Assembly: GCA_018303115.1 (NCBI GenBank)
Contig: JAGVYT010000030.1
Coordinates: 1-34,437 of the forward strand
DNA: 34,437 bases
Direction of reading: 5' to 3'
DNA from: Candidatus Woesearchaeota archaeon
Lineage (GTDB): Archaea; Nanobdellota; Nanobdellia; Woesearchaeales; UBA10216
Part shown: positions 1 through 34,437 of the stretch, piece by piece
Layout of the letters: every line of letters starts with the position of its first letter
How positions within the stretch are numbered: the first letter of the stretch is position 1
Made by a program: the position numbers and the translations under genes
The notes under the pieces: generated by a model
The model's input: the letters and a program-made list of their open reading frames with translations, nothing else
What the model was told of the DNA's origin: nothing
The model's database searches: none

Positions 1-101
1 TTTGATGCTTTTGGCGGCTCTTTAAGGCCGATTTCCGGTTCGTGCCTGAAGGACAGGAAGCCTGATCCTGATAAGATTTGCTGTCCCCGCGGCCTTGGGA
101 C
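1..101 (+). repeat. Direct repeat copy 1 (101 bp), shared by pilin-like genes
   Basis: Bases 1-101 are identical to 3405-3505. Similarity ends abruptly after the shared GGGAC; the next bases differ. The repeat starts exactly at the window edge, so its left limit is unknown. It encodes the conserved middle of the pilin-like proteins. Confidence 0.95.
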
Positions 102-372
102 AGGAAAAGCTTCTGACAACAATGATAATACCGGCAATACAGGTTCTGCAGGTAATGCTGGCAATAACGATGCTTCAGCTAGCAGAAGCAGCGCTTCTGC
201 CGGCAATAATGGAGCTGCTATGGACACATGTGACCCTCCAGTAGAAGGGTATGGCGGCCCAGGGGAGCTTTGCTGTTGGACAACAGATGGAGGCACTAAT
301 AATTACTATTGCCATGGTAACGTAGAATGTGAGACAACAGGGCTTGGCTCTCCTACATGTAAGGCATCTTAA
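1..372 (+). CDS. Pilin-like Cys-rich secreted protein, 5' end missing
   Basis: The reading frame is open from base 1 and stops at TAA 370-372, so the N-terminus lies outside the window. The first 34 residues (beginning FDAFGGSLRPISGSCLKDRK) match the middle of the gene at 3225 exactly, including the DKICCPRGLGT stretch. A low-complexity linker rich in Asn, Gly, Ala and Ser follows, then a Cys-containing C-terminal part (DTCDPP, ELCCW, YYCHG, VECE, PTCK). By analogy with the genes at 3225 and 3763, the missing part should hold a class III (archaellin/pilin-like) signal and one hydrophobic helix. Function is unknown; an extracellular pilin-like or disulfide-bonded surface protein is inferred. 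A CARDB gene follows on the opposite strand, 46 bases away. Confidence 0.7.
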   Translation, partial: FDAFGGSLRPISGSCLKDRKPDPDKICCPRGLGTGKASDNNDNTGNTGSAGNAGNNDASASRSSASAGNNGAAMDTCDPPVEGYGGPGELCCWTTDGGTNNYYCHGNVECETTGLGSPTCKAS

Positions 373-418
373 AATTTAACTGTTTCTGTAAGTTATCCTG
401 AGAAAAAGTTTTTTACTC

Positions 419-1730
419 TTAGGAACAGCTATTAAGTCCGCATCCTAGTGTGCAGCCGCCTGCATTTTCAACCTTTAGCCATAGGCCGAGGCCTACATGT
501 TCTTGGCTAAACTCCTTTATATTATATACCTCGTCTGGCAGTTCTGGGTGAGATGGCTTGACTGTCAGCCAACCCCTGGTTATGAATACCCATCCTGGTG
601 TTTTGATTATACAATCATTACTCATTTTTTTTATGCTTTTCCCTACCATTGACTCCCTGACTGAAATGAGATTATCGCCATCAACAAGCGCTATCTGGGC
701 TTCATAAAACTCTTGAGTTGGTATGCGGACGATTGCTGGAGAAATTCTTATGCCCTTTCTTTTTATATTATTCGTTTCATTGGAGTCTTTAGCACTGTCG
801 GTTTTTACTTCAATCCAATAAAGGTTTGCTTGGTCATAAGCATGGTTATAAGTATGTATTTGCTCACCCTGCTGTGTCTCACCAGGCCTTAATCCTAAAT
901 AGTCTTTCGAAACATTTCCGCCATCTCCGTAGTCTATTCTTACAGAATAAGGGCCTGAATCCCTATCACCAATATTCTTTACGACATAACTTACAGTGAT
1001 AGGTTTACCAACAACAGACTCTTGTAGTGATAGGTTTACCAACAACAGACTCTTGTAGGCTGGGCACAGTTATACTATCAACAGTTAAGTCTGCAGCTGT
1101 TAATTTAAGTACAAAATCTACACTCTTTACCACCCTATTAATGCCAGTAACTACTATCATAACGCCATCATCAAATGTATGTGTGCCTCCCAAAAGAAGC
1201 TTATTTGTTGAGACGCCGTTTACGCTGAACACCACGCCATTTACACTGGGGAACTGTGCACTAACTTCATAGTATTTCTGTTTTATTTCAAATTCCCCTC
1301 GTTCGTTTTCACTTAAGGTTGCTTTGATAGCAGTTTCATCTACAACAGTTACATCAGGAAAAACATCAGTAAGTGTGAACTCTACTTTAGTCTGAGTGAG
1401 TCTAGTAACAGCTAGGATAGGATAACCGCCTAAAAATACGTATGTACCAAATTCTCGCAGTAACCTCATTTGTGCACCATTTACGTTGATTAACGCTCCC
1501 GTTTCATCAATGGATACACTAATATCATAATTTTTTTCTTTTGCGCCAGCTTTTCTCATTATGAAGTTTCCTTCGTCGTTATCATTTAAGGTGATGCTTA
1601 GAACGTTTTCACCTATTTGTTCAGCAGTAGCAGCTCCGGTGATTTTATTGTCTGCAAAGTCGAAGACAGCCAAAGCCCCAAGAAGGACAACTACTATCAA
1701 TATTAAGTTCGCATGGTTATTGCTTTTCAT
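419..1730 (-). pseudogene. CARDB-domain surface protein, split by a frameshifting 31-bp tandem duplication
   Basis: Two adjoining minus-strand frames (1005-1730 and 419-1045) are one gene. The upstream frame starts at ATG 1730 (a TTG at 1745 is possible but less likely), with one N-terminal membrane helix followed by the NKITGAAT motif common in DPANN surface proteins. Two similar beta-rich segments come next (ITLNDNDEGNFIMRKAGAKE and ATLSENERGEFEIKQKYYE). It then enters LQESVVGKPIT and runs out of frame after a duplicated 31-bp unit (996-1057). Removing one unit gives PSLQESVVGKPITVSYVVKN, a typical CARDB start, and restores about 431 residues ending in a Cys-containing tail. It was probably an exported, membrane-anchored adhesion or scaffold protein. 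The lesion may be real, reversible (slippage between the units), or an assembly error. Confidence 0.75.
996..1057. repeat. 31-bp perfect tandem duplication inside the CARDB gene
   Basis: Units 996-1026 and 1027-1057 are identical and directly adjacent, each starting GTGATAGGTTTACC. Thirty-one is not a multiple of three, so the extra copy shifts the frame of the enclosing minus-strand gene. Confidence 0.95.
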
Positions 1731-1803
1731 TCTCTTTCTTTCCAAACTGGTGGAACTAGTATATAAAGCTTTTTTTTAGGCTCGCCCATTGCCTGCCTGG
1801 CTT

Positions 1804-2448
1804 TTAGCCATGCGCGTCATATAACTGCTTAAGGTATTTTTTCTCTATGAAAATGTGCTGTTTTAGTTCCCGCATCATTTTCTCAACATCAAGAAGCACC
1901 CATTTATCGCCATGCCTGTAATGCCAAATGGCTTCATCAGTTAGGTATTGCCAGTCAAAGCTTTTTTCTTTTTCCGCAATTGTTCTGATGTCGTCAAAAT
2001 CGTTTTTTCTTTCCGTAACCGCTTTTAGCATGACAATGTGCTCTTTGCGAAGCACTTTTAACCTCAGATTATGCTTATGCTTGAAATCATGGACAGCATA
2101 CACATCTTCCTTCATTTTTGGGCTTAGAATTGTCTTGAATATTTTCCTGGAAAAGATGTCAAATCTGCTATCCTCTCTTCTGTACATGGCTGGCGCATGT
2201 TTATCCTTCAGCTTTTCAGGAGCATAGATATTCAACGCGCTTGTTTTCTCGTACCCCAGCCTTTCCAGGGCTTTTATAAATTCTCTTTTCGCAGCTTCTT
2301 CATCGAAAACTAAATCAATGTCTTTTGTCTCATCTTTGTATCCGTAGAACATCATGGCTGTTCCGCCGAACGCATAGCACTCAATGTCTCTGGAGATGTT
2401 CTTGCCTATCAATGCAAAAAGCTCCATTTGTTCTTCGTATAATATCAT
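1804..2448 (-). CDS. Nucleotidyltransferase-fold protein (DUF6036 / AbiEii-like), probable toxin
   Basis: This 214-residue protein carries the N-terminal nucleotidyltransferase signature: AFGGTAMMFYGYKDETKDID at residues 27-46 combines the GG-T/S loop with the paired DxD-type metal ligands (DID). The rest is helical and basic with no recognised domain. Such stand-alone NTase proteins act as toxins that modify tRNA or other substrates in AbiE-like and related systems (family knowledge). The gene starts with an ATGA overlap (2445-2448) on the stop of the winged-helix gene upstream, so both are translated from one mRNA. A winged-helix partner ahead of an NTase is the AbiEi/AbiEii order. Alternative: a non-toxic aminoglycoside-NTase-like enzyme. 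Toxin activity is inferred from gene pairing only. Confidence 0.7.
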   Translation of the reverse strand: MILYEEQMELFALIGKNISRDIECYAFGGTAMMFYGYKDETKDIDLVFDEEAAKREFIKALERLGYEKTSALNIYAPEKLKDKHAPAMYRREDSRFDIFSRKIFKTILSPKMKEDVYAVHDFKHKHNLRLKVLRKEHIVMLKAVTERKNDFDDIRTIAEKEKSFDWQYLTDEAIWHYRHGDKWVLLDVEKMMRELKQHIFIEKKYLKQLYDAHG

Positions 2449-3062
2449 GACGCTGCCTTTCTGATGTCGCCTTCCTTAAAGGGTATTGAAACGTTCCACA
2501 TCTTTTCTATAGCATAAAACACGGGTTCCTCTGTAGGATATTTTTTTATCAAAAATTTTTCCCTTAAAAACTTATGCTGGCGGTACCGCGCAGGCATTTT
2601 TCGCACTTTAAAATACAGTCTTGCCACGTCGTAAAGCGCTCCAACCTTCTGCCAGCAGCCTTTTTCCCTTGACAGACGATAAAGCTTAGGCCAGTCCGTA
2701 ATATGGTTAAACAACTTCATGCTTGCAAGTATCACCCTGAAGCTCTGGGTTTCCAACGCATCAATCAGCGCCTCTTCAGGCCCGTAATTTCCATGCACTT
2801 GGTGGTCATACCAAGGCGCCAGCTTCATTGGCGAGTATTTGTTTATGACGTCAAACATTCCCCTGTTCCGCGTTCTCTGCTTTTTTGCAGATACCCTGTA
2901 GAGCCTCTTTTGTTTCCCGCCTCCTTTTGTCTTGACATAGCCTTCTTTTTTGAGTTTGCTTAATAGGTTCAAAGCAGACTGCCTTCCAAGGCTCAGAGCT
3001 TCAGCTGCTGTTTCCGCAGTATGCATGCCTTCAAGCTTGCGCAGCAATTCAAACCGCTCCAT
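2445..3062 (-). CDS. Winged-helix DNA-binding protein, probable AbiEi-like antitoxin
   Basis: The N-terminal 65 residues form a winged helix-turn-helix (AETAAEALSLGRQSALNLLS followed by KLKKEGYVKTKGGGKQKRLY), consistent with a recognition helix and basic wing. The remaining 140 residues are basic and helical without a recognised signature. The gene is 205 residues long and overlaps the nucleotidyltransferase gene by four bases. A TATA-like TAATATTTAAAT about 25 bases before the ATG predicts a leaderless, autoregulated transcript. AbiEi antitoxins repress their own promoter through an N-terminal winged helix and neutralise the NTase through the C-terminal part; assignment to that family is by architecture, not by detected homology. 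Confidence 0.65.
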   Translation of the reverse strand: MERFELLRKLEGMHTAETAAEALSLGRQSALNLLSKLKKEGYVKTKGGGKQKRLYRVSAKKQRTRNRGMFDVINKYSPMKLAPWYDHQVHGNYGPEEALIDALETQSFRVILASMKLFNHITDWPKLYRLSREKGCWQKVGALYDVARLYFKVRKMPARYRQHKFLREKFLIKKYPTEEPVFYAIEKMWNVSIPFKEGDIRKAAS

Positions 3063-3080
3063 GTAAATTATCTAAATTAA

Positions 3081-3198
3081 CTAATATTTAAATCTTTCTA
3101 TTTTTATGTTATCCATACTTGTATAACTTGATTGTCTCTTATCGTGGATATTTTGAATTAATCATGAATGCAGCTCACGTTTTCGTAAATTTTATATA
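3081..3198. promoter_or_regulatory. Divergent promoters of the wHTH/NTase pair and the pilin-like gene
   Basis: On the minus strand a TATA box lies at about 3082-3093, 25 bases before the ATG at 3062. On the plus strand TTTATATA at 3191-3198 lies about 30 bases before the ATG at 3225. Both spacings fit leaderless or near-leaderless archaeal transcripts. Confidence 0.6.
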
Positions 3199-3404
3199 CC
3201 GGACTTTCCAAATAGCAATGTGAGATGCATAAGAAAGCGCAGGGCCTTTCCTTAAACACGATTATAATAGCTATTGTTGTTTTGATAGTTCTCGTTGTCC
3301 TTATTATGATATTCACCGGCTATTTTGGGAGCAGGTTTACTCCTGAGGTTACGAGTTGTGCTAATGCTGGCGGTTCTTGTGAGGATAAGGATAGTGGTTG
3401 CGGG

Positions 3405-3505
3405 TTTGATGCTTTTGGCGGCTCTTTAAGGCCGATTTCCGGTTCGTGCCTGAAGGACAGGAAGCCTGATCCTGATAAGATTTGCTGTCCCCGCGGCCTT
3501 GGGAC
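3405..3505 (+). repeat. Direct repeat copy 2 (101 bp)
   Basis: Identical to bases 1-101. The two copies flank a 3.3-kb segment that contains the CARDB gene and the NTase/winged-helix pair, so recombination between them would delete or duplicate that segment. The frameshift of the host gene falls immediately after this copy. Confidence 0.95.
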
Positions 3506-3578
3506 GGCGGGGGAAATGGTGGTGGAAATGGTGCTGAACAGAATGGCGATGTTATAAGATGTGACGATGCAGGCGGCA

Positions 3579-3596
3579 ATGCCTGCCGGCAGGCAT
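3579..3596. repeat. 18-bp perfect palindrome
   Basis: ATGCCTGCCGGCAGGCAT reads the same on both strands. It lies in the variable 3' part of the frameshifted pilin-like gene. Partial copies of its core (CTGCCGGCAG) occur near 8517 and elsewhere in the window. Confidence 0.8.
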
Positions 3597-3762
3597 GTGA
3601 AACAGGTGAAACACACATACCTGAAGGAGATGAGTTCTGCTTACAGCAAACAGGACTTTCTCAGTGCTGCAAACAGCCTTAACCATCAAAATAGAAACCT
3701 CGTTCTATGCATTTTCAAAGTTTCAGCAAATTTTAAATACTTCCCTTGGCAAGTAATTCTTT

Positions 3763-4140
3763 ATGAATAAGAAGTCGCAGGGCCTCCCGCTGTCCACTAT
3801 AGTCATTGCTGTTGTCGTTCTTGTAGTCCTGCTAGTGCTTGTTGGCATCTTCACAGGATATTTCGGGGACTTTGTGCCGAGTTTAACCGCAGCTGGAGAG
3901 CAGACTTGTCCAGAAGAGCAAATAAAGGATGAGTGTGATGCTGTTCTGGAGAAGCGCGTATATGGCAATTTCGGCGACAGCATTCCTTCGGGCAAGGTTT
4001 GCTGCAAGTCGCTACCGGATTGTTCAGAAACCAATCAATTTTGCGTTTTTGAGAGCAATTGCAGGGAGCGAGGCCATAAAATCATGAGGGAAACTACTTG
4101 TAAGCAAGAAGGCAAGATTTGCTGCATTGCGGCAGTTTAA
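3763..4140 (+). CDS. Pilin-like Cys-rich secreted protein
   Basis: This 125-residue protein starts MNKKSQGLPLSTIVIAVVVL, the same class III-type signal and single hydrophobic helix as the gene at 3225, then IFTGYFG as in its paralog. The ectodomain carries ten Cys (among them VCC, LPDC, QFC, SNC, TTC, ICC), suggesting several disulfides outside the cell. Its body is otherwise unlike the 3225 protein, so the family keeps the N-terminus and varies the C-terminus. A TATA-like TTTTAAATA at about 3731-3739 lies near 28 bases before ATG 3763, predicting a leaderless mRNA. Processing by an archaeal prepilin peptidase and incorporation in a surface filament are inferred from the signal type. Rnp4 follows after 25 bases. 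Confidence 0.75.
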   Translation: MNKKSQGLPLSTIVIAVVVLVVLLVLVGIFTGYFGDFVPSLTAAGEQTCPEEQIKDECDAVLEKRVYGNFGDSIPSGKVCCKSLPDCSETNQFCVFESNCRERGHKIMRETTCKQEGKICCIAAV

Positions 4141-4165
4141 GGTGTTTTTTTAAGTTTGTATAATT

Positions 4166-4510
4166 ATGAAACAAAAGCGTAGTGGTAAAAAAAGCGCTGA
4201 AAAAGTAGTTCTCAAACTCATCCAAGAGCTGTTCTCAAAAGCTAGTAGTGAGAGCGACCAGAGGCTTGCCGACCGTTACGTCCGCAAGGCCCGCCGATTG
4301 GCGCAGAAAGCCCGCATGCCAATCCCTTACGAGTTCAAAAAGAGGTTCTGCAGGCACTGCGGCACTTACTGGACCCACGGGAAAACTGTCCGGGTGCGGC
4401 TTCAGAAGCAGAAAGTGGTTTACTACTGCCTCAGCTGCAGGCACTACACCAGGCATCCCTACGTGAGGGAGAAGAAGGCACGTAGGCAAAGCAAGGCTGA
4501 ATGTTTTTGA
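4166..4510 (+). CDS. rnp4: RNase P protein component 4 (Rpp21/Rpr2 family)
   Basis: Rnp4 pairs with Rpp29 on the specificity domain of archaeal RNase P RNA and supports 5' maturation of tRNA. The 114-residue protein has the family layout: a helical basic N-terminus with RLADRYVRKARRLAQKARMP (about residues 33-52), then a zinc ribbon with Cys pairs FCRHCGTYW and YYCLSCRHYTRHPY. Its length is normal for archaeal Rnp4. It follows the pilin-like gene by 25 bases, with an AT-rich TTTTTTAAGTTTG ahead that could act as its own promoter. No other RNase P gene was recognised here; the structured RNA at 6.2 kb does not show convincing RNase P RNA signatures. Confidence 0.92.
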   Translation: MKQKRSGKKSAEKVVLKLIQELFSKASSESDQRLADRYVRKARRLAQKARMPIPYEFKKRFCRHCGTYWTHGKTVRVRLQKQKVVYYCLSCRHYTRHPYVREKKARRQSKAECF

Positions 4511-4670
4511 CGCTGTTCATTACGCTTGCAGCAGGCTATACGGTTGCGATTCAATACTTACTTACGACAGAGGCTTTGACAATCTTGCTCTCCCAAGAAA
4601 AGAGCCATGACTCGCGTTTTTTGCTTTAGCCTTTAAATCTTTTCCATACACGCCCTGCCAAACCGAAAGC

Positions 4671-4678
4671 TTTATAAA
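4671..4678 (+). promoter_or_regulatory. TATA box of the small charged protein gene
   Basis: TTTATAAA lies about 50 bases before ATG 4726, leaving a leader of roughly 25 nt. A second TATA-like stretch, CTTTAAATC, is at about 4630. The rest of 4511-4670 shows no convincing gene. Confidence 0.4.
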
Positions 4679-4725
4679 CAGTTTATACTACCGAAAAGTA
4701 ACGAAAAATAGGTAAAATTAAAGTG

Positions 4726-4896
4726 ATGAACATGACAGATGAAGTGGACCTCTTCGAGGAGATGCAGCATGAAGAACAGGATAAGGAGATACTTAACGAA
4801 ATCGATGCCAGGAAAAAGGAGGCTAAGAAAAGCTTCTCTTCTGTAGTGAACAAGAAAAAGCTCAGCAAGCATGAGCTGGACGAAGTAATGGTGTGA
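4726..4896 (+). CDS. Small charged hypothetical protein (56 aa)
   Basis: The frame from ATG 4726 to TGA 4896 encodes MNMTDEVDLFEEMQHEEQDK followed by a Lys-rich half (ARKKEAKKSF, NKKKLSKHELDEVMV). The N-half is strongly acidic and the C-half basic, and the whole is predicted helical. A second ATG at 4732 (MTDEV) is an equally good start. Upstream TTTATAAA and an A/G-rich stretch support expression. No family was recognised. Such short highly charged proteins are common in DPANN genomes; binding to nucleic acid or ribosome is only a guess. Confidence 0.55.
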   Translation: MNMTDEVDLFEEMQHEEQDKEILNEIDARKKEAKKSFSSVVNKKKLSKHELDEVMV

Positions 4897-5004
4897 TTTT
4901 TAATCTTTAATTCTAATATTCTATTTATCGTAATAATAACTGCTACTACGACTAAAACATTCCTGCAACTTCAGCTATGCAGCCCTGCAACGCTGCCACA
5001 AACA

Positions 5005-5032
5005 GGTAATTTGACGCTTAATTTGAATTACC
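5005..5032. other. Short hairpin in the intergenic region
   Basis: GGTAATT (5005-5011) and AATTACC (5026-5032) can pair around a 14-nt loop. It lies between the small gene ending at 4896 and the MITE-like element starting at 5041; it may contribute to transcript 3' ends. Confidence 0.4.
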
Positions 5033-5040
5033 CGTAATGT

Positions 5041-5200
5041 GGCCCTGTCCTAAAAGGGCTTTCTCGCATGTTTATCGCTTCCTTTTATACTTCCTCCCTC
5101 CTGGCTCTGCCGTATGTGAACCATAGAGTGGTCATAGAAGTTTTGGAGAACAGGTTTGAGGGTATGCAATAGCTACACGAACAGGATTCGGGACAGGACC
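5041..5200. mobile_element. MITE-like element, copy A
   Basis: The first part (5038-5102) matches the reverse complement of 10576-10640 with 64 of 65 bases. The ends form imperfect terminal inverted repeats: GGCCCTGTCC on the left and GGACAGGACC on the right. It has no coding capacity. It contains TATAAAAGG on the minus strand, a possible portable promoter. This and the nearby hairpin are what the 4897-5264 gap holds. Confidence 0.6.
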
Positions 5201-5264
5201 TAATTGTGTTTTAAGAACAGCATAAAACTTATTTTTAGCAGCAACCTCTATGAAAACGCTTTAG

Positions 5265-5429
5265 TTACTTCCTTTTCTTCTTCTTTTTCATAGAGGATTC
5301 TTCGTCTTTTTCATACCCTTCAACAAAGCCCCCCTCCCTTGAAGAAATCTCAGCGTCCTCCTCCATCTTGTCGCGCTCATCCTCTTCATAAATGTCCTCC
5401 TCCTGCTCAGGGTCTTTTTCTTTTGGCAT
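5265..5429 (-). CDS. Small acidic protein with Lys-rich tail (54 aa)
   Basis: The protein starts MPKEKDPEQEEDIYEEDERD, continues with ISSREGGFVEGYEKDEESS and ends MKKKKKRK. A second in-frame ATG at 5435 would add Met-Ile. The start at 5429 is preferred because GAGGTGG, a good ribosome binding site, lies 7 bases before it, while it would abut the upstream ATG directly. No domain was recognised. The strongly acidic body and basic tail suggest a disordered binding protein. It lies 57 bases downstream of rnhB on the same strand, so co-transcription is likely. Confidence 0.6.
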   Translation of the reverse strand: MPKEKDPEQEEDIYEEDERDKMEEDAEISSREGGFVEGYEKDEESSMKKKKKRK

Positions 5430-5486
5430 AATCATCCACCTCGCTATTATTCACACCAATTGCATGAGACCGGCTAAAAGCACATG

Positions 5487-6137
5487 TCAAAAATCGTTCA
5501 TGCTCCTCTGGTTCCTCATGTGAAGCCGTTTCCTGTAAGGAGCCCACGTCTTCCTGAAAACGTCGGGATGCTTCTCAGCGTTCTCCTCCAAAAACTTCAG
5601 TGTTTTAGGGTCGGTAAGGTAACCAGAGCCAAAATCCCCAACCCTTTTTTTAAGCTTTTCTATTTCAGACTCGCGAATTACCTTGGCAAGGATGGAAGCG
5701 GCAGAACACTCAACATGGTTAACGTCAGCCTTGTGCTCAACCACCGCATCAACCTTTTTGTTGTTCAACAGCTTCATTAAATACCTTTTATATTTAACAA
5801 CATTGTTGCTTGGGCTGTCAATAATAACCTTGTCAGGCTTTAACTCATTAATGATTTTAGCGGATGTGTGAGCTTCAAGCCAGTTCAAATTCAAATCATC
5901 TGATTCAAGAGCGTCATCAATTTCCTTCGGCTCAAGAAGTATGATTTTGTATTTCTTGCTGACAGAAACTATCCTTTTATACAATGCTACGCGTTTACGA
6001 TGGCTTAACAGCTTGGAATCCTTCACGCCAAGACTCTTCAGACTTTCAGCACCCTCTTCATCAACAATAACTCCAGCCATAACCATGGGGCCTATTAAAG
6101 GACCCCTTCCTGCTTCATCAATACCACAAACAAGCAT
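5487..6137 (-). CDS. rnhB: Ribonuclease HII
   Basis: RNase HII removes RNA from RNA-DNA hybrids and single ribonucleotides misincorporated in DNA. The 216-residue protein begins with the family signature MLVCGIDEAGRGPLIGPMVM, giving catalytic Asp7 and Glu8. KDSKLLS follows near residues 39-45, then KVIIDSPSNN with the third Asp near 103, and VECSAASILAKVIRE with the last metal site region. Length and motif order match archaeal RNase HII. A TATA box (AACTTTAAAA on the minus strand, 6161-6170) lies about 27 bases before the start, so the mRNA is probably leaderless. The divergent structured RNA at 6214 shares this promoter region. Confidence 0.96.
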   Translation of the reverse strand: MLVCGIDEAGRGPLIGPMVMAGVIVDEEGAESLKSLGVKDSKLLSHRKRVALYKRIVSVSKKYKIILLEPKEIDDALESDDLNLNWLEAHTSAKIINELKPDKVIIDSPSNNVVKYKRYLMKLLNNKKVDAVVEHKADVNHVECSAASILAKVIRESEIEKLKKRVGDFGSGYLTDPKTLKFLEENAEKHPDVFRKTWAPYRKRLHMRNQRSMNDF

Positions 6138-6180
6138 AAAACGCCAATAAAAGAATCAGTTTTTAAAGTTTTATCCTAAA

Positions 6181-6190
6181 GATTTATAAA
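6181..6190 (+). promoter_or_regulatory. TATA box of the structured RNA
   Basis: GATTTATAAA lies about 27 bases before the predicted 5' end of the folded RNA (near 6212), the normal archaeal spacing. Confidence 0.55.
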
Positions 6191-6213
6191 CCTGTCGGAA
6201 GTTCTTTTACATC

Positions 6214-6393
6214 AATAGCGGGATAGGGCAGCTAGGAGTGCCCGATGAAGCTCAAGACCTAGAGCTGCGGAAGGCTCATAAACACTTCTGGTTGAGGGAC
6301 CCATAGGAAACATAAAGCAACAGCTTATGTTTATGAATCGGTGGTTCAAAACGTTTTGAACGCTGAAAGTCCGCCTCCCGCTATTCCTTTTTT
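6214..6393 (+). ncRNA. Structured non-coding RNA of unknown class (about 175 nt)
   Basis: The region has no good reading frame but folds strongly. The ends pair perfectly: AATAGCGGGA (6214-6223) with TCCCGCTATT (6376-6385), followed by CCTTTTTTT, a terminator-like U-run. Inside are GGGCA/TGCCC (6226-6230 with 6239-6243), AGCTC/GAGCT (6249-6253 with 6262-6266), GCGGA/TCCGC (6267-6271 with 6370-6374), a long AAACATAAAGC/GCTTATGTTT hairpin, and the palindrome GTTCAAAACGTTTTGAAC. The two first hairpin loops are complementary (TAGG with CCTA), suggesting a kissing interaction. A TATA box at 6181-6190 gives independent transcription. Kissing hairpins beside a helix made by the 5' and 3' ends recall the SRP RNA Alu domain, but the conserved SRP helix 8 is not evident. 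GAAAGTCCG near the 3' end recalls RNase P RNA but in the wrong place. Class unknown. Confidence 0.6.
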
Positions 6394-6407
6394 AGGAGTT
6401 CGGTGAT

Positions 6408-8381
6408 ATGAACAAATTAGCAGCAGTAGCAGCAATTATTTTTCTTTTACAATTATCATTAACAGCGGCGATTGAAGAAAGCCGCGAGACAATATTCGGC
6501 TCAGAAGAGCTGCTGATTGGGGTTGAGCTGTCTTCCTCGTTCAGCTTAGTTCCTGAAAAATCCGATTACTCGGCCGGTTACGCAAGGGTCAACCTCACAC
6601 TGTTTCCGAAGGAAAGCAGCCTGCAGCAGGTTGAGTTCACCAAACTTCAGCCGACACCCGAAGTTACAGATGATTATCTGCTTTTTGAATGGAGCAATCC
6701 AGGCACTGGAAAACTGTCTTACAACGTGGCTTCTGACGTGACAACCAGAAATGCGGTTGTGCCTATCACAGCCAAGGTTGGCTTTCCAATCACCAACCTT
6801 GACGAAGGCCTGGAAGAATATACCCTGCCGTCAAAAAACATAGACTCTGACGACAGGGCAATAGTTGAGCTTGCCTCCTCTCTGGCTGCCGGGGAGGACG
6901 ACCTGTTTTTGATTGTATACAAGCTGGCTGAGTGGAGCAACAGCAACATTCATTACAACTTAAGCACGTTAACAGCAGACGTCACAAAGCCGGCAAGCTG
7001 GGTCCTGGAAAACAGGGAAGGGGTGTGCGATGAGTTCACCAACCTGTTTATCGCCCTGAACAGGGCTTTGGGAATTCCCGCGAGGTTTGTTTCAGGCATT
7101 TCCTACACAGACTCTGAACTGTTCGCTGAAAATTGGGGTTTTCATGGATGGGCTGAGGTTTACTTTCCAGGATACGGGTGGGTGCCTTTTGACGTAACAT
7201 ACGGCGAGTTCGGGTTCGTGGACCCGGGACACATTAAGATGACTGAGGCAGCTGACGTCTCTGACACCACAACAAACTACCAGTGGAGCGGCCGCAACAT
7301 CAAGCTTGAAACCGGACGGCTAACCCAGGAAATAACCCTAAAAAGGGCCTCAGGGAGAACTGAAAGCGCAGTTTCTGTTTACTCAAAGATACTGAAGGAT
7401 GTTGTTGGTTTCGGCTCGTATAATATCGAGGAGGTGGAAGTAACCAACCTTAGAAATTACTACACTGTTGCCGAGATATTGCATGCAAACACGGAAAGCC
7501 TTGAACTAATCGGCAGCAACAAAAGGGATTTGCTGCTGAAGCCGGGGCAGAAAAAGCATGAATACTTTGTTTTCAAAGTAGATGAAGGCCTTGACGAAGG
7601 CTACATTTACACGTTCCCGCTGACTGTCGTATCCCATATTGTCTCAGCAAACTCCAGCTTCAAGTCAAACAGAGATGCGCCAAAGTTCAGCCTTGAAGAG
7701 GTAAACTCGCTAAGGCTTGAGGAAAAAGAGGAAAAGGCTTACTCAAGAAACATAAACCTGAAATGCTCAGCTGAAAACGAAGAAATTTACATTTACGAGA
7801 GCACAGGCATAAGCTGCGAAGTGAAAAATGCGGGAAATGTGGCGCTTAACAACCTCTATTTCTGCTATGACGGTGAATGCGAGCTGTTCACGCTTGGAAT
7901 CACAAGAAGCCGGGAGTTTGGGTTTTCAGCCAATTTCACATCGCCAGGCATTAACCGCGTAAAAGTCAAAGTTGACTCTGATACGGTTTCAAAGTCAGAG
8001 ATTGTTGAAATAAATGTCATGGACGAGCCGTCTGTCATTTTCCAAAACGTCTCGTATCCTGAGCTGGTCTCATTCAAAGAGGTGTTTGAAATATCATTCA
8101 TAGCAAAAAAGGTCTCTTCAACAACCCCGCTGGATGCGGAAATCGCAATTAAACCGACTAAAGCGGTTTTCAATGCAGAGAAGCTTGAAAGCAGCAGGAA
8201 ATTCACTGCAGAGCTTTCCGCCCTTGACATGAAAGAGGGACAAAATAATTTAATAATAGCTGCCGAATTTAATGATAGAAACGGAAGACTTTATTCTGCT
8301 GAGGAGGAAATAATAGTGGAAGTTGAAAAACCCGGTTTCTTCCAGAAGATTCAGAGGTTCTTTTTGAGACTGTTCAGATAA
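6408..8381 (+). CDS. Secreted transglutaminase-like protein with C-terminal basic anchor
   Basis: The 657-residue protein has a signal peptide (MNKLAAVAAIIFLLQLSLTA), a beta-rich N-terminal part, and a transglutaminase-like core with the papain-type triad: Cys207 in EGVCDEF, His246 in FHGWAEVY and Asp262 in PFDVTYG. Beta-sandwich repeats follow, including CxxENEEIYIYESTGISCEV and CYDGEC with possible disulfides, and it ends with an aromatic/basic stretch (KPGFFQKIQRFFLRLFR) rather than a clear membrane helix. Proteins of this fold hydrolyse or cross-link peptide bonds; members near MoxR/DUF58/vWA clusters are widespread, and such a cluster lies 2.5 kb downstream. GGTGAT a few bases before ATG 6408 is a good ribosome binding site. 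It ends 8 bases into the convergent membrane gene. The substrate is unknown. Confidence 0.85.
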   Translation: MNKLAAVAAIIFLLQLSLTAAIEESRETIFGSEELLIGVELSSSFSLVPEKSDYSAGYARVNLTLFPKESSLQQVEFTKLQPTPEVTDDYLLFEWSNPGTGKLSYNVASDVTTRNAVVPITAKVGFPITNLDEGLEEYTLPSKNIDSDDRAIVELASSLAAGEDDLFLIVYKLAEWSNSNIHYNLSTLTADVTKPASWVLENREGVCDEFTNLFIALNRALGIPARFVSGISYTDSELFAENWGFHGWAEVYFPGYGWVPFDVTYGEFGFVDPGHIKMTEAADVSDTTTNYQWSGRNIKLETGRLTQEITLKRASGRTESAVSVYSKILKDVVGFGSYNIEEVEVTNLRNYYTVAEILHANTESLELIGSNKRDLLLKPGQKKHEYFVFKVDEGLDEGYIYTFPLTVVSHIVSANSSFKSNRDAPKFSLEEVNSLRLEEKEEKAYSRNINLKCSAENEEIYIYESTGISCEVKNAGNVALNNLYFCYDGECELFTLGITRSREFGFSANFTSPGINRVKVKVDSDTVSKSEIVEINVMDEPSVIFQNVSYPELVSFKEVFEISFIAKKVSSTTPLDAEIAIKPTKAVFNAEKLESSRKFTAELSALDMKEGQNNLIIAAEFNDRNGRLYSAEEEIIVEVEKPGFFQKIQRFFLRLFR

Positions 8382-8865
8382 GCCTGGTCTTTAGAACAAA
8401 AACGGCATACAGCAGTTGCAGCAGTATAGCCGCTAATAAAAACGCACCATGCTTTTTGCTTACTTTCCAAACCGCTTCAGGCCATTTCATTCTTTTATTA
8501 TGAATTACGCACAGGCTGCCGGCAGGAAGGCCGTAAAGAAAAACAAGAGCAGAAATGGTGAAAAGGCCCTGGCTGCTCTGGCCCAGGGAAAAGAAGAGTG
8601 CGGCAAGGGCAGGGTAAAAATTAAGCCTTTGCTTTTTCAACAAAACAAAAATTACTGCAGCATAAACAAGAATCCTTACGGCGATGTTCAGCTTAAAATA
8701 GTTCAGGAAAACAGCCACGCTGGTTGCAAATATGATGCTTTGCATAAGCGGCAGATATTTGCTGGCAGTGGGCATCTCCTCCCTGGTATTGAGCGCAAGA
8801 ACAGCCCCCGCTATCACTCCTGAAAAGGCTATTACTGCAGAAAGCGAATATATAAGAAAGCTCAT
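8374..8865 (-). CDS. Small multi-pass membrane protein, unknown function
   Basis: The 163-residue product is hydrophobic, with about five predicted membrane segments (near residues 3-25, 43-58, 62-77, 84-112 and 141-159) and a short basic loop (HNKRMKWPEAVWKVSKKH) before the last. No family signature was recognised. Its ATG overlaps the stop of rpiB by four bases (8862-8865), so it is the last gene of a translationally coupled minus-strand operon with the DMT permease and rpiB. It overlaps the 3' end of the transglutaminase gene by 8 bases on the opposite strand. A transport or carrier-accessory role is suggested only by the operon. Confidence 0.65.
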   Translation of the reverse strand: MSFLIYSLSAVIAFSGVIAGAVLALNTREEMPTASKYLPLMQSIIFATSVAVFLNYFKLNIAVRILVYAAVIFVLLKKQRLNFYPALAALFFSLGQSSQGLFTISALVFLYGLPAGSLCVIHNKRMKWPEAVWKVSKKHGAFLLAAILLQLLYAVFVLKTRLI

Positions 8866-9323
8866 TTTTCCATAGCTGCTATTTTCTTTAATCTGCGGGT
8901 GTGGCGCTCCTCATTACTGTAATGAGTTTCAAGCCAGGTTGCTGCAATTTTTTTGGCTTCTTCTTCAGGCGTCCAGTCCCCGCTCAGACCAAGGACATTG
9001 GCATCATTATGCTTACGGGAATGCCTCGCCTGCGTTTCATTAACAACTGCAACCCCCCTAACGCCTCTGACTTTATTAGCAGCAATTATGATTCCGGCTG
9101 CAGAGCGGCATACAAGAATCCCCATGACGTTTTTCTGCCCAATCCCCTTTGCTTCCCTGCCAATTTTCTCAGCAACCTTCCTTCCATAATCAGGGTAGTC
9201 ATCATCAGGGTCTAGCTCATAAGGGCCCTCGTCCTTTATATCGTAACCCTTTTCCTCAAGAAACTTCTTAAGAACATTCTTCAGCTTAAAACCGCCATGG
9301 TCAGCTCCAATGATGACTTTCAT
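8862..9323 (-). CDS. rpiB: Ribose-5-phosphate isomerase B family (RpiB/LacA/LacB)
   Basis: RpiB interconverts ribose 5-phosphate and ribulose 5-phosphate. The 153-residue protein shows MKVIIGADHGGFKLK (substrate-binding Asp-His), DDDYPDYGRKVAEKI, the catalytic-Cys segment GILVCRSAAGIIIAANKV, and ARHSRKHNDANVLGLSGDW with the phosphate-binding Arg/His. The usual glycine-rich loop after the catalytic Cys is CGTGIG; here it is CRSAAG, bulkier and more basic, so substrate preference may differ. It overlaps the permease gene by four bases upstream (9320-9323) and the membrane gene by four bases downstream, forming a coupled operon. In an organism likely short of oxidative pentose-phosphate enzymes this would serve nucleotide sugar supply. 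Confidence 0.9.
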   Translation of the reverse strand: MKVIIGADHGGFKLKNVLKKFLEEKGYDIKDEGPYELDPDDDYPDYGRKVAEKIGREAKGIGQKNVMGILVCRSAAGIIIAANKVRGVRGVAVVNETQARHSRKHNDANVLGLSGDWTPEEEAKKIAATWLETHYSNEERHTRRLKKIAAMEK

Positions 9324-10198
9324 TCAAACACCCCTGCTATTATAATTGCTATTGCTGCGGCTTTTGTTAATAAAGTTTTCCTGTCGATAGCTTCCTTAAG
9401 AACTGAAGGCGCGAATTTCGTAAATATGATGGCGTAAAAGAAAACAAAAAGCCCGTCAGCGCTTCCCAGAGTTGAAACCATTGAAACAGGCCCGAGCTTT
9501 ATCGCATACCAGTAAGTTATGATACTCGCAAAGAAGAGAATGACACCGGCAGGCAGGATAAGCGACAGCTTGTCTTTCCTGTAAAAAAGCCTATGCCGCT
9601 TTTTAAACTTAAAAAGCAAAAATGGAACACTGGTGAGCATAGAACCTGCAGAAGTCCAGAAAATTACCGGGAAAAAATCGGAAATTGTGAACGCAAACTT
9701 CATGATTACCTCATTGAATGCAAATATAATGCCTGAGAGTATCATAAGATAAAAGGCCGGGCTTAATCTGAACAGGCCTTTTACGCTTCTGGTCATTATA
9801 ATAAAGCTTCCTGCGATTACTGCAAACATTCCGGCGTAGTGATGAAGGAAGAGCTGCTCCTCCAGAAAGATTCTTTCCAGCACAAGAACAAAGATGGGTG
9901 ACATCAGCCATAAGGGAATCACGCGCGAAGCCTCTTCAAACGAAAGGGCTTTCATGTAAGAGAAAACAGCCAACCTGAAAAAGACCCCTGCAAGGATGCC
10001 GATAAAAATCACAGAAGTGAATATGTTAATAAAAAAAGGAAAAATAAGGAAAGGCAAAAAAACTATAACGCCTAAAAAAGCAGTGAGGTAAATCCAGTCC
10101 TTAGCATACTTAGTAAGAAGAACCTTGTCAATAATTATGGTAAACCCCCCTAAAGCAGATGCAAGCAGCGCAAGCGAAACCCAGTCAGCGAATACCAC
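9320..10198 (-). CDS. EamA/DMT-superfamily permease
   Basis: The 292-residue protein is almost wholly hydrophobic with about ten predicted membrane helices in two similar halves, the standard EamA (10-TMS drug/metabolite transporter) layout. Typical features are helix 1 starting LALLASALGGFTIIIDKVLL, the loop SFEEASRVIPLWLMSPIFVL before helix 4, and the second-half equivalent KLGPVSMVSTLGSADGLFVF. Translation starts at GTG 10198; GGAGGTGA (10205-10212 on the minus strand) is a near-perfect ribosome binding site that overlaps the end of the dph2 fragment. Substrate cannot be told; coupling to rpiB hints at a sugar, nucleoside or related metabolite. Confidence 0.85.
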   Translation of the reverse strand: MVFADWVSLALLASALGGFTIIIDKVLLTKYAKDWIYLTAFLGVIVFLPFLIFPFFINIFTSVIFIGILAGVFFRLAVFSYMKALSFEEASRVIPLWLMSPIFVLVLERIFLEEQLFLHHYAGMFAVIAGSFIIMTRSVKGLFRLSPAFYLMILSGIIFAFNEVIMKFAFTISDFFPVIFWTSAGSMLTSVPFLLFKFKKRHRLFYRKDKLSLILPAGVILFFASIITYWYAIKLGPVSMVSTLGSADGLFVFFYAIIFTKFAPSVLKEAIDRKTLLTKAAAIAIIIAGVFE

Positions 10199-10202
10199 CT
10201 TT

Positions 10203-10454
10203 TCACCTCCACTCCGAATGGCCCCACTGAATCAGAAGGTCAACCCCCAATCTTTGGACCTGGAGAGGAACATCGCAGGCGCCATAGCAGGAGCCAGCCC
10301 AGATAATAACACGGGCATCAGTATTTTTCTCTATAGCATCCTGTATCTCAGCAGCCTTTGGCTTCAGCCCGTCAGGAAGCTGGATGCAGACTACTCTGGC
10401 TTTTTCAGCCTTAATCTTTTTTACAACATTACCAAGCTCAAGGTCGTATTGCAT
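10203..10454 (-). pseudogene. dph2: Truncated diphthamide synthase subunit Dph2 (N-terminal domain only)
   Basis: Dph2 is a radical [4Fe-4S] enzyme that transfers the aminocarboxypropyl group of SAM to a His of elongation factor 2. The frame from ATG 10454 encodes 83 residues with archaeal Dph2 features: VCIQLPDGLKPKAAEIQDAI and the first cluster ligand region AGSCYGACDVP, then LGVDLLIQWGHSEW. Full-length archaeal Dph2 has about 320-340 residues and needs Cys ligands from three domains; the second and third are missing. The frame stops inside the permease's ribosome binding site. A TATA-like TTTTAAAA about 27 bases before the ATG shows the promoter is still present. Either a decayed gene or a retained domain fragment; an intact copy could exist elsewhere. 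A longer frame reaching 10643 runs through the MITE-like repeat and is not credible. Confidence 0.75.
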
Positions 10455-10504
10455 AAGGAAAAGGAGTCTGCAATTGCTTTTAAAACTTGCCACTAGCTGA
10501 TTAC

Positions 10505-10637
10505 GGCGTTGTCCTAAATCCTGTTCCTGCTGTTGCCCCAAATGCTCGCTTACTTTCCCCCTCCTCTGCAAGGCAAGGAGGGAGGAGGTATAAAAGGAAG
10601 CGATAAACATGCGAGAAAGCCCTTTTAGGACAGGGCC
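10505..10637. mobile_element. MITE-like element, copy B (opposite orientation to copy A)
   Basis: Bases 10576-10640 match 5038-5102 in reverse complement with one mismatch. Its ends form inverted repeats: GGCGTTGTCCTAAA at 10505 and, on the other strand from 10637, GGCCCTGTCCTAAA. The interior outside the 65-bp core differs from copy A. No coding capacity. It sits just upstream of the dph2 fragment promoter. Confidence 0.65.
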
Positions 10638-10647
10638 ACACAATTAG

Positions 10648-10788
10648 GCATTGTTGAAAGTCTTGCCTGTTTGCTTCTTTGGCCTGCTATATTTTATCTT
10701 TCCCCTTAACCTTTTAAAGGGGAGAGATAAAATTAAAGGCGGCAGGAACATCATTAAAACAGGCAAAATTGACTTTTTCAACAGAGCC
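10648..10788. mobile_element. Palindromic MITE-like element, copy C, with flanking direct repeats
   Basis: Nearly the whole 141 bp folds into one hairpin: TGTTGAAAGTC with GACTTTTTCAACA, TTGCCTGTTT with AAACAGGCAA, CCTGC with GCAGG, and ATTTTATCTTTCCCC with GGGGAGAGATAAAAT. It is bracketed by identical 12-bp direct repeats CCACACAATTAG (10636-10647 and 10789-10800), as expected for a target-site duplication. It abuts copy B, so two elements are stacked before the BatA-like gene. Confidence 0.7.
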
Positions 10789-10839
10789 CCACACAATTAG
10801 AAACATTTAAAACAGAATAAACCAGGGTATTATTTGAAT

Positions 10840-12636
10840 ATGCCTTTTGAACGCCTTATGGGAGCCTTGGCTTTCCTGAGCCTTGTCCCCTTTATAATCC
10901 TGTACTTGCGCAGGCCTAAGCCAACAGAGCAGACAATACCCTCCCTTATGTTTTTTATTAGCGAAAGGGGCGCTACAAGGTTTCATTCTTTCCTCAGGCA
11001 TCTTATAAGGAACATGCTCTTTTTGCTTCAGCTGGCTATACTCTCGCTTCTCGCATTTTCTGTTATGGGCTTTTTCATGGAGGTTCCTGCTGAAAAAACC
11101 GGCAATACGGTTATTGTCCTGGACGTTTCTGCTAGCATGCAGGCAGAGAAGGACGGCATAACAAGGTTTGAGCAGGCTGTTGGAAAGGCAGGGGAGCTTC
11201 TTAATGGGAGGGTGAGCATTGTGCTGGCTTCAAACGTCCCAAGGGTTGTTCTTGAAAGCAGTAGTGCTGAGGCTGCCAGAAAGGTTCTGAGAACTGTAGA
11301 GCCTCTTGACACAAGCTCAAATATAGGCGACGCAATCCTTATAGCCCGTGATATACTTGGAGGCAAGGGCGAGATAATTGTCCTGAGTGATTTCATAGCT
11401 ACGGAGGGCATTGACCCGATTGTCGCAAAGCGCGCTGTCTCCCAGGACGCGTTTGTCAGCTTTTTTAACTTTGGGGGAAAGGCTGAAAACATCGGCATAA
11501 TTGGCATGGACGTTGACAAGTCAACAACCAGGGTTGTTGTGGACAACTTCGACGGCAGACCACGGGATTTGAAGATACAAATAGTTAACAACGGTGCAGT
11601 TCAGGACGAGGCAGCCCTTAACCTTCCTGCAAACTCCATGGATGAGTTCGAGTTTGACACGCTTCAGGGCCAGACTGAGGTAAGGCTTATTGCTGATGAT
11701 GACTTTGAGGCTGACAACACTGCCTACGTTAGTGTTCCAGCCAACGCCAAGATTAGGACTCTTTTGATAACCAACTCTGAAAATACGAATGTTGAGGCAG
11801 CCCTCTCAGCATCGCCTAACATAATTCTGGATGTTGCCAAACCTCCGGTCATCAACAGGTTCAACTACGACGTCATAGTTCTTCACAAGTTTGACCCTAA
11901 GCTTATGCTGCCCGGCCATTACAAAGAGGTGGAACGGGTTGCGAAAAATGGGACAGGGGTGATAGTGACAGCGCAGGAGAACCTTGCAGATGCAGATATA
12001 GGATTCCTTCCTGTCAAAATTCTCGGAATAGGAGGGGTTTCAAGAAACATAGTGAACATAACAAACTATTTTACTGACGGAATTGATTTTGGCGTTAATG
12101 AGAGGTTTCTGACAGCCGCCCCTAAAGGGGGAACAACCACCGTGGTTACTGCCGACGGCAGTCCTGTGCTGGCTTTGGCAGGAACTGATTCCGGAAATGT
12201 TGTGTATTACGGGTTGATTGACGATTACAGCAGTTTTAAAAGCTCAACAACTTATCCCCAGTTCTGGAGCAGGCTGGTGAACTTTCTGACTAACACAGAA
12301 GACCTCGGCAACTTTAACTTTGAGGTTGGTCGTATTGATGTGATACCGAAACAGACTATAGACACCCCGCTTGGCAAAATAAAGACAGAGCGCCTTCTTT
12401 TTGATAAGGCAGGGTTCTACACCTATGATAAGAGAACAGTTGCTGCCAACATGCTCAATGTCAGGGAATCTTCGGTAAGCTCGGAAGCTTCTGTTTTTTC
12501 TGAAGAGGAAAGGAAGGTAACTGTTGAAAAATCAAAGCTGAAGGAAAACAGAAGCTTCACTGCCCTTCTGGCGGCGATTGTTGCCGTAATGGTGTTCGCA
12601 GAGCTTCTTTACATTAAGTTCAGGGGTGATTTGTGA
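10840..12636 (+). CDS. BatA-like membrane protein with von Willebrand A domain
   Basis: The 598-residue protein starts with the BatA-type N-terminal membrane module (two helices around residues 5-20 and 57-80, with LRRPKPTEQTIPSLMFF between them). A vWA domain follows with the metal-ion site motif DVSASM and the later conserved T/D positions (ILSDFIATEGID). A beta-rich middle and a final membrane helix near the C-terminus complete it. BatA-type proteins work with MoxR ATPases as membrane-bound partners. ATG 10840 is preferred to a TTG six bases earlier; ATTTAAAAC at 10804-10812 is a TATA box with leaderless spacing. The next gene overlaps its stop by one base, starting a co-translated operon to 16352. 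Confidence 0.85.
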   Translation: MPFERLMGALAFLSLVPFIILYLRRPKPTEQTIPSLMFFISERGATRFHSFLRHLIRNMLFLLQLAILSLLAFSVMGFFMEVPAEKTGNTVIVLDVSASMQAEKDGITRFEQAVGKAGELLNGRVSIVLASNVPRVVLESSSAEAARKVLRTVEPLDTSSNIGDAILIARDILGGKGEIIVLSDFIATEGIDPIVAKRAVSQDAFVSFFNFGGKAENIGIIGMDVDKSTTRVVVDNFDGRPRDLKIQIVNNGAVQDEAALNLPANSMDEFEFDTLQGQTEVRLIADDDFEADNTAYVSVPANAKIRTLLITNSENTNVEAALSASPNIILDVAKPPVINRFNYDVIVLHKFDPKLMLPGHYKEVERVAKNGTGVIVTAQENLADADIGFLPVKILGIGGVSRNIVNITNYFTDGIDFGVNERFLTAAPKGGTTTVVTADGSPVLALAGTDSGNVVYYGLIDDYSSFKSSTTYPQFWSRLVNFLTNTEDLGNFNFEVGRIDVIPKQTIDTPLGKIKTERLLFDKAGFYTYDKRTVAANMLNVRESSVSSEASVFSEEERKVTVEKSKLKENRSFTALLAAIVAVMVFAELLYIKFRGDL

Positions 12637-15017
12637 TGGAATTTGAGAACCCCCAGCTTACGCTGCTTATAATCCCTGTGCTTGCGGCGCTTGTCGCGGT
12701 GATAAGGAAGGACTTTGGGAAAATGAAGAAAATACAGGAGCGCAGGTCATTCCAGTCAAGGCTCAGGCAGCGCTCGATTTTGCTGGTTTCCCGCTCCCTC
12801 ATTTTCATATTGCTTGTCTTAGCCATGGCATCGCCATTTTCTCTGCAGACTGTCATTAAAACAGGAGACCCGACTGTAACGCTCCTGATTGACAATTCCA
12901 CCTCGATGAATGTTCTTGACACTTCTGGAATTGATGATTTGGAAAAGGAGCTTAAAAAAAGCATCCCTGTGAGCTCTAAAACATTTGCGTCAGGGGAAAT
13001 CTCCGCTATTGGAGACGCCCTGATAATATCTATTGACGGCGATGATAACATACTGCTGGTCAGCGACGGCAACAGCAACCATGGGAGAAGCCTTGGGGAT
13101 ATGCTTGTCCTTGCATCCACCTTAAATGCAACGATTAATGCTGTTGACTTGCAAGTGAATAAAGACGATACTTCTGTTTTGATTCTTGGCCCAAGAATAA
13201 CAACAAACGCTGAAGAAAACGATTTTGATGTAGCGGTCAGCCAGAATGGCATGGAAAAAGATTACCTCCTTATTGTGTCGGTGGATGGCCAGGAGGTTCT
13301 TAGCAGCACTTATTCGGGCAGCAACATGGCAACAATCACAAAGAAGTTTTCTGACGGCTATCACATAATAAAGGCGGAAATTGTGTTAAATGATTTCTTT
13401 AAGCGGAATAATGTTTTTTACAAGACTGTGAAAGTGGAGCCTAAGCCAAAAGTCCTTCTTGTCAGGGGCGAGTCAACCCCGTTAAGCGACATAATGACTT
13501 CCCTTTATCACACAACCACTGCAACAAGCATTTCAGGAGAAAACCTTGGCAGCTATTCCGCAGTTATCCTTAACGATATACCGGCTTCAGAACTTGACGT
13601 TGAGAGGTTAAGCAGCTATGTGATAGACGGCAATGGCATGGTTGTTTTTGGAGGAAAGAACTCATACGACCGCGGCGGTTATAAGGATTCGCTGTTTGAG
13701 GGGATGCTTCCTGTCATGGTTGGCAGAGGAAAAGAGGGGGAAAGGACTGATGTCAACATCGCTCTGGTAATAGATATTTCGCAGAGCACAGCTGCCGGAT
13801 TTAGGGCGGGGGCCAGCTCAAGGGTTGAGGAGGTTGAGAAAGCCCTTGCAGTCGGCGTTCTTGAAGGCCTGAGGAAAAACGACAAGGTAACCGCAATAGC
13901 TTTCAACACCCAGGCGTTTATTGTTTCAGACCTTGCAAGAGTCCTTGAAAACGAGGATTACGTTAAAAGCCAGATTTCAAAGCTTGTCTACAAGGGCGGC
14001 ACAAGGATTGATGAGGGAATAAAGGCGGCAAGGAAAATCCTTGGCCCCTTGGATGGGAGTAAAAACATAATAATATTCTCTGACGGAAAGTCAGGAAGCT
14101 ATAGCGAGGACCTGCGTGATGCGCAGATTGCCGCAAATGCCGGCATAAAAATCTATACCATAGGTGTTGGGGAAGGCACTAACCGAAAGCACATGCAGGA
14201 CATAGCAAATGCCGGAAACGGCTATTATTTTGAGCCTGACGAGACAGAGCGCCTGAAGGTTATATTTGGCGAGGCGGAAGAAATGCCGGGAACATCTGCT
14301 TTCTCGCTGGAAATTATCAACTCACACCATTTTGTTACTCAGGGGCTGAAGGTTTCTGCTAATGTTAACGGCTTCAACCAGGTTGTTCCAAAGCCAAATG
14401 CAGACCTGCTTGTGGCAACCCAGAATAATAATCCCATCTTAACTGTTTCGCGTCTTGGTCTTGGAAGGATAGTCGCTGTATCCACGGATGACGGCTCTGC
14501 ATGGAGCCCTGAGCTGTTAGCCTCCGGGAATTCAGTTCTTATTACAAGGGCCGTGAACTGGGCTGTTGGCGACTTAAGCAGGAACAAGGAATTTGATGTT
14601 GACGTAAAGGATGTTTACCTTGGAGAAGCAATGATGGTAAACGTTATAGCTGGAAGCTTTCCCGAGCACGAAAACATGGAATTCGCGAAAATAGGCAAGA
14701 GGCTTTACACAGCTTCCTACGTTCCTGAAGCTGCAGGGCTTTACAGCTTTTTTGACGCGACAGCGGCTGTTAATTATGAAAGGGAATACGCTGCCCTGGG
14801 TGTCAACCCGGACCTGGAGCGGGCATTGGGGGTTACAGGAGGAAAACTTTTTAGCCAGAATGATGCGGAAGCAATAGTGGAAAAGGTGAAGGAAGACTCA
14901 AAGCGCATAATAGCGAGTCCTGTCTCTTATTCCTGGCTGCTACTCATGGCAGCCCTTTTTGTGTTTCTGGCTGAAGTGGCATTTCGCAAGGTGCAGGAGG
15001 GAAAAACAGATAAATAA
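12636..15017 (+). CDS. Large membrane protein with two vWA-type regions and a GATase1-like domain
   Basis: The 793-residue protein has two N-terminal membrane helices (near 8-24 and 46-66), a degenerate vWA-like region with DNSTSMNV, and a linker domain. A class I glutamine amidotransferase-like segment follows (VLLVRGESTPLSDIMTSLYH to GMVVFGGKNSYDRGGYK) without an obvious catalytic Cys. A second vWA domain comes next (LVIDISQSTAAGF, YKGGTRIDEGI, IIFSDGKSGSY), then another beta domain and a C-terminal membrane helix. This architecture recalls BatA/'glutamine amidotransferase' membrane proteins of MoxR clusters. ATG 12636 shares its A with the previous TGA, and AGGGGTGAT provides the ribosome binding site; a GTG at 12633 is also possible. 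Confidence 0.85.
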   Translation: MEFENPQLTLLIIPVLAALVAVIRKDFGKMKKIQERRSFQSRLRQRSILLVSRSLIFILLVLAMASPFSLQTVIKTGDPTVTLLIDNSTSMNVLDTSGIDDLEKELKKSIPVSSKTFASGEISAIGDALIISIDGDDNILLVSDGNSNHGRSLGDMLVLASTLNATINAVDLQVNKDDTSVLILGPRITTNAEENDFDVAVSQNGMEKDYLLIVSVDGQEVLSSTYSGSNMATITKKFSDGYHIIKAEIVLNDFFKRNNVFYKTVKVEPKPKVLLVRGESTPLSDIMTSLYHTTTATSISGENLGSYSAVILNDIPASELDVERLSSYVIDGNGMVVFGGKNSYDRGGYKDSLFEGMLPVMVGRGKEGERTDVNIALVIDISQSTAAGFRAGASSRVEEVEKALAVGVLEGLRKNDKVTAIAFNTQAFIVSDLARVLENEDYVKSQISKLVYKGGTRIDEGIKAARKILGPLDGSKNIIIFSDGKSGSYSEDLRDAQIAANAGIKIYTIGVGEGTNRKHMQDIANAGNGYYFEPDETERLKVIFGEAEEMPGTSAFSLEIINSHHFVTQGLKVSANVNGFNQVVPKPNADLLVATQNNNPILTVSRLGLGRIVAVSTDDGSAWSPELLASGNSVLITRAVNWAVGDLSRNKEFDVDVKDVYLGEAMMVNVIAGSFPEHENMEFAKIGKRLYTASYVPEAAGLYSFFDATAAVNYEREYAALGVNPDLERALGVTGGKLFSQNDAEAIVEKVKEDSKRIIASPVSYSWLLLMAALFVFLAEVAFRKVQEGKTDK

Positions 15018-15038
15018 CACCTTACAAAGGTAATAAAA

Positions 15039-15539
15039 ATGGCATACATGCGGAAAAATGTAAACATGCTCCTTCTATTACTGGTAATTATAGTTCTTCT
15101 ATCTCTGGTTATTCTGACAACATTTTACCAGCAAAATTTCAGGAACATTACGCAGAGCTATGAGACAACAGCGCAGGAGCTCGGTAAAGTAAGCCAGAAC
15201 TTCAGCAAAAAGCTGCTGGAGCTTAACAATACGGCAACAGAGCTTACAATAAAATCAACAGACAAGGAAAAGCTCGACCAGCTCTATACAGAGCTTACCG
15301 CTGAAAGAAACAAGCTTTCCACTGAGCTTTCGGCAACCCAGAGCAAGCTCGCTGGCACAACAGTGTTGCTGGAGGACACAGAAAAAGAGCTCAGCGACGC
15401 TAAATACGCCATTATGAAGAATGAAGAAGAGATTGCAATGCTTGACAGCGCGGTTAAGAGCCAGAAAAACAAGATTGACGAGTTGAGGGCAGAGAACTGC
15501 GATTTGCATAAGCAGATAGACCCTACTTATGAATGCTAG
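15039..15539 (+). CDS. Single-pass membrane protein with long coiled coil
   Basis: The N-terminus has one strong membrane helix (MLLLLLVIIVLLSLVILTTF, residues 9-28). From about residue 45 to 155 the sequence is a continuous heptad-rich coiled coil (for example KLDQLYTELTAERNKLSTEL), ending in a small tail with two Cys. It has 166 residues and no catalytic signature. AAAGGTAAT before ATG 15039 is a ribosome binding site. It lies 21 bases after the double-vWA gene and 3 bases before the next gene, so it belongs to the same operon. A structural role holding the vWA proteins together at the membrane is inferred from position. Confidence 0.75.
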   Translation: MAYMRKNVNMLLLLLVIIVLLSLVILTTFYQQNFRNITQSYETTAQELGKVSQNFSKKLLELNNTATELTIKSTDKEKLDQLYTELTAERNKLSTELSATQSKLAGTTVLLEDTEKELSDAKYAIMKNEEEIAMLDSAVKSQKNKIDELRAENCDLHKQIDPTYEC

Positions 15540-15542
15540 AAA

Positions 15543-16352
15543 ATGAAAGGTTTTAAGAGCGCCATAGCAGATGTCAGGAACACCCTTAACAAGCTCATAA
15601 TATTTGACACTGCAATAAATGCCATTCTCATTTTCCTTATTGCGCTTCTCTTGCTTTCACTTCTCAACCTGCCGCTAATCTATCCAATAGCAATAGCAGC
15701 AATCTATTTTGCCTATGTTCTGAACAAGCGCCTTAAGTTAAGCAAGGTGCGTATCGTAGAGCAGAAATATCAGAACCTTAATGAGAAGCTGAGGACAGCT
15801 GCGGAACATCCGACAGAGGAAAATCCTGTCGTCAAAGAGCTCCATGCAGAGGTTCTCTACGACCTGAGGCAGGTTGAAGAATCCGCTTTTGTCAGCGAGC
15901 GGAAGATTTACACGAAAGCAATAACCATAGTGGCGCTTTCGTTTCTGATACTGCTGCTTTCTCCGGTAACTCTCGGAATACTGGACTTTAACTTTAATCT
16001 GGTTGACAAGCAGTCGCCTGAAGCAGAAGAGGGCTTTGGTTCATCCGGCTCTGAAAGCTCAAAGATAAGGTTTGCTGCTGGAAGCCAGGACACAGGCCTG
16101 AGGAAGAGCGGTGATGACATATACGGCGAGCCTGTGATAGCAAAACTGGGAGACGAGGAAATAAAAATCAGGATTCGCCCGGCAGGCACTGAGCTTTCAA
16201 TAAGGGAAATTCAGGAAGCAGAGCCTCCTGACTTTTCTGAGTCCTACCCGAGCGAGATACAGGCAGTGGCAGCGGAAAGTTATGAGGAGGAAATCCCGAA
16301 ACAGGACCTCGAATTGGTAAAGAACTACTTCAACAGGATTGCCCGGGGTTAA
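15543..16352 (+). CDS. Two-TM-module protein of the MoxR/vWA operon (DUF4175-like layout)
   Basis: This 269-residue protein has a pair of membrane helices near residues 24-60, a cytoplasmic helical segment (EQKYQNLNEKLRTAAEHPTE), and a third membrane helix near 125-145. An extracytoplasmic region with a conserved-looking basic patch (IKIRIRPAGTELSI) follows, and a C-terminus ending PKQDLELVKNYFNRIARG. The layout and the terminal 'YF..I/L' helix recall bacterial DUF4175-type proteins found in the same clusters; homology was not tested. It starts three bases after the coiled-coil gene. Its stop at 16352 is followed directly by a palindromic MITE-like element. Confidence 0.65.
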   Translation: MKGFKSAIADVRNTLNKLIIFDTAINAILIFLIALLLLSLLNLPLIYPIAIAAIYFAYVLNKRLKLSKVRIVEQKYQNLNEKLRTAAEHPTEENPVVKELHAEVLYDLRQVEESAFVSERKIYTKAITIVALSFLILLLSPVTLGILDFNFNLVDKQSPEAEEGFGSSGSESSKIRFAAGSQDTGLRKSGDDIYGEPVIAKLGDEEIKIRIRPAGTELSIREIQEAEPPDFSESYPSEIQAVAAESYEEEIPKQDLELVKNYFNRIARG

Positions 16353-16358
16353 CAAAAG

Positions 16359-16510
16359 GGCGATATTGAAAAGTTCCTGCTGACCCGACTCTTCAGACTC
16401 TTGCACGCATGCTTTCTACTTTCCTCCCCCTAACCAGTTAAGGGGAGAGGAAAGTGAAGAAGCAACAGGGCAAAGCAGATGACACTGCGAGCCGACTTTT
16501 CAATAGTGCC
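16359..16510. mobile_element. Palindromic MITE-like element, copy D
   Basis: The ends form inverted repeats GGCGATATTGAAAAG (left) and, on the other strand, GGCACTATTGAAAAG (right). The centre pairs CTTTCCTCCCC with GGGGAGAGGAAAG around CTAACCAGTTAA, very like the centre of copy C. Flanks AACAAAAG and AGCAAAAG look like an 8-bp target duplication with one mismatch. The insertion lies between the vWA operon and the moxR promoter. Confidence 0.65.
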
Positions 16511-16522
16511 AGCAAAAGGAAA

Positions 16523-16533
16523 CCTTTATATTT
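16523..16533 (+). promoter_or_regulatory. Promoter of moxR-DUF58
   Basis: CCTTTATATTT is a TATA box about 45-50 bases before ATG 16574; AGGGGTT about 8 bases before the ATG is the ribosome binding site. It lies outside copy D, so moxR and the DUF58 gene can be transcribed separately from the upstream operon. Confidence 0.5.
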
Positions 16534-16573
16534 CTGTTAATGAAAGTTTAGTCTGTCAAAAGGGGTTATTTCA

Positions 16574-19072
16574 ATGCTAGCCTACAGGAAAATATTTTCA
16601 GAGCTTTTTGAAGAGGTCCGTAAGGTCGTTGTTGGACAAGACAGGGTTATAGAGCAGATAATGGTTGCTGTGCTTTCTGACGGGAACGCCCTGCTTGAGG
16701 GCTATCCCGGCCTTGCCAAGACGCTTACAGTCCGCACCTTGGCAAAGGTGATGGACCTGAGGTTTAGCAGGATACAGCACACTCCTGATTTGATGCCTTC
16801 CGACATTACAGGAACGTATGTTATAGAGGAGCATGACGGGCACCGCGAATTCAAGTTTCACCCAGGCCCTATATTTGCGAACATAGTCCTGGGCGATGAG
16901 ATAAACAGGGCAACCCCGAAAACCCAGTCTGCTTTGTTGGAGGCAATGCAGGAAAAGCAGGTTACTGTTGGCAACACAACTTACAAGCTTGACAGGCCCT
17001 TTTTCGTGCTGGCAACTCAGAACCCCATTGAGCAAGAGGGCAGCCTGGCACTCGACCAACCCGTATTTGTAAACGGCTCCCTCAAGACAGGCAGACAGTT
17101 GCTAGCAGATAAGTGCAAATGCCTTAAGGAGGACGAAAAAGGGATTAAGCTTTACGATATAGATGCCTGGACTTTTTCCCTTACAACAGAAGGACGGCTG
17201 GAAAAGCGAAAGTGCCTGCTTTACACTCTTCCATACGCTGGCGAAATGGTTACCATCACTACCAGAACCGGTAAAAAACTCAAAGTGACTAAGAATCATC
17301 CCTTCCTTGTTAATGAGAAAGGCATTCTTGTATGGAAAAAGGCAGAGGAACTAACTAAACAGGACTTTTTGGTTAATCCTGCCGCCCTTCCAATGCATAT
17401 CGCTTCTGTTATGAACCATGAGGAAGCAATTTCTCGTATGAAGCAAAAACCGCTCCTTAAGGAAATACCATTTGATGCAGATTTTGCTTTCTGGAGCGCC
17501 TTTCTTCTTTCAGACGGATATATAGGCAAGAATTGCGTGGAGGCATGCCAACGCAATTACCCTGAAGTCATTGACAGGTTTGTTGAAGTCTCTCGAAAAT
17601 ACGGTTTCAACCCAAAGGTTTCTGAAAATAGAGGATGCCGTTATGCTAGGGTATACTCCAAACCGCTTGTTGAATACCTCTCCATTCGTTTTGGCATAGG
17701 GCACGGAAAAGACAAGGGCATACCTTCATGGTTTGTGAGTTTGCCTGAAGACATGAACAGGGAGTTTCTGCGCACGTTTATCTCACTTGAATCTTCGTTG
17801 CGTGACAACAGAATTACGTTTACGCAGAAACTTCAGGAAAACGTTAACATCATCTCTTATATGCTGCTGCGTGAAGGCATTATCTCGTGGATACGCCATG
17901 ACGGCAGAATTTTCAGGCTTAAGATACAAGGAAAAGATGCCATAACCTATCTCAGTAAAGTAGGATGGATTTCTAAGGAAAAGGCTGCAGGCATTGATAT
18001 GGCCCGCATTGTTAAATCAAGCTTCCGAGTAGTTCCAGTTAACAGGAAATACTTGCTAAGGCTTGTTGAAATTCTCGGTTTGAACAGCTTCCACACATTA
18101 AAAGTAAGAAAGGACATAACTTCACGCCAGTGGTACGGCAGCTATAAGGGAATAAAGGAAGGCGAAACTGTAATGAGCGTATCTTCCCTGCAGAAACTTG
18201 TTGCAGACGTAAGACTGGAGTTGACATCAAGAGAGGAAGCAGCCTTCACGGATTACCTTGAGGCAAATCCGCGAAGCTTTTCTGCTGGGATAGGATTGTC
18301 CATGACAACTATAGCAAATTCTTTGGATATTTCAAAAAATCAAGTTTGGAGTCTTTATAAAGGGAACGCAACACAGCAGGCTCTCCAAATAAAGTCTTTC
18401 TTAAGAGAGCAGTATACTGTGCGCCTTGAAGAGGCTAAGCAGCTTCTTAGCTACTTTGAAGGACTCCTTAGCGAGGACGTATTCTACGATAAGATAAAAT
18501 CCATTGAATATTCAATCTCTGAGGGGATGGCGTTTGGGCTGACCGTGCCGAGTCTCCAAAACTACATTGCTGGTTTTGGAGGATGCGGTATAAATCATAA
18601 TACATACCCGCTTCCCGAAGCCCAGTCTGACCGCTTTTTGCTTAAGATAAAGGCGGAATATCCAACTTACGACGAGGAGCTTGAGATTGTGAACAAGTAT
18701 GCGTATGAGTATTCTGAAAGGCGCCTTAAGGTTGTCATGAGCAAGAATAATTTGATTTCACTGCAGCAGCTTGCAAGGCAGGTTCCTATAGCCACTGACT
18801 TGAAGCAGGAAGTTGTTAAGATGGTTACTGTCACAAGGAACAAGAAGGACATAATCGAGTATGGCGCATCCCCAAGGGCTTCAATAGGGCTTGTTGTTGC
18901 GGCAAAGGCGCGGGCTTTGGTCAACGGAAGAAACCATGTCAGCGCTGATGACATCAAAGTGATGGCGTATCCTGTGTTAAGACACCGTCTGATACTTAAT
19001 TTTGAGGCTGAGAGGAAGGGCATGACCACCGATGATGCGATAAAGATGCTTGTAGATAAAATACAAAAATGA
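16574..19072 (+). CDS. moxR: MoxR-family AAA+ ATPase interrupted by an intein
   Basis: MoxR ATPases are chaperone-like AAA+ enzymes that act with vWA proteins. The extein has Walker A GYPGLAKT (residues 43-50), Walker [10 protein letters not shown] with Asp108/Glu109, the [13 protein letters not shown] segment, sensor 1 [12 protein letters not shown] and sensor 2 [10 protein letters not shown]. Between EQEG (156) and [12 protein letters not shown] (677) lies a 520-residue intein, so the spliced enzyme would be about 312 residues, the normal size. The insertion site is a highly conserved ATPase motif, the usual choice for inteins. ATGA at 19069-19072 couples it to the DUF58 gene. Without splicing the ATPase would be inactive. 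Confidence 0.93.
17042..18601 (+). other. Intein with LAGLIDADG-type homing endonuclease domain
   Basis: Residues 157-676 of the MoxR frame interrupt its conserved EQEG/TYPLPEA motif. Block A begins with Ser157 ([12 protein letters not shown]). Block B is TKNHPFLV with Thr239 and His242. Blocks F and G are [15 protein letters not shown] and GCGINHN, ending in the His-Asn pair, and Thr677 is the +1 nucleophile. Hence Ser is residue 1 and Thr is +1, instead of the common Cys. The central region holds one good LAGLIDADG motif ([13 protein letters not shown], Asp314) and a weak second one ([12 protein letters not shown], Glu406 at the acidic position). All splicing residues are present, so it is probably splicing-competent; nuclease activity is less sure. 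Confidence 0.9.
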
Positions 19073-19914
19073 TTGAGGCAGATTTCTTGGAGGAATTAGA
19101 CCGGTTTCATTTGATAATTAACAAGCGTGTTACTTCCAAATATTTCGGAAGCAGGGCTTCTGCAAACATAGGCAGGGGCGCGATGCTCAAGGACTACCGC
19201 ATATATTCTGAGGGGGATGATTTCAGGCAGATAGACTGGAAAATATACGCCAGGACAGACCATTTATACATAAAGAGGTATGAAGAGGAAAGGAATATGA
19301 CTGTGCACGTCATAATAGATGACAGTGCAAGCATGAACTATGGCAAGCCCAAGAAGTTTGATTATGCTGCCATGCTTGGGGTCGGGTTTGCTTACCTTGC
19401 TTTGAAGGACCATGAGAGGTTTCAGTTTGCCACTTTTTCGGATGAGCTTGATGTTTTCCAGCCCCGCCGCGGCTTAAGGCACGTTGCGTCAATGATAGAC
19501 CACCTGAACAAGGTAAAAGTAAAGGGGGCATCAAAGTTCCTGGATTCTATGATAAAGTATCGCAAACTTTTGGGAACAAAGTCCCTGATAATAATAATAT
19601 CTGATTTCCTTCTGGACCCGGAAGAGATAAAGGAAGCCCTCTTAAGGCTTGGAAACCATCACATAAAGCTCATACAGGTCCTCGACCCGAGCGAAAGGGA
19701 GCTTGAGATTTCGGGTGATGTAAAGCTTCAGGATGCAGAGACAAACGAGGTTCTGAGAACCTACATAAGCCCCCGTCTAGTCTCGCAGTATGAGCTTCAG
19801 CTTGGCAAGCACGTTACAAGCCTTAACAAGACCTGCCTGGACCTTAAATCAGACTTTTATCTCGTAACAACCGATACACCTTTGTTTGACGTTTTCTACA
19901 GGATTCTATCGTAA
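19069..19914 (+). CDS. DUF58 domain protein (vWA-like partner of MoxR)
   Basis: The 281-residue protein has the DUF58 hallmark [19 protein letters not shown] (near residues 50-68) followed by IKRYEEER, and a vWA-like fold with the metal site DDSASMNYG and the later [10 protein letters not shown]. No membrane helix is seen, so it should be cytoplasmic. DUF58 genes nearly always sit beside moxR; here they overlap by ATGA, giving coupled translation. Together they form the core of a MoxR system whose membrane partners are encoded at 10840-16352. The length is normal for the family. Confidence 0.9.
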
Positions 19915-19916
19915 AC

Positions 19917-19925
19917 TTTTTATAA
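19917..19925 (+). promoter_or_regulatory. TATA box of the orphan gene at 19947
   Basis: TTTTTATAA lies about 26 bases before ATG 19947, predicting leaderless transcription starting right after the DUF58 stop codon. Confidence 0.5.
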
Positions 19926-19946
19926 TTTGGAGTATTCCGGTCATTT

Positions 19947-20630
19947 ATGGTTGGCACTGACGCTGGAACTGTTGCTATACTTGCCCTGCCGGGGGGGAAA
20001 AATTACGTTCCTCCTTTAAGGATAGCAAGCTGTAGATTAATGCAGGTATTTGAGGGACTAGTCTCTAAACGTGGTTTGCGCAAAACTTTGGAGCAACGTA
20101 TAGGTGACGCGAGCCCTGCCACCCTGATAACCACACTCAACTCTTCAGGTTATTCCTGTGCAGAGCATCTTAGTGGAGAAAGAGGGGAATGGGAAACGTA
20201 TACTAGCGGGGAATCAGCAGTGGCTTTTCATCATAATGGAGGAATAATTGATTACATGCTCATGCCAAAAGAAGGTACTAAGTTAAATCTTGGTGAAATG
20301 CGCTTTAATTCCGGAGTTATAAGTGCACGCTTGATAGACGACAGAGCTGGCCCATTAATAGCTAATTTGGAATCTGTATTCGTCGCATTGTTAGGTGTTG
20401 GTGTTGGTGCGTTTATTGGAGTTGTTTTGTGGCCATCGATTGGTGCAAATTCGTTATATTATGCGATTCCTCCGGCTGGAGCACTTTCTCTAGGCAGTCT
20501 TGTTGTAAAGGGGGTTGCTGATTCTAAACCCGTATGGAATGCTGTTGATAATATGCTAAATCGTTCAGCTTATTATTTCGGTAGCTCTGCTGCTATGCGG
20601 GTAGTTCTTGAGAATACAGCTAATCCCTAA
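19947..20630 (+). CDS. Hypothetical protein with central membrane segments
   Basis: This 227-residue protein was not assigned to any family. The first 140 residues are soluble-looking, with two Cys (IASCRLM, GYSCAEH). A hydrophobic part follows at about 142-188 (VFVALLGVGVGAFIGVVLW, then IPPAGALSLGSLVV), probably two membrane helices. The C-terminus is polar. A TATA box at leaderless distance supports expression. Its codon use seems different from the neighbours (more CGT/CGC and GGT, fewer AAG/CTT runs), hinting at acquisition. Its 3' end overlaps the convergent ahcY by four bases. Confidence 0.6.
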   Translation: MVGTDAGTVAILALPGGKNYVPPLRIASCRLMQVFEGLVSKRGLRKTLEQRIGDASPATLITTLNSSGYSCAEHLSGERGEWETYTSGESAVAFHHNGGIIDYMLMPKEGTKLNLGEMRFNSGVISARLIDDRAGPLIANLESVFVALLGVGVGAFIGVVLWPSIGANSLYYAIPPAGALSLGSLVVKGVADSKPVWNAVDNMLNRSAYYFGSSAAMRVVLENTANP

Positions 20631-21892
20631 GTCCCTTCCCGCCAGCTTTCAGAATATTTCTTCTGCTCAGGGCTCATGCTGTCAATCTCCACGCCCATCG
20701 CTTCCAGCTGCAGCCGCGCCACTTCGTCGTCCTTCTCAGGGGGCAGGGCGTGAACGCCGGGCTTAAGCCTGCCCCGGTTCTTCACCAAATGCTCGCAAGC
20801 CATTGCCTGGTTGCAGAATGACATGGCCATTATGGCTGAAGGGTGGCCTTCGGCGGAAGCCAGGTTTATCAGCCTGGCGTCTCCCAGAATGAAAACCTTT
20901 TTGCCGTCAGGCAGCGTAAACTCGTCCATGAAAGCCCTTATTTTTCTTATTGTTTTGGCTTTTTTCTTAAGCTCGTTTATATTTATTTCCGCATCAAAGT
21001 GGCCGGAATTTGCTAAAATCGCACCATCTTTCATCAGCTTCATGTGTTCAACATCAATTACCTTTTTGTTTCCTGTTACCGTGACAAATATGTCCCCCTC
21101 TTTTACTGCTTCTTTGAGTGGCATAACCCGATACCCGTCCATTACTGCCTGTAACGCCCTGAACGGGTCAACTTCGGTTACAATGACATTGGCGTCCATT
21201 CCCTGCGCCCTTTTTGCCACTCCCTTGCCGCACTCGCCATAACCGCAGACAACAAAGTTTTTGCCTGCTATCAGGATGTTGGTGGCTCTCAGAATCCCGT
21301 CTATTGTAGACTGGCCTGTGCCTTTAACATTGTCCATCAAATGTTTTGTGTTGGAGTCATTTACCGCTATTACAGGGTATTTTAACGCGTTGTCTTTTTC
21401 CATCGCCCTTAGCCGCAATACCCCCGTGCTTGTCTCTTCTGCGCCTCCAATAATATCCTTAATCAGTTCAGGGTGCTTATTGTGTATCTCGGTAACCAGG
21501 TCACATCCGTCATCAATCGTAATCTGCGGCCTGAATTCTATGACTTTGTTAATGAATTTGTAGTAGTCTTCCTTTGTCTCTCCTTTGTAGCCAAAAACCT
21601 TCACCCCGGACTTTGCCAGCGCTGCAGCAACGTCGTCCTGCGTTGAAAGGGGATTGCACGATGCTATGGCAACCTCTGCCCCGCCTGCGATGAGCGTCTT
21701 GGCCAGCACGGCCGTTTCTTTGGTGATGTGCAATGCCATGCCTATCCTCAGCCTTTTGAGCGGCTTTTCCTTCCCAAACCTCTCCCTTACCTTGAGCAGC
21801 GCGCCCATCTGGCTTTCCGCATATTCTATGTTCAGGAGCCCCTGTTCTGCAAGCTTGAGGTCTTTAACTGTGTAGGTTTCGCTTGTTTCCAT
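20627..21892 (-). CDS. ahcY: Adenosylhomocysteinase (S-adenosylhomocysteine hydrolase)
   Basis: The enzyme splits S-adenosylhomocysteine, the by-product of SAM-dependent methylation, into adenosine and homocysteine, using bound NAD. The 421-residue protein shows GMALHITKETAVL (substrate site), ASCNPLSTQDDVAAAL, TIDDGCDL, EETSTGVLRL, VNDSNTKHLMDN, GTGQSTIDGI, the NAD Rossmann loop VVCGYGECGKG and VTVTGNKKVI. The C-terminus is PEQKKYSESWREGT. This is the shorter archaeal/thermophilic-type form without the insert of eukaryotic enzymes. A TATA box (TTTAAAAAC on the minus strand, about 27 bases before the ATG) predicts a leaderless mRNA. It removes the methylation inhibitor produced by methyltransferases such as the one encoded at 24900. 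Confidence 0.97.
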   Translation of the reverse strand: METSETYTVKDLKLAEQGLLNIEYAESQMGALLKVRERFGKEKPLKRLRIGMALHITKETAVLAKTLIAGGAEVAIASCNPLSTQDDVAAALAKSGVKVFGYKGETKEDYYKFINKVIEFRPQITIDDGCDLVTEIHNKHPELIKDIIGGAEETSTGVLRLRAMEKDNALKYPVIAVNDSNTKHLMDNVKGTGQSTIDGILRATNILIAGKNFVVCGYGECGKGVAKRAQGMDANVIVTEVDPFRALQAVMDGYRVMPLKEAVKEGDIFVTVTGNKKVIDVEHMKLMKDGAILANSGHFDAEININELKKKAKTIRKIRAFMDEFTLPDGKKVFILGDARLINLASAEGHPSAIMAMSFCNQAMACEHLVKNRGRLKPGVHALPPEKDDEVARLQLEAMGVEIDSMSPEQKKYSESWREGT

Positions 21893-21982
21893 GCAAAAAT
21901 CAAACAGGAAGGTTTTTAAATAGTTTTTGGAAACACCCCAGAGAAGATATTTATAGTCACTCCGCAGTAGATAAAAATAGAA

Positions 21983-21992
21983 ACATTTATAT
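21983..21992 (+). promoter_or_regulatory. TATA box of the small secreted protein gene
   Basis: ATTTATATAT precedes ATG 22033 by about 45 bases; GAGGTAAG just before the ATG is the ribosome binding site. A second TATA-like ATATTTATAG lies at about 21949. Confidence 0.5.
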
Positions 21993-22032
21993 ATGGGTGT
22001 TTCCTTTGGCAGGCAGTTAATTTAGAGGTAAG

Positions 22033-22353
22033 ATGAGAAACAAGCTATTAGTTGCGCTTTTTGGAGTTGTTTTCATGCTTTTAATAGCGGCAGCTGCAAT
22101 AGATGCTCCTGAAGTTTCAACTGATAATACTGAATTAAGCTTTAGCATAAAGACGGTTGCTATTTGTGAGGAAAAGCCCGGCTACATCCGTTGCCATGAC
22201 GAATTGGTGGTTAACTGCGGGAATGAGGAATACATCCTTCCCAAAGGGGCGGAAACTGTGAATTGCGGAGATATAGCTTTGCAAATGCCTCCTATAACCG
22301 CATTTGCCGTGTTTGATAAAGACTGGCAGGACCCGAGGCTTTTCGCAGGATAG
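22033..22353 (+). CDS. Small secreted protein with four cysteines
   Basis: The 106-residue protein has a clear signal peptide or anchor (MRNKLLVALFGVVFMLLIAA). A compact domain follows with Cys in AICEEKPGYIRC, LVVNCG and TVNCGD, enough for two disulfides outside the cell. No family was recognised. GAGGT provides the ribosome binding site, so this gene has a true leader, unlike most neighbours. It stands alone between ahcY and the accessory island; a short inverted-repeat element begins right after its stop. Confidence 0.6.
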   Translation: MRNKLLVALFGVVFMLLIAAAAIDAPEVSTDNTELSFSIKTVAICEEKPGYIRCHDELVVNCGNEEYILPKGAETVNCGDIALQMPPITAFAVFDKDWQDPRLFAG

Positions 22354-22422
22354 GGCTTTGTCCGGTTAGTGTCTTAAAACGCTGACTTTTCGGTCACTTC
22401 AAGGACTTATCGGACAAAAGGC
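22354..22422. repeat. Short element with terminal inverted repeats
   Basis: GGCTTTGTCCG at 22354-22364 and, on the other strand, GCCTTTTGTCCG at 22422-22411 bound 69 bp. The ends resemble those of elements A and B (GGCCYTGTCC). It could be a tiny MITE or a terminator-like hairpin of the gene ending at 22353. Confidence 0.45.
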
Positions 22423-22471
22423 AGATATTTTTTAAATTTGGGCTTCTCTACTTGCCTATTGAAGTGGTGAA

Positions 22472-23224
22472 ATGACATCTGCTGAGAAACTTCACTATGA
22501 TAGATTACAAAGTGCATTAAAACAAAGGAAGTTAATACTATTTCAATATTCCTGCACTCAAATAAAAAAAGAGAATGTTAAGATAACAAGCGTCTTTGCT
22601 CTGGATTATTTTTCAGATGCCGAATGGTATAGGTTGGCATCTAATCCTTTACTTCACAGAGATGTATCTGGATTTTTAGCTGAGAGGAAAAACTACTATT
22701 TTGCTTTCTGGAATTATAATCCTTATTATGGGTTTGGAAAGTTTGATTTACGTCTCTCCGAAGAGGATTTTGGAAAACTTGAAGAACGTTGTATTGATTT
22801 GGACGCTGCTTCTCAATACTATGGTGAGAAAATGAAACAAGGATATATCGGTAAGATGAAAGGCGGTCTTGATAAGAGGTATTATTTAGCGTTATTGAAT
22901 AATCTGAATTTTCAGAGAGATGACTGGATAACAGGGAAACACGAAGCAAATATAAGAAACTTGCAAGTGTTAAAAGGTTCATCAAGAGCAAAAATTCACG
23001 TTATACGAGATTTGATTGAATTAATGCAGAAGAAAAAGCTTCTTGTTAAACTTGATACTTCTTTCATTAAAAAATCAAAGAAAATTGGAGGAGTTCCTGC
23101 ATTAATACGGATTAAATTGAAATCTCGGTGGGAGATAATAGAAAAAATATTGTTGTTTGTTCTCGGAAGTATTGTAACTGCATTAGTTCAGTTGATTTTT
23201 GGGCTTTTCTTTCATTGGTTTTGA
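22472..23224 (+). CDS. Hypothetical protein with C-terminal membrane anchor
   Basis: The 250-residue protein is polar and Lys/Tyr-rich for about 220 residues and ends with one membrane helix (LLFVLGSIVTALVQLIFGLF). The body is likely cytosolic, with helical stretches (IHVIRDLIELMQKKKLL) and aromatic motifs (YYFAFWNYNPYYGFG). No signature was recognised. GTGGTGA before ATG 22472 is a good ribosome binding site, and TTTTTTAAATTTG near 22430 may be the promoter. The gene is AT-rich and stops two bases before the convergent transposase frame, so it belongs to the accessory island. A membrane-anchored effector is conceivable but unproven. Confidence 0.55.
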   Translation: MTSAEKLHYDRLQSALKQRKLILFQYSCTQIKKENVKITSVFALDYFSDAEWYRLASNPLLHRDVSGFLAERKNYYFAFWNYNPYYGFGKFDLRLSEEDFGKLEERCIDLDAASQYYGEKMKQGYIGKMKGGLDKRYYLALLNNLNFQRDDWITGKHEANIRNLQVLKGSSRAKIHVIRDLIELMQKKKLLVKLDTSFIKKSKKIGGVPALIRIKLKSRWEIIEKILLFVLGSIVTALVQLIFGLFFHWF

Positions 23225-23226
23225 CA

Positions 23227-24434
23227 TCAAGATACGAATTCTGCTTCTATTCCTAAAGTGTGCATTTCCATAATTACGCAGTAAAGATTATGGCATATCA
23301 CTTTGCACAGAACCTCATTAACCTGTGCTGTCCATGTTTTGCTACGGACACAGTCGCCGAACTTGCTTTTAATCATGTGATTTGTGGCTTCAATATTGCT
23401 TCGTTTGTGGTAGTGCTGTAAAAACTCCTCATTGTTCAACATGAAGTAATGATACATTTTCTTCCAAAGCATACCGTTGCCTGAACTTTGACTATTGCTC
23501 TTGAACGGTATGAAGGCTTTTGCCCCCACGTCTTGAATGGCTTGCAGATTATCCATGCTCAGATAAGCCTTGTCAGCACTTACTTCTGCCATGTCAAAAT
23601 TTTCGGCAGTAGCCTTAACCAATTCAGGCAATTCGGGGCAGTCATTATCAAACTCGCTGGTAATCTTAACGCCGGTCACGATGTTGCTTTTAACGCCTGT
23701 CACAAAATGAGCCTTAACCCAACGCCTGCTACTTATTTCCTTACCATGTTTGAACGAATACCAACGCTGAAAGTTAGTCGTGCCAAAACCAGTAGAATCT
23801 ATGGCGAAATCGTGCTCAACAGTTCTTAAAGGCAAACTGGTAAGCGTCACCATTTGAACCAGCAAAGGAGTTAAGTCCTTTTTCTTGAAGTAGTCAAACA
23901 TAGTATTGTAAGGTATCCTTTTCGTTATTAACTCATGTTGCTGCGCTGCGGTCATATCGGTATTGAAGCGTCTGCCAGAAAAGGTTCTATAAACCTTGAA
24001 CACCATCGAAAAGACGGTATCGCCCAATGGTGCTGATGGTCTGCCGAAAGAATAAGCAGGGCTTCGGATGTTGCTTGTAATTCCTGAAAGCAGCTTCATA
24101 AACTGCTCTTTCTCTACCTGTTGGCTGATGTTGTAGTTGTGCCAATCTTGTGAATAGGTCTTGCGGACTGTCTTGGTTATAGTGATATTACCTTCCACAT
24201 CAACTTCCTTTGTTACTGTCAATTCTACCGCCCAAACGTGCTTACATTTTGATTTTCTCTGTTCATAATCTGGACAGGTGCAGCTCTGCCCCGAAACCGT
24301 TGCTAATGACCAAATAAGCCCCATTCCCGCTTTGTGAAGGGGACTGTCCAGCCCTTCTCGGTCTTCGTTATCCTGCTGGTCTTTGCTATCTCTACACCTT
24401 TCTGCTTCCTGACTTCAATTTGTTCCGGATTCAT
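23227..24434 (-). pseudogene. DDE transposase with N-terminal SWIM zinc finger, frameshifted
   Basis: The long frame (23227-24324) has a SWIM-type zinc motif (CTCPDYEQRKSKCKHVWAVE). It also has a DDE-type catalytic core: Asp in HDFAIDSTGFG, Asp in VSADKAYLS and Glu in RSNIEATNHM. The family's usual N-terminus is found upstream in another frame: ATG 24434 starts MNPEQIEVRKQKGVEIAKTS, with AGGTGAT as ribosome binding site. Dropping one T near 24337 gives VPSQSGNGAYLV, a typical segment of these transposases, and a second single-base change before CTCPDYEQ joins the long frame. Two frameshifts therefore inactivate it, unless they are sequencing errors. No convincing terminal inverted repeats were found; the stop lies only two bases from the neighbouring gene, so the insertion end probably overlaps that gene's 3' end or has been lost. 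Confidence 0.8.
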
Positions 24435-24473
24435 CTCGGCATCACCTTTCTATGTGTTATTGACAGGTATATA

Positions 24474-24580
24474 CTATCTACTATATAAACATTTAGCTTC
24501 TACAATAGATAGATATTATATTGATAATAACATATTCTCTTTAACATTATGTAGATTACATAATACAAATGCTTATATAC
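24474..24580 (+). promoter_or_regulatory. Operator-like inverted repeats and TATA box ahead of the zinc-ribbon gene
   Basis: ATTATGTA-GAT-TACATAAT (24546-24564) is a perfect inverted repeat with 8-bp arms. It lies just before GCTTATATAC (24571-24580), the TATA box about 28 bases upstream of ATG 24603. A second pair, CTATCTA (24474-24480) and TAGATAG (24506-24512), lies further upstream. This looks like a binding site for a dimeric repressor or activator. Confidence 0.5.
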
Positions 24581-24602
24581 TGCCGCAAACATTATATACC
24601 GT

Positions 24603-24782
24603 ATGACGCAAGGAAAGACGGAGATGGAAAAAGAAGGTGTTGGTAAAGACGTTCTAATTAGAGGTCACAAGTGTTTTCGCTGCGGTCACGCTTGGCGACC
24701 ATATGACCTTGACAAACCGCCAAGAGTATGCCCTAAATGCAAATCACCTTACTGGGACAGACCGAAAGTAAAGAAGGGTTGA
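24603..24782 (+). CDS. Small zinc-ribbon protein (59 aa)
   Basis: The frame from ATG 24603 to TGA 24782 encodes a C4 zinc ribbon: KCFRCGHAWRPYDLDKPP followed by VCPKCKSPYWDRP. The N-terminal 27 residues are charged. This CxxCG-W...CPxCKSxYWD pattern is common in small archaeal and bacterial zinc-ribbon proteins, often linked to toxin-antitoxin or other accessory genes, where it may bind DNA or partner proteins. A TATA box at leaderless distance and an inverted repeat upstream suggest regulated expression. It precedes the DNA methyltransferase by 117 bases on the same strand and could be a regulatory part of the restriction unit (inference). Confidence 0.75.
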   Translation: MTQGKTEMEKEGVGKDVLIRGHKCFRCGHAWRPYDLDKPPRVCPKCKSPYWDRPKVKKG

Positions 24783-24807
24783 AAATTTTACGAAAAATCC
24801 AGAGTTT

Positions 24808-24886
24808 CCCACTGGACATTCCGCAAAGTTTTCAGCGATGACAACCCACTGGACACTGGACAAGTGCCCACCCAAACTATTTAAAT
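24808..24886 (+). promoter_or_regulatory. Repeated CACTGGACA motifs and TATA box before the methyltransferase
   Basis: CCCACTGGACA occurs at 24808-24818 and 24845-24855, and ACTGGACA again at 24855-24862. ACTATTTAAAT at about 24877 is the TATA box; its spacing fits transcription starting at ATG 24900. The repeats may be an operator controlling methyltransferase synthesis. Confidence 0.45.
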
Positions 24887-24899
24887 GAGGAAAGAAATA

Positions 24900-27635
24900 A
24901 TGGCACAAGCTGCAATTTCCCAGAAAAAAAGAAAAGAGGGCTTGGTGTTCAACGTGAAACCTTATCATCAGACAGTACTTGGAAAAACATTTTTTGGTGA
25001 TTGTTCTCAAGAAACTATCTTGCTAGAGAGAAATAGTTTAAGAACTTTTTTGAGTTCTTTAGAAACCGGACTAAGCATAAAGCCGAACGCTAGTTTTGCA
25101 ACTCTTGTAAACTTCTCAAATTATGAAAATCACCCGATTCACAGATGGTTTAAGTATAGGGAAGGTTATTCTATTAAGCTTGTCAAGCAGTTTCTCCAGA
25201 GAGACGAAACGTTAGTTTTAGACCCTTTTTGTGGTTCAGGCACGACACTTTTAGCTGCCAAAGAAGAGGGCTTATCTTCAATCGGATTTGACATTAATCC
25301 AGTTTCTACGTTTATTTCAGAAGTAAAAACTGCCGATTATTCTGAGGAGGATATTATAACCTTACGAAAATTGATTGGAAAGATTTTAAACATGAGTGTT
25401 GAGAATAAGCTAGACAAACCGGAACTTTCCATAATTGATAAGGTATTTAATGAAGAAATCTTGAATGTTTTACTCTGCCTAAAAGAAGCGATAAATGAAG
25501 TGAAGGAAAAGAAGCATCACGATTTTTTAAAATTAGGTTGGCTTTCGATTCTTGAAGAAGTTTCAAATGCTCGAAAAGAAGGAAATGGCATAAAATATAG
25601 ATTTACAAAAAGAACTCCAAACGGTTATGTCACGCTCCCTCAAAAGGAATGGGAAGAAAAAGCTTTTGGAAAACATAAGAAAAACTTTGTTTTTGATGCT
25701 TTGAAAGAGAAGTATAGTGAGATGTTATATGACATAGAACATAGTCGGTTTAAGACAACTAAAACTCTCATTTACCAAGAATCTGCTCTGGCGATTGATA
25801 AACACATAAAAAAAGGCACAATTTCCACAGTAATTTTTTCGCCCCCTTACGCTAATTCCTTTGATTATTTTGAGATATTTAAAGTAGAATTATGGATGGG
25901 TGATTTTGTTAAAAACTATGAAGAACTCAAAAATCTACGCAGAAAAGCATTAAGGTCAAACGTAAACAGTGAGCTAAATTCTTCTGGAACTATTAAATTT
26001 GCTGAATTAGACCTCCTTCTCTCCTTCTTAAAAGAAGATAAACTATGGGATGATAACATAAAAAAAGTTTTGTACGGTTATTTTACCGATATGAAAATAG
26101 TTTTAGAAAAAGCCTTTGAATGCCTAAAACCAAATGGTGAATGCGTAATAGTTGTTGGTAATTCTGCTTATGGCGGGGTAATAATTCCAACCGATGCTCT
26201 ACTTGCACATATTGCAAAAAAAATCGGTTTTGAAGGCGTAGAAATAAACGTTGCCAGACATTTAACAACAAGCTCACAACAAAAAGTAGAACTGACCACT
26301 CTAAAGGAACACTTAAGAGAAAGCGTTATCGTCATGAGAAAACCTTCTAAAGAATCTACATACACAAAAGTTGTGGAATTACCGCAATTTAGCATCCCTA
26401 AAGGGAAAAAATTCATAATCACCAGCAATAACGTTTCTTACCTTACTCATGTCATACACAAATACCCGGCAAAATTTATCCCACAGATTCCACGTTGGGC
26501 AATTTCAAAATATGCTTCAAGCGGCAAATGTATAGTTTTAGACCCTTTTTGTGGTTCAGGCACGACATTAGTAGAGGGCATCTTATTAGGGAACAAATCT
26601 TATGGGATTGATATAGACCCCCTTGCAAGACTAATAAGCAAAGTAAAAACAACCCACTTAGAAAAAGAACGATTAGATACAGCTATACAAGATGTAATAA
26701 ACAGATTAGGCATAAAAAAAACGGCAGAATTTAAGCCTAGCATTCCAAATCTTTCACATTGGTTTTCTAACGATGCCATAAAAAAATTGGGAATTATCAG
26801 AGATGTTATTGAAGAAAACAAGAGTGATAAGGATATTTATGATTTTCTCATAGTAGCTTATTCATCTATAATTCGGAGAGCTTCAAATGCTGATAATCAG
26901 TCACAAAAGACTTATGTTTCTCATACCAATATTAAAGAGCCAGAAGATGCTTTTGACTTATTCAAAAGAAAGTTAGAACAATATTCTGTTCGTTTACAAC
27001 AACTTTTTGAGTATGTTCCTCAAGGAGCAAAAGCACATATTCTGGAAAAAAGTAGTGATGCCAGAAATTTTTCGAGTCACTGGATTAAAACTGGTTGCCC
27101 AAAAGTGGATATTGCTATTACCTCTCCTCCTTATCTGAAAGCTGTGGATTATGTTTATACTCATATGGCTGAGTATTTTTGGATAGGTGACCTTTTTGGG
27201 CTTCAAACAATGAAGCAGCAAAACAATTCAGAGCAACAATATATGGGAACGAAGAGAGTTCCAGTAGCAGACTATTCTACTAGATTAGAAACAAATTATG
27301 ATTCTATTAACTTATTAACAGAACTGGTGTATAAGAAAAATAAGAAGTTTGCATACGTTTTAGCTAAGTTTTTTATTGATATGGAGATGAACATTAGAGA
27401 AGTGAGAAAAGTATTAAAGGATGGTGGACATTACATCATAGTAATAGGAAATAATAAGGTTGCTGGTGTGCCCATAAATTCAAACAAAATAATATCCGAA
27501 ATAGGCATTAGAAATGGTTTTGAATTAGAAAATATGTTTGCATACAAGATTAGGAATAGATATATGCGATTTCCACGTAAAGGAAGGGGTGGGCTTATAA
27601 CCGAAGACTGGATAATAGATTTGAGGAAAGCTTAA
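24900..27635 (+). CDS. DNA methyltransferase with two SPPY catalytic domains (probably N4-cytosine)
   Basis: The 911-residue protein holds two Rossmann methyltransferase domains in tandem. Domain 1 has the SAM loop VLDPFCGSGTTLLAA (Asp108) and catalytic FSPPYANSFDYFE (Ser314-Tyr317); domain 2 has VLDPFCGSGTTLVEG (Asp548) and TSPPYLKAVDYVY (Ser742-Tyr745). SPPY is typical of N4-cytosine methylases, and the motif I before motif IV order is that of the alpha/gamma type. A tandem enzyme could methylate both strands of an asymmetric site. ATG 24900 is preferred to 24885 because the TATA box is at 24877 and GAGGAAAG precedes it. It converges on the HNH nuclease gene with a four-base overlap, forming a type II restriction-modification unit. 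Confidence 0.85.
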   Translation: MAQAAISQKKRKEGLVFNVKPYHQTVLGKTFFGDCSQETILLERNSLRTFLSSLETGLSIKPNASFATLVNFSNYENHPIHRWFKYREGYSIKLVKQFLQRDETLVLDPFCGSGTTLLAAKEEGLSSIGFDINPVSTFISEVKTADYSEEDIITLRKLIGKILNMSVENKLDKPELSIIDKVFNEEILNVLLCLKEAINEVKEKKHHDFLKLGWLSILEEVSNARKEGNGIKYRFTKRTPNGYVTLPQKEWEEKAFGKHKKNFVFDALKEKYSEMLYDIEHSRFKTTKTLIYQESALAIDKHIKKGTISTVIFSPPYANSFDYFEIFKVELWMGDFVKNYEELKNLRRKALRSNVNSELNSSGTIKFAELDLLLSFLKEDKLWDDNIKKVLYGYFTDMKIVLEKAFECLKPNGECVIVVGNSAYGGVIIPTDALLAHIAKKIGFEGVEINVARHLTTSSQQKVELTTLKEHLRESVIVMRKPSKESTYTKVVELPQFSIPKGKKFIITSNNVSYLTHVIHKYPAKFIPQIPRWAISKYASSGKCIVLDPFCGSGTTLVEGILLGNKSYGIDIDPLARLISKVKTTHLEKERLDTAIQDVINRLGIKKTAEFKPSIPNLSHWFSNDAIKKLGIIRDVIEENKSDKDIYDFLIVAYSSIIRRASNADNQSQKTYVSHTNIKEPEDAFDLFKRKLEQYSVRLQQLFEYVPQGAKAHILEKSSDARNFSSHWIKTGCPKVDIAITSPPYLKAVDYVYTHMAEYFWIGDLFGLQTMKQQNNSEQQYMGTKRVPVADYSTRLETNYDSINLLTELVYKKNKKFAYVLAKFFIDMEMNIREVRKVLKDGGHYIIVIGNNKVAGVPINSNKIISEIGIRNGFELENMFAYKIRNRYMRFPRKGRGGLITEDWIIDLRKA

Positions 27636-28888
27636 CTATTTCTAAATGTTTTAGTCCTATGATACGAGATAAATTCTTTTTTCGGCAAGAACCGCTTAGG
27701 CATTTTTATTTTCTGATTTTGACTCTTTTCTACAGCTTCTCTTAGCCTATGGCTGGCAAGATTAGAAAACGCTGGGGAAAGTGTAATTTTAAGTTCATCA
27801 GATAAAGTGAAATACCCTTTATCAAACAACGAATGGCATAGTGGACAAAGACAAATTCCATTATAAGGATTAGCTCTATGTCCTTCCCTTTCCTCCTTTT
27901 CTGGGTATTTTTTAATATGAGCTGCTTCTGTAAATTCTGGCGCTCTGATGTCGCATTGTGGAACTGCACAAATATAATTGTAGTCTTCCCTAACTTTTTT
28001 AGACCAAGCGTTTTGCTTTTTCCTTTTTTTAGCCTTTCCATACTCTTCCGGCACTTTATAATCGCCCTGCTCTATTTCTGTTGACTCTTCTTCATCAATT
28101 AAATTTAATACTTCAGAAACAATATCTTTCTGAGCTAAAGGTAAGGTAGCTTCTATATCCAGAACTCCTTCTGTTATTCTTGTTAACTCTGCTAAAATCG
28201 CAGATTTGTATGAGTTTCTATTATCTAAACAATCATCTTTGATTTGCTTCCAGTCTGAATCCGTAAGATTGGTTTGTAAACTTGTATTCCTGACTGCGTG
28301 CATTAGTATTGGAAATTTATCCCCTATTTGGAAGTGATTATTTATTTGTTTCAGAAAGCCAGCATTAACTAAATCTTTTAGCCAATAACTAAGATTAGAA
28401 ACGCCTATAAGCCTTTCCAAAGCACTTTTTGAGATATTCCCGTTCTTGTCTGCAATTTGAAAAAGCTCGATAATAGGACGATAATTAGTTGTAGGATTTA
28501 TTGAAATTCCATTACTATCAAATGAATAAAAAATTAATGCGGAAGCCAAAATAAGGTCTTCTAATCTGTCAGTGTAATTAGCAAGGTTAGCCCCCCCATT
28601 CAAAACTAAATTTCTCCAAATTTCACCCAAACGTGTCCATTCAAGCGGGCAGACATTTTTGTCCTTTAAAAAACCGAATCGTATAAATGCACGTATCTTA
28701 GTCTGCATCTGGGAAGGATTAACTCCTATTTCTCCTGAAAAAGCGATATTTTGAGGGTCGTCTTTACTCCCAGACCACCTTAACCCAGCATACTTCTTGC
28801 TAGCTTCAACAAGCGTTACAATTGACTGACGTTCATGTTTACTAGAACTTACTCTGGAATGAACCCAATTACCAGTTCCATAACTCAT
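27632..28888 (-). CDS. HNH restriction endonuclease
   Basis: The 418-residue protein has a C-terminal HNH nuclease: YICAVPQCDIRAPEFTEAAH with the first Cys pair and the AHI histidine, then HRANPYNGICLCPLCHSLFD with the Asn and second Cys pair and the catalytic His, and GYFTLSDELKI. The N-terminal 280 residues lack known motifs but include helix-rich segments (ISKSALERLIGVSNLSYWLK) that could recognise DNA. HNH proteins of this type serve as restriction enzymes. It faces the methyltransferase tail-to-tail with a four-base overlap. Its ATG overlaps the stop of the 38-residue CxxC protein (ATGA, 28885-28888). Coding AT content is high, fitting an acquired element. The recognition site cannot be deduced. 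Confidence 0.85.
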   Translation of the reverse strand: MSYGTGNWVHSRVSSSKHERQSIVTLVEASKKYAGLRWSGSKDDPQNIAFSGEIGVNPSQMQTKIRAFIRFGFLKDKNVCPLEWTRLGEIWRNLVLNGGANLANYTDRLEDLILASALIFYSFDSNGISINPTTNYRPIIELFQIADKNGNISKSALERLIGVSNLSYWLKDLVNAGFLKQINNHFQIGDKFPILMHAVRNTSLQTNLTDSDWKQIKDDCLDNRNSYKSAILAELTRITEGVLDIEATLPLAQKDIVSEVLNLIDEEESTEIEQGDYKVPEEYGKAKKRKKQNAWSKKVREDYNYICAVPQCDIRAPEFTEAAHIKKYPEKEEREGHRANPYNGICLCPLCHSLFDKGYFTLSDELKITLSPAFSNLASHRLREAVEKSQNQKIKMPKRFLPKKEFISYHRTKTFRNS

Positions 28889-29001
28889 TGTAGTTTTCCT
28901 TCTTTTTTTAACTTAGCAACACAACTCTTACACATATTATATTTGTAATACCATTTAGCCGTATTTCTAATTTCATCTTTACAACTTTTGCATATTTTCA
29001 T
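28885..29001 (-). CDS. Mini zinc-finger protein overlapping the HNH gene (38 aa)
   Basis: The frame from ATG 29001 encodes MKICKSCKDEIRNTAKWYYK followed by YNMCKSCVAKLKKEGKLQ. The two CxxC pairs are 16 residues apart, a treble-clef or ribbon-like zinc site, and the protein is basic. Its stop overlaps the HNH start (ATGA), so the two are co-translated. TTTTTATATG about 27 bases before the ATG is a TATA box for a leaderless mRNA serving both. No family was recognised. By position it could control nuclease synthesis or join the nuclease as a DNA-binding subunit; helix-turn-helix control proteins are the usual equivalent. Confidence 0.65.
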   Translation of the reverse strand: MKICKSCKDEIRNTAKWYYKYNMCKSCVAKLKKEGKLQ

Positions 29002-29131
29002 TAAGCATTTTCAATTTAAATAACATATAAAAAGCTATTGCAAAAACTACTATTCGGGCAGGTTGGCTACTTCTCAGGCAAACCAAGGATAGGCAAAAGA
29101 TTTATAAATTCTTATTATGATGAAAGGTTGA

Positions 29132-29659
29132 ATGCCAAAAAGAGAATCAAAGAGGCCTCTGCAGTTCAATAATGCATGGCGTAAAATCAGCCCCGAAATG
29201 AGGGTTGCCGGCTTTGTTATAATCATTCTCGGAGTGCTTCTTGCTTATGACTTCATTTTAAGCCCTGAAGAGACGGCTGATAAGGTTTCCAGAACCACAG
29301 GGAATATTGTGGCTGAGGTGAAGGAAAAGGTTGCTGAGAAGCGGGAGCCAGAGCCTGAACCGGTGAAGCAAGTTACAGAAGTGAGGATTTTAAGCCCTCC
29401 AAAGGGCTCAACGCAGAGCGGCGACTTCACGGTTAAGGTGCAGGTTCCTTCAGGCAGCGCTCTGTGCTATTACCAAATCAAGGACTCCGGCTCCACGACA
29501 TGGGACAGGCGCACTCGAAGCTGCGGCCAGGACGTGGTTGTGAAGGAAGTTTTCTGCAAGAGCGGGGGAGTGAACACGTGCTATGTTTATTACGCTGCGT
29601 CAAGCTCTGACGGCAGTGCGTTTTTAGGAAGCGACGAAGCTTATTACAGCATAGAGTAA
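29132..29659 (+). CDS. Membrane-anchored extracytoplasmic protein
   Basis: The 175-residue protein has a basic N-terminal cytoplasmic stub, one membrane helix (VAGFVIIILGVLLAYDFIL, residues 25-43) and a charged linker containing RTTGNIVAEVKE and a Glu-Pro-Lys stretch. An extracytoplasmic beta-type domain begins VTEVRILSPPKGSTQSGDF and has four Cys (SALCYYQ, TRSCGQD, EVFCKSG, NTCYVYY). No enzymatic motif is seen. TTTATAAATT at about 29101 is a TATA box with leaderless spacing to ATG 29132. The layout resembles other DPANN envelope proteins in this window. Convergent with the membrane gene ending at 29663. Confidence 0.65.
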   Translation: MPKRESKRPLQFNNAWRKISPEMRVAGFVIIILGVLLAYDFILSPEETADKVSRTTGNIVAEVKEKVAEKREPEPEPVKQVTEVRILSPPKGSTQSGDFTVKVQVPSGSALCYYQIKDSGSTTWDRRTRSCGQDVVVKEVFCKSGGVNTCYVYYAASSSDGSAFLGSDEAYYSIE

Positions 29660-29662
29660 GTG

Positions 29663-30016
29663 CTAAACCCCGTCTGCAAATTTCTTCGCATGCTTAAGTG
29701 TTTTGTCATCTCCCTTTTTCTTGCAATAATAGCCGCAAACGCGCTTTTCCTTGTAGTAAACTGCCAATGCGCAAAAGATTATGGCTACCCCTGCCAGCTG
29801 TAAGTCTCTTGCAAATTCTTTATAAAATCTCAGCATGCTGTCAAAATAAAAGGCGATTATAACAGCCTGTCCAACAGCCAGCAGTGTAAATCCTATGGCA
29901 AACAGCAGCCAGACGTTAGTGGCTTCTTTAGTGGCAAAATAGCTTTTCAGTGCTAAGCCTGCAGCTGTTAAAAAGCCCGCAAGGCCGACCGCAGCTAAAA
30001 TTTCTATAAGCGTCAT
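29663..30016 (-). CDS. Small membrane protein (3 TM)
   Basis: The 117-residue product has about three membrane helices (near 2-24, 33-58 and 70-90) and a short basic Cys-containing tail (KRVCGYYCKKKGDDKTLKHA), which may lie in the cytoplasm and could bind metal. No family signature. It overlaps the upstream membrane gene by four bases (30013-30016), so both are made together. Confidence 0.55.
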   Translation of the reverse strand: MTLIEILAAVGLAGFLTAAGLALKSYFATKEATNVWLLFAIGFTLLAVGQAVIIAFYFDSMLRFYKEFARDLQLAGVAIIFCALAVYYKEKRVCGYYCKKKGDDKTLKHAKKFADGV

Positions 30017-30300
30017 TTTTTATTTTCCTTAACTGCAACGTAAGCAGTAAACCCGAATATTACCGCGCTCAATGCGGTGGAAGCATGCATGATGAGTTCT
30101 GCATACCCGTATGAGTATAAAACTGAAAGAAGCTCGGCCAGGAAGCCTATAGCCAGCAGCCCGCCAGCTATCATGAAAAGGTTCCAGTGAAAATGCGAAT
30201 GCTTGCGCATAAGCAAAAAATTGAAGTATAAAACCCCCAGGAGTAACAGGATTGTTGGGAAAAAGCCCGGATATCTAAACATCAACGCATCAATTGCCAT
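30013..30300 (-). CDS. Small membrane protein (3 TM)
   Basis: The 95-residue protein is hydrophobic with helices near residues 10-30, 38-60 and 68-88, and His-rich loop HSHFHW after the first helix. The start at 30300 overlaps the end of the coiled-coil gene by 11 bases; a second Met at 30282 (MFRYPG) would remove the overlap. It resembles its downstream neighbour in size and topology, so the two may form a heteromeric membrane complex (inference). No family recognised. Confidence 0.55.
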   Translation of the reverse strand: MAIDALMFRYPGFFPTILLLLGVLYFNFLLMRKHSHFHWNLFMIAGGLLAIGFLAELLSVLYSYGYAELIMHASTALSAVIFGFTAYVAVKENKK

Positions 30301-30628
30301 TTCCCCTTCCTATTTTCTTGTTTAGCTCGTCTATCTTGGAAAGTTTTTGCTTGATTTCAAACAGCTCAGCCTCTGCAGCATCCTTTTCCCTTAAAAGACT
30401 GGATTCCTCGTTCATAAGCTCCTCAAGCCTTGCCTCCACCTTTAGTATGTCCTTCATGCGCTCTTCTGTTTTGTGCTCCTCTTCCTGCGTTGTCTCCAGC
30501 TTGCCTTTTACTTCGTCAAGGCGCTGCTGTGCTTCTTTCTTTTTTTCATTTAGATTCAGGAGCTGTTCATTAAGCTCGTTTATGGTTTCCGTCAGCAACG
30601 TCTCTTTCTCAGCCTCTTCATCTGCCAT
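30290..30628 (-). CDS. Coiled-coil protein
   Basis: The 112-residue protein is almost entirely a charged coiled coil (for example LNEKKKEAQQRLDEVKGKLE), without membrane helix or Cys. TTTAAATAAAA on the minus strand, about 27 bases before ATG 30628, is a TATA box with leaderless spacing, so this is the first gene of a three-gene operon with the two small membrane proteins. Likely a cytoplasmic partner or scaffold of those proteins; function unknown. Confidence 0.65.
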   Translation of the reverse strand: MADEEAEKETLLTETINELNEQLLNLNEKKKEAQQRLDEVKGKLETTQEEEHKTEERMKDILKVEARLEELMNEESSLLREKDAAEAELFEIKQKLSKIDELNKKIGRGNGN

Positions 30629-30654
30629 TTTTATGCCTCTGCATTGATTTTTAT

Positions 30655-32466
30655 TTAAACTTTCTTGTTTTTCATGTCTTTGAGCATCCTCTCTATCTTT
30701 GTTTTGTCGCTGATGTAGGCTCTTGCGCTTATCATGCCTGACTCAAAGCTTTCCTCAAGCACTTTAAGCTTCTTTTCAAGCTCTTCCCCGCTCAGCTCTT
30801 CCACTCTTGCTTTCCTGGCAGCTTTTTCCCTTAAAATCCCGTGGTGCTGCAGCAAGTCAAGAACAGAAAGCGCTATAAGCGCTGCAACCATTATCATCAG
30901 CACGGCAGTTGTGAAGAGTATGATGTTTGGTATTGCGAACACGCTCTCTATGGGCCTTTCCACAACCTCAAACACATCGCTTCCGAGCCCAATCACGCCG
31001 TTAGATATCGCCTCTACCGTAAATACATACCTTCCAAGCTCAACATCCTCAGGCAGCGTCAGCTCCCTTACAAAGCTCATCTGCGTTTCAACAGCAGCAG
31101 TGGTTAAACCAGCCGCTATTGTTGCGCCTTCAGAATCTTTTATTGAATAGCTTACCTTCACATCAACTTTCCCTGTTCCCTTAAGGTTGAACAGCCTTAT
31201 CTCTGCAAACACCCCCTCTCCCGGGAAGACTTTTGAGTACCTTTGCGGAATCTTTATTTCAACGTCAAACAGCGGCTCTTCTGATTCGTATTCCAGCACA
31301 ATGTTGGCTCTTTTCTCAACCCCGCCTCCGCTGACTACTATGTTGCCGCTGTAAAGCCCGGCTTCTTTCAGGCCGGAGCCAAAGACTATGATATCAAAGC
31401 TCTTTTCCTCTCCAGCAGCAATATCCATTTCAAGCTCGCTGACACCGCCTGGCGTTATGACAAAATCAGCCACTCTGCTGAAGTCAATGAGCAGGCTAAG
31501 CGTTTTTGTTCCCGTGTTCGTTATTATAATGGTTTTTTTGGCTATGCCGTCTCCCCTCAGCGCCATTCTGATTAAGTCCTCGCTCAGGTGGAAGTCAGTT
31601 ACTGGCGTGATTGTAGTGAATGCGCCTCCCCCGCCGCCTCCCCCGCCGCCTGAGCTTGCTGGCGCTGCCGCTGAGGGGCAGCTCGCTGATTCAGACGGCT
31701 TGTTGTCAGTTGTTCCGCAGTGGCTTGAGTCAGTGCATGTTCTTGTCCCGCAGCTGTTTGCTGAATCGCTCCAGCCAGTGCAAGTCCAGCTTTCAGTGCA
31801 GCTCGTGCTTCCAACAAGGGAAAACAATTGCTCTGAGGTGTTGAAGCCGTAAAAGGTCGCGGTTGTGCCGCTAACTTGCAGGTTGAGTTCTGTTGTCTTG
31901 TCCTCGTAAACTCCGCTCACTAAAAAGTAGAGCGTCCAGAACTCATAGCTTTCATTCACCTCCATAGTTACTGAAACGTTGGTAAAGGACTCATCAGCAG
32001 ATATTGTGAAGTTCTTTTCAAGAAAAGTGCTGTTGAGCCTTGTTATGTTCTCAAAAGACAGAGTAGGAGGGACAACATCAAATATGATGGTTGCAGAGCC
32101 CGCAGACAGGTTCGCTTCCCAGATAACCTCATTTCCGGCAACTGTTGCGTTTTTTAAGGTTCCGCTTTCGTTGATTGTTATGTTAAGCGGGTTTTTGAAC
32201 CCGAAGGAATTTCTTTGTATGGTTATATTTTTTAAGCCGCTACCGTTGTAGGACATAGGGACGTTAATGGTTATGTTGGATGTCGTGTTCACTCCAACAA
32301 AATTAAAGCTCGGGGCGTCAACCTGCTCTTTCTGGCTCTGGTTTACCTGCACGCCGTGTATGCCTATTCCAAAGCCGAACTGCTGTGCCTCTGAATGCGC
32401 TGTTAAAAGTAGGAAAATGGCAAACAAAATTAAAAAGACAGGGCTACCTTTTGCGTTTCCTTTCAT
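30655..32466 (-). CDS. Surface protein with thrombospondin-like Cys region, beta-sandwich domains and C-terminal anchor
   Basis: The 603-residue protein has a signal peptide (GSPVFLILFAIFLLLTAHSEA) and a beta-rich N-terminal region with many N-glycosylation sequons. A Cys-rich WTCTGWSDSANSCGTRTC segment follows, typical of DPANN surface proteins and like thrombospondin type 1. A run of ten Gly comes next, then two beta-sandwich domains (NEW3/CARDB-like, for example LEMDIAAGEEKSFDIIVFG). Near the C-terminus is a membrane helix (IPNIILFTTAVLMIMVAALI) followed by a cytoplasmic coiled coil ending MLKDMKNKKV. The start at 32466 gives a compact signal peptide; an ATG at 32484 is also possible. Its 5' end overlaps the upstream surface gene by 23 bases. 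A tethered adhesin or envelope scaffold is inferred. Confidence 0.75.
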   Translation of the reverse strand: MKGNAKGSPVFLILFAIFLLLTAHSEAQQFGFGIGIHGVQVNQSQKEQVDAPSFNFVGVNTTSNITINVPMSYNGSGLKNITIQRNSFGFKNPLNITINESGTLKNATVAGNEVIWEANLSAGSATIIFDVVPPTLSFENITRLNSTFLEKNFTISADESFTNVSVTMEVNESYEFWTLYFLVSGVYEDKTTELNLQVSGTTATFYGFNTSEQLFSLVGSTSCTESWTCTGWSDSANSCGTRTCTDSSHCGTTDNKPSESASCPSAAAPASSGGGGGGGGGAFTTITPVTDFHLSEDLIRMALRGDGIAKKTIIITNTGTKTLSLLIDFSRVADFVITPGGVSELEMDIAAGEEKSFDIIVFGSGLKEAGLYSGNIVVSGGGVEKRANIVLEYESEEPLFDVEIKIPQRYSKVFPGEGVFAEIRLFNLKGTGKVDVKVSYSIKDSEGATIAAGLTTAAVETQMSFVRELTLPEDVELGRYVFTVEAISNGVIGLGSDVFEVVERPIESVFAIPNIILFTTAVLMIMVAALIALSVLDLLQHHGILREKAARKARVEELSGEELEKKLKVLEESFESGMISARAYISDKTKIERMLKDMKNKKV

Positions 32467-32968
32467 TTCTCTTATACCACGCATATCCTATTACGATTAA
32501 GAGCAGGACAGCCCAGAGCATGCCGTTTTCCCTCATGTAGCTTCCGAAGTAAACCTTGTCCGGGTTCTTAACTATTTCAACCTCCAGCTTCCTGTTCATC
32601 GTTAAACCGACAGGGAGGCCTCCTGATTTGCCGCCCCTTACGCTATACGTAACTTCATAAACGTCTCCAAGCTCGGCATCTTCAGGGGGGATAATGTTGA
32701 AAGTAACCGGGAAGTCAGTTTTTCCGGCCGGCACTGCATAACCGTCTTTTTTGTCCGCTATCTCTGCAATCCCGGCAACGCTTACCTGAACGTAGGCGTC
32801 GCTTTCTTCCACGTTCTGCAGCGTTATTGTGTATGTTGCGCTCTTGCCTTCCTGAACCTTTAGGGTGTTGTCTTCAAGGTATGGCGCTCCCACTGCAATG
32901 GCATAGGAACTGCCAGCCAGCATCAGCATCAGAATTGCTGCAACGCATAAAATGTCAGAATTTTCCAT
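32444..32968 (-). CDS. Secreted, C-terminally anchored beta-sandwich protein
   Basis: The start is set at ATG 32968, which gives a proper signal peptide (MENSDILCVAAILMLMLAGS, cleavage after SYA); the longer frame to 33079 reads through a structured leader and has no such logic. The 174-residue product has one NEW3/CARDB-like beta domain (LKVQEGKSATYTITLQNVEE), a C-terminal membrane helix (LWAVLLLIVIGYAW) and a basic tail (YKRNERKRKR). It is co-transcribed with the large surface protein that follows and shares its topology, so the two may interact at the cell surface. The leader upstream carries alternative hairpins and the start codon is partly paired. Confidence 0.7.
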   Translation of the reverse strand: MENSDILCVAAILMLMLAGSSYAIAVGAPYLEDNTLKVQEGKSATYTITLQNVEESDAYVQVSVAGIAEIADKKDGYAVPAGKTDFPVTFNIIPPEDAELGDVYEVTYSVRGGKSGGLPVGLTMNRKLEVEIVKNPDKVYFGSYMRENGMLWAVLLLIVIGYAWYKRNERKRKR

Positions 32969-33104
32969 CAGTCTATGACTGACGGCAAGCTTCGCTTGCT
33001 GTTGGTATTTTGCAGACTGGAAAATTCTGAGCACTCTGAGCACTAAGAACCACCCGTTACAATAGTAACATAATCCCACCCGTCTCTGACGGGTGGTTCT
33101 TTAG
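32955..33104 (-). promoter_or_regulatory. Structured leader with mutually exclusive hairpins and a masked start codon
   Basis: Transcription probably starts near 33112 from a TATA box at about 33134-33143 (TTTAAAAAC on the minus strand), giving a leader of about 145 nt, unusual beside the leaderless genes. Bases 33089-33104 can pair with 33043-33057 (about 15 bp with a bulge) or, through 33089-33096, with 33076-33083 (8 bp, 5-nt loop), not both. Further on, 33014-33030 pairs with 32955-32974, a 17-bp stem with a three-base bulge. This stem contains the ATG at 32968-32966 and encloses a GCAAGC/GCTTGC hairpin. This is switch-like; ligand or trigger unknown. Confidence 0.5.
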
Positions 33105-33122
33105 ACCTCATAACCCCGATTC

Positions 33123-33218
33123 TTGCGCGCAAGTTTTTAAACTTTACTGCAAAAATGTTTGATTAAGCGTCAGACTGCTGTAGTGTTGCTGCAGGAAGTT
33201 ATTAGCCGCAGTAAAGAA
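33123..33218. repeat. Palindrome and inverted repeat in the intergenic region
   Basis: CTTGCGCGCAAG (33123-33134) is a perfect 12-bp palindrome next to the predicted TATA box. CTTTACTGC (33141-33149) and GCAGTAAAG (33210-33218) form a 9-bp inverted repeat flanking that promoter. They may be protein-binding sites or end structures of the upstream transcript. Confidence 0.45.
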
Positions 33219-33231
33219 AATCAGCACGTTT

Positions 33232-34242
33232 CTACTCTGCCAGTATTATCCATCTGTGGTCTGGCGACAGTGACGAGTTGTATGTAACATCGCTTGTCAG
33301 CCCCTTTCCGGCCGGGATGTCTACATAAACATACATTGTCTTGTTTGCCTGGCTGATGTCTAGTCCTGTTTGTCCTGGAGCTGAGGGCAGCGTTATTGAC
33401 AGCCCTTCGTTGTTTGTGAATTCGTAGTTGTCTGATATGTTTATCCATGTGTTGTTTTCAAGCCCCGCTCCAAAGCCGCTTCCTGTTGATGCTGATGTGT
33501 TGAAGCTGAAGTTTGCGCTGCCCCTCGTTCCGGAGGTTTCCCCGCCGAGCATGAAGAAGTCTGTAACGCTCGCGTTCAGCAGGCGCGGCGTGAGGTTAAA
33601 GTATGTAAATGCAAAGTTTCCTGTGTTGTTCAGCACCAGTGTTATTTCGTTGTTGCTTGTTCCTATTGCTGCTGTCAATGCGAAGTTGTCATTTACAAGG
33701 TCTATCGCTGATAAGCTGTTTACGGTAAGGTTCTGGCTTGAGTTGTAGGATGCGCTGCCTTCGCTTGAGGATGATGCCTTGTCAGAAATGCTTGCGTTTA
33801 TTCTCCAGAGTGCGGAAGCGTTGTCGTAGAACGTTACTGCAACTATGCATTCATAAGTTCTGTCCTGGTTGCCGTTGAATGTTGCTACGGCATCGCAGTT
33901 TCCTGTGTCATTGAACCTGCTGTATTCTGCTGTTTCTCCGGGCAGGAAGGTTATGTTTGCAATTACCCTTGAGATGTTAATGCCGCTGTTTGCATCATCC
34001 ACTCCGTCAGCGTCTGTAATGTTAAACCTTACTGCAACATTGTTTGCACTGCTTGCCGACACAGGAGTTATTGATGCAGCGGTTACGTTGTAAACCGTGG
34101 GAGAGTTTGTTCCGGTTGTTACGGATATTGAGAACGATTCAGTAACCTTGCCTGCGTGAACCAGCAATGGCAATGATATCAAAATAAAGAGCAAGGGCAA
34201 ATACACAAAAAAAAGGCGTTTCTTTTTTGCACTATTCACCAT
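33232..34242 (-). CDS. Secreted, sequon-rich surface protein
   Basis: ATG 34242 gives a good signal peptide (KKKRLFFVYLPLLFILISLPLLVHA); a GTG at 34251 would add three residues. The mature part of about 305 residues is dominated by beta-strand-like segments and very many N-x-S/T sequons (for example NISRVIANITF, NASISDKAS, NNTGNFAFTYFNLT, NNTWINISDN), so it should be heavily N-glycosylated. Only two Cys are present (GNCDAV, YECIV), probably one disulfide. No membrane anchor is seen at the C-terminus, which ends DHRWIILAE. Likely an S-layer-associated or pilus-associated protein. Its stop is followed by the promoter of the anchored beta-sandwich gene. Confidence 0.7.
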   Translation of the reverse strand: MVNSAKKKRLFFVYLPLLFILISLPLLVHAGKVTESFSISVTTGTNSPTVYNVTAASITPVSASSANNVAVRFNITDADGVDDANSGINISRVIANITFLPGETAEYSRFNDTGNCDAVATFNGNQDRTYECIVAVTFYDNASALWRINASISDKASSSSEGSASYNSSQNLTVNSLSAIDLVNDNFALTAAIGTSNNEITLVLNNTGNFAFTYFNLTPRLLNASVTDFFMLGGETSGTRGSANFSFNTSASTGSGFGAGLENNTWINISDNYEFTNNEGLSITLPSAPGQTGLDISQANKTMYVYVDIPAGKGLTSDVTYNSSLSPDHRWIILAE

Positions 34243-34311
34243 AAGGCCCACTCAACTCAATCTTCGTATCCTGCTACCGTTATTTGTATACTGTTTCCCT
34301 TTTTTGGCTTT

Positions 34312-34422
34312 TCCTATATTTAAAGCTTTCTTTTTTGGGAGTGCTGTAGAAAATCTAAAGGTTTAACTACTCAGCCAGCCCTAAGGCTGGACTGAGTTGG
34401 GGAAATCAAGAGGCGATTTCCC
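34312..34422 (+). promoter_or_regulatory. Shared promoter and double-hairpin leader of the last gene
   Basis: CCTATATTTAAAGC (34312-34325) can act as TATA box in both directions. For the plus strand it leaves a leader of about 75 nt with two hairpins: CTCAG-CCAGCC / GGCTGG-A-CTGAG (34370-34396) and GGGAAATC / GATTTCCC (34400-34422). The second has a 7-nt loop AAGAGGC that presents a GAGG ribosome binding site and ends directly at ATG 34423. Confidence 0.5.
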
Positions 34423-34437
34423 ATGAAAAAGAAAGAA
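34423..34437 (+). CDS. Start of a gene cut by the window end
   Basis: ATG 34423 begins MKKKE and runs off the window. The GAGG in the preceding hairpin loop, 9 bases upstream, is its likely ribosome binding site. Nothing about function can be told. Confidence 0.4.

Follow-up and report, generated by a model that had tools for sequence, protein, structure and literature searches.

A woesearchaeal initiator tRNA gene with four predicted BHB introns

Archaeal tRNA genes hold at most three introns, according to reviews and the tRNAscan-SE 2.0 paper (PMC4033280, PMC8450103, PMC3293823). The tRNA-Pro gene of Pyrobaculum islandicum is interrupted at 25/26, 37/38 and 56/57, and 29/30, 45/46, 53/54 and 59/60 are also among the known archaeal intron positions (PMC4090602). 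Introns at non-canonical positions have been linked to the (alpha-beta)2 and epsilon2 forms of the splicing endonuclease EndA (PMC4090602, PMC4033280). EndA also restores archaeal tRNA genes that are disrupted in other ways, such as the split genes of Nanoarchaeum equitans and the permuted initiator tRNA gene of Thermofilum pendens (PMC4090602, PMC3218864). For the Asgard groups Atabeyarchaeia and Freyarchaeia, a 2024 report describes introns in most tRNA genes and several introns in more than half of the tRNA genes, often at non-canonical positions (PMC11291895).

We analysed a 34,437-nt stretch of a Candidatus Woesearchaeota genome (the window) and found that positions 6217-6383 of the plus strand very probably encode the precursor of an initiator tRNA-Met(CAU), in which four BHB introns separate five exons and are predicted to be spliced out (Table 1). 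Judged from its sequence, the locus is almost certainly a variant of a familiar gene. Archaeal BHB introns are known, and four of them in one gene would exceed the published maximum. The locus lies between rnhB on the minus strand and a transglutaminase-domain gene on the plus strand. In three relatives (L004, L005 and L012), a reading frame resembling rnhB lies downstream of the initiator tRNA; in the window, rnhB is upstream and on the opposite strand. Elsewhere in the window, a MoxR-type AAA ATPase (16574-19072, plus strand) is split by an intein containing a LAGLIDADG domain, and a SWIM/DDE transposase (23227-24324, minus strand) adjoins a long DNA methylase with two methylase matches (24885-27635, plus strand).

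Table 1. Predicted features of the initiator tRNA locus (positions in the window; tRNA numbering in the first column)
Feature	Position	Strand	Basis or description
TATA box TTTATAAA	6183-6190	+	sequence; tRNA starts about 27-34 nt downstream
Exon 1, tRNA 1-29	6217-6247	+	5' strand of acceptor stem, D-arm, first part of anticodon stem
Intron 1, 29/30, 25 nt	6248-6272	+	core helix CCGA/GCGG (3 of 4 pairs); intron helix AGCTC/GAGCT
Exon 2, tRNA 30-37, 8 nt	6273-6280	+	CAT anticodon at 6276-6278
Intron 2, canonical 37/38, 18 nt	6281-6298	+	core helix CTCA/TGAG
Exon 3, tRNA 38-46	6299-6307	+	alignment
Intron 3, 46/47, 30 nt	6308-6337	+	core helix CATA/TATG; intron helix AACATAA/TTATGTT
Exon 4, tRNA 47-59	6338-6350	+	T-stem 5' strand, most of T-loop
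Intron 4, 59/60, 19 nt	6351-6369	+	core helix TTCA/TGAA; T-stem serves as exon helix
Exon 5, tRNA 60-73	6370-6383	+	3' strands of T-stem and acceptor stem, discriminator A73; gene lacks CCA
Putative helix X, D-arm strand	6229-6240	+	pairs with 6283-6294
Putative helix X, intron-2 strand	6283-6294	+	pairs with 6229-6240
T-run, possible terminator	about 6388-6393	+	sequence

Removal of the four introns, 92 nt in all, left a perfect 75-nt initiator cloverleaf, AGCGGGATAGGGCAGCTAGGAGTGCCCGATGGGCTCATAACCCATAGGTCGGTGGTTCAAATCCGCCTCCCGCTA, with 21 of 21 stem pairs formed. ARAGORN identified this spliced form as tRNA-Met(cat) and made no tRNA call on the unspliced precursor. The spliced sequence carries A1:U72 and, in the anticodon stem, G29:C41, G30:C40 and G31:C39; such an A1:U72 pair and three G:C pairs at 29-31:39-41 are features of archaeal initiator tRNAs (PMC6412873). 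When the locus was aligned to an initiator consensus by dynamic programming with introns allowed anywhere, it scored 100.9. Dinucleotide shuffles (n = 120) averaged 0.7 with a best score of 16.7, and the top score among other stretches of the window was 17.1. A box similar to that at 6183-6190 stands upstream of the tRNA in most homologues.

The boundaries of the four introns were the same with or without a structural term in the alignment. By the BHB criterion, exon and intron form a 4-bp core helix between two 3-nt bulges that hold the splice sites. At the boundaries found here, 15 of the 16 core pairs were Watson-Crick, the exception being a single A.G mismatch in intron 1. For intron 2, the sequence alone permits a 1-nt shift, and the BHB rule selects the register given in Table 1. 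The helix inside the intron comprised 5 bp in intron 1 and 7 bp in intron 3, occurred with a 1-nt offset in intron 4, and was weak (2 bp) in intron 2. Among the relatives, a full four-pair core was present in 59 of 123 introns with sequence-derived boundaries, versus 9 of 738 shifted controls. Each of the 26 introns at 29/30 formed, in the register expected, an intron helix of 4 bp or longer, versus 2% of shuffles; this helix was counted by script, and a MAFFT alignment put it out of register. For introns 1, 2 and 4, the BHB form was not the one favoured when the precursor was folded thermodynamically. We also noted a conserved GACCT in the loop of intron 1 (6256-6260 in the window, and in many relatives), which is complementary to AGGTC in the variable loop of the tRNA.

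A DNA search matched the 5' part of the locus in 31 of 59 related genomes. In five of the homologous loci (L014, L016 and L018-L020), the same motif starts an ordinary intronless tRNA-Met(cat) gene, as identified by ARAGORN, and it was the comparison with intronless relatives that allowed the five exons and four introns of the window to be read. The named homologues come from Ca. Woesearchaeota genomes, mostly metagenome-assembled. In 20 spliced homologues, the cloverleaf stems were 100% paired and showed clear covariation. Among 112 distinct initiator genes, 52 had no intron, 28 had one, 11 had two, 13 had three, five had four and three had five, counts that do not represent population frequencies, since the sample was picked by D-arm or intron-1 patterns. 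A few parses (L151, for example) are doubtful. The intron positions in these relatives include 7/8, 13/14, 15/16, 29/30, 37/38, 43/44, 45/46, 46/47, 53/54 and 59/60. In L092 (G162:C90), the predicted 7/8 intron of the initiator tRNA lies directly past the acceptor 5' strand.

The original prediction had described a structured housekeeping RNA with a gene of its own and a promoter-like box, and this description was right. The locus has the TATA box and the T-run, and its fold beat 200 of 200 dinucleotide shuffles (z = -3.8). Together with the apparent kissing loops, such features would also suit a new or rearranged structured RNA, whether SRP-like, RNase P-like or of a new class. We nevertheless regard that explanation as extremely improbable. 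The exons match initiator tRNA from end to end, and the intronless homologues contradict the explanation as a whole. Canonical RNase P RNA (G000:C3, 130.5 bits) and SRP RNA (G000:C43, 123.6 bits) are present elsewhere in the genome, and neither the archaeal RNase P model nor the archaeal SRP model matched the locus, which is neither SRP-Alu-like nor RNase P-like. The supposed RNase P-like motif, GAAAGTCCG, belongs to the T-loop intron, where it forms the 3' splice region. The TAGG/CCTA kissing pair had all 4 bp in 7 of the 26 genes with a 29/30 intron, and the inner helix GCGGA/TCCGC, which would join the 3' end of intron 1 to the 3' strand of the T-stem, is most likely a chance match. Other proposed elements exist and take on a different identity. 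The 10-bp terminal helix AATAGCGGGA/TCCCGCTATT is the acceptor stem plus three flanking pairs, the adjacent hairpins GGGCA/TGCCC and AGCTC/GAGCT are the D-arm and the intron-1 helix, the long hairpin AAACATAA/TTATGTTT is intron 3, and the 18-nt palindrome GTTCAAAACGTTTTGAAC consists of the T-loop and the start of intron 4. The idea of a divergent or rearranged housekeeping RNA thus came close, except that the RNA appears to be an intron-riddled tRNA. The Rfam comparison called for at that time matched no family at either gathering or permissive thresholds; the RNA-family and tRNA searches found no match because the four introns split the gene into five pieces. Compensatory changes, which had also been called for, were found in the cloverleaf stems and intron helices, but the kissing pair was not conserved.

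It is very unlikely, too, that the locus is a decayed initiator pseudogene with inserted sequence and a working copy elsewhere. Four interruptions in one gene could suggest decay, and the 4% of the genome that may be absent could hide another copy. However, the exons retain all 75 positions intact and pair fully in every stem, the interruptions follow the BHB rule, and the relatives retain an intact tRNA through differing sets of introns. Nor was a second initiator gene found: the draft genome, 96% complete, contained one initiator D-arm match, and its tRNA-family matches included no further initiator, although a second gene could fall in the missing part. The five exons are collinear within 167 nt, unlike those of split or permuted tRNA genes.

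We infer the maturation of this precursor as follows. The gene would be transcribed from its own promoter, and EndA would cut the transcript at the BHB bulges. A ligase of the RtcB type, the exon joiner, would then link the five exons into the 75-nt tRNA that brings methionine to start codons. One EndA was found in the genome (G000:C6), a protein of 175 aa with both Pfam domains. Among its relatives of solved structure are 3iey_A, the catalytic subunit from N. equitans, and 1a79, the enzyme of M. jannaschii. A second EndA subunit was not detected in the genome; therefore, we infer a homo-oligomeric alpha-type enzyme. The strict BHB form of the window introns may be the reason that a plain EndA suffices.

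Introns 1 and 2 flank the 8-nt exon, and as G31 and C32 belong to the motifs of both, simultaneous folding of the two into BHB form is improbable. The short 37/38 intron is usually complementary to the D-arm where a 29/30 intron is also present: among the homologues, this complementarity had a mean z of -2.75 in 26 genes with a 29/30 intron and 0.05 in 24 genes without one, with acceptor and T-arm controls near zero. The 37/38 introns of the 29/30-bearing group collapse to three clusters under single linkage, so the signal may not be independent across genes, and shared descent may contribute to it. In predicted folds of several relatives (L008, L011 and L106, for example), helix X occurred together with the intron-1 core helix; in that of the window, the two did not coexist. 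The D-arm complementarity and the coexistence of these helices in relatives suggest ordered splicing, with intron 1 removed before intron 2. Intron 1 would be excised while the D-arm and intron 2 are held together in a rod, and refolding of the RNA would then allow intron 2 to be cut. A tentative and, in our judgement, rather improbable extension is that selection has favoured pairing of the 37/38 intron with the D-arm in those woesearchaeal initiator genes that carry a 29/30 intron. Helix X would open the D-stem, stack beside the intron-1 core helix and loop out the anticodon mini-exon, making both introns one composite substrate, processed in fixed order by a single alpha-type EndA.

Other tRNA genes of this genome also appear to be interrupted. 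A brute-force decoder, which solved only some of the loci, found introns in the Ile(UAU), Gln(UUG), Gln(CUG), Arg(CCU), Gly(UCC) and Leu(CAG) genes, several of them at 59/60. Many tRNA genes (L054, L058, L060, L063, L067 and positions 6364-6370 of the window) seem to share a T-loop (59/60) intron ending GAAAG|T. One of them, L054 (G000:C14:14271-14375), is an apparent tRNA-Ile with the anticodon UAU, uncommon in archaea (PMC8450103), and with introns at 37/38 and 59/60. Standard searches seem to miss most tRNA genes of this genome; since no more than 15 tRNAs score above the RF00005 cut-off in a 96%-complete genome, the tRNA counts of these archaea may be far too low.

With its four predicted introns, the gene would surpass the published archaeal limit of three, and it is a gene that every protein start needs. 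The finding of a single small EndA in this DPANN lineage is relevant to the idea that introns at non-canonical positions require an (alpha-beta)2 or epsilon2 enzyme, with its broader specificity. Moreover, orthologues of a single gene within one order show every intron number from zero to five, which makes intron gain, intron loss and splicing order testable. Among known systems, Atabeyarchaeia and Freyarchaeia resemble the present case in being intron-rich at non-canonical positions. They belong to a different phylum, and the comparison with that report covers intron richness and position. Like the split and permuted genes, this locus is a disrupted archaeal tRNA gene, those examples including an initiator, but its exons lie in one locus in the normal order. 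The multi-intron genes of Thermoproteales are also close to it, 29/30 and 59/60 being known intron positions. However, they are stated to have at most three introns and have an (alpha-beta)2 enzyme, whereas the woesearchaeal initiator tRNA gene described here would have four introns, and up to five in its relatives, alongside one detected alpha-type EndA.
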